A stretch of DNA of 64,000 bases, from the NCBI GenBank assembly GCA_003281225.1, contig QCCP01000001.1:62001-126000 (forward strand), written 5' to 3'. Position numbers and translations under genes: made by a program. Shown one piece after another: positions 1 to 64,000 of the stretch (position 1 is its first letter; each line of letters starts with the position of its first letter). A model generated the notes under the pieces. It did no database searches and was not told the origin of the DNA. It was given only the letters and a program-made list of their open reading frames with translations. The stretch comes from Prochlorococcus sp. AG-347-L20 (GTDB lineage Bacteria; Cyanobacteriota; Cyanobacteriia; PCC-6307; Cyanobiaceae).

Positions 1-2
1 TA

Positions 3-2567
3 TTAATTAGTTAATTCTTCGACGTCGCAAGTAATCTCAACAGGCATTGGAGATACTTTCCAAATAGATTTACAGTATTCTCTAATAGATCTATCTGAAG
101 AAAAATATCCTGATCTAGCAGTATTTAATAATGCCATTTTATTCCAAGATTTTTTATTGTTCCAGCACTCACTGACCACATCCTGTTTATTTAAGTAATC
201 TTCAAAGTCAGCCATAACAAAAAATGGGTCATATCCTGTAAGGCTATTTAATAAAGGTTTAAATAATTCTTTATCCCCATTGCTAAAGTGGCCAATTTCA
301 ATTAGGCGTATAACCTCTTTGAGTTCTGGACATTGATCAATATAAGTTTTTGGAGAGTAATTATTATTTTTTAAGTCCATTATTTCTGTTTCAGTTTTAC
401 CAAAAAGAAAGAAATTCTCTTTTTTCACAAGATCTCTTAATTCCACATTTGCTCCATCTAAGGTTCCAATTGTTAACGCTCCATTCATGGCAAACTTCAT
501 ATTTCCAGTTCCAGATGCTTCTTTTCCAGCAGTTGAGATTTGTTCTGACAGATCCGTTGCAGGATAAACTATTTCACCAAGTTTAACGTTGTAGTCTGGT
601 AGAAAAACGACTCTTAATAAGCCATCCATATCGGGATCAGAATTAACTACATCAGCAATACCATTAATGAATCTAATCATCAGCTTTGCCATAAAGTAAC
701 CTGGCGCTGCTTTACCTCCGAATATTATTGTTCTGGGGACTTCATATTTGTTTGTACCATTTTTAATTCTTAAATATTGGGCAATAATTTGTAGGGCGTT
801 TAAATGTTGCCTTTTATATTGATGAATTCTTTTGACTTGAACATCAAATAAACTAGATGGATCTACCAGTATTCCAGTTTTTGAATGGATAAAGTTAGAT
901 AATTTTCTTTTGCCATTTAGTTTGGTTTCCTCAAATTTCTGCAAAAAATCGTTGTCATCTTTTTTTTCCTCTAACTTCTTAAGAAGTTCCATATTTGTAA
1001 TCCAGTTTGGACCAACTTCTTCTTCTAAAAGGTTCGATAGTGATGTATTAGATAACGCAACCCATCTCCTTGGTGTAACTCCATTAGTTACATTTGTAAA
1101 TTTTTCAGGCCACAGAGCTGCGAATTCAGGCAGAAGTTGTCTTTTTATTAGATCTGAGTGGAGAGCTGCAACACCATTTATGTGATGTGCTCCGATGGTA
1201 GCTAAATGAGCCATCCGAACTGATTTAGAGCCTTCTTCATCAATTATTGAGAGTTTTTGAAGGATCTTGTCATCACCAGGATAACGTAGTCTTAATTGTT
1301 GTAGAAATCTCCAATTAATTTCATAAATTATTTCTAGATGACGAGGAAGAAGATCATTAAATAACCCTAAATCCCATTTTTCTAAAGCTTCTGGTAGTAA
1401 TGTATGGTTAGTGTAAGCAACTGAAGAGGTTGTTATGTTCCAAGCTTTATCCCAACCTATTTGATATTGGTCAATAAGAAGTCTCATTAATTCTGCAACT
1501 GCTATGGCAGGATGGGTATCATTCAATTGAACTGTCCAATGCTTAGGGAATTCTGTTATTGCTATGGATCTTTTTTCAAGACTTCTCAACATATCCTGAA
1601 GAGAACAACTTACAAAAAAGTGTTGTTGTTTGAGTCTTAATCTTCTACCTTCGTCAGTTCCATCATTTGGATATAGAACTTTTGAAAGAGTTTCAGATGC
1701 AACTTTTTCTTCGACTGCACCATAATAATCACCAATATTGAATGCATAAAAGTCAAAACTTTCTGTTGCATCAGCTCTCCATAATCTTAATCTGTCACAC
1801 GTATTGACTCTGTATCCTAAAACTGGAACATCATGAGGAACTCCAATTGCATGTTCCGAAGGAATCCATCTTGATCTGTAGTTTCCTTTATCATCTCTAT
1901 AACTTTCAGTTCTCCCTCCAAAACCTACGAAACATGATTCGTCTGGTTGAGGAAGTTCCCACGGCCATCCACCTTTCAACCATTTGTCAGTTACTTCAAC
2001 TTGCCAACCATCCCTAATTAACTGATTGAATATGCCAAATTCATATCGAATACCATAACCAACTGCTGGAACTTGTAGAGATGCTAATGATTCCATATAA
2101 CATGCTGCAAGTCTGCCAAGTCCTCCGTTACCTAATCCAGGCTCTTCTTCAACTTCAAGAATTGTTGACAAGGATTCAATGCCAAATCTTTTTAAAGCAT
2201 CTTCTGCCTCTTGAGTTATTCCAAGATTGAGAAGATTATTACTTAATTGAGGGCCGATTAAAAATTCTGCTGAAAGGTAAGCAACTGTTTTTTGTGGTTT
2301 TTTTCTTATGACTTCTTGGCTGGCTAAATATCTTGTCATTAGCCTATCTTTCACTGCGTAACTTAAAGCCATGTACAAGTCGTGGGGACTTGCAGAAGTA
2401 GCTAACTTTCCAAGAGTATAAAAAAGATGGGCTGTCATTCCTTGGAAAACAGCATCAGAATCCATTCCAGCTTTTTCAGGATCTAGATAGCATCCTGGGG
2501 TAGGCAAACGTAGATCGAAAGGTTCGTTGGTATTCATTGGATTAGCCATATAACAGACAATAGCCAT
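3..2567 (-). CDS. glgP: glycogen phosphorylase
   Basis: Alpha-glucan phosphorylase, which releases glucose-1-phosphate from glycogen using phosphate and pyridoxal phosphate; cytosolic storage-carbon breakdown. The 854-residue frame spans the whole family. It shows the N-terminal block LGNGGLGRLAACYMESLA, the KRIHQYKRQHLNALQ block, and the PLP-lysine region EASGTGNMKFAMNGALTIGT near the C-terminus. The stop codon lies at the first bases of the window, so the gene is complete. The start is uncertain: in-frame ATGs at 2567, 2549 and 2537 precede the conserved part, and none has a clear Shine-Dalgarno sequence. It is divergent from the antiporter gene at 2704. Confidence 0.97.
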   Translation of the reverse strand: MAIVCYMANPMNTNEPFDLRLPTPGCYLDPEKAGMDSDAVFQGMTAHLFYTLGKLATSASPHDLYMALSYAVKDRLMTRYLASQEVIRKKPQKTVAYLSAEFLIGPQLSNNLLNLGITQEAEDALKRFGIESLSTILEVEEEPGLGNGGLGRLAACYMESLASLQVPAVGYGIRYEFGIFNQLIRDGWQVEVTDKWLKGGWPWELPQPDESCFVGFGGRTESYRDDKGNYRSRWIPSEHAIGVPHDVPVLGYRVNTCDRLRLWRADATESFDFYAFNIGDYYGAVEEKVASETLSKVLYPNDGTDEGRRLRLKQQHFFVSCSLQDMLRSLEKRSIAITEFPKHWTVQLNDTHPAIAVAELMRLLIDQYQIGWDKAWNITTSSVAYTNHTLLPEALEKWDLGLFNDLLPRHLEIIYEINWRFLQQLRLRYPGDDKILQKLSIIDEEGSKSVRMAHLATIGAHHINGVAALHSDLIKRQLLPEFAALWPEKFTNVTNGVTPRRWVALSNTSLSNLLEEEVGPNWITNMELLKKLEEKKDDNDFLQKFEETKLNGKRKLSNFIHSKTGILVDPSSLFDVQVKRIHQYKRQHLNALQIIAQYLRIKNGTNKYEVPRTIIFGGKAAPGYFMAKLMIRFINGIADVVNSDPDMDGLLRVVFLPDYNVKLGEIVYPATDLSEQISTAGKEASGTGNMKFAMNGALTIGTLDGANVELRDLVKKENFFLFGKTETEIMDLKNNNYSPKTYIDQCPELKEVIRLIEIGHFSNGDKELFKPLLNSLTGYDPFFVMADFEDYLNKQDVVSECWNNKKSWNKMALLNTARSGYFSSDRSIREYCKSIWKVSPMPVEITCDVEELTN

Positions 2568-2703
2568 TTTTAAGAAAATTTCTTTGTTGTAACTTCAGAT
2601 CCACACTTGTTGAGTATTTTTGCTTTTTTCTTACATATTTCTTAAAGTGGGCCCTCCATAAACTATCTTCCAATTAGGTAGTTTATTTTTTCTCTAATTT
2701 TAA

Positions 2704-4071
2704 ATGTATTCCTTACTTGCTGAATTAAGTGCACATGATTTAGAAGTTGCTGAAACGTTGATAGGAGTTATAAGGTTTCTATTGATATTTTTAGCTGCAA
2801 GAGCATTAGCCGAAGTCTTGGTAAGACTAAGTTTGCCAACGATAGTAGGTGAACTTCTTGCAGGGGTTGTAATAGGGGCATCAGGATTCCATTTGTTGAT
2901 ACCACCCTCAGCTGGAACGGAATTAAATGAAGGACTTGTGAATATTATTAGCTCATTAGCGTCAATCCCCCCAGAAGCTGTACCTGATGTTTATTTCGAA
3001 AGTTTCCCATCACTCCAAGCAGTAGCGACTCTCGGATTATATGCTCTTTTATTTTTAACAGGATTAGAAAGTGAGTTAGAGGAATTAGTAGCTGTCGGGG
3101 CTCAGGCTTTCACTGTTGCTATGGCTGGTGTAATTTTACCGTTTGCCTTTGGAACTCTTGGACTCATGTTTATTTTCCAGGTAGATCTAATTCCAGCAGT
3201 TTTTGCAGGAGCATCTATGACAGCAACAAGTATAGGAATTACTGCGAGTGTTTTTGGTGAGTTGGGATATTTAAAAACCAGAGAAGGACAGATTGTTATT
3301 GGAGCGGCTGTTTTAGATGATATTTTGGGTATTGTTATTCTTGCAGTTGTAGTAGCCCTTGCCGCCGGAGGTACTTTAGAAATTGCTCCTATCGTTAAAT
3401 TAGTTGCGGCAGCTGTAGTATTTGTTATTGCTGCTATCGCATTAAGTCGAACAGCAGCTCCAGGTTTTGATTGGTTATTAGATAGATTAAAGGCACCTGG
3501 AGCGGTAGTGGTAGCCTCTTTTGTGATACTTGTTTTGTGTTGTTTTGTCGCAACAGCCATTGGATTGGAAGCAGCTTTAGGTGCTTTTGCAGCTGGATTA
3601 ATTCTTAGTAGTTCTAAAAATAATCACGCAATTCAACAATCGGTTTTACCTTTGGTATCCTTATTCGCAACTATTTTTTTCGTATTAGTAGGAGCTGGAA
3701 TGGATCTATCAGTTATAAATCCACTTGATCCAACAAGTAGGTCAGCTCTTGTAGTTGCAGGATTCTTATTAGTTGTAGCAATTATTGGTAAAATTGCAGC
3801 TGGATGGGTATTTTCAAGTGATAAACCTACAAATAGATTAGTTGTAGGTTTAGGTATGATGCCAAGAGGAGAGGTTGGTTTAATTTTTCTTGGACTAGGA
3901 ACAAGTGCTAAGTTGTTAACTCCTTCTCTTGAAGCAGCTATTTTATTAATGGTTATTGGAACTACATTTCTTGCACCTGTTCTTTTAAGAATTGTTCTTA
4001 AAGATAAGCCCCCAAATGATGGCAATAAAATTTCAGATGATGTTGCAGCCGATCCAGTTGGTCTTCTTTAG
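2704..4071 (+). CDS. CPA2-family cation/proton antiporter
   Basis: Membrane Na+(K+)/H+ exchanger of the monovalent cation:proton antiporter-2 family; likely plasma-membrane pH and sodium homeostasis. The 455-residue protein is almost entirely hydrophobic with about 12-13 predicted membrane helices. The paired aspartates in AAVLDDILGIVIL, around residue 205, match the ion-binding site of NapA-type exchangers, and MMPRGEVGLIFLGLG is the conserved late segment. A short charged tail closes the protein, and no TrkA-type regulatory domain is attached. The ion specificity cannot be read from the sequence. Confidence 0.9.
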   Translation: MYSLLAELSAHDLEVAETLIGVIRFLLIFLAARALAEVLVRLSLPTIVGELLAGVVIGASGFHLLIPPSAGTELNEGLVNIISSLASIPPEAVPDVYFESFPSLQAVATLGLYALLFLTGLESELEELVAVGAQAFTVAMAGVILPFAFGTLGLMFIFQVDLIPAVFAGASMTATSIGITASVFGELGYLKTREGQIVIGAAVLDDILGIVILAVVVALAAGGTLEIAPIVKLVAAAVVFVIAAIALSRTAAPGFDWLLDRLKAPGAVVVASFVILVLCCFVATAIGLEAALGAFAAGLILSSSKNNHAIQQSVLPLVSLFATIFFVLVGAGMDLSVINPLDPTSRSALVVAGFLLVVAIIGKIAAGWVFSSDKPTNRLVVGLGMMPRGEVGLIFLGLGTSAKLLTPSLEAAILLMVIGTTFLAPVLLRIVLKDKPPNDGNKISDDVAADPVGLL

Positions 4072-4114
4072 GAAATAAGTTTATTAGAATTAATCAAAAT
4101 AGAATTTTTAATAA

Positions 4115-5014
4115 ATGGAAAAATCCGCTCTGATAGATAGTGATGTAAATTATGACTGGAATTTTTTAAATTACCCAATACATACTATTTCTGCAAAGCC
4201 TGAGCAAACCTCTAAAGAATGTGCAATTTTATTAATTCATGGTTTCGGGGCCTCTACCGATCATTGGAGATTCAATATTCCTATTTTGAGTACCAAATAT
4301 GAAGTTCATGCGATGGATCTTCTTGGTTTTGGAAAAAGTCCTAAGCCCCAAGATGTTGAATACTCAGGATCTTTATGGAAGGATCAGGTTGTTTCTTATG
4401 TACAAGAGAAAATAAAAAAACCCACAATTGTTGTTGGAAATTCATTGGGTGGTTATGCAGCATTGGCAGCTGGTGCAGAATTAAATGAGCTAAATGCAGG
4501 AGTGATCTTACTTAATGCTGCAGGATATTTTAGTGAAGAAAAAACTATCAAAAAGAATATGTTGCAAACTTCAATTGAAACAGTTGCTGGCATATTTTTG
4601 AAAAATATTGTTCTTCAACGTTTGATTTTTGAAAATATGAGAAATCCAAAAAATATTAAAAAAACTTTGAATCAAGTTTATGTTGATAAAAAAAATGTTG
4701 ATGATTTTTTAGTTGAGTCAATAAGAAAGCCTTCATTAGATTTCGGAGCTTTTAATGTTTTTAGAAGTGTATTTAACCCATCAGGTCCCCAGGGATTGCC
4801 ATTAGATAAGCTATTTGCAAAATTAAATGCACCATTATTACTTCTTTGGGGAGGGAAAGATCCATGGATGAACACTCCAAAAAAAAGAAATCTATATAAA
4901 AAATTTACACCAAAGAATACAAAAGAAATTATTCTTGATGCAGGACATTGCCCTCATGATGAGATACCTGAATTAGTTAATCAGCATATTTTGGATTGGG
5001 TTGATTCTCTTTAA
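4115..5014 (+). CDS. alpha/beta-hydrolase fold protein
   Basis: Putative esterase or hydrolase of unknown substrate. The fold signatures are visible: oxyanion-hole LLIHGFGASTDHW near residues 39-51, nucleophile elbow VGNSLGGYAA with Ser110, a late acid candidate near Asp249 (GGKDPW), and catalytic His278 in DAGHCPHDE. Its 299-residue length fits a single-domain hydrolase of the type often seen in cyanobacteria. It lies 43 bp after the antiporter and 9 bp before the mutarotase-like gene, so it is probably cotranscribed with the sugar-related pair. Family is secure; function is not. Confidence 0.88.
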   Translation: MEKSALIDSDVNYDWNFLNYPIHTISAKPEQTSKECAILLIHGFGASTDHWRFNIPILSTKYEVHAMDLLGFGKSPKPQDVEYSGSLWKDQVVSYVQEKIKKPTIVVGNSLGGYAALAAGAELNELNAGVILLNAAGYFSEEKTIKKNMLQTSIETVAGIFLKNIVLQRLIFENMRNPKNIKKTLNQVYVDKKNVDDFLVESIRKPSLDFGAFNVFRSVFNPSGPQGLPLDKLFAKLNAPLLLLWGGKDPWMNTPKKRNLYKKFTPKNTKEIILDAGHCPHDEIPELVNQHILDWVDSL

Positions 5015-5023
5015 GTAATAATC

Positions 5024-5872
5024 GTGAAACTTGAATTATCTAATAAGGACCAAGGAATTTTTGTCTTTCAATTAGATAAAAATAATTACATTAAATTTTG
5101 TCCTGAAAGAGGAGGTGTTATTACAAATTGGGTTTCGGATGGTAATGAAATACTTTATTTCGATGAAACAAGATTTATGGACAAGACAAAAAGTATTAGG
5201 GGAGGCATTCCAATCTTGTTTCCAATTTGTGGGAATCTCAACACCTCTAGTTCAGTATTTGGAAATGGTTATTTGCAATTACCACAACATGGATTCGCAA
5301 GGGATTTGCAATGGCAATACTCTTTCAATGAAAAATTTTTATGCTTATTCTTAAATGCATCTAAACAAACCAAAAAATATTATCCTTTCGATTTCGAACT
5401 AAAAATAGAAGTTACTTTAAAAATTAACTTTTTAGAATTTGAAATTACAATCCATAACAAAACAGATTTTGCTATGCCTATAAATTTTGGTTTGCATCCT
5501 TATTTTAATATTTCAGATTTCAAAAATTTAGAGTTTGTTGATAATCCACTTAATTGTCAGGATCAAGAAAAAAATACTATAAGTAATACTTTGGATGAAT
5601 TAAACAAAATTAATTTAGGAGTTGATCTACTTATGTATACTTCCGGTAGAAGCTCTTTTCGAGATAAGATTTTCAAAAGAGAGGTAACTTTAAATCATCC
5701 ATATCCTTTTGATTTAGGCGTTATTTGGAGTGATCCTCCAAGAAGAATGATATGTCTCGAACCTTGGACTAGTCCCCGAAATTCTTTTGTTGATGGATTT
5801 AGAAACATTATGATTTCTTCAAATGATAGTAAAAGATTAAATGCCTCAATACAAATAAAATCTCTTAAGTAA
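5024..5872 (+). CDS. aldose 1-epimerase / galactose mutarotase-like protein
   Basis: Member of the mutarotase-like superfamily, which interconverts alpha and beta anomers of hexoses or hexose-6-phosphates. The 282-residue protein contains the expected blocks GGIPILFPICGNL, LPQHGFARDLQW, NFGLHPYFNIS and a C-terminal LEPWTSPRNSF. The arrangement resembles D-hexose-6-phosphate mutarotases (YeaD type), but substrate assignment is inference. The GTG start is 9 bp after the hydrolase stop, and the next gene begins 13 bp downstream, consistent with one transcript. Confidence 0.85.
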   Translation: MKLELSNKDQGIFVFQLDKNNYIKFCPERGGVITNWVSDGNEILYFDETRFMDKTKSIRGGIPILFPICGNLNTSSSVFGNGYLQLPQHGFARDLQWQYSFNEKFLCLFLNASKQTKKYYPFDFELKIEVTLKINFLEFEITIHNKTDFAMPINFGLHPYFNISDFKNLEFVDNPLNCQDQEKNTISNTLDELNKINLGVDLLMYTSGRSSFRDKIFKREVTLNHPYPFDLGVIWSDPPRRMICLEPWTSPRNSFVDGFRNIMISSNDSKRLNASIQIKSLK

Positions 5873-5885
5873 TTTTGCAATACTT

Positions 5886-7235
5886 ATGAAATTTGTCGTT
5901 ATAGATGATGATCCCACAGGCTCTCAAACTGTTCATGATTGCTTATTACTGCTTAAGTGGGACTGCTCAACTTTAGTCAAAGGTTTTGAGTCTGAATCTA
6001 ATTTATTTTTTATTTTGGCTAATACAAGGTCACTATCGGAAAATGATGCGAAATTAACAATAGAGGAAATTTGCAAAAATCTTAAGACTGTAATTACTTC
6101 TCAAGCCTATGAAGAAGAAATTATTTTTATAAGTAGAGGAGACTCTACTCTTCGAGGACATAACTTTTTAGAGCCAACTGCTCTAAATAGTTGCTTAGGT
6201 CCTTTCGATGCTACTTTTCATATTCCAGCTTTTATTGAGGGTAAAAGATTCACAATTAATGGATCTCATTTTGTTGATAAAACTCCTATCAGTCAAACAA
6301 TTTTTGCAACAGATAAAATTTTTGGATATGAGACAAGTAATGTCAAGAGTCTTTTATTTAAGCAGAGTAAATCGCAAATAAATTTTGAAGATATTCAAAA
6401 TCTTTTATTGTCAGATATCGAAATGCTAAATGATAAAGAAAATAATATTGTTTTTAAAACACTAAAGAACTTGAAGAATAATAAACATGTAGTTGTAGAT
6501 GTAGAAAATTATTCTCAAATAAAAAAATTTTCTTTAGTAATTAAAAAATTAATTAAACAAAAAAAATTCCTTTTTCGAACTGCAGCAAGTTTTATAAGTT
6601 CAATTTCTGAAAAAAAAAGTGTCTTACAGAGTGAAATATTTTTCTCTAATTTAAGAATAAGAAACAAAGAAAAGAGTTTTCTTCCAGGACTGATAATTGT
6701 TGGATCTTATGTAGAACTTTCAACAATACAATTGAATAATTTATTAGAGATAAGTAATTGCAATCCAGTTGAATTAGATGTTTTTGAATTCTTTAAAATT
6801 ACTTCATCAGATAATAATCAGAAGCGAAGGGATTTGTTTAAAAATAAATTGTTGAAAAAAATTAGATTTTCTTTTGAGAAAGGAAATACTCCTGTTATGT
6901 TTACTTCAAGAAAATTTATGTCTTTAGATGCTTCTGAACTATTTAATTTTTATAATTTACTTGCCTGTTTTATTGCTGAATTAGTCGCAGATTTGAAGTA
7001 TGAAATAGGATATTTGATTTCAAAAGGTGGAATAACAACAAATTTGATTCTTAGTAAAGGACTTAATGCAGATTATGTTTATCTTGAAGGACAGATTCTA
7101 ACTGGCATTTCAGTGGTGACTTACAATTTAAAAAATGGCGCAAAACTTCCAATTGTTACTCATCCTGGAAACATTGGCACTAAAGATTCACTGGTTAATA
7201 TTTGGAAAGTTTTTGAAAATAAAAATAATTTTTAA
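5886..7235 (+). CDS. four-carbon acid sugar kinase family protein (DUF1537)
   Basis: Member of the family that phosphorylates C4 sugar acids such as threonate or erythronate with ATP. The N-terminal substrate domain starts with VIDDDPTGSQTVHDCLLLL and includes SRGDSTLRGH. The C-terminal nucleotide-binding domain has SKGGITTNLILSKGLNADYVY and ends PIVTHPGNIGTKDSLVNIW. Length 449 fits the family. The middle is Lys/Asn-rich and poorly conserved, as expected for an AT-rich genome. The usual partners (class II aldolase, isomerase, PdxA2) are not adjacent, so the substrate is unknown. It is convergent with icd, with 2 bp between stop codons. Confidence 0.85.
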   Translation: MKFVVIDDDPTGSQTVHDCLLLLKWDCSTLVKGFESESNLFFILANTRSLSENDAKLTIEEICKNLKTVITSQAYEEEIIFISRGDSTLRGHNFLEPTALNSCLGPFDATFHIPAFIEGKRFTINGSHFVDKTPISQTIFATDKIFGYETSNVKSLLFKQSKSQINFEDIQNLLLSDIEMLNDKENNIVFKTLKNLKNNKHVVVDVENYSQIKKFSLVIKKLIKQKKFLFRTAASFISSISEKKSVLQSEIFFSNLRIRNKEKSFLPGLIIVGSYVELSTIQLNNLLEISNCNPVELDVFEFFKITSSDNNQKRRDLFKNKLLKKIRFSFEKGNTPVMFTSRKFMSLDASELFNFYNLLACFIAELVADLKYEIGYLISKGGITTNLILSKGLNADYVYLEGQILTGISVVTYNLKNGAKLPIVTHPGNIGTKDSLVNIWKVFENKNNF

Positions 7236-7237
7236 AA

Positions 7238-8662
7238 TTAGAAATTTGAGATAATTTCTTCAGCAAAACTGCTGCAGGATAGGGGTTCTACTTTTGGTTC
7301 CATTAAGCGTGCTAGATCATAGGTGACTTTTTTTTGCTCTATTGCCTTACTTAAACCATTAGTAATTAAGTTAGCTGCCTCATCCCAACCAAAATATTCA
7401 AGCATCATTACACCACTTAGAATTACTGAGCCTGGATTAATCTTATTTAAGCCTGCATGTTTTGGCGCAGTACCGTGCGTAGCTTCGAAAATTGCTGCAT
7501 TATCTCCAATATTTGCACCAGGAGCCATACCTAGTCCACCAACAATTGCTGCGGCTGCATCAGAAACATAGTCTCCATTAAGATTTAAGGTTGCAAGAAT
7601 TGAATATTCTTGAGGTCTAGTTTGAATTTGTTGAAATATACTATCAGCTATCCGATCATCAACAAGAATAAGTTCTTTCCATTTTCCATCTCCGTGAGAA
7701 TTTGATATTGATGCAATAACTTCTTTAATTTCTTCGCAAATGAATGCTTTTTTGTTATTTGTAAGCTTGTCAAAACCTGGTTCAATTTTTCGAGCATTAT
7801 TTTCAATTGTAATTTCTGGATTTTTCTGAATATTATCTAAAATCCAGCTTTCTCTTTCTGTAATGCAATCATCTCTAAATTCATTTACTGCCAATTCATA
7901 TCCCCAATCTCTAAATGCACCTTCTGTATATTTCATAATATTCCCTTTATGTACAAGAGTTACATGCCTTTTATCTCCTGATAATCTTTTGGCATGTTCA
8001 ATAGCTTTTCTAATATGCCTTTGGCTACCAGATTTACTCACCGGTTTTATTCCAATACCTGATCCATCGGGTATAGATCTATTTTTTAAATTTTTACTTT
8101 TTGGTATGACAACATTGTTTAAGTGATTAATTAATTCAAGACAATTATTATCCTCCGCTTCCCATTCAATTCCCATGTAGATATCCTCAGTATTTTCCCT
8201 ATAAACAATAACGTCTAAATTTTGGGGATTTTTGTGAGGGCTTGGAGTTCCTGAATAATATTTGCATGGTCTAACACAGCTATATAAATCAAATATTTGC
8301 CTTAATGCAACATTAAGAGATCTAATACCTCCACCGATGGGAGTCGTTAAAGGACCTTTGATAGCTACACCAAAGTGTTTGATTGCTTCAATAGTATCTT
8401 GAGGGAGGTAGTTATATGTTCCATAAAGTTCACAAGCTTCATCGCCTGCATAGACTTTAAACCAATTAATTTTTCTTTCGTCTCCATAGCTTTTTTTAAT
8501 AGCTGAATCAAGAACGATTTGAGTTGCAGGCCAAATATCAACTCCTGTACCATCACCCCTAATAAATGGGACAATTGGATTATTAGGAACATTAGGTTTG
8601 CCTTGATTAAAAGTTATTATCTCGCCTTCATTAGGTAAAGTTAATTTTTCAAATTTTGGCAT
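7238..8662 (-). CDS. icd: isocitrate dehydrogenase (NADP+)
   Basis: Oxidatively decarboxylates isocitrate to 2-oxoglutarate, the carbon skeleton for nitrogen assimilation in cyanobacteria. The 474-residue protein includes FIRGDGTGVDIWPA, the phosphorylation-loop-like IRSLNVALRQIFDLY, RENTEDIYMGIEWEAED, and the Mg/cofactor region NLNGDYVSDAAAAIVGGLG followed by ATHGTAPKHAG. It is longer than the enterobacterial enzyme because of an insert around residues 260-330, as in other cyanobacteria. I looked upstream for an NtcA site (GTA-N8-TAC) and did not find one. Confidence 0.97.
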   Translation of the reverse strand: MPKFEKLTLPNEGEIITFNQGKPNVPNNPIVPFIRGDGTGVDIWPATQIVLDSAIKKSYGDERKINWFKVYAGDEACELYGTYNYLPQDTIEAIKHFGVAIKGPLTTPIGGGIRSLNVALRQIFDLYSCVRPCKYYSGTPSPHKNPQNLDVIVYRENTEDIYMGIEWEAEDNNCLELINHLNNVVIPKSKNLKNRSIPDGSGIGIKPVSKSGSQRHIRKAIEHAKRLSGDKRHVTLVHKGNIMKYTEGAFRDWGYELAVNEFRDDCITERESWILDNIQKNPEITIENNARKIEPGFDKLTNNKKAFICEEIKEVIASISNSHGDGKWKELILVDDRIADSIFQQIQTRPQEYSILATLNLNGDYVSDAAAAIVGGLGMAPGANIGDNAAIFEATHGTAPKHAGLNKINPGSVILSGVMMLEYFGWDEAANLITNGLSKAIEQKKVTYDLARLMEPKVEPLSCSSFAEEIISNF

Positions 8663-8872
8663 AGCATTGAATTAATAAAAGATAACTCATTGAAGTTCCT
8701 CATATTGTAATTTGCGATGAGTTATTGTCTTTAAAACCTAGAAATTTATTATTCAAATGTGAATAGAGAATAGTTTGTTGATCAGCATTTCAACATCTTT
8801 ATTAAAAGAAAAAGTAGTTAATAAGCAAGTTAAAGCAAATTATGTCATTTTCAAAAAAATACTCAGCTACTT

Positions 8873-9304
8873 ATGAATGCGAGTTCAAATGTAAGTAATG
8901 TTGAAATAGCTAATAAAATTGCTTCTACTGCAGCTTTGTTTCGGAAATATTTTCCAGATGCAAGCGTAAACTTTAGTCCATGGGAAAATTCAAACAATGA
9001 ATCCATGCAAGATACTATTGATTTTGCGTTTCATTTCCCTGGTTGGAGTCCTCTTATTGAATGTAGAGCAATACTCTTACAATTAAGAATTGAAAATGAT
9101 AATAATGACAGAGTTCCGAAATTGTTGGGAATAATAATGCGAGGAATGATTGTTCCCTCGGAGAGATGGAGAGTGGCTACCATCGGTGATTGGGAAATGA
9201 CTGGTACTCATCTACCGCAAAAGGAACAAAAAGATAACCTTTTTTTGGTTTGTAAAGAACTTTATAAGCTATTCTCTACAACATCCGCTGGTAACAAAAA
9301 TTAG
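8873..9304 (+). CDS. conserved protein of unknown function
   Basis: I do not recognise a domain. The 143-residue soluble protein has no signal peptide or membrane segment. It has a Trp/Pro-rich middle (SPWENS, FHFPGWSPLIECRA) and a central block with GIIMRGMIVPSERWRVATIGDWE. It sits between icd (divergent) and the heme-oxygenase operon 57 bp downstream. Balanced composition and a clean ATG start support a real gene, probably a cyanobacterial conserved protein. Confidence 0.7.
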   Translation: MNASSNVSNVEIANKIASTAALFRKYFPDASVNFSPWENSNNESMQDTIDFAFHFPGWSPLIECRAILLQLRIENDNNDRVPKLLGIIMRGMIVPSERWRVATIGDWEMTGTHLPQKEQKDNLFLVCKELYKLFSTTSAGNKN

Positions 9305-9361
9305 CTGTTTTATGTATTTTCCTTGTAGATTAAATAAACTTACAAAAATAATTCAAAATAT

Positions 9362-10072
9362 ATGGCAGTTGCTCTTGCAGGACAATTAAGAGAAGGGACA
9401 AAAAAATCCCATACTATGGCTGAAAATACTGGCTTTGTGGCTTGTTTTTTAAAAGGAGTTGTTGAAAAAAAATCTTATAGAAAATTAATTAGTGACTTAT
9501 ATTTTGTTTATGAAGCTATGGAAGAAGAAATTGAAAGACTGGTTAATGAAGATCATCCTGTAATAAAACCTATAGGTTTTAAATCATTATTCAGGAAAGA
9601 AACTCTTGTAAATGATCTTAAATTTTATTTTGGTGAAAACTGGAAGAATGAAATTAATATTTCTCACTCAGCAAAAGAATACGTTGAAAGAATCCGAGAG
9701 GTTGCAAAAAATTCACCAGAGTTATTGGTTGGTCACCACTACACTCGCTATATAGGAGATTTATCTGGGGGGCAAATCTTAAAAAGGATCGCTAAAAAAG
9801 CATTAAATTTGCAGGGAAATGATGGTTTAAATTTTTATGAGTTTGAATTAATTGCTGATGAAAAGAAATTTAAGGAAGAATATTCCCTTACTTTGAATCA
9901 ACTTCCAATAAGTCAAACGACGGCTGATCAAATTATTGATGAAGCTAATCAAGCTTTTACTTACAATATGAAAATGTTTAAGGAGCTTGAAGGTAACTTG
10001 ATTGCTGTTTTAGGCAAGATTGTATTCAATTACATTACAAAAAAAGTTCGGAAAGGAAGTACCGAGACCTAA
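9362..10072 (+). CDS. ho1: heme oxygenase (biliverdin-forming)
   Basis: Cleaves heme to biliverdin IXalpha using ferredoxin electrons, the first step of bilin synthesis. The 236-residue protein matches plant/cyanobacterial HO1: proximal heme ligand His17 in [10 protein letters not shown], distal helix [16 protein letters not shown], and VGHHYTRY before it. The order ho1-pebA-pebB with 5- and 0-bp gaps shows a dedicated phycoerythrobilin operon, so biliverdin is passed directly to the next two enzymes. No strong Shine-Dalgarno is present. Confidence 0.97.
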
Positions 10073-10077
10073 TATTT

Positions 10078-10788
10078 ATGTTTGATTCATTAGTTGATTT
10101 CCTTAAAACCAATATCGATGAATTAAATGGACATGAAGTACGAATATCTAGTGAATTCAAAGAACATCATAATGAAGACTCAAAATATATTATTAAAAAT
10201 TGGCTTTTTTCATCTCCCGAATATAGAAAGTGGCGAATAACAAGATTAGATGGTGGCAAAAAACTGCAAGTGTTTAATACGGTCGCATATCCTAATTTTG
10301 ATAGTGAATTGCCTATTTTAGGAGCTGATATTTTATGGTTTGGAACTTCTCAAAAGTTATTAGCAATACTTGATTATCAACCTTTAATTCAAGAAAGCAA
10401 ATATCTTGAAAAATATTGTTCAAGTTTAGATAGTATCAAGAAAAAATATTCTGCATTTGATAATAATAAAATGAAGAATATATATGATTCAAAAAAGTAT
10501 TTTTCCCCATGGGTGATTATATGTAGGGGAAATAAATTAAATCTTGATAGAGATTTAAATAATATATTCCATTCATTTGTAAATAATTATTTGAACATTT
10601 ATAAATCGAATCCTGTTAATCAATTTTTAAATGCACAAGAAATAAAGATTAATCAAATTAAATATGATAAGTACAGTTTTGAAAAAGACCCTGCAGATAA
10701 ATTGTTTAAATCTTTTTTTGGAGAAAAATGGACAAAAAAATTTATCAATAAATTTCTGTTTACATTAAATAGTGAGATTATTTATTGA
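10078..10788 (+). CDS. pebA: 15,16-dihydrobiliverdin:ferredoxin oxidoreductase
   Basis: Ferredoxin-dependent bilin reductase that reduces biliverdin IXalpha to 15,16-dihydrobiliverdin. The 236-residue protein has the family core [20 protein letters not shown] with an acidic residue in the bilin pocket, and the C-terminal [12 protein letters not shown] block. It is assigned as PebA rather than PebB or PcyA from its position after ho1 and its similarity pattern to the following gene. Five bases separate it from ho1, and pebB starts directly after its stop. Confidence 0.93.
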
Positions 10789-11550
10789 ATGTTAATACAA
10801 GATACTATTTTTTACAGGCCAGATTGGAGATGGCATAATTTTTTAAAATATTTAAGAAATAATTTAAGTAAATATAACTGTTTAGAAAAAAAAATACCCT
10901 CGGAATATTCTTATAAAGATTCAACTTATGGTTCAAAAAAATCAAAAAAAAATGTGAATCTATCTACTTGGGGTGTAACGCATAAAAAAAGAATTCAATT
11001 CGCAAGGGCAGTTTGTATAAATAGTCCAAATTATTCTGTTTTAAATTTTTTAATTATTCCTAATTCTATTTATAACGTCCCATTTTTTGGAGTTGATTTT
11101 GTTTCTCTACCAAATAGTCATTTACTAGTATTAGATTTTCAGCCTTCATTAAAGATACAAAATCAATACAATAATGAGTTATTAGAAAAACTTATAAAAC
11201 TCAAAAATCATTGTCATTCATCACTCCCATTAGCTGAAAAAATGTCTGCGGATGTAGCTAGATTTTTTTCTCCAGGAGTAATATGGTCAAAATTACCAAA
11301 AGAAGAAAGAAGTGATTTTTTAATTACTAATCAGCTTTATACCGCATTTAAGGAATATCTTGATTTGTATTTAGAAATTCTTTTTGAAAGCAAAGAAGTC
11401 AATATTGAAATGCAAAAAGAATTAATAAACGGTCAAAATAATTATTTGAATTATAGAAGAGATAACGATCCAGCAAGGCCAATGTTGTCGAGTTTGTTTG
11501 GTAAAGAATTTACTGAATCTTTAATTAAAGAAGTTTTATTTACTACTTAA
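10789..11550 (+). CDS. pebB: phycoerythrobilin:ferredoxin oxidoreductase
   Basis: Second bilin reductase, converting 15,16-dihydrobiliverdin to phycoerythrobilin. The 253-residue protein carries the family blocks [36 protein letters not shown] and [17 protein letters not shown]. The ATG directly follows the pebA TGA, implying translational coupling, consistent with the metabolite channelling known for PebA/PebB. It is the last gene of the operon; a phosphatase gene follows after 32 bp. Confidence 0.94.
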
Positions 11551-11582
11551 AAGTTTTATAATTCTTTTAAAAATCAAATCAT

Positions 11583-12056
11583 ATGAAAAAAATTTCTGTT
11601 CTTTTTGTATGTTTGGGAAATATTTGTAGGTCTCCTGCGGCAGAGGCAATTTTTATAAGTCTACTAGAAAAGAAAGGATTAACAGATGGCTTTATTGTAG
11701 ACTCTGCTGGAACTGGGAGTTGGCATATTGGGAAAAAAGCTGACTCTAGGATGAGAATTGCGGCAGAAAGAAGAGATATAAATATCTTAAGCAGGGCTCG
11801 TCAAATTACTCGCAAAGATTTTGACGAATTTAACTATATTCTTGCGATGGACGACTCAAATTTCAGAAATATTCAAGATCTCAAAAATAGAACAGCTTCA
11901 ACTGGTTTCGCATCAATTAAAAAAATACAAGATTTTAGATCAGTTTTTAATGAGCAAGAAGTTCCTGACCCATATTTTGGTGGTGATGAGGGCTTCGATT
12001 ATGTCCTTGATATTTTAGAAGACTCTGTAAACGGTTTTTTGGAAAGTATTTCTTGA
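11583..12056 (+). CDS. low-molecular-weight protein tyrosine phosphatase
   Basis: Cytosolic phosphatase of the LMW-PTP family, which dephosphorylates phosphotyrosine or arginine in proteins. The active-site P-loop VCLGNICRSPAAEA (C-x5-R-S) sits at the extreme N-terminus as expected, and the general acid is in VPDPYFGG. The length of 157 is normal. It lies 32 bp after pebB and may be read through from the bilin operon, but no functional link is known. It is convergent with panC-cmk, with 2 bp between stops. Confidence 0.93.
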   Translation: MKKISVLFVCLGNICRSPAAEAIFISLLEKKGLTDGFIVDSAGTGSWHIGKKADSRMRIAAERRDINILSRARQITRKDFDEFNYILAMDDSNFRNIQDLKNRTASTGFASIKKIQDFRSVFNEQEVPDPYFGGDEGFDYVLDILEDSVNGFLESIS

Positions 12057-12058
12057 AT

Positions 12059-13591
12059 TTATTTGATCTCAGTCTCTTTAGGAATCTTGTCATTATAAAG
12101 ATCAATAATTTTATCCACTACCTCATCAATTGAAAATCCATCCGTAATAATTTCTATTGCGTCATTCGCTTTTATTAAAGGTGAAATTTTCCTATTGGAA
12201 TCTTCAAAATCTCTTTTCTTTATTAGTTCTTTTAATGTATGAAGGTCTATTTCTTTTGAGTCTTTACTATTTTTATCAGATTTTCTTCTTTTTGCTCTTT
12301 CATCGATGCTAGCAGTTAAAAATATTTTAAGTTCTGCATGAGGAAAAACAGTGGTTCCTATATCCCTTCCCTCAGCAACAAGTCCGCCTGATTCTCCAAT
12401 TTTTCTTTGTTCTTCTACTAAGAATTTTCTTACTTCTTTTATTGAGGAAATTTTAGAAACGATAGAACTAATCTTTTGCGACCTAATTTCTTCAGTAACA
12501 CAGAAGTTATTAATATAAACATCTTGATCTGAATTTATATTCGACTTGAAAATAATAGATATATCTTTAAGAATATTCTGTAATTTTTTTTCTTTTTTAT
12601 AATCAATACTTTCTTTTATCATAAGCCAACTTAATGCCCTATACATTGCTCCAGTATCTAAATATAAAAGTTTAAGTTTCTTCGCTATTAATTTTGTTAC
12701 AGTACTTTTGCCTGACCCTGCAGGACCATCAATTGCAATAATCGGCCTTCTTTGCATTAGAAAAACGTGATCAATTAATCTTGTCTCTCCACATTTTATC
12801 GCACCAGCAAGTAAAGAAATATTATCCTCTGGTCTTGCTTTTTGGAGTGTATGAGGATGTAAATGTTCTAAATATTCAATTGAAATTTTTTTTGCTGATA
12901 GCTTTTTAATTATTTCGTTTAAATTGATCTTTTTTTCTTGTTGAAAATTTTTTTTTGCTTCTAATAACTCACTTGAAAAAAAACTAATCAATTTTCTTTC
13001 ATTTTTTGATAAATGTACATTACGAGAACTTAAAGGAATTCCATCAAAATCTCTTTGTGTAGGAATAGATTTAATAGCAACATTTAATTTCTTTCTTAGG
13101 ACAAGATTTTTTAAAATTAAAAGTTGTTGCCAATCTTTTTCTCCTAAGTAAAGATTTTTTGGCTTGATGAGATTAAGTAATCTATAAACTACAGTACAAA
13201 CGCCATCAAAATGTCCAATTCTATTTAATCCACATAATGCAGAAGATAATTCTATTGGCGCTTTTAAGAATTTAATATTTTTATTATTCGGTGGATATAT
13301 ATCTTCATTACTTGGAATGAAGATGGCATCTGCTCCATTTGAAAAGGAGATGTTTATATCATTATCAATTGTTTTAGGGTAATTCTCTAAATCTAACTTG
13401 TTATCAAATTGAAGTGGATTAATAAAAATACTTACTAAATTAGCATTAGAATTGTCATTTTTTGCTGTTGATATTAGTTTTATATGCCCATTATGAAGAT
13501 TACCCATAGTTGGAATGAAGTTTATATCTCTATTTACATTTCTCCTCCAATTTTCTATTTCTTGAGTTTTCCTTATGATTACTTTCTTCAC
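12059..13591 (-). CDS. panC/cmk: bifunctional pantoate-beta-alanine ligase / cytidylate kinase
   Basis: Two enzymes in one chain. Residues 1 to about 280 are pantothenate synthetase (coenzyme A pathway), with FIPTMGNLHNGHIKLI carrying the HxGH nucleotide motif and IGHFDGVCTVVYRLLN. From about residue 285 a CMP kinase follows, with P-loop IAIDGPAGSGKSTVTKLIA, LYLDTGAMYRALSW and VAEGRDIGTTVFPHA. There is no stop codon between the halves; the fusion is known across cyanobacteria. It is divergent from purM. Confidence 0.96.
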   Translation of the reverse strand: MKKVIIRKTQEIENWRRNVNRDINFIPTMGNLHNGHIKLISTAKNDNSNANLVSIFINPLQFDNKLDLENYPKTIDNDINISFSNGADAIFIPSNEDIYPPNNKNIKFLKAPIELSSALCGLNRIGHFDGVCTVVYRLLNLIKPKNLYLGEKDWQQLLILKNLVLRKKLNVAIKSIPTQRDFDGIPLSSRNVHLSKNERKLISFFSSELLEAKKNFQQEKKINLNEIIKKLSAKKISIEYLEHLHPHTLQKARPEDNISLLAGAIKCGETRLIDHVFLMQRRPIIAIDGPAGSGKSTVTKLIAKKLKLLYLDTGAMYRALSWLMIKESIDYKKEKKLQNILKDISIIFKSNINSDQDVYINNFCVTEEIRSQKISSIVSKISSIKEVRKFLVEEQRKIGESGGLVAEGRDIGTTVFPHAELKIFLTASIDERAKRRKSDKNSKDSKEIDLHTLKELIKKRDFEDSNRKISPLIKANDAIEIITDGFSIDEVVDKIIDLYNDKIPKETEIK

Positions 13592-13689
13592 TTTGTTTTT
13601 AAAAAATAAATCTATTTGATAAATAATTACTGGACAAAAGCAATCTTAGGAGGAATATCTATATAAGGAAAGTCTATCATTTTTATTTC

Positions 13690-14733
13690 ATGGATTACAA
13701 AACATCAGGTGTTGATATAGAAGCTGGGCGAGAATTTGTTTCTGAAATTAAACAGGCAGTTGAAGGAACTCATACATCTAATGTGATTGAGGGTATTGGT
13801 GGGTTCGGTGGTTTGTTTAGAATTCCTATTGATAGTTTTAAAAAACCAGTTCTTGTTTCTGGAACTGATGGTGTTGGAACAAAATTAGAATTAGCCCAAA
13901 GTAAAAACTTTCACTTTGAGGTTGGTATTGATTTAGTTGCTATGTGCATGAACGATATCATTACTAGTGGTGCAAAACCTTTATTTTTTCTAGATTATAT
14001 TGCTACTGGTAAACTTGATAAGAAACAATTATTGAGAGTTGTTCAGGGAATTTCACATGGCTGCAGAGAAAATAACTGTTCATTACTCGGCGGAGAAACT
14101 GCTGAAATGCCTGGATTTTATTCAAAAAATAAGTATGATCTTGCAGGATTTTGTGTTGGAATAGTTGATGAGGATAAGCTTATTAATGGTAAAAAAGTAT
14201 CTGAAAATGACTTAATAATTGCTTTAAAAAGTAATGGGGTTCATAGTAACGGCTTTAGTTTAGTAAGAAAAATTATTCAAAACAATAATCAAATAGATAA
14301 AGAATTTGAAAAGGTTTCTCACTTAGATTTTTATAATGAGTTATTGAAACCAACAAAAATTTACAATAATGTGATTAACCAAATCTTATCTGAAAATATA
14401 GAAATAAAAGCAATGTCTCATATTACTGGAGGAGGAATTCCAGAAAATTTACCAAGATGTATGCCTTCTGATTTTATTCCTTATATCAATACAAGTTCTT
14501 GGGAAATACCTATTTTATTTAAATTTCTTAAAGAGAAAGGATCTATTCCTGAAAAAGATTTTTGGAATACTTTCAATCTTGGAGTGGGCTTTTGTTTAAT
14601 TATTGATAATCAGTTTAAGGATGCGATACTAAGTATCTGTAAAGATCATGCTATAGAAAGTTGGGAAATTGGAAAGATAGTTCGAAAAAATGATTCAACA
14701 ATTAGTAAATTTTTGCCAGAAATTTTAACTTAA
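13690..14733 (+). CDS. purM: phosphoribosylformylglycinamidine cyclo-ligase
   Basis: AIR synthetase, the ATP-dependent ring closure giving 5-aminoimidazole ribonucleotide in purine synthesis. The 347-residue protein starts MDYKTSGVDIEAGREFV and shows GGFGGLFRIP, LVSGTDGVGTKLELA, DLVAMCMNDI, LLGGETAEMPGFY and SHITGGGIPENLPR, covering the whole family. It stands alone between a divergent panC-cmk and an unrelated cyanobacterial gene 133 bp downstream. Confidence 0.97.
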   Translation: MDYKTSGVDIEAGREFVSEIKQAVEGTHTSNVIEGIGGFGGLFRIPIDSFKKPVLVSGTDGVGTKLELAQSKNFHFEVGIDLVAMCMNDIITSGAKPLFFLDYIATGKLDKKQLLRVVQGISHGCRENNCSLLGGETAEMPGFYSKNKYDLAGFCVGIVDEDKLINGKKVSENDLIIALKSNGVHSNGFSLVRKIIQNNNQIDKEFEKVSHLDFYNELLKPTKIYNNVINQILSENIEIKAMSHITGGGIPENLPRCMPSDFIPYINTSSWEIPILFKFLKEKGSIPEKDFWNTFNLGVGFCLIIDNQFKDAILSICKDHAIESWEIGKIVRKNDSTISKFLPEILT

Positions 14734-14804
14734 ATTTTTTTATCGGTTTATAAATGAGTTTTTAAAAATTATTTTTTATACCCAAATGAAAAAGTTAGGT
14801 GTAA

Positions 14805-14810
14805 TATAAT
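14805..14810 (+). promoter_or_regulatory. putative -10 element upstream of the 14867 gene
   Basis: A perfect TATAAT hexamer lies 56 bp before the ATG at 14867. No convincing -35 element is present at the right distance, which is common for cyanobacterial group-2-type promoters. Transcript start mapping would settle it. Confidence 0.4.
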
Positions 14811-14866
14811 AAAATTACCGCCGAATTATATCGGAAGTTTAAGTATTAAGATTTAACCTTTATTCA

Positions 14867-15511
14867 ATGCCCTTTGCAAATAATCAAAGAATTACACGTA
14901 GACGTAGTTCAGCTGGCCCTACACCTCCAAAAAGACCAATAGGTAATAATTCTGAATCAATTGGTAGACAGGCTCAAGGCCCAAGACCAACTTTCTTGAC
15001 ACTTAGGGATCATGGGAAAGTTTTTGTCGCTGATTTACCTAATTTGTCTGATGGTCAATTAGCTCATATCAGTAAAGAAGCTAATGAAGTTTTAAATAGT
15101 TTGGAAAAAAGACTCAGTGATCTTGAAAATGAACCTAATGTTAGTAATCCTGAAAACGATACGCTGATAAAAGCCTCTACCAAAAGAGATGTCACACTGC
15201 GGTTTATTAAATCAATAGAAGAAGAACAAGAACATAGAAAGAATAATCCTGCTCTACGAGATGCTGCATCTGAATCATTACCGAGAACTTTTCTTGAGGT
15301 TGCAAGACATAGATTACCTGGAGCAACTTTTGATTCGCTACTTCGAGAGGCTCTTGAAGCTTGTGCAGTTGATGAGAGTACTGAAGAAAATAAAGTTATT
15401 GATGAGCCTAAAGAAACTGTAAAAATTATGGATATACCCTCTTCTAACACAAATGCTTCACTTGTTGTTAGTATCGACTCAAGTGTAGATTCCAAGAATG
15501 ACTCTATTTGA
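14867..15511 (+). CDS. conserved cyanobacterial protein of unknown function
   Basis: I do not recognise a domain. The 214-residue soluble protein begins with a basic, Pro/Arg/Ser-rich disordered stretch (ITRRRSSAGPTPPKRPIG) and has a helical, charged middle with a possible coiled coil around residues 65-125. It contains PRTFLEVARHRLPGATFDSLLREALEAC-like helices, and ends in a Ser/Asp-rich acidic tail. No membrane segment or signal peptide is visible. The basic N-terminus would allow nucleic-acid binding, but that is speculation. Its last 14 bp overlap a small Cys-rich ORF in another frame. Confidence 0.75.
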   Translation: MPFANNQRITRRRSSAGPTPPKRPIGNNSESIGRQAQGPRPTFLTLRDHGKVFVADLPNLSDGQLAHISKEANEVLNSLEKRLSDLENEPNVSNPENDTLIKASTKRDVTLRFIKSIEEEQEHRKNNPALRDAASESLPRTFLEVARHRLPGATFDSLLREALEACAVDESTEENKVIDEPKETVKIMDIPSSNTNASLVVSIDSSVDSKNDSI

Positions 15512-15665
15512 TTCCACGCAAGAGTTAATAAGTTTTAAAGCCCAAAAAAATTCGAAAATTAACCTTACTTCAGAGAAAGATCCCATTTTATGTAATCATT
15601 GCAAAAGAACTGCATCAAATGGTGTTAGATGCTTAGGAATGTGTGTAGCAGATAATGATTACTAG
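15498..15665 (+). CDS. small Cys-rich protein (55 aa), putative zinc-binding
   Basis: A 55-codon ORF starts at an ATG overlapping the last 14 bp of the preceding gene. The C-terminal half has four cysteines in a CNHC-x9-CLGMC arrangement (Cys32, Cys35, Cys45, Cys49), plus a nearby His. This spacing is typical of a small zinc ribbon or knuckle. The ORF has ordinary codon use and an overlap that suggests translational coupling. It ends just before the tRNA-Cys-flanked segment. No known function. Confidence 0.6.
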   Translation: MTLFDSTQELISFKAQKNSKINLTSEKDPILCNHCKRTASNGVRCLGMCVADNDY

Positions 15666-15875
15666 AATAATTCAAATTCTCATATAAATAATCTGATGAA
15701 AATAATTAATAAATTAACTAAATTTTATTTATTAATGGATATCAAGTATTATTTAAAAAAAATAAAGAAAAGATTATTTTTCTTTATATCAATAAGTAAT
15801 TGAAAGCTTATACCCTTATATTTGAAATTGAAGTTCTTGGAAAATTACATAATTAAATGCGTAAAAAACTTAAAT

Positions 15876-15905
15876 AAGGCGACACCCAGATTCGAACAGG
15901 GGATA
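15876..15905 (-). repeat. tRNA-Cys 3'-end remnant (candidate attachment-site copy)
   Basis: Thirty bases match 18494-18523 of the intact tRNA-Cys at 28 of 30 positions. They cover the discriminator base, the 3' acceptor strand, the complete T arm with its TTCGAA core, and part of the variable region. Mismatches are at 15882 and 15898. Homology stops exactly where the rest of the tRNA would begin. A copied 3' tRNA end in the same orientation is the usual scar of tRNA-targeted integration. Confidence 0.75.
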
Positions 15906-15953
15906 TTCTTTTTTGAACTAAGCTATTACTAGCTTTTTATGAGTTTTATCTCC

Positions 15954-15966
15954 AACTTGCTGTCTA
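15954..15966 (+). repeat. 13-bp direct repeat, left copy
   Basis: AACTTGCTGTCTA, identical to 18385-18397. It lies about 50 bp inside the left tRNA remnant. Possible recombinase arm-type binding site. Confidence 0.5.
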
Positions 15967-16219
15967 TAAATTTCACAATTAATAACTTAGTTTGATAATT
16001 CTTTCATACAAAATTTTCCTCTGGACAACAAGTGAATAAGTAGAAAATACATAACTAAAAATCAGTATAAATTTAGTCCTGATCGACTTTTAAAAGTTCA
16101 AAATGTTTAAAGTCTCAAGTTTAGATAAGTAAAAAGAGAAAACGAAAAAACTATTTCTATTTATCTAGAAAAATAGTAATATGATTTAGTATTAGATCGA
16201 ATTTTTTTAAAAGTTTATT

Positions 16220-18298
16220 TTGCAAAAATTAATTGAGAATAAGTTGATAAGATTATGTTTCTTAAAAAGGTATTCAAAAAACCTTTTAATGAGTTGTTTT
16301 TTATTTTCTTTTTTTATTTTTGATTTATCCAAAGCACAGAGTAATAATTCAAATTTCGAAAAAATAGAACAACCTCAATTGGATGATTTGAAATCTAAAA
16401 AAGAGTCGGAAGATCTGACTTTTGATTCAGAAGCAAAATTTTTTAATATTAAAAATATAAACAAGATTGGGATTGACTATATCAAATCAAAAAAAGATTT
16501 AGAAGATTACATAATAGACACTGGTGATGCTTTATTTATTCAATTCGAGAATAAGCCAAGAGGTTTTAATTCCCTTAACCAAGAAAATCAAAATGAATTG
16601 GACTCAAATGATTTATCTTACTTAGAACCAAAAAATGATTTAAGTAATTACATATTAGGTGAAGGTGATGTTATTAATATCAACTTTAAAAATATTCCTA
16701 AAGGAGATCCTGAATTACTAAAAAAAACTACTAAAAATATACCTTTAGATACTGAATATTTAACCAAAGTAAGTGATCTACAAAACTATCTTCTAGATGA
16801 AGGTGATAGTATTTTTATAAAATTTGAAAAGACTCCAGAACTTAATCGGACGGTAACACTAGATAAACTAGGTGAGGTTTTTCTTTCAAGAATTGAAGAT
16901 ACATATGTAAGAGGTTTAACAATTTATCAACTTAAAAAAATATTAGAAGAACGTTATGAAGAATTTTTAATAGATCCCGAAATTGAAGTTCGAATTGTTA
17001 AATATAGATTTATTAATTCTGGGGATTATACAATTAATCAGCTAGGAGAAATTTTTGTTCCGAGAGCCAAAAATTTATATGTAAAAGGTTTAAAAATACG
17101 AGAATTGGAAAAACTTTTGGAAGAAAAATATAGCGAATTTGGTCTTTTTGCTGATGTTGAAATCAGTATCAAAGAATTTAAATTCATAGGATCAGGAATC
17201 TATAATGTTGATCTAGAGGGTGAAATCTTACTTCCCAGAATAAAAGAGACTTATGTGAGAGGATTAACACCTAGTGAACTCTCCCAAATACTCCAAAAAA
17301 AGTACACAGAATTTAACATTAATGCTGAAACGACTATCAAAATAGCAAAATTTAAAAAACTTAGAATACTTATTGGAGGTGAAGTAAGGTCTCCTGGTGT
17401 ATACAATTTTCCTGCTTTTACAGCACTTGAATTTAAAAATATAGTGGATGAAGTTGATGAACAGGGCAATCAAATAACTATTTTTGATAGTGATCAAAAA
17501 ATATTAAATAAAGATCAAATGAAGATCGATCAAAGCGAATCAAATAAAAATTTAACTACAGAAATGAACAAAGATTTGATTGTTGATTATCAAGATAATT
17601 CTAAAAATCAGATTTTAGATAATGCTATAAGTAATAATATAAACGAAAAATCAAATTTTCAAATAAAAACACCATCAGAAAATTTCACTACTATTTCTAA
17701 TGTAATTAGAAAAGCAGGAGGAATAACTTCTAAAACTGATTTATCAAGTATCGAAATTATAAGAGACGTTCCTCTTGGAAAAGGAGGAGGACAAAAAAGA
17801 GCAGTTATTGACTTTACTTCTTTTGTAGATCAAAGTGATCCTACTAACGATATTAGATTATTTGATGGAGATAGAATATTTTTACCAAAGCTCGCGTCAG
17901 CCTCACCAGATCTTCTCCCAAAATCAATCCTAAGCGGTCTTTCTCCAAGATTCATAACAGTAGATATTTTTGGAAGAGTCGAAAGTCCAGGAACTGTAAA
18001 ATTACCTTTAGAAGCTGCATTATCAGATGCAATTGATTTGACTGGACCAATAAAACCTTTATCAGGAAAAATTGTTTTGATAAGATATAACCGCGATGGA
18101 ACTATTTTGAAGAAAAATGTTTCTTATTCTGCTAGAGCAATAAGAGGTTCGAAAAGGAATCCTTTTATAAAACAAGGAGATTTAATATCTGTTAAAAATA
18201 GTATTTTAGGAAAAACTACAGGCGTGATCAAAGAAATTACAGCTCCGTTCGTTGGTATTTATTCAACTAAAGAAATAATAGAAGGTTTTAGTGACTAG
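16220..18298 (+). CDS. polysaccharide export protein (Wza-like) with triplicated N-terminal modules
   Basis: Likely outer-membrane or periplasmic polysaccharide export protein. A hydrophobic signal segment (residues 24-40, ending LSKAQ) suggests secretion. Three short modules at about 93-112, 139-160 and 186-205 share L-x2-Y-I-L-x-E-G-D-x-I-x-I-x-F. Three longer modules at about 206-266, 267-322 and 323-378 share GEI-x-LPR-x4-YVRGL. A first SLBB-like start (RILIGGEVRSPGVY, 382) is followed by an Asn/Asp-rich linker (405-485) and further SLBB-like domains (490-560, 568-660). The TTG at 16220 gives the longest frame; ATG at 16289 is equally plausible, since it starts just before the signal segment. 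It stands alone, with no Wzc or glycosyltransferase neighbours. Confidence 0.8.
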   Translation: MQKLIENKLIRLCFLKRYSKNLLMSCFLFSFFIFDLSKAQSNNSNFEKIEQPQLDDLKSKKESEDLTFDSEAKFFNIKNINKIGIDYIKSKKDLEDYIIDTGDALFIQFENKPRGFNSLNQENQNELDSNDLSYLEPKNDLSNYILGEGDVININFKNIPKGDPELLKKTTKNIPLDTEYLTKVSDLQNYLLDEGDSIFIKFEKTPELNRTVTLDKLGEVFLSRIEDTYVRGLTIYQLKKILEERYEEFLIDPEIEVRIVKYRFINSGDYTINQLGEIFVPRAKNLYVKGLKIRELEKLLEEKYSEFGLFADVEISIKEFKFIGSGIYNVDLEGEILLPRIKETYVRGLTPSELSQILQKKYTEFNINAETTIKIAKFKKLRILIGGEVRSPGVYNFPAFTALEFKNIVDEVDEQGNQITIFDSDQKILNKDQMKIDQSESNKNLTTEMNKDLIVDYQDNSKNQILDNAISNNINEKSNFQIKTPSENFTTISNVIRKAGGITSKTDLSSIEIIRDVPLGKGGGQKRAVIDFTSFVDQSDPTNDIRLFDGDRIFLPKLASASPDLLPKSILSGLSPRFITVDIFGRVESPGTVKLPLEAALSDAIDLTGPIKPLSGKIVLIRYNRDGTILKKNVSYSARAIRGSKRNPFIKQGDLISVKNSILGKTTGVIKEITAPFVGIYSTKEIIEGFSD

Positions 18299-18333
18299 TT
18301 ATAAAAATTATCTTTTTAAACCCGATTAGCGCG

Positions 18334-18350
18334 ATTTCTTAGAAAGAAAT
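18334..18350. terminator. possible hairpin after the export gene
   Basis: ATTTCTT and AAGAAAT form a 7-bp stem with a 3-base loop, 36 bp after the stop codon at 18298. No T-run follows, so function as an intrinsic terminator is doubtful. Confidence 0.25.
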
Positions 18351-18384
18351 AGGATAATAGTATCAGGGTATTTAAGGTTTGATA

Positions 18385-18407
18385 AACTTGCTGTCTACTT
18401 GCTGTCT
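18385..18407 (+). repeat. tandem direct repeat, right copies
   Basis: Two adjacent copies of ACTTGCTGTCT (18386-18396 and 18397-18407). The first, extended to AACTTGCTGTCTA, matches the left copy at 15954-15966. They lie about 90 bp from the tRNA-Cys 3' end on the island side. Confidence 0.55.
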
Positions 18408-18494
18408 GCATAATTTTATTAACGATGTATAATCGATTTTCAAAACTTACTGTGCTGGAGGGGATTTCAGTGAAATTGTTTTCAAAATTGAAAA

Positions 18495-18565
18495 AGGCGG
18501 CACCCAGATTCGAACTGGGGATAAAGGATTTGCAATCCTCTGCCTTACCACTTGGCCATGCCGCC
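18495..18565 (-). tRNA. trnC: tRNA-Cys (GCA)
   Basis: A full 71-nt cloverleaf on the minus strand: acceptor GGCGGCA paired to TGCCGCC, U73 discriminator typical of Cys, anticodon GCA in a loop flanked by GGATT/AATCC, and T-loop TTCGAAT. CCA is not encoded. It lies antisense to the region just upstream of the LpxB-like gene, and its 3' end is duplicated at 15876-15905. Confidence 0.97.
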
Positions 18566-18607
18566 GAAAAAGATTCGCTTGAGTCTTTTTATGATCTTAA
18601 CAGTAAG

Positions 18608-19837
18608 GTGTCTCATTCTTTATTATTAATATGCAATGGTCATGGAGAAGATGTAATCGCATCGGAAATAATAAAAAGATTACTAAAAAAAATAAAAAAT
18701 AAAAATATTGAAGTTTTGCCGTTAGTAGGAAATGGGGATGTATTTAATTCCATAAAATCAAGTAATTTTCGTAAAATAGGATATTTAAAACAGCTACCTA
18801 GTGGAGGTTTTAGTAATCAAAGTCTGAAGGGATTTGTGCTTGATTTGTTTGCAGGATTTTTAATCGATAATCTAAGAAATTTTCTACTCGTAAAACAGAA
18901 GTCAAAACATAACTGCAAAATTATCGCAGTTGGCGACTTCCTGCCATTACTTTACGCTTGGAGTTCAGAATGCGAATTTAGTTTCATTGGAACTCCCAAA
19001 AGTGATCATACTTGGAGTAGTGGGCCAGGTTGGGATTTAAGCGATTTTTATCATAAGTTGAAAGGTTCTGAATGGGATCCATGGGAAATGTTTTTAATGA
19101 AATCTCCAAGATGTAAAAATATAATTATGAGAGATAAAATTACAGCTAATAATTTGAATAAAAAAAATATTGATGCAAAATACTTGGGTAATCCAATGAT
19201 GGATTTTGTTAATGCAACAAACGAGAAGATATCAAATATTATTTCTTTTAAAAGGATTATTTTATTAGTTGGAAGTAGATACCCTGAAGCTCTTAAAAAT
19301 CTTGATAATTTTCTTAATTGTTTGAAAGATTTTGAGTTATCAAAGGATTTGGTAATACTTTTGCCTTTAAGCATTAATGCGAGTGTGATTCAAATTCAAA
19401 GTTATTTAAATAAATATGGTTTTATAAAACAGAGTAAAGTTAAATTTCTAATTGATGAAGATTCAGTATGGAAAAAAAAAGATCAATATGTAGTGATTGG
19501 AAAAGGTAAATTCAATTCATGGGCTAATATGGCAGAAGTTGGCTTGTCTAATGCAGGAACTGCTACAGAGCAAATTGCTGGCCTTGGAATTCCATCTCTT
19601 TCTCTTCCCGGACCTGGTCCACAATTTACAAAATCATTTGCAAAAAGGCAATCAAGATTATTGGGAGGTAGTGTTTTAGTTTGCGATAATAAAAAAATTC
19701 TTTTAAAACGTTTAAGTTTACTTCTGAAAAGAAAAGTTGATAGGTTAGAACAAACAAAAATTGGAAAAAAAAGAATGGGGGAATCCGGAGCAAGTAAGAA
19801 AATCGTAGATTCCATAAACCTTCATTTGTTATCTTAG
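18608..19837 (+). CDS. lipid-A-disaccharide-synthase-related glycosyltransferase
   Basis: A cyanobacterial LpxB-related protein of unknown substrate, probably a glycosyltransferase. Visible features are the N-terminal LLICNGHGEDVIASEII, a central KYLGNPMMDFVN, and donor-binding-like AEVGLSNAGTATEQIAGLGIPSLSLPGPGPQFT. The frame stays open upstream to 18425, but that part is antisense tRNA-Cys and cannot be protein. GTG at 18608 is the first in-frame start after the tRNA, immediately before the conserved sequence, giving 409 residues. Any promoter must lie within or beside the tRNA gene. Confidence 0.82.
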   Translation: MSHSLLLICNGHGEDVIASEIIKRLLKKIKNKNIEVLPLVGNGDVFNSIKSSNFRKIGYLKQLPSGGFSNQSLKGFVLDLFAGFLIDNLRNFLLVKQKSKHNCKIIAVGDFLPLLYAWSSECEFSFIGTPKSDHTWSSGPGWDLSDFYHKLKGSEWDPWEMFLMKSPRCKNIIMRDKITANNLNKKNIDAKYLGNPMMDFVNATNEKISNIISFKRIILLVGSRYPEALKNLDNFLNCLKDFELSKDLVILLPLSINASVIQIQSYLNKYGFIKQSKVKFLIDEDSVWKKKDQYVVIGKGKFNSWANMAEVGLSNAGTATEQIAGLGIPSLSLPGPGPQFTKSFAKRQSRLLGGSVLVCDNKKILLKRLSLLLKRKVDRLEQTKIGKKRMGESGASKKIVDSINLHLLS

Positions 19838-19872
19838 TAAATGGCACTAGCTTATTGATTATTAATTCTTTT

Positions 19873-20139
19873 ATGTATCCAATAAATGATCGGCAATATC
19901 TAAAAATTTGTGCAGAGATTGCAAAACTTATGAGTATAAGCTTATCTTCTGCTAAGAAGAAAGTAGAAATTCAAATTGCTAAAGAAAGCTCGAAAACTAT
20001 TCAAGAAAAAATACAAGTTGCGCAAAATGTCTTAAAAAATTGTGAAAAAAATGATCAAGATAAATTCAGTTCTTCAAGAATACTTGATAAGCTTATGGAA
20101 ACACTTGATGGTGAAGATAATTTTTTAACTGAAGATTGA
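19873..20139 (+). CDS. small conserved protein of unknown function
   Basis: An 88-residue soluble, helical, Lys-rich protein with no domain I recognise. ATG at 19873 begins MYPINDRQYLKICAEIAKLM; an upstream in-frame TTG at 19855 would add six residues but lacks support. The sequence has two amphipathic helices and an acidic tail ending LDGEDNFLTED. It lies 35 bp after the LpxB-like gene, probably cotranscribed, and is convergent with the exonuclease gene with 3 bp between. Confidence 0.65.
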   Translation: MYPINDRQYLKICAEIAKLMSISLSSAKKKVEIQIAKESSKTIQEKIQVAQNVLKNCEKNDQDKFSSSRILDKLMETLDGEDNFLTED

Positions 20140-20142
20140 TTC

Positions 20143-20778
20143 TTAATGTTCAAATATATTTGAAAATTTTAGAATATCTAAATCAGCATGTACAGAAACT
20201 GTTTCGAAACATTTTTGAGCTAATTCATATCTACCCTCTCTTTCTAAGATAGCTTTTAATTTATGCATAGCTTCAATTAAATATCTAACATCATTTGCTG
20301 CATAATCTAATTGATCTTTTGTTAAATCTTCGTTGCTACCCCAATCACTACTTTGCGAGCTTTTGTCCAGTTCAATACCTAACAACTCATTAATTAAATC
20401 CTTTAAACCGTGTTTATTTGTATAAGTTCTTGCCAACTTACTAGCAATTTTTGTACAAAAAATATTTTTTGTATTAATTTCAAGATTGCATTTTAGAGCT
20501 GCTATATCAAATCTCGCATAGTGAAATATTTTAGTAATTTTGTAATCTTCAAGAAGTGCTTTTAAATGAGGTGAAGAAGATGTATTTAGTTCGATTTTTA
20601 TACAGGATGTTCTTTTAAATTCATTACATATTTGTACTAAACAGAGTCTATCTCTTCCATGAATTAAGCCCATTGCTTCAGTGTCAATAGCTAGGTACGA
20701 TGATTTTTTGTAAAGATTGTATAAATCTACTGTTAAATCGCTATAAAGAAAATCAATATTTTTATTTTCAATAGTCAT
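20143..20778 (-). CDS. rnd: RNase D-type 3'-5' exonuclease
   Basis: Single-domain DEDDy exonuclease likely acting on RNA 3' ends. Motifs in order are AIDTEAMGLIHGRDRLCLVQI (DxE), FHYARFDIAALKC (second Asp), and DQLDYAANDVRYLIEAM (Tyr-x3-Asp). At 211 residues it lacks the HRDC domains of enterobacterial RNase D, as in other cyanobacteria. RNA rather than DNA as substrate is by family analogy. Confidence 0.88.
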   Translation of the reverse strand: MTIENKNIDFLYSDLTVDLYNLYKKSSYLAIDTEAMGLIHGRDRLCLVQICNEFKRTSCIKIELNTSSSPHLKALLEDYKITKIFHYARFDIAALKCNLEINTKNIFCTKIASKLARTYTNKHGLKDLINELLGIELDKSSQSSDWGSNEDLTKDQLDYAANDVRYLIEAMHKLKAILEREGRYELAQKCFETVSVHADLDILKFSNIFEH

Positions 20779-20886
20779 TTTTAATAAGTATTTAAGGTAA
20801 TTTAAAATTTAGAATATTACTTAAGATTTTATTTAATTAAGAATTTTTATCTAATAGGAACATTTTACAGAATAATTCTAAAAAAT

Positions 20887-20892
20887 TATAAT
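20887..20892 (+). promoter_or_regulatory. putative -10 element upstream of the 20943 gene
   Basis: TATAAT lies 51 bp before the ATG at 20943. A weak TTTTAC sits at 20863-20868 with 18-bp spacing. Confidence 0.4.
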
Positions 20893-20942
20893 ATGATGTA
20901 ACTTTAATTTTTATTCTCAAGTTACTAGAAAAAAATTATTTA

Positions 20943-21500
20943 ATGTCATATTCCTTAAATTCAACATTATTGCTGACAATTCTCTTGGCCATAGGATTAT
21001 TTTTTTTTCTTAGGGCTTCCAGTAAAGATAGAACAACCATCGTTGAGATTTCATCTTCTCAAAAGCCAATTAAGGTGTTAAATGGTTTATGTGAATGGCT
21101 TAATTTGCGGGGATGGAAGCAAACAGGAGGGGATTTTGAACAAAGAATTTTAATATTCAAGGGTCAAGTTGTTTCTAGTAAATTTTTAGCAATTTTTTTA
21201 GGTATCCTTGGTGGTTTTGGTTGTTGTGCTTTGGGATTAGTAATTATTCAAATATATCCTGAATTAAGTTGGTGGCCTATTCTTTTAGGATTAATTGGTG
21301 GCCCTTTGTCTGGAATTGTTTATTTTAAAAAATCAGCAAGAGAGGAGAAATTTGAATTAAGGTTGATCAATGAAAATGACAATGAGTCTACTTTCATGAG
21401 GCTAAGAGCGCATAGGGATGAATTAATCTCTTTAGAAAATGAACTTGGAGAAAAACTGCAATTGAAAAGTGATGGTTCTTTATTTAAAACACCTATTTAA
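20943..21500 (+). CDS. membrane protein, cofactor assembly of complex C subunit B-like (CCB2/CCB4, DUF2930)
   Basis: Probably a cyanobacterial relative of plastid CCB2/CCB4, which help attach heme c(n) to cytochrome b6. The 185-residue protein has an N-terminal membrane helix (LLLTILLAIGLFFFLRAS) followed by KDRTT, and a hydrophobic hairpin around residues 80-130. A WLNLRGWKQTGGDFEQ soluble segment separates them. The match is from memory of the family pattern, not a search. It stands alone and is convergent with hemF, 28 bp apart. Confidence 0.6.
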   Translation: MSYSLNSTLLLTILLAIGLFFFLRASSKDRTTIVEISSSQKPIKVLNGLCEWLNLRGWKQTGGDFEQRILIFKGQVVSSKFLAIFLGILGGFGCCALGLVIIQIYPELSWWPILLGLIGGPLSGIVYFKKSAREEKFELRLINENDNESTFMRLRAHRDELISLENELGEKLQLKSDGSLFKTPI

Positions 21501-21528
21501 GATACTTTAAAATTTTATTCGATAATTT

Positions 21529-22557
21529 TTAATCAAAAATATTATTCTCTATACAGAATTTCTCTAAATCTTTATCATTTAACCAATCTTGGGGTTTTGT
21601 AAAAATTGATGTGAGAAATTCCTCTCGAGAACCCTTTTTAGCTTTATATCCATATTCCCATCTAGCTGAAGGCGGTAAGGACATTAATATAGATTCAGTT
21701 CTGCCGTTTGTTTGTAGTCCAAAAATCGTCCCTCTATCCCAAACTAAATTGAATTCGACATATCTACCTCTTCGATATAGCTGGAATTCTCTTTCCTTTG
21801 ATGAATATGTTTGAGAAGCTCTTTTTTCAATAATGGGCAAATATGAAGGAAGGAATGCTTGCCCACAGTTTTCCGCTAAAGAAAATAAATTATCCCAATT
21901 TAAATTAGATCTGCCAATATTTTGTGAAGCTTTTGATGCCTCTCCATTTTGATTGTTTCCTCTATAAATATCACCTGAACCATCTTGATAATCATAAAAA
22001 ATACCTCCTATGCCTCTAGATTCATTTCTATGCTTTAAGAAGAAATATTCATCACACCATGGTTTGAAAACTTTATGCAAATCTTGATCAACTTTCTCAC
22101 AAGCTTTTTTATGCTCTTTATGAAAATTCCTTACATCAGAAAGGTATGGATAAAAAGGGGTTAAATCTGCACCTCCTCCAAACCACCAAACAGGACCAGC
22201 TTCGAAATATCGATAATTCAGATGAACTGTAGGAATATAGGGATTCTTAGGGTGTAAAACCATTGAAGTTCCTGTAGCAAACCATTCATGACCTTTTGCT
22301 TCGGGTCTTTGGGAGATTATAGATTGAGGTAATTCTTTTCCCTGTACTTCAGAGAAATTTACTCCTGCTTGCTCAAAAATAGAACCATTTTTCAATACTC
22401 TTGATCTTCCACCGCCACCTTCGTCTCTTAGCCAGGATTCTTCTGTAAATTTTCCTTTACCATCTACATTTTCAAGTCCTGAACAAATTTTGTCTTGTAG
22501 AGTTAATAAGAGATTTTTAGTTTTTTCTCTCGAGTTTTTAGGAGGTTCTCTGAACAT
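21529..22557 (-). CDS. hemF: coproporphyrinogen III oxidase, aerobic
   Basis: Oxygen-dependent decarboxylation of coproporphyrinogen III to protoporphyrinogen IX in heme and chlorophyll synthesis. The 342-residue protein shows [37 protein letters not shown], and the signature [20 protein letters not shown]. It also has [18 protein letters not shown] and the late [17 protein letters not shown]. It is complete and in a single-gene setting. Confidence 0.97.
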
Positions 22558-22716
22558 GTATTTAGTAAATCTTGAAGAAAAAAATTTTTTGGTTAATTAT
22601 AAGTTTCCCTTTATAATTTCTCTTAGGGGGTCCTTATTGCCTATTATTTGATAGTTCGACATAGTTCTTAATCTTTTTAAACTGTCGACTAAAATGTCAA
22701 AATATTTAAAAATTTA

Positions 22717-23781
22717 ATGACCACAATAGAAGATGCGAATTTTGCTTTACAAAAAGTTCTAGATGCTGGATCACAGAAAAATGTAATTGAATTAGCTTGG
22801 ATTAAAAATGTAAGAGTAACTATACCGAGAGTAATCGTAACATTATCATTACCATCGTTTGCAAATTCACAGAGAGATAGAATTGTACAACAGGTTAGAG
22901 GGGTACTACTGGATTTTGAAGATATTGATGATGTTCAAATAGAGATAGATAATAATCCTTCCAAAACAGAATCCAAAAATCAAAGTAAAGGGCCTGAGTT
23001 GCAGAAGATTGATGGGATTCGGCATATCATAGCCGTTAGTAGTGGTAAAGGTGGAGTTGGAAAAAGTACCATTGCAGTTAATCTCGCTTGTTCTCTAGCT
23101 AAATTAGGCTTAAAAACTGGTTTGCTGGATGCGGATATATATGGGCCTAATACTCCCTCAATGATGGGAGTTGCCGAACAGAATCCAAAGGTTACAGAAG
23201 GTAGTGGCAGTGATCAAAGGTTAATACCAATAAATAAATATGGAATTTCATTGGTATCTATGGGTTTTCTCATAGAAGAAGGTCAGCCAGTTATATGGAG
23301 AGGACCAATGCTTAATAGTATTATTCGACAATTTTTGTACCAAGTTGAATGGAATAATCTTGATTTTCTGGTTATTGACTTACCTCCAGGAACGGGAGAT
23401 GCTCAAATATCTCTTTCTCAATCTGTTCCTATAACTGGAGCTATTGTTGTCACCACTCCTCAACAAGTATCTTTGCAAGATGCAAGGAGGGGATTAGCAA
23501 TGTTTAAACAACTCGGAGTGCCGTTACTGGGAATTGTAGAAAATATGTCAGTATTTATTCCGCCGGATATGCCAAGTAAAAAATATGAAATTTTTGGTAA
23601 AGGTGGAGGTCAAATGTTAGCTAAAGAAAATGATTTACCATTATTAGCCCAAATTCCTATTGAAATACCTCTCGTTGATGAAAGCAATAGAGGTGTACCA
23701 ATCTCAATAAGCCAGCCTAATAAAGATAGTTCTATTGCTTTCTGTAATTTAGCCCAATTAGTTAAGAGTAAATTTTGTTAA
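22717..23781 (+). CDS. mrp: Mrp/NBP35-family iron-sulfur cluster carrier ATPase
   Basis: P-loop ATPase that carries and transfers Fe-S clusters. An N-terminal DUF59/MIP18 domain (residues 1-90) precedes the ATPase. The deviant Walker A SSGKGGVGKSTIAVNLAC is at about 109-126, with LLDADIYGPNTPSMMG and VIDLPPGTGDAQISLSQ. The CxxC cluster motif that follows in many Mrp proteins is replaced here by FIPPDMPSKKYEIFGKGGG. In that segment cysteines are absent, as in some cyanobacterial forms. It is followed 7 bp later by rodA. Confidence 0.94.
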   Translation: MTTIEDANFALQKVLDAGSQKNVIELAWIKNVRVTIPRVIVTLSLPSFANSQRDRIVQQVRGVLLDFEDIDDVQIEIDNNPSKTESKNQSKGPELQKIDGIRHIIAVSSGKGGVGKSTIAVNLACSLAKLGLKTGLLDADIYGPNTPSMMGVAEQNPKVTEGSGSDQRLIPINKYGISLVSMGFLIEEGQPVIWRGPMLNSIIRQFLYQVEWNNLDFLVIDLPPGTGDAQISLSQSVPITGAIVVTTPQQVSLQDARRGLAMFKQLGVPLLGIVENMSVFIPPDMPSKKYEIFGKGGGQMLAKENDLPLLAQIPIEIPLVDESNRGVPISISQPNKDSSIAFCNLAQLVKSKFC

Positions 23782-23788
23782 TAGATAA

Positions 23789-25060
23789 TTGATGTTTAGG
23801 AGAATTTCTTTATTAAATAAGAGAGGATTTTTCCTAAAAAAAGATAACTTTAATAGAGGTTTTTTATTTTCTCCATTACTTATAATTCCCCTGTTTTTGG
23901 TGATTATTTCGGGTTTATTAATAAAAAGTATTCAGGGTGATTTTTTAGTATCGAATTATTTAAGTCATATTCTTACTGGTTTTTTAGGTTATTTTATAGC
24001 ATTTTTTATATCTTATATACCGTTAGAGAGATTAAGAAAGTATTTGGTACCATTTTATTTGTGTACTTTAATATCCTTATTACTAATATATTTTTTTGGG
24101 ATATCAGTTTCTGGAGCTCAAAGGTGGTTAAACTTGGGGATCTTTTCTTTTCAGCCTTCAGAAGTAGCTAAACTAAGTACTGTATTAACTCTTGCTTTAG
24201 TACTCGACAAAAAAATAATTTGCACAATGAGGGACTTAATGTTGCCCTTATTAGTAGTAGTTATTCCTTGGTTATTGGTTTTCTTTCAGCCGGACTTAGG
24301 TACATCTTTAGTTTTACTTGTTTTGACAGGTGTGATGCTCTATTGGTCGCAAATGCCCATAGAGTGGATTTTGATACTAGTATTTTGTCTTGTCACTTCT
24401 ATATTGTATTTGACCTTACCAACTCTTCTTGTTTTCTGGATTCCATTTATAGGATATCTTGCTTATAGATCTTCGAGAAAGAAAATTATTTTTCCTGCTA
24501 TCGCTATTTCTTTCCATTTATTAGTGGCAAAATTGACACCATTTTTGTGGCAATATGGCTTAAAAGAATATCAAAAAGATAGATTAGTTTTATTTTTAGA
24601 TCCAAATAGAGATCCATTAGGTGGTGGATATCATTTGATACAGAGTAAAATTGCAATTGGTTCTGGAGGATTATTGGGGACTGGTTTACTAAAAGGTAAG
24701 CTGACTAATTTGCAATTTATACCAGAACAACATACTGATTTTATATTCAGTGCTTTAGGGGAAGAATTGGGTTTTGTGGGGTGCATAGTAGTTTTATTTT
24801 TGTTCTTTTTTTTGATTAAAAAACTTATTAATACAGCAACAATTGCCAGGACTAACTTTGAATCTCTAATTGTTATTGGAATAGCCTCAACTTTTTTATT
24901 CCAAATAATTATTAACTTATTTATGACTATTGGATTAGGACCAGTTACTGGAATTCCCTTACCTTTTATGAGCTATGGTCGAACGTCATTGGTGACTAAT
25001 TTTATATCTATTGGATTTGTTTTATCTATATTAAAACGTTCTAGATCACTAAGAATTTGA
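23789..25060 (+). CDS. rodA: rod-shape/cell-division SEDS protein (RodA)
   Basis: SEDS-family peptidoglycan glycosyltransferase, an integral membrane protein. The 423-residue sequence has about 10 membrane segments and family motifs SGAQRWLNLGIFSFQPSEVAK, FFQPDLGTSLVLLV, DPNRDPLGGGYHLIQSKIAI and the late PFMSYGRTSLVTNFISIG. RodA rather than FtsW is favoured by the SG-AQRWL and LGGGYH forms, but the split is not certain. The stop codon overlaps the start of the histidine kinase gene by one base. Confidence 0.9.
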   Translation: MMFRRISLLNKRGFFLKKDNFNRGFLFSPLLIIPLFLVIISGLLIKSIQGDFLVSNYLSHILTGFLGYFIAFFISYIPLERLRKYLVPFYLCTLISLLLIYFFGISVSGAQRWLNLGIFSFQPSEVAKLSTVLTLALVLDKKIICTMRDLMLPLLVVVIPWLLVFFQPDLGTSLVLLVLTGVMLYWSQMPIEWILILVFCLVTSILYLTLPTLLVFWIPFIGYLAYRSSRKKIIFPAIAISFHLLVAKLTPFLWQYGLKEYQKDRLVLFLDPNRDPLGGGYHLIQSKIAIGSGGLLGTGLLKGKLTNLQFIPEQHTDFIFSALGEELGFVGCIVVLFLFFFLIKKLINTATIARTNFESLIVIGIASTFLFQIIINLFMTIGLGPVTGIPLPFMSYGRTSLVTNFISIGFVLSILKRSRSLRI

Positions 25061-26424
25061 TGAAATCACAAATAACTATAAAAAAAATTCAAGAGCTTTT
25101 GATTAAAGGAGTTAAAAATATATATGTGGATGATGATACATCCAGAAGAATGTGGTGGGCTTCTTTAGAAGTTATTCAAAAAGATTTCCTCTCTCAGAAT
25201 TATAAACAGGGGGGGGTATGGGTTGCCTCGCCTTTGCCAGCTTTTAATGATAAAAAATTTTTAAATCAACTGCATGGATGGCTTTGGTCTCCTGAAGGGT
25301 TCCCATACTTTCAAAATGAGAATGCAGGTTTTTTACCAGTCAATAATTCAGAAAAGATAAAAAACGATTTCGATTTAATTAGTAATTATAAAGTCTTAAA
25401 CCTTTGTCAAGAAGATGGCTATGAACCTTTTTTGATGATAATCACTCCAAATTTTCAATGCGTATTATCAATTGTAGGAGAAAAAGATAAGAAAATTCTA
25501 TTAATGAAGTGTGATGAAGAGAGCCTTAAACGTTCAATTGAATTAATGCATGCAAAATTAAATCAAGAAAATTATGAGGAAGGAGTAAAATTTCGAAATG
25601 CAATCAATAACTTAGGTAATCTTAATGTTAATAATCAATTTGAAAAATTATTTTGGCCAATATTATCGGCAAAATTAGCAAAGATTACGCCAAATCATAC
25701 TATACAGAATTCTGTGAAAAATGATGAAAAAAATGTGCAAATAACTGAAGCAAAATTATTACGTGCAATTTCTCATGAAGTAAGAACTCCTTTGGCAACA
25801 ATAAGAACCTTAATAGGTTCTACTTTAAAAAAATATAAAATGGATGAATCAATGAGAAATCGTTTAATTCAAATAGATAATGAATGTAATGAACAAATTG
25901 ATAGGTTTGGTTTAATCTTTAATGCAGCAGAATTAGTTGGTAATGAAGTGCCATCATTGAATAACTTGGCGAAAATTAATTTAGCCGAAATTTTCAAAAA
26001 GCTTGCTCCTTTATGGAATAAACAATTAAACCGACGTGGTATTTCTTTGAAGATAGATATCCCCAAACAACTTCCACAAATTTTGAGTGATTCTGAAAAA
26101 TTAGAATTAATGTTAAGAGGATTAATTGATAAAAATACTAGAGGATTAAAAGAAGGTAGTACATTAATATTAGAATTAAGACCAGCTGGTCAAAAACTCA
26201 AACTTCAACTCAAAGTACAAAAATTAGATAACAATCAAAAAGAAAATTTAAAAAAAGATAACGGTTCTGATATTGGCCCTGTTTTAAATTGGAACCCTCA
26301 AACTGGAAGTTTACAACTTAGTCAAAATGCCACTCAAAAGTTGTTAGCTAGTTTAGGAGGGCATGTCACACAAAGACGTGATACAGGTTTGACAGTATTT
26401 TTTCCGATTTCAGATTCAAAATAA
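25060..26424 (+). CDS. sensor histidine kinase-like protein with weak ATP-binding motifs
   Basis: A soluble two-component kinase-like protein. The ATG at 25060 overlaps the rodA TGA, giving 454 residues. Residues 1-220 are an unassigned sensor region with an aromatic-rich RRMWWASLEV and QLHGWLWSPEGFPYF. A normal H-box follows (LLRAISHEVRTPLATIRTL, phosphoacceptor near His239). The catalytic domain is altered: the N-box reads LMLRGLIDKNTRG without the usual Asn, and the G-box is TGSLQLSQNA. No response regulator is adjacent. A run of eight G bases lies in codons 50-53. Confidence 0.8.
   Translation: MKSQITIKKIQELLIKGVKNIYVDDDTSRRMWWASLEVIQKDFLSQNYKQGGVWVASPLPAFNDKKFLNQLHGWLWSPEGFPYFQNENAGFLPVNNSEKIKNDFDLISNYKVLNLCQEDGYEPFLMIITPNFQCVLSIVGEKDKKILLMKCDEESLKRSIELMHAKLNQENYEEGVKFRNAINNLGNLNVNNQFEKLFWPILSAKLAKITPNHTIQNSVKNDEKNVQITEAKLLRAISHEVRTPLATIRTLIGSTLKKYKMDESMRNRLIQIDNECNEQIDRFGLIFNAAELVGNEVPSLNNLAKINLAEIFKKLAPLWNKQLNRRGISLKIDIPKQLPQILSDSEKLELMLRGLIDKNTRGLKEGSTLILELRPAGQKLKLQLKVQKLDNNQKENLKKDNGSDIGPVLNWNPQTGSLQLSQNATQKLLASLGGHVTQRRDTGLTVFFPISDSK
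25209..25216 (+). repeat. G8 homopolymer inside the histidine kinase gene
   Basis: Eight consecutive G residues in the coding strand, within the codons for Gln-Gly-Gly-Val near residue 50. It is exceptional in such AT-rich DNA, and a one-base slip would truncate the kinase. Confidence 0.9.
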
Positions 26425-26535
26425 AATGAGAAACAAGTTTTCCATATATTAAATAATGTAGAAAATTTGCTATGAATTTTGAATTTTGCAAAATATGAAT
26501 GCTAGTTTCTTATAAGAAATAACTCAAAATCTAGG

Positions 26536-26958
26536 ATGACTGAAACTTTAGTTGGTCAATTTCCAAAGCATATAGGAAGTACTGGGGGTTTATTAAACTC
26601 AGCAGAAACCGAAGAAAAATATGCAATTGTATGGAAAAGTTCCAAGGAACAAGCATTTGAATTGCCCACCGGTGGAGCAGCCATAATGCATGAAGGTGAT
26701 AATTTAATGTACTTTGCTAGAAAAGAACAATGTCTTGCATTAGGGACACAATTAAGAGCTTTCAAACCAAGAATTGAAGATTTTAAAATCTACCGCATTT
26801 TTCCAGGTGGTGATATTGAATTTTTACACCCCAAAGATGGTGTTTTCCCTGAAAAAGTAAATGAAGGCAGAGAGAAAGTAGGTCATAATCCTAGAAGAAT
26901 AGGTGAGAATCCTAATCCAGCTGGTTTGAAATTTACAACTAAGAATACTTTTGATTAA
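26536..26958 (+). CDS. psaD: photosystem I subunit II
   Basis: Stromal-side PSI subunit that docks ferredoxin. The 140-residue protein carries [54 protein letters not shown] and the basic [17 protein letters not shown]. The C-terminal [17 protein letters not shown] is also present. It is the normal cyanobacterial length. It has its own 111-bp upstream region and is followed by a separate trpE promoter. Confidence 0.98.
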
Positions 26959-26969
26959 CTTCTTTAAAG

Positions 26970-26998
26970 TTGATATAAAAGAAGAAAATAATTATAAT
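26970..26998 (+). promoter_or_regulatory. putative sigma70-type promoter of trpE
   Basis: TTGATA (26970-26975), a 17-bp spacer and TATAAT (26993-26998) form a near-consensus promoter ending 19 bp before the trpE ATG. The predicted leader is only about 12 nt, too short for attenuation. Confidence 0.55.
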
Positions 26999-27017
26999 TT
27001 GGGCTGACATTATTAAT

Positions 27018-28538
27018 ATGATCAGCTCACAAAAAGATAGTTTTTTAAAGGCTTACAAAGAAGGTAAAAATTTTATACCTATAGTTGAAACTTGGCCAGC
27101 AGATTTAGAGACTCCATTATCGACTTGGTTAAAATTATCTTCAAAAGATTCCCATGGTGTTTTTCTTGAATCTGTTGAAGGTGGGGAGAATCTGGGTAGG
27201 TGGAGTATTGTTGCTACTCAACCTCTTTGGGAAGCCGTTTGTTATGGAGAAGAAATAATTAAAACTTGGAATAATGGCACAACTGAAACACATAAAGGTG
27301 ATCCTTTTGATATTTTGAGAAGCTGGACAAACGAATACAAGTCAACCATGGTTGATGAATTACCCTCAATTGGACAGTTATATGGCTCTTGGGGTTATGA
27401 ATTAATAAATCGAATAGAACCAAGCGTTCCAATAAATGAAAAAGTAGAAAACAATATCCCTTATGGCTCCTGGATGTTTTTTGATCAGATAGTTGTTTTT
27501 GATCAAATAAAAAGATGTATTACTGCAGTGGTTTATGCAGATACAACTTCTACAAAAGAGTGCGAAATTGAAGAGTTGTATTTAAACTCAATTTCTAAAA
27601 TTAAGAAAACTAGAAATTTAATGAGAGTTCCTCTTAAAGAAAATGAGTTTTTAGATTGGAATGAAAATGAGAATTTGAATTTAAATCTAGAAAGTAATTG
27701 GAAGAAAAAAGATTTTGAGGATGCAGTTCTCTCTGCAAAAGAATACATAAGAAAGGGAGATATCTTCCAAATAGTTATTAGTCAGAGATTCCAAACTCAA
27801 GTCAATAATGATCCCTTTAATTTATATAGAAGTCTGAGAATGGTTAATCCATCTCCATATATGTCATTTTTTGATTTTGGCTCATGGTATCTGATAGGTT
27901 CAAGTCCTGAAGTCATGGTTAAAGCAGAAAAAAATAAAAATAGTCAGATTGTTGCAAGCTTAAGACCGATAGCTGGAACTAGACCTAGAGGTATTGATAA
28001 TCAGCAAGACTTGGAATTAGAAAAGGAATTATTAAAAGATCCAAAAGAGATAGCTGAGCATGTAATGCTAATTGATCTTGGGAGAAATGATCTTGGAAGA
28101 GTTTGTGAAATTGGTACTGTCAAGGTCAAGGATTTAATGGTTATTGAGAAATATTCACATGTTATGCATATAGTCAGTCAAGTTGAGGGAATCTTAAAAA
28201 ACAATGCTGATGTATGGGATTTGCTCAAAGCATCCTTTCCCGCTGGGACAGTAACTGGCGCTCCAAAAATAAGAGCTATGCAGTTGATTAAGCACTTTGA
28301 AAAAGATGCTAGAGGACCTTATGCAGGTGTATACGGATCTATTGATATTAATGGCGCATTAAATACAGCAATTACAATAAGAACTATGATAGTTAAACCC
28401 TCAATAGATGGGAAATATGATGTTTCAGTGCAAGCAGGAGCTGGAATAGTTGCTGATTCTTTTCCTGAAAATGAATATCAAGAGACGATAAATAAAGCAA
28501 AGGGGATACTAAAAGCACTAGCCTGTTTGGGTAAATAA
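27018..28538 (+). CDS. trpE: anthranilate synthase component I
   Basis: Converts chorismate and ammonia or glutamine to anthranilate, first step of tryptophan synthesis. The 506-residue protein has an N-terminal regulatory domain with [18 protein letters not shown] (the ESxxxGxxxGRYS tryptophan-site pattern). The catalytic end carries [38 protein letters not shown] and [14 protein letters not shown]. The length and Ser-rich inhibitor site favour TrpE over PabB. The next gene starts at the base after its stop. Confidence 0.94.
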
Positions 28539-29648
28539 ATGAGTCAAAATAATCTTTATAAGGGTTTTGAGGTGGAACTTTTTACAGGTTCTTTAAATTC
28601 TCATTTTGGTGTTTCGGATGAAATAGAGAAAATATTTCCTGATTTTGTGAAAGAGCCAGATAACAGAAATGTTGAATACATAACAACACCTGAAAAAGAT
28701 TACGGTTCTTTATATGAAAAATTAATAATTCCAAGAAAAAAGTTAAGACGATGGCTTAACAAAAAAGATTTAACAATCATTCCTTCATCAACTCTTTGTT
28801 TTGAACATGATATTCAATTTCAAAGATCTGATATTAACAATCTTTATCATCAATTTATACAAGATAATTATGGAACCGCCATAGCAACTTCAAGTGTACA
28901 TATAAACATAGGAATAGATGATTTAGATAAGCTTTTTGCGGCTATTAGACTTACAAGATCTGAGGCTGCTTTATATCTATCCCTAAGTGCTAGTTCACCT
29001 TTTTTAAATAATGAAATTACAGACAATCACTCTCAGAGATGGATGCAGTTTCCTAAAACTCCAAGTAAGGTCCCTTTTTTTGTAAATCATGATTCTTATA
29101 TCGCCTGGATAGAGAAAAATATAGCTAATAAAAATATGCAAAATATCAGGCATTTTTGGTCTTCAATCCGACCAAATGGTCCCCAAAGACCTTTAATTCT
29201 TGATCGTTTGGAATTAAGAATTTGTGATTTTGTTCACGATATTAATCTGCTTTTGGGGATAACGGCCATGATAGAACTAAGGATTTTAAATCTTTTTGAA
29301 AATATAGATACCTTAGATCCTTTGAATGCTAGTACTTTTTCTATGGATGAGTTATCAGAAATATGTGATCAAAATGAAATTAATGCTGCTAAAGATAGTC
29401 TGAATTCAGAGTTAATTCACTGGGAAGATGGCAAAAGAGTTATTTGTAGTGAATGGATTCAAAACTTATTATCAGATTTATCATCCACAGCAGAAGATTT
29501 TGGTATGAAACATCTTTTAGATCCTATTTATAAAGTGCTTGAAGAAGGCAATCAATCTATGAAATGGATAAATCAATATGAAAAAGGTCTTTCTATTGAG
29601 GAGATAATGAAAATTTCTATCGAAGATATGATTAGGAGTGAGGCCTAG
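28539..29648 (+). CDS. gshA: glutamate-cysteine ligase, cyanobacterial type
   Basis: First step of glutathione synthesis (gamma-glutamylcysteine). The 369-residue protein begins LYKGFEVELFTGSLNSHFG, with the Glu-binding GFEVEL element of the GCS2-like fold. ATSSVHINIGIDDLDKLFAAIRLTRSEAAL and RPLILDRLELRICDFV are also present. This compact form is the one seen across cyanobacteria rather than the 500-residue enterobacterial enzyme. It is adjacent to trpE with no gap, likely cotranscribed. Confidence 0.85.
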   Translation: MSQNNLYKGFEVELFTGSLNSHFGVSDEIEKIFPDFVKEPDNRNVEYITTPEKDYGSLYEKLIIPRKKLRRWLNKKDLTIIPSSTLCFEHDIQFQRSDINNLYHQFIQDNYGTAIATSSVHINIGIDDLDKLFAAIRLTRSEAALYLSLSASSPFLNNEITDNHSQRWMQFPKTPSKVPFFVNHDSYIAWIEKNIANKNMQNIRHFWSSIRPNGPQRPLILDRLELRICDFVHDINLLLGITAMIELRILNLFENIDTLDPLNASTFSMDELSEICDQNEINAAKDSLNSELIHWEDGKRVICSEWIQNLLSDLSSTAEDFGMKHLLDPIYKVLEEGNQSMKWINQYEKGLSIEEIMKISIEDMIRSEA

Positions 29649-29709
29649 AATGTTTGATTATTTAAATAAACTTTGATCTGAACATTTTCACTTGTGACAT
29701 AATGATTAT

Positions 29710-32679
29710 ATGGAATCTTTTCGCCAGATAAAAAATAATAACGTGGATCTGATAAGCAACAATGATCCACTTGATAAAAATCGTCTTCTAATTGAAGATC
29801 TCTGGGAATCTGTGCTAAGAGAAGAATGCCCAGATGATCAAGCAGAAAGATTAATACAGCTTAAAGAATTAAGTTATTCAAAACAAATTGATAGCGATAG
29901 TTCAAAAACTTTTAAAAATGAAATAGTTGATATTGTAAATTCTATGGATTTAGCAGAATCCATAGCTGCAGCAAGGGCGTTTTCATTGTATTTTCAACTT
30001 GTGAATATTTTGGAACAAAGAGTTGAGGAAGATAGATATATACAAAGCTTTACCAATAAGGATGTTCAAAAATCGCCCGACAATCTTGATCCTTTTGCCC
30101 CAGCATTGGCTAGGCAAAATGCTCCAGTAACTTTTAGAGAATTGTTTTACAGGCTGAGGAAATTAAATGTGCCACCAGGTAAATTAGAAGAGTTATTACA
30201 AGAGATGGATATTCGTTTAGTTTTTACTGCACATCCGACGGAGATAGTAAGACATACGATTAGACATAAGCAGACTAGAGTTGCAAATTTGTTAAAAAAA
30301 ATACAGATTGAGCAATTTCTAACAAAAGAAGAAAAAAATTCTTTAAAAACCCAATTAAAAGAGGAAGTAAGACTTTGGTGGAGAACAGATGAATTGCATC
30401 AATTTAAACCTTCAGTTTTAGATGAAGTTGATTATGCCTTGCATTATTTTCAGCAAGTTTTATTTAATGCGATGCCTCAGTTGAGGGGAAGGATCGCTGA
30501 AGCACTTACCGAAAATTATCCAGATGTTCAGTTGCCCTCAGAATCTTTTTGTAACTTCGGTTCTTGGGTAGGCTCTGATAGGGACGGTAATCCATCGGTC
30601 ACTCCTGAGATAACATGGAGAACTGCTTGCTACCAAAGGCAGTTGATGTTAGAAAGATATATTATTGCGACGTCTAATCTTAGAGATCAATTAAGTGTTT
30701 CGATGCAATGGAGTCAAGTCAGTTCCTCCTTATTAGAGTCACTTGAAACTGACAGGGTTAAGTTCCCTGAAATATATGAAGCTAGAGCTACAAGGTATAG
30801 ATCAGAACCTTACAGATTAAAATTAAGTTATATTTTAGAGAAATTAAGGTTAACACAAGAAAGAAATAATTTATTAGCTGATAGTGGATGGAAATTTGAC
30901 TTGGAGGGAGAAACTGATAACAAAGATCTAGATAAAGTTGAAAACTTATATTACAAGTCAGTAAACGAATTTACTTATGATCTAGAACTAATTAAAAATA
31001 GCTTAATTAGTACAGATTTAAATTGTGAGTCTGTAAACAACTTACTTACTCAAGTTCATATTTTTGGATTTTCTTTAGCAAGTTTAGATATTCGTCAAGA
31101 AAGTACAAGGCATAGTGACGCTATTCAAGAGCTTACAAACTATCTTGATTTATCTGTTCAATATGACCAAATGTCTGAGGAGGAGAAACTTAAATGGCTT
31201 ATAGACGAATTAAATACAAAAAGGCCTTTAATTCCATCTGACGTTAACTGGACAAAAACTACAGAAGAAACATTTTCAGTTTTTAAAATGGTTAAGAGAC
31301 TACAGCAAGAATTTGGAAGTCGCATTTGTCATTCTTATGTAATTTCTATGAGTCATAGTGCATCTGATTTGCTTGAAGTTCTCTTACTGGCAAAAGAAAT
31401 GGGACTTCTTGATCAAAATTCACAAAAGTCAAAATTATTAGTTGTTCCTCTTTTTGAAACTGTGGAAGACCTTAAAAGAGCACCAGAAGTAATGGAAAAG
31501 TTGTTTAAATTAGATTTCTATAGATCATTATTGCCAAAAGTAGGAGAATCTTTTAAACCTCTGCAAGAATTAATGCTTGGATATTCTGATAGCAATAAAG
31601 ATTCAGGGTTTGTTTCTAGTAATTGGGAAATTCATAGAGCCCAAATTGCTCTTCAAAATCTTTCGAGTAGAAATAACATATTGCTTAGACTTTTTCATGG
31701 GAGAGGTGGTTCTGTAGGTAGAGGAGGAGGACCAGCCTATCAGGCAATATTGGCTCAACCAAGTGGCACTTTAAAAGGGCGAATAAAAATAACAGAACAA
31801 GGTGAAGTTTTAGCTTCTAAATATAGTCTTCCCGAATTGGCTTTGTACAATCTTGAGACTGTCACTACAGCAGTAATTCAAAATAGTTTGGTCAATAATA
31901 GACTTGACGCTACTCCAGAATGGAATCAATTAATGTCTAGATTAGCAGAAACATCAAGGTCTCATTACAGAAAATTAGTGCATGAGAATCCTGATTTGTT
32001 GAATTTCTTTCAAGAAGTAACCCCAATAGAAGAAATAAGTAAATTACAGATATCTAGTAGGCCTGCTAGAAGAAAAAAAGGTGCAAAAGATTTGTCAAGT
32101 TTAAGAGCTATTCCATGGGTATTTGGTTGGACACAAAGTAGATTTCTTTTGCCAAGTTGGTTTGGAGTCGGTACTGCATTGTCATCTGAATTAAATTCAG
32201 ATCCACAACAAATTGAATTATTAAGAGTTCTGCATCAAAGGTGGCCATTTTTTAGGATGCTCATATCTAAGGTAGAAATGACATTATCTAAGGTGGATTT
32301 GGAAGTTGCTAGATATTATGTCGATACTCTTGGCAGTAAAGAAAATAAAGATTCTTTTGATGATATTTTTGAAGTAATTTCTAAAGAATATAATCTTACA
32401 AAATCTTTAATACTTGAAATTACTGGTAAAAATAAGCTCTTAGAATCTGATAGAGACTTGAAATCATCAGTAAGCTTGAGAAATAAGACAATTATTCCAT
32501 TAGGGTTTTTGCAGGTTTCACTTCTAAGAAGACTAAGAGATCAGACAAGACAACCCCCAATAAGCGAATTTATTATCGATAAAGATGAATCTAGAAGAGC
32601 TTATAGTAGAAGTGAACTATTGAGGGGAGCACTTTTAACTATTAATGGGATAGCAGCTGGCATGAGAAATACAGGTTGA
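29710..32679 (+). CDS. ppc: phosphoenolpyruvate carboxylase
   Basis: Anaplerotic carboxylation of PEP to oxaloacetate. The 989-residue protein holds the catalytic His in [20 protein letters not shown] and the substrate region [22 protein letters not shown]. It also holds the glycine loop [22 protein letters not shown], and the invariant C-terminal GMRNTG. Length is normal for cyanobacteria. A small GNAT-like ORF begins 3 bp after the stop. Confidence 0.98.
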
Positions 32680-32682
32680 TAA

Positions 32683-33129
32683 TTGCAATATTTTTCTAAA
32701 AAAAAACTTGTTCTTCCAGAAGGGTATTTTGTTAATTCTTCTCAAATCCCATTAGCTAAAGAAGTTAACAAACTTTTAGCTAATTGTGGTTGTGAGACAT
32801 TTCCAATAAAACCTCTTTCGGAGGCTATTCAGAAAAGTAATTTCTTTTTTACCATACAGAATGAATTAAAAAATAAATTATTTGGCTTTGTAAGGGTTAC
32901 TTCCGACAGGGGATTGAATGCTAACTTATGGAATTTAAGTGCATTGCCAGGTAATAACCAGAAACTTTATTATTCAGTATTGCTTCAAGTAACTCTTGAG
33001 AAAATAAATAGAGAAATGCCTGGATGCAGTATTTCTGTACAGGCTCCAGTATCTTCGTTTTTAAGTTTAGAGGAAAATGGATTCATATTAGATCCAAATG
33101 GAATAAGAGTAATGGGATATAAACTTTAA
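32683..33129 (+). CDS. GNAT-like N-acetyltransferase family protein, degenerate
   Basis: A 148-residue protein beginning at a TTG 3 bp after ppc. The segment NKLFGFVRVTSDRGLNANLWNLSALPGNNQKLYYSVLLQVTLEKI is spaced like GNAT strands beta4-alpha3. The usual acetyl-CoA loop (Q/R-x2-G-x-G/A) is replaced by LPGNNQKLYY. EENGFILDPNGIRVMGYKL resembles the GNAT end region. It may be a non-catalytic relative. Family call is tentative. Confidence 0.55.
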   Translation: MQYFSKKKLVLPEGYFVNSSQIPLAKEVNKLLANCGCETFPIKPLSEAIQKSNFFFTIQNELKNKLFGFVRVTSDRGLNANLWNLSALPGNNQKLYYSVLLQVTLEKINREMPGCSISVQAPVSSFLSLEENGFILDPNGIRVMGYKL

Positions 33130-33140
33130 AAATCATTTTA

Positions 33141-33214
33141 CGAGCATGGAGGGATTCGAACCCACGACTCTCAGAACCGGAATCTGATGCTCTATCCAAC
33201 TGAGCTACATGCCC
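33141..33214 (-). tRNA. trnR: tRNA-Arg (CCG)
   Basis: A 74-nt cloverleaf on the minus strand: acceptor GGGCATG / CATGCTC with one G-U pair, D-loop AGCTCAGTTGGATAGAGC, anticodon CCG in loop TTCCGGT between CAGA and TCTG, T-loop TTCGAAT and discriminator G. CCA is not encoded. It lies between the GNAT-like gene and recF. Confidence 0.96.
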
Positions 33215-33274
33215 TTTAATTTTTCAATTTCTTTAAAGAGAATCTAAATATTTTAAACTTAGCTAATTTAATTA

Positions 33275-34383
33275 ATGAATGCACAAAAAAAATTTTTTTA
33301 AATAAATTAAAAATTAAAAATTTTCGGAACCATAAAAGTTTTGAAATTGATCTAAAAGAGCAAAGAGCAATTGTTCTTGGCCGCAATGGTATTGGTAAGT
33401 CAAATTTGCTTGAATCGGTTGAATTTTTAAGTCAATTAAAATCTAATAGAGCACTTAGCGATAAAGATTTAATAGAGAACGAGAGTGATATGGCTGTAGT
33501 TATCGGACAGATAAATTTTAAAGACGATTTAAAGTTAAATTTATTCCGAAAAGGTCCTAAAAGAATTTATGTCAATGAATCAATCTTGAAAAAACAGAGT
33601 GAAATAAAGAATTATATTCGAAGTGTATGTTTCTGTTCTAATGATATAGATATTGTTAGAAGTGAACCCAGTTATCGAAGAACATGGATTGATAAAGTCG
33701 TATCTCAGCTTGAACCAGTATATTTAGACCTGATCAGTAGATTTAATAGGCTTTTAAAACAAAGAAGTCATTTTTGGCGTTCGGAAAGTTTCTTAAAAAC
33801 CCAATCCACAGATATTGTTGAAAGCTTTGATATTCAAATGTCAATAATAAGTACAAGAATTTTTAGGCGCAGAAGAAGAGCTTTATTAAAAATAAAACCA
33901 TATGTTGAATATTGGCATAACTATTTAAGTAAATCTCAAGAGCAAATAGACATAAATTATCTTTCGGGGATACAAAATATAACTCCAGAAGAAGAAGAAG
34001 AAGAAGTTATTAGTAAAAAAATAGCAGAACAACTCTTAAATCAGCGTTCAATAGAAGCATTGACTGGTAAATGTAATTTTGGCCCTCATCGTGATGATGT
34101 TGAGTTTCTAATTAATAATGTTTCAGTTAGAAAATATGGTTCTTCAGGACAGCAAAGGACTTTTATCTTGGCTTTAAAGATGGCTGAACTAGATTTATTA
34201 ACTAAAACATTAAATGTTCCTCCAATACTTATATTGGATGATGTCTTAGCGGAATTAGATTTAACCAGGCAAAATTTGTTATTAAATTCTGTTGGTAAAG
34301 ATAGTCAATGTTTTATAAGTGCGACACATTTAGATAAATTTAATCAGTCTTTCTTAGGCTCGTCGCAAATGATTCACTTATAA
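33275..34383 (+). CDS. recF: DNA replication/repair protein RecF, start region frameshifted
   Basis: ABC-type ATPase that loads RecA at gaps. Conserved parts are FRNH, Walker A LGRNGIGKSNLLESV, signature YGSSGQQRTFILALKMAE and Walker B PILILDDVLAELD. The frame encoding these has no ATG, GTG or TTG ahead of the Walker A. The only upstream ATG (33275) reads eight codons and stops at 33299. A -1 shift on the A8T7 tract (slippery form A AAA AAA) would join it to the main frame, giving MNAQKKIFLNKLKIKNFRN. Alternatives are ATT at 33292 as start, or a sequencing error in the homopolymer. Confidence 0.85.
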
Positions 34384-34436
34384 TTTTAAAAAAGGCATGA
34401 TTTTCAGCTAATCTTAATTTCATATAAATTTCTTAA

Positions 34437-34871
34437 ATGGAAATCTACAAAAAAAGTCAAATTTTAAGTTCTTTAACTGATGAGCAAAAATTAAGTCATC
34501 AAAGTAAACACCTTTTGTTGGAACTTTATAGATGCGATCGCGAAAAATTAAATGACGAATCCTTTTTACGATGTATTTTAAATAGAGCTGCTAAATTGGC
34601 AAATGCAAAAGTGTTGAATTTGATAAGTAATAAATTTGAGCCTCAGGGGGTTACGGCAATTGCATTACTGGCAGAATCTCATATTTCAATACATACTTGG
34701 CCTGAATCTAATTATTCGGCAGTCGATATTTTTACATGTGGTCAAAATATGATGCCTGAACTAGCTAGTCAATATTTAATTGAATCTTTGATAGCTAAAG
34801 AACATTCTTTGCGTGTCATTGAGCGAAATCCACCTTCAGCAGTCTCTAAACAGATTAGAACGGTTGTTTGA
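34437..34871 (+). CDS. speD: S-adenosylmethionine decarboxylase proenzyme
   Basis: Makes decarboxylated SAM for spermidine synthesis and processes itself to a pyruvoyl enzyme. The 144-residue protein has the self-cleavage site in LLAESHISIHTWPE (Glu-Ser bond) followed by YSAVDIFTCG with the catalytic cysteine. An N-terminal extension of about 25 residues precedes the conserved KHLLLELYRC. It is convergent with the larE-like gene, 6 bp apart. Confidence 0.95.
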   Translation: MEIYKKSQILSSLTDEQKLSHQSKHLLLELYRCDREKLNDESFLRCILNRAAKLANAKVLNLISNKFEPQGVTAIALLAESHISIHTWPESNYSAVDIFTCGQNMMPELASQYLIESLIAKEHSLRVIERNPPSAVSKQIRTVV

Positions 34872-34877
34872 CAATAT

Positions 34878-35702
34878 TTACCTATTTAATTTCCCGCTTA
34901 CTAGTCCCTCAAGATCTAAACTTGTGCAATTAAATCCTAAATTAGAAAAATATTGAACTAACTCACTAAAATTATATTTGTTAAAAAAATGCTTTAATTC
35001 ATCTTGGGGAATTTCTATTCTTGCAGTTGAGCCTTGGCATCTAACTCTAACCTCCGATAATCCACATTCTTTAAGATATTCTTCTGCTTTCTCAACCATT
35101 TTTAACCTTTCACTAGTTATTTCATGGCCATAAGGAAATCTTGATGATAAGCATGGTTGAGCAGGTTTATCCCACCAAGGAAAACCCAATGCTCTTGATA
35201 TATCCCTAATGTCTTGTTTTGAGACTTTAAATTTTGCAAGGGGAGAGATAACTCCTGCTTGTTTTGAGGCTTGTATACCTGGTCTGTAATCTTTGAGATC
35301 ATCCAGATTGACTCCATCTAAAACAATCTTGTAATTAAGTTTTTTAGAGAGGTAGGTTGTATGTTTGTGGAGTTCTTTTTTGCAAGCAAAGCACCTATCC
35401 TTAGGATTTTCGCTGTAACTTGATTGGTCTAATTCTGATGTTTTAATTTCTAAATGCTTTACTCCAATCCATTTTGCTTGCCTTCTTGCTTCTGCACGAA
35501 GAGTATTGGATAATGCAGGAGAAATACCAGTTATAGCAATTGCTTTGCTACCTAATTGCTCGAATGCTAATGATGCTACTAACGTACTGTCAACTCCTCC
35601 GGAATAAGCAATACAAACACTATCAAGATTTTTAATGTATCTTCTAATTGTATAAAGCTTTTCACTTTGTTCATCAGAGAGAATTTCTAGTTGATTGAAC
35701 AT
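34878..35702 (-). CDS. larE: LarE-family ATP-dependent sulfur transferase (PP-loop ATPase)
   Basis: Member of the ATP pyrophosphatase family whose characterised relative sacrifices a cysteine sulfur to build the nickel-pincer cofactor. It shows the PP-loop VCIAYSGGVDSTLVASLA, the NPKDRCFACKKELH cluster with two cysteines, and DGVNLDDLKDYRPGIQAS. PCLSSRFPYGHEIT is also present. ATG at 35702 (MFNQLEI) is preferred over the TTG at 35723, giving 274 residues. LarB, LarC or a racemase are not adjacent, so the real substrate is open. Confidence 0.85.
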   Translation of the reverse strand: MFNQLEILSDEQSEKLYTIRRYIKNLDSVCIAYSGGVDSTLVASLAFEQLGSKAIAITGISPALSNTLRAEARRQAKWIGVKHLEIKTSELDQSSYSENPKDRCFACKKELHKHTTYLSKKLNYKIVLDGVNLDDLKDYRPGIQASKQAGVISPLAKFKVSKQDIRDISRALGFPWWDKPAQPCLSSRFPYGHEITSERLKMVEKAEEYLKECGLSEVRVRCQGSTARIEIPQDELKHFFNKYNFSELVQYFSNLGFNCTSLDLEGLVSGKLNR

Positions 35703-35810
35703 GCTAATTACTTTAAAATTCAAATTACTTATGAATAGGTTGAATTTATTATTAAATCTTTAATAATATTCTTATCTATATCTTAGATTAAATTTACTAA
35801 TTTTGTTCAA

Positions 35811-36971
35811 TTGACGAATACGAGTAGAAATAGGGGAATTGGAATTGTCACAGCAAGTGACAGTCAAGAGAGATCAAAAGGTCAATTACATATTTATGAT
35901 GGAGAGGGTAAGGGGAAAAGCCAGGCTGCATTGGGAGTAGTTCTCAGGACAATAGGTTTAGGAATATGCGAAAAAAGACAGTCAAGAGTTTTACTTCTAA
36001 GATTTTTAAAAGGCCCTGAGAGGCCATATGACGAGGATTCTGCTATAGAGGCTTTGCAAAGAGGCTTTCCACATTTAATTGACCATGTGAGGACAGGAAG
36101 ATCTGAATTCTTTACTGCTGACCAAGTGACAAAGTTTGATATTGGTGAGGCAGAAAGAGGTTGGAATATTGCTAAAGGAGCTATTGCTAGTTCTCTTTAT
36201 TCTGTAGTTGTACTCGATGAGTTGAATCCAGTCCTTGATTTAGGAATGCTTGATATTAATGAAGTAGTTGATTCTCTTCAAAATCGTCCAGATGGATTAG
36301 AAATAATTATTACTGGAAGGGCAGCCCCGCCCTCTTTGGTAAGAATATCTCAACTCCATTCAGAAATGAGACCTCGTTTGATTGGAGACGTATCAGAACT
36401 AACCAAACAAAGTAGTTCTAGTGGTGGAATTGAGATTTATACAGGTGAAGGAAAGGGTAAATCTACAAGTGCACTCGGTAAGGCTCTTCAAGCTATCGGT
36501 AAAGGAATATCTCAAGATAAAAGTCATAGAGTTTTAATATTACAGTGGTTAAAAGGTGGAAATGGATATACCGAAGATGCTGCCATAGAAGCTTTGAGAG
36601 AGAGTTACCCACATTTAGTTGATCATTTGCGTTCAGGAAGAGATGCCATCGTATGGAGAGGTCAGCAAGAACCAATTGATTATGTTGAGGCTGAAAGAGC
36701 ATGGGAAATAGCTAAAGCTGCTATTTTGTCTGGTTTGTATAAAACAATTATTTTAGATGAATTGAATCCAACTGTTGATTTAGAGTTGTTACCTGTGGAA
36801 TCAATACATCAAACGCTCTTAAAAAAACCAGCAGATACAGAAGTTGTAATTACTGGGAGGTGTAAAAATGAACCTTCATACTTTGAACTAGCTGATGTTT
36901 ATTCTGAAATGGTTTGTCATAAGCATTATGCAAATGTGGGAGTTGATTTGAAAAGAGGTGTAGATTACTAA
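35811..36971 (+). CDS. tandem-domain cob(I)alamin adenosyltransferase-like protein
   Basis: Two CobO/BtuR-like P-loop domains in one 386-residue chain. The first Walker A GEGKGKSQ is at residues 31-38 and the second GEGKGKST at 212-219. Each half repeats the same later blocks: AIEALQRGFPHLIDH / AIEALRESYPHLVDH, then LDELNPVLDL / LDELNPTVDL, then ITGR. CobO acts in B12 synthesis or salvage, but single-domain enzymes suffice elsewhere, so this double form may have another role. TTG start at 35811. Confidence 0.85.
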   Translation: MTNTSRNRGIGIVTASDSQERSKGQLHIYDGEGKGKSQAALGVVLRTIGLGICEKRQSRVLLLRFLKGPERPYDEDSAIEALQRGFPHLIDHVRTGRSEFFTADQVTKFDIGEAERGWNIAKGAIASSLYSVVVLDELNPVLDLGMLDINEVVDSLQNRPDGLEIIITGRAAPPSLVRISQLHSEMRPRLIGDVSELTKQSSSSGGIEIYTGEGKGKSTSALGKALQAIGKGISQDKSHRVLILQWLKGGNGYTEDAAIEALRESYPHLVDHLRSGRDAIVWRGQQEPIDYVEAERAWEIAKAAILSGLYKTIILDELNPTVDLELLPVESIHQTLLKKPADTEVVITGRCKNEPSYFELADVYSEMVCHKHYANVGVDLKRGVDY

Positions 36972-36985
36972 CTATTCTTCAAAAT

Positions 36986-38131
36986 TTAATTGCAAAATAT
37001 TTTTTTTACCTTTTCAATGCCACCTTCAATAGATCTTGACTGAATTTTGAATTTAGACAAGATTCTTGAAGCTTTTTCAGAACGTTTCCCCGATTTACAA
37101 ATTGTGAAAACCTCTTTATCTAAACTTTCTTTTTGAATAAATTTTAAGTCAGATTCTTGGTTCAATTGACTCAAGGGAATTGACATAGATCCCTCTATTG
37201 CAAATGTAGAAAATTCTTCATTTTCTCTTACATCAATTAAAAGAATTTCGTTGGGTTTTGCTTTGTATAAACTATTAAACTCATTAGCATTGATTCTCTT
37301 AATTGCATCGTTTTTCTCACAATATTCATCACTATCATAAAAGCTCTCAAACTGAGACAGATTTTTTATTCGTTTATTTAACTGATCACTTTTTAGATGT
37401 AATTTTTTCATATTCATATTCAATAGATCAAAAATTAAAATCTTCCCATCTAAAATTTCACCTTTTTTCAAAATGATTTTGATAATTTCATTAACCTGAA
37501 GAATACCTATTAAACCTGTTGAAACACCCACAACCCCGTATTCTGCACAACTAGGTGCAGCATTTTTTGAAGGTGATTCTGGAAGTAAGTCTCTTAAATT
37601 AGGACTATTTTTATATAAATTGAAAACACTAACTTGCCCTTCAAAGCCTTGTACACTTCCAAAGACTAGGGGTTTATTTAATATCAGGCATGAATCATTT
37701 ATTAAATATCTTGTGCCAAAGTTATCCGAACAATCACAAATAACATCAAACTCCTTTATTAATTCAAGAGCATTTTTTGGATTAATCCTCTTTGAAAAGG
37801 TTAATATTTCACAATTAGGATTGAATTTTTTAATTCTTTCCTTTGCAGATTCAATTTTAAGATTACCAATAGTGTTTGTTTCATGAATTATCTGTCTCTG
37901 GAGATTAGACTTTTCAACTTGATCATTATCAACTATTCCAATTCTCCCAATTCCTGCTGCAGCTAAATAAAGCAAAACGGAAGACCCAAGCCCACCTGCC
38001 CCAATGCATAATACTGAACTGTTTTTAAGATATAGTTGACCCTCATAACCTATTTCTTTGAGGGTGAAATGTTTTTGATATCTTTCTTCTTCATCAGAGT
38101 TTAAGAAATTAAATTTGATATCTTTGGACAT
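36986..38131 (-). CDS. moeB: ThiF/MoeB-family adenylyltransferase with C-terminal rhodanese domain
   Basis: Ubiquitin-activating-like enzyme that adenylates the C-terminus of a sulfur carrier, fused to a sulfurtransferase domain. The nucleotide site is LCIGAGGLGSSVLLYLAAAG followed by DQVEKSNLQRQ, then CDCSDNFGTRYLIND. The rhodanese domain (from about residue 275) has the active-site loop TICKSGKRSEKAS. The CxxC pairs that bind zinc in MoeB are not seen; only PSCAEYG keeps one cysteine. Sulfur carrier partner (MoaD or ThiS) is undetermined. Confidence 0.85.
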   Translation of the reverse strand: MSKDIKFNFLNSDEEERYQKHFTLKEIGYEGQLYLKNSSVLCIGAGGLGSSVLLYLAAAGIGRIGIVDNDQVEKSNLQRQIIHETNTIGNLKIESAKERIKKFNPNCEILTFSKRINPKNALELIKEFDVICDCSDNFGTRYLINDSCLILNKPLVFGSVQGFEGQVSVFNLYKNSPNLRDLLPESPSKNAAPSCAEYGVVGVSTGLIGILQVNEIIKIILKKGEILDGKILIFDLLNMNMKKLHLKSDQLNKRIKNLSQFESFYDSDEYCEKNDAIKRINANEFNSLYKAKPNEILLIDVRENEEFSTFAIEGSMSIPLSQLNQESDLKFIQKESLDKEVFTICKSGKRSEKASRILSKFKIQSRSIEGGIEKVKKIFCN

Positions 38132-38425
38132 TTCGATCCCTTAATGTTTGCGAGATACATTATGAAAATATAATAATTAAAATAAAAATTTTAGCCTTTT
38201 AAATTTTTCTTATTACTGTGATTTATTAATGTTTTTGTTAGAACTAGACGATAATGTGAAGTTTTTATAAATCAATTTTAAGTTTAAATATCTTCAGAAA
38301 CCCTGCATACCAACGCTTTTAAAAAAATACAAAATGTTTCGGTTCGGAATTTTGCACAACAAAAAGGTAGTCAATAGACGTTTTTTCCGATACTGTCTGG
38401 TTCATATATTAAGTTTACTGAATTC

Positions 38426-38791
38426 ATGAGTGATAACACTCCAGAGTCAAACCAAGACTCCGGCTCCGATACAAGCTCAGAAACCAAAAGTTTTTCAGAG
38501 AAGTACTCTGATGTTATGGGAAAAGTCAACGAAACCCTTGGTAATGTTGATTGGACTCAAATGGGCAAGTACGGCAAGGCGGCAGGCATAATTGCTGTTG
38601 TCGTAATAGCTCAGATAATAATTAAAGTTGTCATTGACACGATAAACTTTTTCCCAATTCTTCCTGGTTTACTAGAACTGCTAGGTGTCATTGTTGTCGG
38701 TCAATGGAGCTGGCAAAATCTTCGTACCAGTGAAAATCGTGAAGCTGTTCTAGATAAGGTACAAAATCTTAAGAAAACATATTTAGGGTAG
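38426..38791 (+). CDS. CAAD-domain thylakoid membrane protein (CURT1-like)
   Basis: Small membrane protein of the CAAD/CURT1 family, which bends thylakoid membranes. The 121-residue protein has an acidic Ser/Thr N-terminus, then an amphipathic VMGKVNETLGNVDWTQMGKY. Two membrane helices follow: AAGIIAVVVIAQIIIKVVI and PILPGLLELLGVIVVGQW. A C-terminal helix with LRTSENREAVLDKV closes it. It is the typical family order. It is convergent with the kinase at 38799 and stands alone. Confidence 0.85.
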   Translation: MSDNTPESNQDSGSDTSSETKSFSEKYSDVMGKVNETLGNVDWTQMGKYGKAAGIIAVVVIAQIIIKVVIDTINFFPILPGLLELLGVIVVGQWSWQNLRTSENREAVLDKVQNLKKTYLG

Positions 38792-38798
38792 TTAAAGA

Positions 38799-39677
38799 TT
38801 ACATATTAAGAATTGCTTTTACGTAATCTTCAACCTGGTTTAAGTACCCTCCTCCAAACATATTGGCGTGATTCAATATGTGATAAAAATTATAAATAAT
38901 AATTCTTTTTTCAAATCCGTTTTTTATAGGAAAAATTCTATGGTATTCTTCATAAAATTCTTTTCTAAAACCTCCAAATAGTTTTGTCATAGCTATATCT
39001 ACTTCATTATCTGCCCACCAAGATGCAGGGTCAAATATAACCCCCTTTCCATTTTTGTCCATTCCTGCATTGCCTGACCATAAATCACCATGAACTAGAG
39101 CATTTATTGGTTTGTGATTCAGCAATTCTGATTTAATTTTTTCTTTAACTTTATTTATAATTTCTTTATCTAAAATTCTCGACTTAAGACTTAATAATTG
39201 AGGTATTATCCTTAAGTTTAAAAAACAATCTATCCAATTATCTTCCAAGCCTTTTTTCTGATCTGTTGTTCCGATAAAACCCTCAACTGGAAACCCAAAC
39301 ATTTTGGGGTTAGATTCAGCTGATTTCAAGTGCAATTCACCTAAACCTTTTCCAAGCTTTTTTTGGTCAAAGTTATGCATATCTATCCATTCAATTAAAA
39401 GAATCTCTATATTTTTTATATTTTTATATGCAATAACTTCAGGAATAACTAAGTTTTCTTGATTAATATATTTTCTCAAGTTTTGGAGACAATATTTTTC
39501 AAATTCAAGAAATTTTTTGTTTCTAATGTTTCTTTTAAGGAATAACTTTTTGTTTGAAAATTCTATTCGCCATGCATTATGAATATCACCACCATGTACT
39601 TGTTCAATACTTTTTGGATAGGTTTCACCTAATTCTTCACAAATTTCGTTAATTTCAATAGGAGATAATTTTTGCAT
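38799..39677 (-). CDS. fructosamine kinase family protein
   Basis: Ketosamine-3-kinase-like protein that may repair glycated proteins. The 292-residue protein has VHGGDIHNAWRIEF at the N-terminus, LVHGDLWSGNAGMDKNGKGVIFDPA as catalytic and metal loop, and ADNEVDIAMTKLFGG. Similarity to the APH kinase superfamily is clear, while the physiological substrate in cyanobacteria is unknown. Its ATG is 4 bp from the divergent crtD-like gene, so promoters must overlap coding DNA. Confidence 0.88.
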   Translation of the reverse strand: MQKLSPIEINEICEELGETYPKSIEQVHGGDIHNAWRIEFSNKKLFLKRNIRNKKFLEFEKYCLQNLRKYINQENLVIPEVIAYKNIKNIEILLIEWIDMHNFDQKKLGKGLGELHLKSAESNPKMFGFPVEGFIGTTDQKKGLEDNWIDCFLNLRIIPQLLSLKSRILDKEIINKVKEKIKSELLNHKPINALVHGDLWSGNAGMDKNGKGVIFDPASWWADNEVDIAMTKLFGGFRKEFYEEYHRIFPIKNGFEKRIIIYNFYHILNHANMFGGGYLNQVEDYVKAILNM

Positions 39678-39681
39678 TTTA

Positions 39682-41187
39682 ATGAAGAAGTCTGAAGTTA
39701 TTGTTGTAGGCGCCGGTATTGCAGGACTAACTTCTGCAGCGATTTTATCAAAACAAGGCTTATCAGTGACTTTAATCGAATCTCATACTCAAGCCGGAGG
39801 ATGTGCCGGTACTTTTAAAAGAAAGAATTATACTTTCGATGTTGGCGCAACTCAGGTTGCTGGTTTAGAAAAGGGAGGAATACATTCTAGAATTTTTGAT
39901 TTTTTAGATATTCCATCCCCAGAAGCCACAATTTTAGACCCTGCTTGCATTGTTGATTTAAATGATGGTGGTAATCCTATACCTATTTGGTATGAAAAAA
40001 GTAAATGGATTGCTGAACGAGAAATGCAGTTTCCTGGGAGTCAAAGATTTTGGAAGCTTTGTACGCTAATACATGAAAGTAATTGGATATTTGCTAATAA
40101 TAATCCTGTATTACCAATAAGTAATTTTTGGGATTTTTCTCAACTTCTCAAAGCAATAGTACCTTCAAATTTTGTCACAGGTATCTTACTTAAATCTACT
40201 ATTTTTGATCTATTGCGGATATGTGGATTATCCAAGAATGAGCGCTTGATTAAATTCTTAAATCTTCAACTAAAACTTTATTCTCAAGAGGACATTTATA
40301 ATACTGCAGCATTATATGGATCTACTGTTCTTCAGATGTGTCAACAGCCACATGGTCTGTGGCATCTTAAAAAATCTATGCAGTCTTTAAGTGAATCATT
40401 AGAATGTTCATTAATTAAAACTGGAGTTAATTTAATTTTTGGACAAGAAGTCAATTCTATAACTTTTGACGACGTAAATATGTGTTGGCAACTATCTGCT
40501 AATTCGAAAAAAAAATCATTTATTTATCAAGCAAAAGATGTGATTTACACCGCACCTCCACAATCTTTGCTCAAGCATTTGAAAGATCCTTTAGAAAGAA
40601 AAAAAAATTATAAAAATCGACTTAATAATTTGCCTGATCCAAGTGGAGCTGTAGTTTTTTATTCAGCATTAAAAAAGGAACATATTAAAAAAACATTCTC
40701 CAATCATTATCAATTTGTTTCAAAAGAATTTTGTTCGTTATTCGTATCAATTAGTGATGATGGTGATGGAAGAGCGCCAAAAGGTGAGGTTACTTTAATT
40801 GCCAGTATCTTTACCAAAACTAAAGATTGGTTTGATCTAGATAAACAAACTTACTTAAAGAAAAAAAATGGTTTCATGAAAAAAATATCCCTTGAATTGG
40901 AAAGTCAATTTGATATTGATCCTGAAAAATGGCTACATAGAGAATTAGCAACTCCATTAGGCTTTGAAAAATGGACAAAAAGACCTAATGGAATAGTAGG
41001 AGGGCTTGGTCAAAATCCAGATATTTTTGGTTTATTTGGATTATCAAGTAGGACACCTTTTGAAGGTTTATGGTTATGTGGGGATTCGATTTATCCAGGA
41101 GAGGGGACTGCAGGTGTTAGTCAGTCTGCATTAATGGTTTCAAGGCAAATTTTAGCTTCTAAAGGTATAGAAAATTTTAGTTTATAA
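39682..41187 (+). CDS. crtD: carotenoid C-3',4' desaturase-like FAD oxidoreductase
   Basis: Phytoene-desaturase-family flavoprotein. The FAD-binding motif EVIVVGAGIAGLTSAAILSK is at the N-terminus, followed by GGCAGTFKRKNYTFDVGATQVAG and the C-terminal LWLCGDSIYPGEGTAGVSQSA. These match the cyanobacterial CrtD group (Slr1293 type) better than CrtH, as far as I can recall. Myxoxanthophyll is not a known major Prochlorococcus pigment, so the substrate is uncertain. Its 3' end overlaps tyrA by 11 bp, convergently. Confidence 0.72.
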   Translation: MKKSEVIVVGAGIAGLTSAAILSKQGLSVTLIESHTQAGGCAGTFKRKNYTFDVGATQVAGLEKGGIHSRIFDFLDIPSPEATILDPACIVDLNDGGNPIPIWYEKSKWIAEREMQFPGSQRFWKLCTLIHESNWIFANNNPVLPISNFWDFSQLLKAIVPSNFVTGILLKSTIFDLLRICGLSKNERLIKFLNLQLKLYSQEDIYNTAALYGSTVLQMCQQPHGLWHLKKSMQSLSESLECSLIKTGVNLIFGQEVNSITFDDVNMCWQLSANSKKKSFIYQAKDVIYTAPPQSLLKHLKDPLERKKNYKNRLNNLPDPSGAVVFYSALKKEHIKKTFSNHYQFVSKEFCSLFVSISDDGDGRAPKGEVTLIASIFTKTKDWFDLDKQTYLKKKNGFMKKISLELESQFDIDPEKWLHRELATPLGFEKWTKRPNGIVGGLGQNPDIFGLFGLSSRTPFEGLWLCGDSIYPGEGTAGVSQSALMVSRQILASKGIENFSL

Positions 41188-42016
41188 AATTTTGTCTGTT
41201 TTCTTTTGCTTCAGCAAGTTTTTTAGAAAGTAAATCCCAATTTTTTTCTTTAATAAGAGATTCCAGTATATTCAGCTTATTTTTAAAATTATTTATGGAA
41301 TTTAAAACATTAATCTGATTATTAATAGCTAAATCTAGGCCTAGTTTTTCATTGCCTCCGCCAACTCTCGAAGTGTCAGCAAATCCTGTAGCAGCTAATT
41401 TTTGCGAGAGATCTAATAAAGATTGATTATTTTTTGTTTGCGCAGTTTCAATGAGGGCAGAAGCTAAAAATATAGGCAAATGAGAAATTAGAGATACTGC
41501 TTCATCATGCTCTTTTGGCGAAGCTTGGCAAATTTCACAATCCATTGATTGTATGAGCTCGGAAATAGTTCTGACTGAATTTAAATCACTATTTTTTGTT
41601 GGGGTAATAATCCATTTTGCATTTTTAAAAAGACCTTCGAAACCGGAATCAACTCCTTTTTTTTCTGTGCCTGCCATTGGATGAGATCCAATAAATAGAG
41701 GATGTGAATTTTCCCATGTATTTACAATTGGTTCTTTTACAGACCCTACATCAGTTAGTATTGTTTCCTGAGGTATTGATGCTACTAATTGTTGCGACGG
41801 ACTGATCAAATCTTGGATAGGCAATGCTAAAATAATTAGCTCACATTTTTTTAATAAGCTCAGATCACAGCTAACAAAATTTGCAAGTTTTTTATCCTTA
41901 GCTTTTTTTTCATTATATTCATTATTTGCTATTCCATAAATTGTATGATTTAGACTTTGGAGTTTTAATCCTAAAGAACCACCAATTAATCCTAATCCTA
42001 CTATTCCAATTTTCAT
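41177..42016 (-). CDS. tyrA: arogenate/prephenate dehydrogenase
   Basis: NAD(P)-dependent oxidation of arogenate or prephenate in tyrosine synthesis. The 279-residue protein begins with the dinucleotide fold KIGIVGLGLIGGSLGLKL and has LTDVGSVKEPIV, FIGSHPMAGTEKKGVDSG, and LISHLPIFLASALIETA. The short form without an ACT domain is typical of cyanobacterial arogenate dehydrogenase. The 3' end overlaps the crtD-like gene. Confidence 0.93.
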   Translation of the reverse strand: MKIGIVGLGLIGGSLGLKLQSLNHTIYGIANNEYNEKKAKDKKLANFVSCDLSLLKKCELIILALPIQDLISPSQQLVASIPQETILTDVGSVKEPIVNTWENSHPLFIGSHPMAGTEKKGVDSGFEGLFKNAKWIITPTKNSDLNSVRTISELIQSMDCEICQASPKEHDEAVSLISHLPIFLASALIETAQTKNNQSLLDLSQKLAATGFADTSRVGGGNEKLGLDLAINNQINVLNSINNFKNKLNILESLIKEKNWDLLSKKLAEAKENRQNFIN

Positions 42017-42111
42017 AAATTAATTAATTCAAGACCCTCTTTTATTGATACCAATTTTTTGTATATTAGGTTCATAAATTTTGCATGTTTTTGAAATTAA
42101 ATTAATTATAA

Positions 42112-43560
42112 ATGCTTGAAATTTTAAGTCATCAATATTTGAAAAATTTTTTGAGAGATCAAAGTATTAATTGGGAGCACATATATTCTTTTGGGAGGAT
42201 AGTTTCCAAATGTATTGAAAATGATTCTACCTATTTAATTAATTCAGAAATTTTCTCGAGCTATGATTGGTTACCTCCAATTTTGATTTCTTTATTTTTA
42301 AAGGAAGAGGATTCAACTTTTATTTTATCTAAAGAAAAAATCCAATTTATAAGCCAATTTCAGATTGATTCATTGAAAAATCTAGGTTTTAATTTTATTT
42401 TGAAAAATAATCAATTTATTTTTGCAAATCATCATGTTCACTTGATAACTATCCAAAATTTTCTTAATGATCCCAATTCTCGTAATCTTAGAAATCATCG
42501 AATAGTTTATTCAGGAATTGAGGATATAAAACAGGATTTAAAAAATCATTTTAGGATTTCTTTACTTCAAAAGGATTGGACAAAAAATTTTAAAGAATTT
42601 GAATTAATCAATCAAAAATTTATAAAAGTATATGATGCTTTGAAGAAAAAGTTCTTCTTGAGAAAGGTCTTAGGAAATAGTTATATCAATTTAGATGAAA
42701 AAGAAATTAGTTTCTTGTCAAACTTTTTTCATGAAAATTCTTTTTTTTCTGATAAATTTTTAAGGGTCAACAAAGCATTATCTCAAGGTTGGGCATGCTG
42801 GGTAAAGTTAAACGATACAAATTTAGATTGGAATTTGTATTTACAGCCAATAGATGAACTTTTTCAAATTAAGGAATTTTTTTCAAATAATAAATTTGTT
42901 TTTTTATCAGCATTGAGAAAAGATAATTTTTTCCAAATGTATTTTAAAAAGCATAGTTTAGATATTGACTTGGTTATTAATTTTAAGAGTAATTTTGAAG
43001 AGAAAAAGATTTCTTTATATATACCCTCTAAACAGTTGCTTCCTAATAATCCTCTTTTTACCAATTCAATCTTGGACAAATGCAAAAAGTTAATACTTTT
43101 TAGAAAGGGTTTAACTTTAGTGTTGTCTGATGATATTGATTTAAAAACCAATCTTGCTACAGAATTAGCTTCTACTTATGGGAAGAGAGTATTGCTAGAG
43201 ACAATTCCCTCAGGTAGAAATGAAATCCTTTGCTCTAGTTTTGACTGGTGGATTATGAATTCTTATTTAATTCAAATTCCAGAACAAATTATCATTCCTT
43301 TACTTCCGATTCCGAATATGTCAGAACCCATTAACGCAATTACTGTCTCTCATAAAAAGAAGCTTTCTCAAGATTGGTTTAGAGACTTCTTTCTTCCTCA
43401 AGCTAGAATTAAACTTGAAAGATCTATTTCTCCTTTAAGAAGAAATTCAGGTAAGTTAATAATCCTAGATGGAAGAGCAAATAAAAGAAACTGGGGAAGA
43501 TTACTTTTGCAAAACATTCAACCCTCAAAACAAATTAACTATATGCTACCTTTTGATTAG
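42112..43560 (+). CDS. DinG-like helicase relative, motor motifs lost
   Basis: A 482-residue protein whose second half keeps the order of DinG/XPD-type helicase blocks but not the catalytic residues: FLSALRKDNF (SATL block), LTLVLSDDI, CSSFDWWIMNSYL, LLPIPNMSEPINA and LPQARIKLERSISPLRRNSGKLIILDGR. No Walker A (G-x-GKT) or DEAH box is visible in the N-terminal half, which is Lys/Phe-rich and diverged. The open frame without internal stops argues for selection, so it may be a structural or DNA-binding protein. Family call by motif order only. Confidence 0.6.
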   Translation: MLEILSHQYLKNFLRDQSINWEHIYSFGRIVSKCIENDSTYLINSEIFSSYDWLPPILISLFLKEEDSTFILSKEKIQFISQFQIDSLKNLGFNFILKNNQFIFANHHVHLITIQNFLNDPNSRNLRNHRIVYSGIEDIKQDLKNHFRISLLQKDWTKNFKEFELINQKFIKVYDALKKKFFLRKVLGNSYINLDEKEISFLSNFFHENSFFSDKFLRVNKALSQGWACWVKLNDTNLDWNLYLQPIDELFQIKEFFSNNKFVFLSALRKDNFFQMYFKKHSLDIDLVINFKSNFEEKKISLYIPSKQLLPNNPLFTNSILDKCKKLILFRKGLTLVLSDDIDLKTNLATELASTYGKRVLLETIPSGRNEILCSSFDWWIMNSYLIQIPEQIIIPLLPIPNMSEPINAITVSHKKKLSQDWFRDFFLPQARIKLERSISPLRRNSGKLIILDGRANKRNWGRLLLQNIQPSKQINYMLPFD

Positions 43561-43589
43561 GTTATGATTTTGTAAATAACTAAAGAAAT

Positions 43590-43835
43590 ATGGGAGAAGC
43601 AAAAAGACGTAAAACACTTGGTTTACCTCCAAAATCAAATAATACTAAAACTAAAATTGATGAGTCTCCAAGATTATTTGAATGGCTTCCCTTTACAATC
43701 AATCAAAGAGATAACCTAATTAAATTAAGTATTAAGGCCAGTTGGTTTGGAATCGGAGGGTTAGTAATCTTATGGATTGTAGTGAGATTTATAGGCCCTG
43801 CTGCTGGGTGGTGGACTTTAGCTGATTCTTTATAA
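43590..43835 (+). CDS. small membrane protein, DUF2839
   Basis: An 81-residue cyanobacterial protein beginning MGEAKRRKTLGLPP, a well-conserved basic start, followed by one membrane segment (ASWFGIGGLVILWIVVRFIGPAAGWW). Function unknown. It is convergent with recA with 2 bp between the stops. Confidence 0.85.
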   Translation: MGEAKRRKTLGLPPKSNNTKTKIDESPRLFEWLPFTINQRDNLIKLSIKASWFGIGGLVILWIVVRFIGPAAGWWTLADSL

Positions 43836-43837
43836 AT

Positions 43838-44935
43838 CTAAGCTACTGTTTTTATATCATTAACAGCGATTGTATTAGCAGGATTGCTATTTAATGCTTT
43901 CATTGAATTAGAACTGACTTCAGTTCCTTCTGTTAATTTCTCTTTAACCATAGATTCTACTTTATTCCTGATTTCTAAGTTTTGATCAAGCCAAATAATT
44001 GTATTATCTCTTCCTTGTCCAATATTTTCTCCTTCATAACTATACCAAGCACCTCTCCTTATGATGATATTAGTCTCTTCTGCTAAATCTAATAAGCATC
44101 CTGTTGTACTAATACCTTTCCCAAAGAGAATATCAAATTCTGCAATTCTAAATGGTGGTGCAACTTTGTTTTTTGCTACTTTCACTTTTGCTCTTATGCC
44201 ATATTCCTCAGTACCTCTTTTAAGAGTTTGAATTCTTCTGATATCAAGTCTTACTGAGGCGTAAAACTTTAATGCATTACCTCCTGTGGTTGTTTCTGGA
44301 TTGCCGTATGTAACACCAATTTTTAGGCGTAATTGATTCAGGAATATTACCGTACATCCAGATTTGCCAATATTTCCTGTTATTTTCCTCATTGCTTGGC
44401 TCATTAGCCTTGCTTGGCTTCCAATTACGTGATCTCCCATCTCTCCTTCTATCTCGGCTCTTGGGGTTAGTGCTGCGACCGAGTCAACAACTACAAGATC
44501 TACCGCACTCGATCTTATAAGTTGGTCAACTATTTCTAGAGCCATTTCACCAGTATCTGGCTGTGAAACTAACAAATTTTCAACATCAACACCTAAAGAG
44601 GCCGCATAAACTGGATCGAGTGCATGCTCAGCATCTACAAATGCAGCTACTCCTCCATTTTTTTGGACTTCCGCAATCGCGTGAAGCGTTAATGTAGTTT
44701 TTCCTGAACTTTCTGGTCCGTAAACTTCTACTACTCTTCCTTTTGGATAGCCTCCTCCTAATGCTAAATCTAGGGTGAGCGCTCCAGTAGATATTGTTTC
44801 TACTTTCATTCTTGAGGCGTCACCAAGTCTCATTATTGAACCTCGTCCAAAATTTCTTTCTATTTGACCCAAGACAAGACTTAATGCCTTGTCTTTTTCT
44901 TTTGATTCAGTTTTTTTCTTTTCTTCAAGGCTCAT
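43838..44935 (-). CDS. recA: recombinase RecA
   Basis: DNA strand-exchange ATPase and LexA co-protease. The 365-residue protein has Walker [33 protein letters not shown], Walker [17 protein letters not shown], and loop L2 [17 protein letters not shown] LexA-type palindrome lies 85 bp upstream of the ATG, so the gene is probably SOS-regulated. It follows the HAD phosphatase gene on the same strand, 112 bp apart. Confidence 0.98.
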
Positions 44936-45019
44936 TGTTTGATTTATCGGTTAAAGTTCTTGTAATTATTCTAAATTTGGAAATTTTTATTTAAACCAAA
45001 CTTCATAAATACAAACTAT

Positions 45020-45033
45020 AGTACATCTGTACT
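45020..45033 (-). promoter_or_regulatory. LexA (SOS) box upstream of recA
   Basis: AGTACATCTGTACT fits the AGTAC-N4-GTACT palindrome reported for cyanobacterial LexA. It sits 85 bp upstream of the recA start and 15 bp beyond the stop of the preceding gene, in the correct place to control the recA promoter. Confidence 0.8.
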
Positions 45034-45047
45034 CTAGCTGATTATCT

Positions 45048-45827
45048 TTAAATTGCAACTAATTCTCCAAGGTTTCCTAATTTTAATAATTTGATTTTAT
45101 TACTTAACTTATTTTTATCTGATTCTTTCAAATATCCCCAATCAGCTAGGAAGCATGGAATGTGAGAAGTTTCTGGATTTTGTTTAATATCGATTAGAGT
45201 TTTTTTTCTATCTTCTATAAAGCCTAAAATTTCATAAGTTTGTGAAAGTTTTTCAGCTATTTTGATTTTTGTTCCTGATTCATAACCAAAAATAAATTCT
45301 GGAAAAATATTTAATTGTTTAAGAATTTTTTCTGCAAATATTTTACCTTTAGTTGTTATAACTCCAGTTTTTATTCCTTTTTTGCTTAATTCTTTCATAA
45401 AATTTATAATTTCAAAAAAAGGTTTATGTAAATTTACCCACGATTTAAAATCTTTATCAATTTGGTATTTGCGAGACTTATCTAACATTTTTTGTATATC
45501 TTCTGCTATCCAGGAATTTTCATGTAATATCCTCTGGCAATTTTGATGATAATTATTAATGAAATCATCTTTATTATCACTTTTTAATGGATTTTCTGTT
45601 TTTATAATTTCGTGAACAATTAGAATCATTTCCCAACCATATTTAACCCAAGGCCTAATTTCTTTGAAAGAATTTGGTACTCCTTGATAAAGTTTTTGAT
45701 CAATAGTGATGTTGGGTGAATTTAAATATCTTTCACAGGCCAGCAAGGAGCTATGCCAATATTCTTGCATTCCATCAACTATTACTCCATCAAAATCAAA
45801 TAGAAAAATTTTTTGAGAAAACACCAA
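45048..45827 (-). CDS. HAD-superfamily phosphatase
   Basis: Haloacid-dehalogenase-fold hydrolase with the catalytic aspartates in FLFDFDGVIVDGMQEYW, motif II Thr in GVITTKGKIFAEKIL, and motif IV LGFIEDRKKTLIDIKQ. A helical cap occupies residues 25-145. The 259 residues resemble phosphoglycolate-phosphatase-like cyanobacterial proteins, but no substrate can be named. Immediately upstream on the same strand is tRNA-Gln (14 bp away). Confidence 0.8.
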   Translation of the reverse strand: MVFSQKIFLFDFDGVIVDGMQEYWHSSLLACERYLNSPNITIDQKLYQGVPNSFKEIRPWVKYGWEMILIVHEIIKTENPLKSDNKDDFINNYHQNCQRILHENSWIAEDIQKMLDKSRKYQIDKDFKSWVNLHKPFFEIINFMKELSKKGIKTGVITTKGKIFAEKILKQLNIFPEFIFGYESGTKIKIAEKLSQTYEILGFIEDRKKTLIDIKQNPETSHIPCFLADWGYLKESDKNKLSNKIKLLKLGNLGELVAI

Positions 45828-45840
45828 TTGAATATTAGAA

Positions 45841-45912
45841 CTGGGCCGCTAGGATTCGAACCTAGGAATGTCGAGACCAAAACCCGATGCCTTACCACTT
45901 GGCGACGGCCCA
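45841..45912 (-). tRNA. trnQ: tRNA-Gln (UUG)
   Basis: A 72-nt cloverleaf on the minus strand: acceptor TGGGCCG / CGGCCCA beginning with U1-A72, D arm CGCCAAGTGGTAAGGC, anticodon TTG in loop TTTTGGT, T arm CCTAGGTTCGAATCCTAG, discriminator G. CCA is not encoded. Confidence 0.97.
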
Positions 45913-46006
45913 TTGAATTACTATTTTAATACATGAAAAGATTTTTTTCTATCCAAAAAATACAAATTTTTTATAAACATGGCGCTAGTTTTGAAAAATA
46001 AAAATA

Positions 46007-47014
46007 TTATTTGAATGAGCTCGATTTCCATGGCTCTAGAAATTTCTGAGCTTTTTTGATCGCCAAACCCATTATTTCAGGATAATCATAGAGTTTTTTG
46101 TTTTTTTTGTGAGCAAATTCAATAAGGGGCTGCATAATTTTTCTTGCAGCACTTCCAAATGCTATTCCATCTGGGAGATTGTTTGAATTCAATAATTCAT
46201 GAGTTTTTTCATTTGTTCCTCCTGCTAATTGAATTAATCCTGGTGGAAGATCTGAACCGATTTTTTCAAACAACTTCACAGCATCTCTACTTGTTGTAGG
46301 AGCAAGATCTCCAGACATTGGCCTTCCATCTAGTTGCCAAATAAGGGGAATATCTAGCTCAGTCAGAATTTCATATCTTTCCCAAAGAGCTTTTAAAAGA
46401 TCTTCGGGCTCTTGGGCTTTTTTGAAAGATTGATTTAATCCACAACTAATAGATATCTTGTCTAATTTCATTCCAGAACTTTTAAGGATACTTACAACTT
46501 TTGTAAAAGAATCTAGGCGATTGATTTCTGTATGAATTTCTACTGCATTAGGCCTTATTTTTTGAAGTGTTGATGCTAAATCATTTTTTGACAAATTATA
46601 TTCATATTCACTAATTAGATTCAGCGGACAACTATTTAAACATCTTCCACATCCATAACATTTACTCTCTTTAATTCCGAAATTATCAATTGCAAAGGTG
46701 GGGCATACTTTTTCGCATGGTCTTGGACAACTAGGGGGACATTTTAAAGGATCAAATTTTGCTTTTCGAAAGTGGATATCATTACCATCACTAATACTTA
46801 TCATTAATCCAGGGGAGTTTTTAAAGACTTTTTTTGCCCAATCGATTCCTTTTTTTGCTGCATAAACTATAGATTCTTCTGCTGCAACATCTATGTAGTC
46901 GACACCAGCAGCAGTATAAATTGCACATAAATCTTCTATGGCAACAATATCTTCATTACTGGCACCACAAATTAACTTAATCCATTTATCTTTTTTATTC
47001 TTGGTTTTAATCAA
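46007..47014 (-). CDS. ldpA: circadian redox iron-sulfur protein LdpA
   Basis: Light-dependent period A, a two-cluster iron-sulfur protein that feeds redox/light state to the clock in Synechococcus. The 335-residue protein starts LICGASNEDIVAIEDLCAIYTAAGVDYIDVA and has two ferredoxin-type clusters: CPPSCPRPCEKVCP and CYGCGRCLNSCP, at about residues 92-140. It lies 5 bp downstream of ndhN on the same strand, so they form one transcript. Confidence 0.93.
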   Translation of the reverse strand: MIKTKNKKDKWIKLICGASNEDIVAIEDLCAIYTAAGVDYIDVAAEESIVYAAKKGIDWAKKVFKNSPGLMISISDGNDIHFRKAKFDPLKCPPSCPRPCEKVCPTFAIDNFGIKESKCYGCGRCLNSCPLNLISEYEYNLSKNDLASTLQKIRPNAVEIHTEINRLDSFTKVVSILKSSGMKLDKISISCGLNQSFKKAQEPEDLLKALWERYEILTELDIPLIWQLDGRPMSGDLAPTTSRDAVKLFEKIGSDLPPGLIQLAGGTNEKTHELLNSNNLPDGIAFGSAARKIMQPLIEFAHKKNKKLYDYPEIMGLAIKKAQKFLEPWKSSSFK

Positions 47015-47019
47015 ACAAT

Positions 47020-47496
47020 TTAACTTTCAAATTCATCTAAAATATAATTACTTAATGGTTTCCATTCAAGTTTTCTTGAACCCCCCATTTCAACAACTAT
47101 TGTTAGTTTATTATCGTTAGTGCAAATCTCTATTAAGCTCTCTAATTCAGATTGAGATAATACTTGACCTTCTAATAACCAAAGTAATTTATTTTTATCA
47201 TTTTCATTAAATAACTCAGAAGCTTGTGGGATTACTTGTTGAACTTCCCCAAGCGCTCCGTTTCTTCCTACACTTTGATGACCAAGGTGAGGTGGTCTAA
47301 CGCCATGCAATTTGAGCAAGAAAACTTCTGGATCTCCAAGCCCTCTTGCTGAAGTTATAAAAGTTTTAAAGCCTTTGGACCTCATTCTCCTCAAAAGACG
47401 AGTTTCATAACCACCTTCAAGAGGAGCAAATATTGCGAGACATTTGTTAGTTTTTAGATCGTTATGAAACTTTTTCCCTGAGAGAAGTAATGGCAT
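47020..47496 (-). CDS. ndhN: NAD(P)H-quinone oxidoreductase subunit N
   Basis: Peripheral subunit of the cyanobacterial NDH-1 photosynthetic complex I, at the ferredoxin-binding arm. The 158-residue protein has [48 protein letters not shown] and the C-terminal [19 protein letters not shown]. It is the normal size. Starts divergently from rplC across a 279-bp spacer, and ldpA follows 5 bp later. Confidence 0.96.
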
Positions 47497-47775
47497 AAAA
47501 ATTTCCTTTATTTCTATTTTATTTTATTTTATGGTACTTGATGATGTACAATTGTAACTCAGTGAATTTTTAAGCTCGCAAGCTAGCCGAGCCTCTGAAA
47601 ATTTCACATTTTTTAGCGTTTCGTTAAAAAACTCAGGTGGGTTTATCCCGAGAGAAACTATCTATTATTTCAGATAAGTCTCGACCTTACTAATTGTTTT
47701 TTTATTAACTTCACCTTAATAACTGAAGGGTTTAGATAATTGAAAAATTATTACGAGCTAGCCTAATTTAGTCTT
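47497..47775. other. leader region between ndhN and the ribosomal protein cluster
   Basis: A 279-bp divergent spacer with no ORF. A TACAAT hexamer at 47547-47552 could be a -10 for the ribosomal operon, with no clear -35. GCTCG and CGAGC form a 5-bp hairpin at 47574-47592. A second GGG-TTTAT-CCC hairpin starts near 47638. A long leader is consistent with autoregulation by a ribosomal protein, but the sequence does not prove it. Confidence 0.35.
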
Positions 47776-48429
47776 ATGTCTATCGGAATTTTAGGAAAGA
47801 AATTGGGCATGTCCCAACTTTTCGATGATAAAGGTAATTCGGTACCAGTTACTCTTATAGAGGCTGGTCCATGCCGCGTCACTCAATTGAAAACAACTGC
47901 TTTGGATGGTTATACCGCCGTTCAGATAGGTTATGGCTTGTCCAAAGAGAAGCATTTAAGCAAACCTGAAAAGGGACACTTATTGAAATCAGGTGAAGAA
48001 CTTTTAAAGCATTTGAAAGAATATAGGGTTGAAGAAACTTCATCTTATGAAATCGGAAAACAAATAACTGTAAAAAACTTTGAGGTTGGTCAAAAAGTTG
48101 ATATCAGTGGCAAATCTATGGGTAGAGGTTTTGCAGGTTATCAGAAAAGACATGGTTTTAGCAGAGGTCCTATGAGTCATGGTTCAAAAAATCATAGAGC
48201 ACCAGGATCTACAGGAGCAGGAACAACTCCGGGTAGAATTTATCCAGGGAAAAGAATGGCAGGAAGATATGGAGGAAAACAAATAACTACCAAAGGATTG
48301 TTAGTTCTAAAAATTGATGATCAGAAAAATTTGCTTGTAGTAAAGGGTTCTGTTCCAGGTAAGCCCGGCTCAATTGTCAACATTAAGCCAAATAATGTTG
48401 TAGGCAAAAAAGGAGGTGAAAAATCATGA
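47776..48429 (+). CDS. rplC: 50S ribosomal protein L3
   Basis: Early-assembly 23S-binding protein near the peptidyl-transferase centre. The 217-residue protein starts [20 protein letters not shown] and carries the loop [20 protein letters not shown], then [23 protein letters not shown]. It opens the ribosomal cluster; rpsJ is not upstream here, as in other cyanobacteria where it lies in the str operon. No Shine-Dalgarno precedes the ATG. The stop overlaps rplD by 4 bp. Confidence 0.98.
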
Positions 48430-49058
48430 CAACACTTGAAACTTTAAAGTGGGATGGTAAAAAATCAGGCAAAGTTTCTATTGATTTAGCAGTTGCTAAA
48501 GAATCTTCTTCGGCAGACTTAATCCATAGAGCAGTCCTTAGACAGCTAGCAAATAAAAGACAAGGGACAGCATCAACTTTGACAAGATCTGAAGTGCGCG
48601 GGGGCGGTAGAAAGCCATACAAACAAAAAGGTACAGGAAGAGCTCGTCAAGGATCAATAAGGACACCCTTAAGACCTGGTGGCGGAATTATTTTTGGACC
48701 GAAGCCACGTTCTTACAATCTTGATATGAATCGTAAGGAACGTAGATTAGCTCTTAGAACAGCTCTTATGTCCAGAGTATCTGATATAAAGGCTGTTGAA
48801 GATTTTGGATCTACTTTAAAGCAGCCTAAAACAAGTGATATCATCAATGGCCTTGCTCGATTAGGTATACAAAAAACTGAAAAAGTTTTGGTTATTCTTG
48901 ATAGTCCTTCCGATATTATAAAAAAATCCATTAATAATATTGAGAAAGTAAAATTAATCGCCGCCGATCAATTAAATGTATTTGATATTATCAATGCCAA
49001 TAAATTGGTAATAGGTCAATCAGCGATAGATAAAATTCAGGAGGTTTATGCATCATGA
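48426..49058 (+). CDS. rplD: 50S ribosomal protein L4
   Basis: Exit-tunnel protein. The 210-residue sequence contains the tunnel loop region [20 protein letters not shown] and [17 protein letters not shown]-type basic segments, followed by [13 protein letters not shown]. It begins inside the last codons of rplC (4-bp overlap) with a strong AGGAGG 9 bp before its ATG, so translation is coupled. Confidence 0.98.
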
Positions 49059-49357
49059 GTAAATTATTCGATTCTCGTTTAGCCGATGTAATACGAAAGC
49101 CAGTTATTACTGAAAAAGCTACAAATGCACTAGATCTTAACCAATATACTTTCGAAGTAGATCATAGAGCGGCTAAACCACAAATAAAGGCAGCTATTGA
49201 AGCCTTGTTCAGTGTTAAAGTCATAGGAGTTAACACTATGAATCCTCCTAGGAGAACAAGAAGAGTCGGGAAATTTTCCGGTAAACGTTCTCAGGTCAAG
49301 AAGGCAATTGTACGTCTTGCTGAAGGAGACAAAATCCAACTATTTCCAGAATCTTAA
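49055..49357 (+). CDS. rplW: 50S ribosomal protein L23
   Basis: Exit-site protein that docks trigger factor and SRP. The 100-residue protein has [35 protein letters not shown] and [21 protein letters not shown]. It overlaps rplD by 4 bp and has a CAGGAGGTTT Shine-Dalgarno inside rplD. Confidence 0.98.
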
Positions 49358-49369
49358 GGAGTTTTAATC

Positions 49370-50233
49370 ATGGCAATACGTAAATTTAAACCTTATACAC
49401 CTGGCACTAGGCAGAGAGTAGTTACTGACTTTAGTGAAATTACAAGTGCAAAACCTGAAAGATCACTAATAGTTTCAAAACATAGAGTTAAAGGTAGGAA
49501 TAATCGTGGAGTTATTACTTGTCGTCATCGTGGAGGTGGTCACAAAAGGCAATATAGATTGGTTGACTTTAGAAGAGATAAAAGAAATATCAACGCTAAA
49601 GTTGCAGCTATACACTACGATCCTCATAGAAATGCAAGGTTGGCACTTTTATTTTACGAAGATGGAGAGAAAAGATATATTATCGCTCCAGCAGGAGTAA
49701 AAGTCGGACAAAATGTCATTTCTGGAGAAAGTGTTCCAATTGAAGATGGAAATGCAATGCCGCTTTCTGTTATGCCATTAGGATCTAGTGTTCATTGTGT
49801 TGAGTTATACGCAGGTAGGGGTGCTCAAATGGTTAGATCCGCAGGAGCTAGTGCTCAAGTTATGGCAAAAGAGGGAGATTATGTTGCTTTAAAACTCCCA
49901 TCTACTGAGGTAAGACTTGTAAGAAAAGAATGCTACGCAACTCTTGGTGAAGTAGGTAATTCTGAAATTAGAAATACTAGCTTAGGTAAAGCAGGAAGAA
50001 GAAGATGGCTTGGAAGAAGGCCCCAAGTAAGAGGTAGTGTAATGAACCCATGTGATCATCCACATGGAGGAGGAGAGGGAAAAGCACCAATTGGTAGAGC
50101 AGGCCCAGTTACTCCATGGGGTAAGCCAGCTCTTGGACTAAAGACACGTAAAAAGAACAAACCAAGTAATAAATTAGTTGTTCGAAGACGCCGTCGCGTT
50201 TCTAAGAGGAGTAGAGGAGGAAGAGACTCTTGA
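49370..50233 (+). CDS. rplB: 50S ribosomal protein L2
   Basis: Universal 23S-binding protein at the subunit interface. The 287-residue protein has [44 protein letters not shown], and the C-terminal peptidyl-transferase motif [20 protein letters not shown] with the invariant His. AAGGAG precedes its ATG by 9 bp. Confidence 0.98.
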
Positions 50234-50270
50234 TTACTTCATTTATTATTTCAATTTCTATTACATAATC

Positions 50271-50549
50271 ATGGGACGTTCACTAAAAAAAGGACCTTTT
50301 ATAGCAGATAGCCTGCTCAAGAAGGTAGAAAAACAAAATACCGATAATGACAAGTCTGTTATCAAAACTTGGTCGAGATCCTCTACGATTTTACCTTTAA
50401 TGATCGGTCACACAATCGCTGTACATAATGGCAAGACTCACATTCCAGTATTTATTACTGAACAAATGATTGGTCATAAACTCGGTGAATTTGCTCCTAC
50501 ACGCACTTATCGAGGTCATATAAGAGATAAGAAAGGAGCAAAATCATGA
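50271..50549 (+). CDS. rpsS: 30S ribosomal protein S19
   Basis: Head protein of the 30S subunit that contacts the A-site tRNA. The correct start is ATG at 50271, giving 92 residues beginning [20 protein letters not shown], with [22 protein letters not shown] and [16 protein letters not shown]. The same frame is open back to 50178 inside rplB, but that part is not S19. No Shine-Dalgarno is apparent. The stop overlaps rplV by 4 bp. Confidence 0.98.
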
Positions 50550-50932
50550 CAAAAACACCTGAAACAACAAAAACAGCAATTGCTCATGGGAATTATGTTC
50601 GTGGATCAGCCTCTAAAGTGAGAAGAGTTTTGGATCAGATAAGGGGTAGATCTTATAGAGATGCATTGATTATGTTGGAATTTATGCCTTACAGATCTAC
50701 AGACCCCATTACTAAAGTTCTAAGATCTGCTGTTGCTAATGCAGAACATAACCTTGGAATGGATCCATCTACCCTAGTTATTTCCTCTGCATGGGCTAAT
50801 AGTGGTCCAGTAATGAAAAGGTATAGACCTAGAGCTCAAGGTCGAGCTTTTTCAATCAAAAAACAGACTTGCCACATCAGTATTTCTGTTGAGTCTGCTC
50901 CTACTCAAACTAATGCGGAGGTACAAAACTAA
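50546..50932 (+). CDS. rplV: 50S ribosomal protein L22
   Basis: Exit-tunnel protein. The 128-residue sequence has [36 protein letters not shown] and the tunnel loop region [22 protein letters not shown]. It starts within the last codons of rpsS with an AAAGGAG element and shares its last base with the rpsC ATG (TAATG). Confidence 0.97.
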
Positions 50933-51663
50933 TGGGACATAAAATACATCCTTCTGGACTAAGATTAGGAATTACACAAGAGCATCGCTCTAAGTGGTTT
51001 GCTACTTCTAAAACGTATCCAATTCTTCTCCAAGAAGATTTTAAAATTCGTACCTTTATACAAAAAAAATATGGAGCAGCAGGAATTAGCGATGTCTTAA
51101 TAGCAAGAAAAGCTGACCAACTGGAACTTGAATTAAAAACAGCAAGACCAGGAGTTATAGTTGGAAGACAAGGAAGTGGTATTGAAGAATTAAGATCTGG
51201 CATTCAAAAAACTATAGGTGATAGAACAAGGCAAGTCAGAATAAACGTTGTTGAAGTTGAACGCGTAGACGCTGATGCTTTTTTACTAGCTGAATATATT
51301 GCTCAACAACTAGAAAAAAGAGTCGCCTTTAGAAGAACTATTAGGATGGCCTTACAAAGGGCTCAAAGGGCTGGAGTTCTGGGTCTTAAAATTCAAGTAG
51401 GGGGAAGGTTGAATGGAGCTGAAATAGCTAGAACTGAATGGACTAGAGAAGGTAGAGTACCTTTACATACTTTGAGAGCTGAAATTGACTACGCAACACG
51501 TGAAGCTAATACAACTTACGGTGTTCTAGGCATTAAAGTTTGGGTTTTCAAAGGTGAAGTTCTCCCTAAAGAAGAACAAACTATCCCTGTGGGTGCGAGC
51601 CCTAAGAGGAAAGCTAGTAGAAGACCTCAGCAATTTGAGGATCGTTCAAATGAGAATTCATAG
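50932..51663 (+). CDS. rpsC: 30S ribosomal protein S3
   Basis: mRNA-entry protein with a KH domain. The 243-residue protein starts [22 protein letters not shown], has the KH loop [17 protein letters not shown], and the C-domain [33 protein letters not shown] lies 12 bp before the ATG, within rplV. The basic tail is slightly extended. Confidence 0.98.
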
Positions 51664-51674
51664 GAGGTATAAAA

Positions 51675-52157
51675 ATGCTTAGTCCAAAACGTACTAAATT
51701 CCGTAAACAACATAGAGGCAGAATGAGGGGTGTAGCCTCAAAAGGTAATACTATTGCATTCGGTCAATTTGCTCTCCAAGCTCAAGACTGTGGCTGGGTA
51801 ACTGCACGTCAGATTGAAGCAAGCAGAAGAGCTATGACTAGATATATCAAACGTGGTGGTCAAATCTGGATAAGAATATTTCCTGATAAACCCGTAACCA
51901 TGAGACCTGCCGAAACCAGAATGGGTTCTGGTAAAGGTAATCCAGAGTTTTGGGTCGCAGTTGTAAAACCTGGAAGAATACTTTTTGAAATGGGTGGTGA
52001 GGATATCACTGAGGAAATTGCAAAAGAAGCTATGCGTCTGGCTCAATACAAACTTCCTGTAAAAACTAAATTTATCTCAATTGATAAAAAGCTAGAAAAT
52101 TCCTCCCAAGAAAATACAAAAAATATTAAAAAATCTCAAGAGGAGGTTAAACAATGA
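51675..52157 (+). CDS. rplP: 50S ribosomal protein L16
   Basis: Central-protuberance protein near the A-site tRNA. The 160-residue protein has [46 protein letters not shown] and [19 protein letters not shown]. It has a Lys/Gln/Asn-rich C-terminal extension of about 20 residues beyond the usual end. AGGAGG lies 8 bp before the ATG. Confidence 0.97.
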
Positions 52158-52372
52158 AAAACTCAGAGTCACTTAAGGAATTTAAAAAATTAAATTCTGA
52201 ACAAATTACTGAAAAGATTGACCAATTACGAAAAGATCTTTTTGACTTGAGATTCAAGCAAGCTACAAGACAGCTCAATGAAACTCATAAATTTAAAATT
52301 ATCAAGAAACAAGTTGCGCAATTACTGACTCTCAGTAAGAGTCAATCTGCTTCTAAAACAACTTCTGATTAA
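52154..52372 (+). CDS. rpmC: 50S ribosomal protein L29
   Basis: Exit-site protein, 72 residues, two helices with [19 protein letters not shown], the family signature. It overlaps rplP by 4 bp and has an AGGAGG in the end of rplP. rpsQ follows after 9 bp. Confidence 0.95.
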
Positions 52373-52381
52373 TTATTAGTT

Positions 52382-52648
52382 ATGGCACTTAAAGAAAGAA
52401 TTGGTACTGTTGTCAGCGACAAAATGGATAAAACAGTTGTTGTTGCTGTTATTAACAGATATCCACATCCCACTTATAAAAAAATTGTAAGTAGAACTAC
52501 TCGATATAAGGCGCATGATCCAGAAAATACATGCGTTTTAGGTGATCGAGTTAAAATTAGAGAAACTAGACCGCTTAGTGCTCATAAAAGATGGGCCATA
52601 GAAGAGATTCTCAATAAAACAAGTCAGGCTAAGGAGGTTAAAAAATGA
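52382..52648 (+). CDS. rpsQ: 30S ribosomal protein S17
   Basis: Primary 16S-binding protein with an OB fold. The 88 residues contain [19 protein letters not shown] and [18 protein letters not shown], which cover the family core. Unlike its neighbours it has no Shine-Dalgarno (TTAATTATTAGTTATG). The stop overlaps the rplN start by 4 bp. Confidence 0.97.
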
Positions 52649-53010
52649 TTCAACAAGAAACTTATTTAACAGTTGCCGATAATAGCGGAGCAAAAAGACT
52701 CCAATGTATTAGGGTTTTAGGTTCTAATAGAAGGTATGCACATGTCGGGGATGTAATCGTAGCAACTGTAAAAGATGCTCTTCCTAACATGGGAGTTAAG
52801 AAATCTGAAGTTGTTAAAGCTGTTATCGTCAGAACTAAAGCAACATTAAGAAGAAATACTGGTAATTCAATCAGATTTGATGACAATGCGGCAGTTTTGA
52901 TTAATGAAGATAAGAATCCAAAAGGTACTAGAGTCTTTGGTCCTGTAGCTAGAGAACTGCGGGAAAAAAATTATACAAAGATTGTTTCTCTTGCTCCGGA
53001 GGTGATTTAA
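52645..53010 (+). CDS. rplN: 50S ribosomal protein L14
   Basis: Interface protein of the 50S subunit. The 121 residues show [52 protein letters not shown], and [35 protein letters not shown] precedes the ATG within rpsQ. rplX starts at the base after its stop. Confidence 0.98.
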
Positions 53011-53367
53011 ATGTTGGATTCATTAAAGCAAAAGAAAAATTTCCATAGAATAAAAATGAGAATCAAAACTGGAGATTTGGTAAAAGTAATTAATGGCAAG
53101 GACAAAGGGAAAACTGGTGAAGTTTTAAAAACTATCCCTCTTGAAAATAGAGTAGTTGTAAAGGGAATTAACCTTAGGACCAAACATGTAAAACCAACTC
53201 AGGAAGGAGAAACTGGAAGAATTCTTACAGAGGAAGCATCGTTACATGCATCAAATGTAATGTTTTTTTCAAAGGATAAAAATCTTACAAGTAAGATTGA
53301 ATACTTTATTGATAAAGAGGGGGTTAAGAAAAGAAGATTGAAGAAAACTGGTGAAGTAATTGATTAA
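53011..53367 (+). CDS. rplX: 50S ribosomal protein L24
   Basis: Assembly-initiating protein with a KOW motif, here [20 protein letters not shown], followed by [15 protein letters not shown]. The 118-residue version carries about 15 extra N-terminal residues before MRIKTGD. The upstream ATG is supported by GGAGGTG in the end of rplN. A 74-bp gap with no Shine-Dalgarno follows before rplE. Confidence 0.97.
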
Positions 53368-53441
53368 TTTTTCATCAGAAACCAGATTTCAACTTTTTCT
53401 AATTTATCAATTCTGACAAAGACCAGAATTAACAAAAAATT

Positions 53442-53981
53442 ATGACTCTAAAAAATCGCTACAAAGAATCAATAAGACCAAAACTTTTAAAGGACCTTGG
53501 TCTTAAAAATATTCATCAAGTACCTAAAGTTGTCAAAGTCAACGTTAACAGAGGTCTTGGTGAAGCAGCTTCGAATTCGAAAGCTCTTGAAGCCTCTTTA
53601 AATGAAATGGCAACAATTACAGGACAAAAGGCTTTAGTAACTAGGGCCAAAAAAGCTATCGCGGGTTTTAAAATTCGTGAGGGCATGCCTATTGGTTGTA
53701 CTGTAACTTTGAGGGGAGACAGGATGTATTCTTTTTTGGAGAGATTTATAAATCTAGCTTTACCAAGAATAAGAGACTTTAGAGGAGTTAATCCAAAAAG
53801 TTTTGATGGGAGAGGTAATTACACCGTTGGCGTGAAAGAGCAATTGATTTTTCCTGAAATCTCTTTTGATAAAATAGATTCAATAAGAGGTATGGATATA
53901 ACTATTGTCACTAGTGCAAAATCAGATCAAGAAGGTAAAGCTCTTTTGCAGGAGTTAGGAATGCCTTTTAGTAAGAATTAA
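53442..53981 (+). CDS. rplE: 50S ribosomal protein L5
   Basis: 5S-rRNA-binding central-protuberance protein. The 179 residues contain [46 protein letters not shown] and [22 protein letters not shown]. The gene for S14 usually placed after L5 in other bacteria is absent here; rpsH follows after 9 bp. Confidence 0.98.
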
Positions 53982-53990
53982 ATTAAAACT

Positions 53991-54392
53991 ATGTCAAATC
54001 ACGATCCTATTTCAGATATGCTAACTCGAATTAGAAATGCGAGTCAAAAAAAGCATACAACCACAACAATCCCAGGTTCAAAAATGTCCTTAAGTATCGC
54101 CAAAGTACTTCAAAAAGAGGGGTTCATTTCTGACATTAATGAGGAAGGTGAAGGTTATAAATCACAAATAATACTCGGCCTCAAATATAGTGGAAAAAAC
54201 AAATTTCCTACTATTCGATCTATGCAAAGAGTTAGTAAACCTGGTTTGAGAATATATAAAAATACTAGAGGTTTACCAAAAGTTCTTGGAGGTCTTGGAG
54301 TTGCCATAATATCGACTTCTAAAGGCGTTATGAGTGATCGCGATGCTAGAAAGCAAGGCATTGGTGGCGAAGTCCTCTGCTATGTTTATTAA
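53991..54392 (+). CDS. rpsH: 30S ribosomal protein S8
   Basis: 16S-binding protein that often represses the spc operon in other bacteria. The 133-residue protein starts [19 protein letters not shown], has [25 protein letters not shown], and the end [27 protein letters not shown] 12-bp gap separates it from rplF. Confidence 0.98.
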
Positions 54393-54404
54393 GGAGAATT
54401 AATC

Positions 54405-54944
54405 ATGTCAAGAATCGGAAAAACACCAGTACTTATTCCAGAAAAAGTTACAGTTGATTTTGATGGATTAACAGTTACAGTTAAAGGCCCAAAGGGTGAG
54501 TTAAAACGTCTCATGCCTGAGGGAGTTAGTTTTGATAAGAAAGATAATACTATTGTCGTAAGTCCTACCACAACCAAAATACATTCAAGGCAGAGACATG
54601 GTTTATGTAGAGCTTTAATTGCAAATATGGTTGAAGGGGTTACTCAAGGTTTTTCAAAGAAACTAGAAATTGTAGGCGTTGGATCAAGAGCACAAGTAAA
54701 AGGTAAAAATCTAGTTGTAAGTGCAGGATATAGTCATCCTGTAGAAATGATCCCCCCTGATGGTATAACATACAAAGTTGAGAGTAATACAAACGTTACC
54801 GTATCTGGAATTGATAAGGAAATTGTTGGCAATGAAGCAGCAAAAATCAGATCAATTAGACCTCCAGAGCCATATAAAGGAAAAGGAATTAAATACCATG
54901 ATGAGAGAATTCTCAGAAAAGCTGGTAAATCTGGCAAAAAATAA
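54405..54944 (+). CDS. rplF: 50S ribosomal protein L6
   Basis: Two-domain protein near the GTPase-associated centre. The 179 residues include [44 protein letters not shown], and the end [27 protein letters not shown]. An AAGGAG element precedes the ATG. Confidence 0.98.
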
Positions 54945-54958
54945 TTTCAATTAAAAAA

Positions 54959-55327
54959 ATGACCAAACTTTCCAGGAAATTACAAACCCAAAAAAGGCAT
55001 AGAAGATTAAGGAGATACTTAATTGGAGATGCAACGCGTCCAAGATTGTCAGTTTTTCGCTCCAATAACCATATTTATGCCCAGGTTATAGATGATAGCG
55101 CTCAAACAACAATTTGTTCAGCTTCAACTGTTGATAAGGAACTAAGAGAAAAATCTGAGAAATTACCTTCTGATTGTAATTCTTCTTCCATTGTTGGAAA
55201 ATTATTAGCAAAGAGAGCGATAAAAAAAGGTATTAAGCAAGTAATTTTTGACCGTGGAGGTAATCTATATCACGGTAGAGTAAAGGCACTTGCAGATGCC
55301 GCTCGTGAAGCTGGCCTAGAATTCTAA
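54959..55327 (+). CDS. rplR: 50S ribosomal protein L18
   Basis: 5S-rRNA-binding protein. The 122 residues include [36 protein letters not shown], and [26 protein letters not shown]. No Shine-Dalgarno is visible in the 14-bp AT-only spacer before it. Confidence 0.97.
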
Positions 55328-55343
55328 CTCTTAATTTTTTACT

Positions 55344-55967
55344 ATGACTGACACTCCAACAAAACAAGAAATTCAATCCAAGAACGATAATGTTCCTGGA
55401 GCTACTACGCCCGTAGAACAAAAAAAGAATAATCGTAATGATCGAAAGAGAAATAGAAGAGGTGATTCAAAAAATCTAGAGAGAGATTCTGATTGGCAAG
55501 AAAGAGTTGTTCAAATTCGACGGGTTTCTAAGACTGTTAAGGGTGGAAAAAAAATGAGTTTTAGAGCAATTGTTGTTGTAGGTAATGAGAAAGGTCAAGT
55601 TGGAGTTGGAGTTGGCAAAGCAGGTGATGTCATTGGTGCGGTGAGAAAGGGAGTTTCAGATGGTAAAAAGAATCTTGTTAGGGTTCCTTTAACCCCAAAT
55701 AATTCAATACCGACTTTATCTTTAGGTCGAGATGGTGCTGCTAATGTACTAATTAGACCAGCCGCCCCAGGTACAGGTGTAATTGCTGGCGGTTCAATAA
55801 GGACAGTTTTAGAATTAGCGGGCATAAAAAATGTCTTAGCAAAAAGATTGGGTAGTAAAACACCTTTGAATAATGCAAGAGCTGCTATGGTAGCTCTTTC
55901 TCAATTAAGAACACACAAATCTGCCTCAAGGGAGAGAGGCATCTCACTTGAACAGCTCTATTCTTGA
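55344..55967 (+). CDS. rpsE: 30S ribosomal protein S5
   Basis: Accuracy and helicase protein at the mRNA entry. The 207 residues include [46 protein letters not shown] and [24 protein letters not shown]. An Asn/Arg-rich N-terminal extension of about 45 residues precedes the conserved domain. No rpmD (L30) follows, as usual for cyanobacteria; rplO starts 5 bp later. Confidence 0.98.
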
Positions 55968-55972
55968 AAATT

Positions 55973-56431
55973 ATGACTTTAACATTAAATACACTTAAAT
56001 CAAACTCTGGCTCGAGAAAGAAAAAATTAAGAAAGGGTAGAGGTATTGCAGCCGGCCAGGGTGCATCATGTGGTTTTGGAATGAGAGGACAAAAATCACG
56101 TTCTGGAAGACCCACACGTCCAGGTTTTGAAGGTGGCCAAATGCCTCTATATAGAAGAGTTCCAAAATTAAAGCACTTTGAAATAATTAATCAAAAGAAC
56201 TTTTCCATAATAAATCTAGAAAAATTAAATGATTTCAAAGATAACGATACAGTTAACCTTGACTCGCTAGTTAAGAAAGGATTGATCTTCAAACCCAAAT
56301 TTCCTTTAAAAATTCTTGGTAATGGAAAAATTAATGTAAAGCTAAAAGTCCAAGCTCATGCATTTACAAAAGTTGCAAAACAAAAAATTGAGGACGCAGG
56401 TGGATCATGCGAGCTTATAAATAATAAATAA
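55973..56431 (+). CDS. rplO: 50S ribosomal protein L15
   Basis: Late-assembly 50S protein. ATG at 55973 gives 152 residues starting [18 protein letters not shown]; a TTG at 55964 is in frame but overlaps rpsE and adds only three residues. The conserved part is [26 protein letters not shown], then [14 protein letters not shown], and the C-terminal [20 protein letters not shown]. Confidence 0.96.
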
Positions 56432-56460
56432 ATTTACTAAAAATTTAGGTAAGCTTCAAA

Positions 56461-57780
56461 ATGTTTGTCAACAAAAGTAGAAATCCTAGCGCTTCTGAAA
56501 TACTTTCCCAATTATTTTTAAATAAAGAGTTAAGGAGTAGAGTTTTAACAACTTTGGGTCTTCTCCTTTTAGTAAGACTTGGTATATATATCCCTATGCC
56601 TGGTATTGATAGGGTCGCTTTTAAAAGTTTTATAGATCAAGGGGGGCAATTAATAGGTTTTTTAGATATTTTTACTGGAGGAGGAATTTCAACCTTAGGA
56701 ATATTCGCATTAGGCATACTTCCCTTTATTAACGCATCAATTATTATTCAGCTTCTCACAGCTTCATTGCCTGTGCTTGAAGATTTACAAAAAAATGAAG
56801 GAGAAGCGGGGAGAAGAAAAATTGCTCAAATAACTAGATATGTTTCATTAGGATGGGGTTTTTTGCAAAGTATAATTTTTTCTTTAATTCTCAGACAATA
56901 TGCTATAGAGGGGATAAGTGAAACTACATTTGTCTTACAAACCTCCATTGCCTTGGTTACTGGCTCAATGTTAGTAATGTGGTTTAGTGAAATTATTACG
57001 GAGAAAGGGATAGGTCAAGGTGCTTCACTGGTAATTTTTTTGAATATTGTTTCGACTTTACCTAAGGCTCTAAGTTCAACCATTGAAAAAGCTCAAACTG
57101 GCGATAGAGGAGATGTTTTAGGTATAGCAGTTTTACTTGGAGTATTTTTACTGACAATTGTTGGGATCATTTTTGTCCAAGAGGGAGCAAGACGCATTCC
57201 TATTGTTAGTGCAAAAAGGCAGATAGGAAATTCAACACTACTTCCTACAAGGCAAAGTTATTTACCTTTGAAACTAAATGCAGGAGGAGTCATGCCTATC
57301 ATATTTGCATCTGCTTTAATCTTTTTACCTATAACTATTGCAAATGTTACGGGCAATCCAGTCTTAATAAAATTGGCCAGTAGTTTAAATCCAGGATCTT
57401 CTAATCCATGGCCATATGCTCTTACATTCTTCTCCTTGATTTTGGGTTTCTCCTATTTTTATGCATCTCTTACTATCAATCCAGTTGATGTAGCTTCAAA
57501 TTTAAAAAAAGGAGGAGTAGCGATACCAGGAGTTAGACCAGGAACTAATACAGCAAACTACCTATCAGGTATACAAAATAGGTTGACTTTATTGGGAGGA
57601 TTATTTCTGGGTTCAGTAGCCATAATCCCAGCTGCAGTAGAAAGAGCTACAAATGTTCAGACCTTTCAAGGTTTAGGGGCAACATCATTACTTATTCTTG
57701 TGGGTGTTGCTATAGATACTGCTAAGCAAATTCAAACTTATGTTATTTCACAAAGGTATGAGGGACTAATTAACAATTAA
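56461..57780 (+). CDS. secY: protein translocase subunit SecY
   Basis: Core channel of the Sec translocon in plasma and thylakoid membranes. The 439-residue protein has 10 membrane helices, starts [28 protein letters not shown], and includes [32 protein letters not shown] and [19 protein letters not shown]. Its TAA shares one base with the adk ATG, the conserved secY-adk linkage. Confidence 0.98.
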
Positions 57781-58328
57781 TGAAGAAACATTTACTATTT
57801 TTAGGAGCTCCTGGCGCAGGGAAAGGGACTCAAGCGGAATTGCTAAGTCAAACTAATTCTTACTTACACCTTTCTACTGGTGAATTATTAAGAAAAGAAA
57901 TCGAAATGAATACTACCCTGGGTATTCAGGTAAAGGATATTATGAATCGCGGGGAACTTGTTAGTGATGAACTTGTATTAAAGATCGTTAGACAAAATTT
58001 AGTCAAGGATAATAGTGGTTGGATTCTAGATGGTTACCCAAGAAATTTATCTCAAGCAAATTCATTGAATGAAGTTTTGAATGAAATAAATCAACCTTTG
58101 GAATTAGTTTTTTATTTAGATATTCCAGAAGAAGTACTAATCAAGCGTTTGCTTTTAAGAGGGAGAAAAGATGATACGGAAGAGACAATTAGAACAAGAG
58201 TTGATATTTATAAAAAAACTACAGAACCATTAATTCAATATTTTAAGGATCTCTCATTGTTAGAATATATTGATGCTGATAGAGATTTAAAAACCATTTC
58301 CTCTGATATCAAACAAAAAATGGCTTGA
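57780..58328 (+). CDS. adk: adenylate kinase
   Basis: Balances AMP, ADP and ATP. The 182-residue short form has P-loop [27 protein letters not shown], and [14 protein letters not shown], while the zinc-type LID of longer enzymes is reduced to [17 protein letters not shown]. It overlaps the secY stop by one base. The usual infA is not between adk and rpmJ. Confidence 0.97.
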
Positions 58329-58373
58329 TGATGATGTAGAATATAGTATTAACGTTTTATTTGTTAAACCCCT

Positions 58374-58490
58374 ATGAAGGTCAGATCTTCAGTCAAAAAA
58401 ATTAGTCCTGACGATCAGATCGTGAGGAGAAGAGGTAAAATCTATGTTATTAACAAGAAAAGACCTCGCAATAAACAGCGTCAGGGTTAA
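58374..58490 (+). CDS. rpmJ: 50S ribosomal protein L36
   Basis: A 38-codon gene, 45 bp after adk: [20 protein letters not shown] is followed by a basic tail with [13 protein letters not shown]. This is the C- form: the zinc-binding cysteines and histidine of classical L36 (C-x2-C-x12-C-x4-H) are all absent. It precedes rpsM in the usual order. Confidence 0.94.
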
Positions 58491-58531
58491 ATTTCAACCC
58501 TCAAATTCAAACTTTTACCTATTCAAAACAC

Positions 58532-58897
58532 GTGGCCAGGATTGCAGGAATTGACATACCTCGCGAAAAGCGAGTTGAAATTGCACTTACATACGTCTAT
58601 GGAATTGGTTTAACGAGATCAAAGCTAATTCTTGCTAATACGGGTGTAAACCCGGATACTCGTGTCAAAGACCTTTCAGATTCCGATGTGCAAAAACTAA
58701 GAGGTGCTACAGAAGAATTCACTTTAGAAGGGGATTTGAGAAGAAAAGAGGGAATGGCTTTAAAACGTTTACAAGATATAGGGTGTATAAGAGGAAGAAG
58801 ACATAGAATGAGTCTTCCAGTAAGGGGTCAAAGAACTAGAACCAATGCAAGAACAAGAAGGGGTTCTAGGAAAACAGTTGCTGGAAGAAAAAAATAA
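58532..58897 (+). CDS. rpsM: 30S ribosomal protein S13
   Basis: Head protein contacting P-site tRNA. The 121 residues start at a GTG and read [25 protein letters not shown], with [21 protein letters not shown] and the tail [20 protein letters not shown]. No Shine-Dalgarno precedes it (TATTCAAAACACGTG). Confidence 0.98.
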
Positions 58898-58941
58898 ATA
58901 ACTAAATCTATTTACAAATTGAAGTATTAACTTAAAACATC

Positions 58942-59334
58942 ATGGCAGCTACAGTAAAAAAAACAGGTTCAAAGAAATCTAAACGTAATGTACCTAATGG
59001 TGTGGTACATATCCAAAGCACATTTAATAATACTATCGTCTCAATTACTGACACCTCTGGTCATGTAATTTCTTGGTCTTCTGCAGGCGCAAGTGGATTT
59101 AAAGGCGCTAGGAAAGGTACGCCATTTGCTGCTCAAACAGCTGCCGAAGCTGCAGCTAGAAGAGCACTTGATCAAGGTATGAGACAAATAGAAGTATTAG
59201 TTAGAGGGCCCGGCGCAGGTAGGGAAACGGCCATAAGAGCTTTACAAGTGGCCGGATTAGAAATAACTCTAATAAGAGATGTAACTCCATTACCTCATAA
59301 TGGATGTAGAAGACCTAAACGGAGACGCGTTTAG
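58942..59334 (+). CDS. rpsK: 30S ribosomal protein S11
   Basis: Platform protein. The 130 residues include [57 protein letters not shown], and the end [19 protein letters not shown]. The spacer to rpoA holds a C9A8 homopolymer tract. Confidence 0.98.
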
Positions 59335-59351
59335 GTTTTAATCATTCTTAA

Positions 59352-59368
59352 CCCCCCCCCAAAAAAAA
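59352..59368 (+). repeat. C9A8 homopolymer tract between rpsK and rpoA
   Basis: Nine C residues followed by eight A residues, 22 bp before the rpoA GTG. G/C runs this long are otherwise almost absent from this DNA. Likely hypermutable in length. Confidence 0.9.
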
Positions 59369-59389
59369 CTCTTAACCTCATTATTTTCC

Positions 59390-60328
59390 GTGTTGCAATA
59401 CCAGATTGACAGAATCGACCATCAAATAGCAGATGATCGCTCCCAAACAGGAACATTTCTAATTGGCCCTCTAGAAAGGGGACAAGCTACAACTTTGGGT
59501 AATTCCCTTAGAAGAGTCCTTATGGGAGGACTTGAAGGGAGTGCAGTTACTGCAGTAAGAATAGCAGGAATTAATCATGAATATGCCACTATTCCTGGAG
59601 TTAGAGAAGACGTTTTAGATATTCTTCTTAATTGCAAGCAACTATCCATAAATAGTACTAATCCAGAGCTAGAAATCGGTAGGTTAGTAGCTAGTGGTCC
59701 AATGGAGGTGAAGGCTAATGACATTCAATTCTCCTCTCAAGTTGAAATTGTTGATGGCGAAAAACCGATTGCGACTATCCAGGAGGGTCATAACTTAGAG
59801 TTGGAAATCCATGTGGAAAGAGGCGTTGGATATAGACCCGTCGACCGAAAGAGTGAAGAGACAACTGCTATTGATTTGCTTCAAATTGATGCTGTCTTTA
59901 TGCCAGTGAAGAGAGTGAACTTTACGATTGATGAAACTGCTGTAGCAGAAGGCGGAACGGGAAGAGAAAGATTAAAAATGGAGGTAGTAACAGATGGCTC
60001 AACCAGTCCTGACGATGCTATTGCTGAAGCTGCAAATCAATTAATAGAACTCTTCCAACCTCTTGCTACTGTCACAATGGTTGAAGAAATTCCTGAAGAA
60101 CCTGAACCATCTCCTGAAGCTCAAATTCCCCTCGAGGAACTAAACTTGTCCGTTAGAGCATATAATTGTTTGAAACGGGCGCAAGTTAACTCAGTTTCGG
60201 ATTTAATGGGCTTCAGCTATGAAGATCTTCTTGAAATTAAGAACTTTGGCTCTAAATCCGCAGATGAGGTTATTGAAGCTCTTGAGCGCATAGGCATTTC
60301 TATTCCACAAAGCAGAACATCTGTTTAA
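59390..60328 (+). CDS. rpoA: RNA polymerase alpha subunit
   Basis: Assembly platform of RNA polymerase and promoter UP-element reader. GTG at 59390 gives 312 residues. The N-domain shows [23 protein letters not shown] and EEIPEEP-type linker near residue 230. The C-domain has [22 protein letters not shown] and [18 protein letters not shown]. The linker is short and acidic. The upstream tract could influence its expression. Confidence 0.98.
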
Positions 60329-60342
60329 CAATTTTTAAGATT

Positions 60343-60693
60343 ATGAGACACCAACTTAGAGTTCCATTATTAAGTAAACCTGCTGATCAGAGGAAAGCAC
60401 TTCTAAGAGGTTTAACTACACAATTAATTAGAGAAGGTAGAGTAACGACAACAAAAGCTAGGGCAAAAGCTTTAAGAAATGAAGCTGAAAGAATGATTTC
60501 CCTCGCCAAAGAAGGAAGTTTGGCTTCTAGGAGAAGGGCTATTGGATATATTTATGATAAAAAATTAGTTCATTCATTATTTGAAAAAGCAAAGGAAAGA
60601 TATGGAGATAGAAATGGTGGTTATACACGAATTGTCAGAACTGTATCTAGAAAAGGAGATAACGCTCAGATGGCCATAATCGAGCTTGTTTAA
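60343..60693 (+). CDS. rplQ: 50S ribosomal protein L17
   Basis: Exit-site protein. The 116 residues start [24 protein letters not shown], followed by [23 protein letters not shown] and the C-terminal [11 protein letters not shown]. It follows rpoA after 14 bp. truA is next after 38 bp. Confidence 0.98.
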
Positions 60694-60731
60694 GTTAGTT
60701 AATTTAAGAGGCTTTTATTAAAAAATAACTG

Positions 60732-61538
60732 TTGAAAAGGGTAGCTTTACTAGTCCAATATGATGGATCTCATTATTCAGGCTGGCAAAAACAAAAAAAT
60801 GCAACTACTGTTCAAGAAATTTTAGACAGAGCTCTTTTAAAGATTACAAATCATACAGTAAAGACTTTTGCAGCAGGTAGAACTGATGCTGGGGTTCATG
60901 CATCAGGTCAAGTAGTACACTTTGATGTTGATTGTGTTGTTCCAGGAAATAGTTATTCTGATGTCTTAAATAGTCTTTTACCCTCAACAATTAGGATCTT
61001 GGAATCAGTTGAGGTAAAAGATAGTTGGCATGCATGCTATTCAGCAATGTATAGACATTATCGATATGTCATTAATAACAGTAAATTCCCAAACTTGTTC
61101 ATCAATAATTGGTCATGGCATAGATATCAAAAAGTATTAGATGAAGTTTTAATGTTAAATGCATCCAGGAAAATGATAGGAGAGCATGATTTTTTTGCTT
61201 TTCAGAAAAGTGGTAGTAATAGAACAAACTCAATTACAAAAATAAAAAATATAGATATTAAAAGAGTAGAAGATTTGATTTTTGTTGATATTAAAGCTAC
61301 TGGTTTTCTATATGGAATGGTCCGCTTTATTATTGGTCAACTAGTTTTAGTTGGAGAAAACAAAATATCGCCAGAAATTTTTACAGATAGATGGGTAAAC
61401 AAAAAGAAAAATGATGTTAAAGAATCTGCTCCAGCTAAGGGGTTATGTTTTGTAAATGCTGTTTATGAAGAAAATGTTTTTAAAAAGATTAATAAAAATG
61501 ATTTTTTCCCTTTATTTTTAATTAAGGGTTTTTCTTAA
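60732..61538 (+). CDS. truA: tRNA pseudouridine synthase A
   Basis: Makes pseudouridine at positions 38-40 of tRNA anticodon stems. The 268-residue protein begins at a TTG with KRVALLVQYDGSHYSGWQKQ and carries the catalytic Asp in FAAGRTDAGVHASGQVVHFD. LYGMVRFIIGQLVLVG is the late motif. Its place between rplQ and rplM is conserved in cyanobacteria. Confidence 0.95.
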   Translation: MKRVALLVQYDGSHYSGWQKQKNATTVQEILDRALLKITNHTVKTFAAGRTDAGVHASGQVVHFDVDCVVPGNSYSDVLNSLLPSTIRILESVEVKDSWHACYSAMYRHYRYVINNSKFPNLFINNWSWHRYQKVLDEVLMLNASRKMIGEHDFFAFQKSGSNRTNSITKIKNIDIKRVEDLIFVDIKATGFLYGMVRFIIGQLVLVGENKISPEIFTDRWVNKKKNDVKESAPAKGLCFVNAVYEENVFKKINKNDFFPLFLIKGFS

Positions 61539-61584
61539 GTAAGGTTTAATTAAGCGAATTTTTTGTGTAAATCATTCAAAACTG

Positions 61585-61614
61585 TTGTTTAATAATCCTT
61601 CAATAAGGTAGAAT
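61585..61614 (+). promoter_or_regulatory. putative promoter before rplM
   Basis: TTGTTT (61585-61590), 18-bp spacer and TAGAAT (61609-61614), 39 bp before the rplM ATG in a 114-bp gap. It suggests rplM-rpsI-rpmE can be transcribed separately. Confidence 0.4.
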
Positions 61615-61652
61615 TTAAAACTAATTTAAATTTATTTGCAGAAATTTGGTAA

Positions 61653-62084
61653 ATGAATAAAACAATTACTCCATCTTTAGAAACAATTGAAAGAAATTGG
61701 TTTTTAGTTGATGCAAAAGATAAGATGCTTGGGAGACTTGCTACAGAAATTGCAACTGTATTGAGAGGTAAGAATAAACCAACATTTACACCTCATCTAG
61801 ATACTGGAGATTTTGTCATTGTTGTAAATGCCGAGAAAGTTGAGGTAACAGGTAAAAAAGCATCACAAAAATTGTACAGGAGACATTCTGGAAGACCTGG
61901 AGGAATGAAAATTGAAAAATTTGAGTCTTTAAAAGAAAGAATTCCTGAAAGAATCATTGAGCAAGCTGTTAAGGGCATGTTGCCTCATAACTCTTTAGGA
62001 AGACAGCAATTTAAAAAACTAAAGGTTTATAAAGGTGCTGATCATCCTCATGCTGCTCAAAATCCTGTATTATTAAAAAGTTAA
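61653..62084 (+). CDS. rplM: 50S ribosomal protein L13
   Basis: Early-assembly 50S protein. The 143 residues contain [48 protein letters not shown], and [19 protein letters not shown]. It pairs with rpsI 9 bp downstream. Confidence 0.98.
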
Positions 62085-62093
62085 TTTATCAAA

Positions 62094-62504
62094 ATGAATA
62101 GTCAAATAAAAAGCAAAGCTGTGTATTGGGGAACTGGAAGAAGAAAAACTTCAGTAGCTAGAGTTCGCTTGATTCCAGGAAATGGACTAATAAAAATTAA
62201 TGGTCGTGCTGGAGATGATTACTTAAACTTTAATCCTCTTCACTTAAATTCAATAAAAGCACCTTTACAAACATTAGGCCTTGAAAATTCTTATGATATT
62301 TTTGTAAATGTTTTTGGTGGTGGATTGACTGGCCAAGCAGATGCGATAAAACAAGGAGCAGCTCGAGCACTTTGCGAATTATCTCCTGACAATAGGAAAC
62401 CGCTAAAAACGGAAGGCCATCTCAGTAGAGATCCTAGAGCTAAGGAAAGAAGAAAATATGGTCTTAAAAAAGCAAGAAAAGCTCCTCAATTCTCTAAACG
62501 TTAA
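62094..62504 (+). CDS. rpsI: 30S ribosomal protein S9
   Basis: Head protein whose basic C-tail reaches P-site tRNA. The 136 residues contain [44 protein letters not shown], and the tail [25 protein letters not shown]-like end, all family-defining. Confidence 0.98.
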
Positions 62505-62517
62505 AGGAATTTAAATT

Positions 62518-62778
62518 ATGCCAAAATCAGAAATACACCCAAAATGGTATCCAGATGCAAAAGTTATTTGCAATGGAGAAGTCGTAATGACTACTGGCTC
62601 CACCCAGCCTGAATTACATGTTGATGTTTGGAGTGGAAATCATCCCTTCTTCACTGGAACTCAAAAGATTCTTGATACAGAAGGGAGGGTTGATAGGTTT
62701 ATGAAAAAATATGGAATGGGTTCAGCTAATTCAGCTACATCAAAAGATCAAAAAGAAGAAAAAGATTCTAAAAAGTAG
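62518..62778 (+). CDS. rpmE: 50S ribosomal protein L31
   Basis: The 86-residue protein has KSEIHPKWYPDAKVICNGEVV and the core VWSGNHPFFTGTQKILDTEGRVDRFMKKYG. Of the usual four zinc cysteines only one (ICNGE) is seen, so this is the zinc-free form. A charged tail ends KDQKEEKDSKK. prfA starts 27 bp later. Confidence 0.96.
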   Translation: MPKSEIHPKWYPDAKVICNGEVVMTTGSTQPELHVDVWSGNHPFFTGTQKILDTEGRVDRFMKKYGMGSANSATSKDQKEEKDSKK

Positions 62779-62805
62779 AATTTTCAAAATTAAGCACAAT
62801 TTTAA

Positions 62806-63900
62806 TTGGAATACTCAACATTAATTGCAAGGTTGAAAACTGCTTCAGAAAGTTTTGAAAATTTGGAAGTGCAACTTGCAGATCCTGATATAGCTAATGA
62901 TCCAAAAAAATTAGAATCAATAGCAAGAGAAAGGTCAAAATTGGAACCTTTGGTGATTGATTTTAATAAGTTGCTTGATACTGATAAAGAAATCGAAGAT
63001 TCAAAAAATCTACTAAAAGAGAATAGAAATGATAAAGAAATGGAATCTTTGATAAATGAGGAGTTAATAATTCTAGAGGAATCTAAGAGTGAACTGATTC
63101 AAAAAACCACAATCGCCTTATTGCCAAAGGACCCAAGGGATGAAAGAAGTGTAATGTTAGAAATCAGAGCCGGTGCTGGAGGTAACGAGGCTTGTATCTG
63201 GGCGGGTGATTTAGCAAGAATGTATGAAAGATATGGACAAAAAATTGGATGGTCTGTAAAACCTGTTAGTGCTTCAGAGTCAGATATGGGTGGATTTAAG
63301 GAGTTAGTTATCTCCGTTAAGGGAGATTCTGTATATAGTCAACTTAAATTTGAGGCTGGTGTACATAGAGTCCAAAGAGTTCCAGCTACTGAATCTCAAG
63401 GTAGAGTTCACACCTCTACTGCTACAGTTGCCGTTATGCCTGAGGCTGATCCTGTTGAGGTTAAAATTGATCCAACAGATCTAGAGGTTGGAACAGCAAG
63501 ATCAGGAGGTGCAGGAGGACAAAATGTTAATAAGGTAGAGACAGCTATTGATCTTCTCCATAAGCCTACAGGAATAAGAGTTTTTTGTACTCAAGAGAGA
63601 TCACAATTGCAAAATCGCGAACGAGCAATGGAAATTTTAAGAGCTAAATTGTATGAAATTCAATTAAAAGAAGCCAATGCAAAAGAGAGATCACAAAGGC
63701 TTTCCCAAGTTGGAACAGGCGATAGAAGTGAAAAAATAAGAACTTATAATTTTAAAGATAACAGGACAACTGATCATAGATTAGGTTCCAATTTTTCTCT
63801 TGAGCCAATTCTTGCTGGTCAATTAGAAGAAGTGATTAATGCATGCATAGCGCAAGAACAAAAAAGAATGATGGAAGATTTTAATAAAGAAGTAAATTAA
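62806..63900 (+). CDS. prfA: peptide chain release factor 1
   Basis: Reads UAA and UAG stop codons and triggers peptide release. The start is a TTG at 62806 and the 364 residues are full length. RF1 features are the catalytic GGQ in [19 protein letters not shown] and the late [20 protein letters not shown]. The codon-recognition PxT motif region is [20 protein letters not shown]. The final 100 bp of the window hold no gene I can see. Confidence 0.97.
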
Positions 63901-64000
63901 GATTTTCTATTAGATTGCAACCCCTATTACGTATTTACTCCATTCTTTATGCTTGCCAGAGTCAATTTGTCTTGTAGCTTCAAAATTTAGATTACTTAAT

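Follow-up and report, generated by a model that had tools for sequence, protein, structure and literature searches.

Tycheposons, said to have been described by Hackl et al. in 2023, are reportedly cargo-bearing elements that target tRNA genes in Prochlorococcus, so that tRNA-targeted cargo elements of this genus are already known. Cis-mobilizable elements (CIMEs), a further class, are bounded by att sites, have no recombinase, depend on a helper and are usually described beside ICEs. The size of tycheposons is quoted as 4-200 kb in PMC10872708. PMC10187409 reports that, in Prochlorococcus and Synechococcus, a divergent integrase lies upstream of tRNA-Phe or tRNA-Cys, which makes tRNA-Cys an already known integrase hot spot. 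According to the same text, this integrase lies "frequently, though not exclusively" near a small serine recombinase, and its authors state that it is missed by PHROG models.

The window analyzed here is a 64-kb stretch of DNA (C1:62001-126000) from a 1.65-Mb Prochlorococcus genome, and its segment 15877-18494 is one of a group of small elements that occupy tRNA-Cys in a site-specific manner (Table 1). As the first-pass annotation had reported, the 3' end of tRNA-Cys (18494-18523) is repeated at 15876-15905, with 28 of 30 bases identical, in the same orientation and at a spacing of 2618 bp. A chance repeat is ruled out by this degree of identity, by the only two matching places in the genome and by the duplicated cores found at other loci; when tRNA-Cys and the next 775 bases were searched against the window genome, both known places were the only matches (E <= 0.001). 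The annotation was also right that a single large ORF lies between the two copies and encodes a Wza-like polysaccharide export protein, which matched PF02563 (Poly_export) in three stretches (2.7e-31) and SLBB (8.5e-13). Its description of AT-rich spacers holds in part: the G+C content is 22-23% at 15.75-16.5 kb, but the spacers are not unlike the rest of the window, where dips to 23% occur near 10.5 and 20.5 kb. Promoter-like sites occurred at chance level (14 vs 16.3 in shuffles), and no terminator-like site was found in the accompanying search. Two features had no place in the annotation, namely, the ACTTGCTGTCT repeats at the element ends and an ORF (18425-19837) that runs antisense through the tRNA.

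Table 1. Coordinates of the tRNA-Cys element and its surroundings, numbered within the window.
Feature	Position	Strand	Remarks
Displaced former 5' coding end (putative leader) of the LpxB-related gene, cut off from the gene	15801..15876	+	
Left core: duplicated tRNA-Cys 3' end (scar)	15877..15905	+	
Left arm-type repeat, ACTTGCTGTCT once, ~50 bp inside the left core	15955..15965	+	
Cargo gene, Wza-like polysaccharide export protein, 692 aa	16220..18298	+	Poly_export x3, SLBB
Right arm-type repeats, ACTTGCTGTCT twice in tandem	18386..18407	+	
Putative new element-borne leader: start codon and first 23 codons of the LpxB-related ORF	18425..18494	+	
tRNA-Cys(GCA), target gene	18495..18565	-	3' end 18495-18523 is the core predicted to be restored by the element
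LpxB-related ORF, antisense through tRNA-Cys	18425..19837	+	TIGR03492 aligned from residue 67

To place this segment within the genus, tRNA-Cys was sought in 146 Prochlorococcus genomes, 120 of which gave a match (some of them short only). A total of 111 loci with a complete tRNA-Cys gene were analyzed; G101 was excluded because it lacked a complete gene. The annotation had predicted empty sites, and 56 of the 111 loci are of this kind, with one tRNA 3' end joined to a flank that is 84-94% identical to the left flank of the window (n = 56). At these sites, 205-224 bp separate the tRNA from the nearest coding sequence upstream (110 bp in G002). Element-type ends, with varied cargo and a flank that differs from that of the empty sites, were found at 55 of the 111 loci, including G008, G015, G020, G022, and G028, which were classed by their element-type flanks in the junction alignment, and G130, which has the distance of an "empty" site but an element-type flank. 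A second copy of the tRNA 3' end (within 9/28 mismatches) is present at 16 of the 55 element-type loci, as one or two extra cores, and at 0 of the 56 empty loci. The alternative cargo that the annotation expected of a hot spot is likewise found at the same tRNA-Cys site in many other loci. Precise empty sites, together with duplicated cores where the site is filled, bear out its proposal that the tRNA-end duplication is the scar of site-specific insertion, and a fixed gene at a fixed site is ruled out by the 56 empty sites and the varied cargo. Internal scars in G025, G032, G083, G126, and G160 are each preceded by the end of another element, which is the pattern expected from serial insertion.

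The distribution of empty and filled sites was followed over 101 loci on a midpoint-rooted tree inferred from core genes upstream of the site. This tree has 19 changes of state, of which at least 6 are forced by starred branches, and shuffled states gave a mean of 33.9 changes and none as low as 19. "Empty" is the usual state in the clade of the window, but it is not clearly ancestral because every locus in the outlying lineages of the midpoint-rooted tree is element-type.

Cargo ORFs of at least 75 aa were sought at 46 element-type loci, with 9 loci of less than 300 bp excluded, and 62 were found, spread over 33 loci. Wza-like cargo occurs at 7 loci, and at an eighth (G069) it is a fragment at a contig end. 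Other cargo includes TPR proteins, a T5orf172-type protein, a FeeM-type acyltransferase, cassettes of glycosyltransferase/CTP-transferase/DAHP-synthase type and, judged by eye, small secreted-looking proteins. The cargo family of the window is also found at other sites, adjoining tRNA-Ser in G155 and G070, and in G121 a Wza-like gene adjoins a recombinase at tRNA-Ser. In the window element, the cargo would provide a surface-polysaccharide export channel or modify an existing one.

In agreement with the annotation, neither a Pfam scan of the cargo ORF nor a genome search with PF00589 placed a recombinase within the window element, and none was found among the 27 of the 62 cargo ORFs that were scanned (the window's and 20 others with Pfam, 6 with PHROGs). 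The window genome has two PF00589 matches, both on other contigs (C11:57781 and C2:60841). One is a 389-aa protein, for which most of the listed genomes have a counterpart of similar length; the other, which scored below the family cut-off, is a 396-aa protein that adjoins tRNA-Ser. Among the PF00589 matches listed for 121 genomes, none lies within 50 kb of the located tRNA-Cys, and in 20 genomes of other genera none lies within 150 kb of it on the same contig (E <= 10). Small serine recombinases adjoin tRNA-Cys in other genera, and their only relative in the window genome, 42% identical, is at C1:139703, about 59 kb from tRNA-Cys. An integrase of the type described in PMC10187409 was sought through its serine-recombinase neighbor and was not found. 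Such an integrase may occur in some genomes and escape the profiles used here, and it is our leading guess for a candidate helper. The 519-aa recombinase L438, whose neighbor resembles a phage RNA polymerase by eye, was dropped as a helper. In viral contigs, the core pattern had 0 matches, and the serine recombinase and the Wza-like protein had no relatives; in phage records, the query matched over no more than its tRNA end, some 70 bases.

Tyrosine recombinases bind arm sites in attP, and the matched repeats at the ends of the elements look like such sites. Across the 64 kb of the window, TTGCTGTCT occurs at 4 sites vs 0.46 expected. Tandem repeats of about 11 bp precede the tRNA at 35 of the 55 element ends, with the other 20 lacking them as scored here; they were seen in none of the 56 empty flanks and in 11 of 1100 shuffles; in other genera, they are found at 14 of 27 tRNA-Cys loci vs 24 of 1350 shuffles. 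The spacing of the repeats changes little, with about 50 bp between them and the left core at one end and roughly 85-125 bp between them and the tRNA core at the other, and their sequence varies among elements (ACTTGCTGTCT, ACTTGCCGACC, ACTTTCCTACC, ACTAACCGCCC, and others). Left and right repeats nevertheless correspond within elements. Over the 16 scar-bearing elements, the matches added up to 249, and the best of 20,000 permutations reached 238; an element's own right end ranked first in 10 of the 16 and second in 3, and the match was poor in 3 (G029, G132, and G152). The pattern ACTTGCYGNCY, taken twice and with one mismatch allowed, has 11 sites in 7 of 121 genomes, and the reversed pattern has 0. 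Recombinase-bearing elements at tRNA-Ser and tRNA-Pro of the genus are laid out in the same way but have different motifs. At one of the recombinase regions, L211, TCCCAACAACA was seen by eye at both element ends, and the 426-aa recombinase gave a weak Arm-DNA-bind match, below the cut-off. A search of 40 recombinase regions for the tandem motif ACTNNCYNNCC gave one match, near tRNA-Pro; these elements have repeats of their own.

The segment that separates the arm repeats from the tRNA has a coding pattern and would form the 5' end of the neighboring LpxB-related gene, whose ORF matched TIGR03492 at 3e-139. The frame of this leader has a stop-free run of 23 or more codons ahead of the tRNA in 111 of 111 loci and continues to a conserved NGHG motif in 110; in the exception, G069, divergence of the LpxB-related frame sets in shortly past the tRNA. 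A stop directly precedes the start ATG in four element ends, and the two alternative frames contain stops in 52-55 of the 55 element ends. Entropy by codon position follows the order 3>1>2, and pN/pS in the leader frame is 0.45 in empty flanks and 0.44 in element ends, with 0.87-1.63 in the other frames (pairs up to 15% and 30% divergent). We infer from these patterns that the LpxB-related protein begins with the translated leader.

Leaders that have been displaced by an insertion show a different pattern. A stop-free run of fewer than 23 codons was found in 4 of 16 displaced leaders (the copy in G003 was left out as too short) vs 0 of 111 resident leaders (p 1.8e-4), and frame-shifting indels were found in 5 of 11 displaced host-type leaders vs 0 of 56 at empty sites (p 4.8e-5). 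The window's displaced leader is one of the five, with a 1-bp insertion relative to resident leaders that shifts the usual TTG start into another frame. The indels in the resident leader of G165 sum to three bases. All 5 displaced element-type leaders are still open. The host leader thus tends to decay once it is displaced. Judging by sequence, each element carries both a fresh 3' end of the tRNA and an in-frame 5' end of the LpxB-related gene (a new start codon and about 24 codons), and because the LpxB-related frame runs antisense through the tRNA, two overlapping genes would be repaired per insertion. The arrangement is a trait of the whole cyanobacterial family: among the best 30 of the 78 genomes that gave a match, tRNA-Cys has the same antisense position and the frame is open from tRNA to domain in 30 of 30 loci, 27 of them from other genera. 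Outside the family, tRNA-Cys is at that place in 2 of 25 loci, both of one genus and one with a stop in the frame, and G045 is a third such genome by coordinates only.

One pair of genomes gives a view of recent transfer. G061 and G124, which are separated by a starred branch of the tree, share an element that is 98.6% identical over 1902 bp, with a leader of 97.4% identity, vs flanks of 88.6% and 89.7%. The tract that the two have in common starts, in G061, a few bases at most from the left core. In G124, this core has been lost together with about 180 bp of adjoining sequence; the left boundary is therefore a deletion edge and not independent proof of site-specific joining, and the right boundary of the shared tract falls at the conserved tRNA. 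These identities indicate recent sharing, by two species, of an element without a recognizable recombinase. The whole element stands far above its flanks in this 1 of 12 chosen locus pairs, and the other 11 are not clearly above the backbone; in G006/G025 and G026/G025, short end pieces exceed the backbone identity.

How the element came to its present form can be read in several ways. The annotation had offered two options, a minimal cargo element moved in trans and a decayed tycheposon-like island, of which the former fits better and the latter less. We prefer movement in trans because the end architecture is kept, no recombinase was recognized, and two species have recently shared an element of this kind. 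If the segment were a decayed tycheposon or prophage that had lost its recombinase and hallmark genes in place, only cargo and scars would remain; in its favor, the recombinase-bearing elements at tRNA-Ser and tRNA-Pro share the tRNA-end scars and the tandem repeats at both ends, a Wza-like gene adjoins such a recombinase at tRNA-Ser, and tRNA-Cys of other genera has small serine recombinases beside it. We regard decay as quite unlikely, however, given that arm repeats are retained at both ends, that no recombinase was found in the scanned cargo or, among the listed matches, near tRNA-Cys, and that the element recently shared by G061 and G124 has none that is recognizable. Spread solely by homologous recombination between the flanking genes, with tRNA-Cys as a passive hot spot, is consistent with the conservation of those genes and with the blurring of both boundaries in the one clear transfer (by the conserved tRNA on the right and by the deletion in G124 on the left). 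Homologous recombination alone is still very improbable in light of the cores duplicated in 16 loci and in none of the 56 empty sites, the end repeats matched within each element, and the fall in identity to 88.6% and 89.7% in the flanks of G061/G124.

The leader also allows another reading, in which the stretch from repeats to tRNA is not the start of the LpxB-related gene but a site for a recombinase or bending protein or a separate small peptide. At most loci, GTG or TTG codons after or inside the antisense tRNA could start the LpxB-related protein, and the TIGR03492 alignment begins at residue 67. Frame-specific purifying selection in both empty flanks and element ends argues against such a role, as do the frame unbroken to NGHG in 110 of 111 loci, the open frame from tRNA to domain in all 30 family loci (27 from other genera), and the decay of leaders when displaced; we consider it unlikely that the stretch is anything other than a leader.

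Our main reading, to which we assign a probability of roughly 0.77, is that of an integrative element of 2.6 kb that encodes no recombinase, is seated in the 3' end of tRNA-Cys and is moved by a helper. A tyrosine recombinase encoded elsewhere (on another element, a phage, or the chromosome) would bind the tandem arm repeats and recombine the tRNA-end core, excising the element as a circle, and the circle would be inserted at the tRNA-Cys of another cell. By analogy, vesicles or phage particles may carry it between cells. Such movement in trans would offer a testable mechanism for the exchange of single surface genes in streamlined Prochlorococcus, where no recombinase was recognized at the site, and the arm repeats would be addresses that could link cassettes to helper recombinases. 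Surface-type genes would then apparently be mobile between cells through borrowed machinery. A bolder and more tentative extension, which we would hold to be possible but rather doubtful, is that picocyanobacteria have a cassette system based on tRNA genes, in which cassettes that lack a recombinase and bear 11-bp arm addresses specific to their class are moved by several different helper recombinases and stack at tRNA-Cys like integron cassettes, each one swapping, through the antisense-nested tRNA, the N terminus of the LpxB-related glycosyltransferase and its upstream control region. If this were true, the gain of a surface gene would be coupled to a switch in a resident envelope gene.

A search of the open-access literature found no description of recombinase-less tRNA-Cys elements, matched arm repeats, or double restoration. 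The islands of PMC10187409 (cluster158946) share with the elements described here the tRNA-Cys target, the organisms, and variable cargo. In the available portion of that paper, they are defined by the divergent integrase, whereas none was recognized at the loci studied here, and their small serine recombinase is absent beside the window's tRNA-Cys and present in other genera. That portion describes no recombinase-less elements, arm repeats, or LpxB-related leader. Tycheposons are alike in their Prochlorococcus host, tRNA target, cargo, and duplicated tRNA 3' end. They differ in size, with 2.6 kb for the window element vs 4-200 kb (PMC10872708), and less than 4 kb separates the upstream gene from the tRNA in 47 of 49 measured element-type loci. 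Unlike tycheposons, the window element has no element-encoded tyrosine recombinase and has a different arm motif, and integration of the tRNA-Cys elements would also rebuild a second, antisense gene, an unusual situation where a single att site has to restore two overlapping genes on opposite strands. CIMEs and the "hitcher" elements of PMC11389934 are alike in having att sites at both ends, no recombinase, and dependence on a helper; in the window element, two att-type sites flank a segment in which no recombination module was found. Unlike CIMEs, the tRNA-Cys elements, for which no helper was recognized, form a standing family with element-specific arm repeats.

The Wza-like protein is not of constant length among elements, with values of 395-417, 577 and 692 aa for the window's gene and its homologues. 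Because the window's protein contains three Poly_export stretches and lengths vary between elements, a change in domain number within this family is suggested.

Other cargo also occupies tRNA-Cys. Relatives of the same five genes lie there in two divergent hosts (L135 and L144), and their cargo shows 82% identity, compared with 79% in the backbone; recent transfer is therefore not demonstrated. At this tRNA in G069 (L194), the LpxB-related frame departs from all other loci directly after tRNA-Cys, reflecting either a rearrangement or an assembly fault. In other genera, a conserved protein of ~160-240 aa, with the motif SPLY-YW...EPYKWE (by eye), lies close either to tRNA-Cys or to the small serine recombinase (L330, L347, L352, L404, L405, and L408).

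Features at tRNA-Cys and tRNA-Ser
Feature	Location	Position	Strand	Remarks
Wza-like gene	Window	16220-18298		Three Poly_export stretches
Fusion of a cNMP-binding domain with a FeeM-type N-acyl amino acid synthase, adjoining an LCM-type methyltransferase	L121 (G098)	5982-7819		Part of the tRNA-Cys cargo
Five-gene cargo	L135 (G094), L144 (G168)			CTP transferase, glycosyltransferase, oxidoreductase, DAHP/NeuB-type synthase, shikimate-dehydrogenase-like
396-aa recombinase-like protein adjoining tRNA-Ser(TGA)	G000:C2 (L071)	256-1743		PF00589, below cut-off
Tycheposon-like recombinase directly adjoining a Wza-like gene	L205 (G121)	7142-9705		tRNA-Ser region; the Wza-like gene belongs to the same family as the window's cargo

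The 396-aa recombinase-like protein of the window's own genome is a possible resident helper.

Tandem repeats near element ends were also seen by eye in recombinase-carrying regions at tRNA-Ser and tRNA-Pro (L211, L205, L200, and L213), each with one or several tRNA-end scars. Small serine recombinases lie near the recombinase/Wza-like gene pair of L205. In G155 (L453) and G070 (L454), a gap of 230-265 bp separates Wza-like genes from the tRNA-Ser(GCT) 3' end, and TTTCCTACCC-type repeats (by eye) fall within that gap, a layout resembling that of the tRNA-Cys elements but at a different tRNA.
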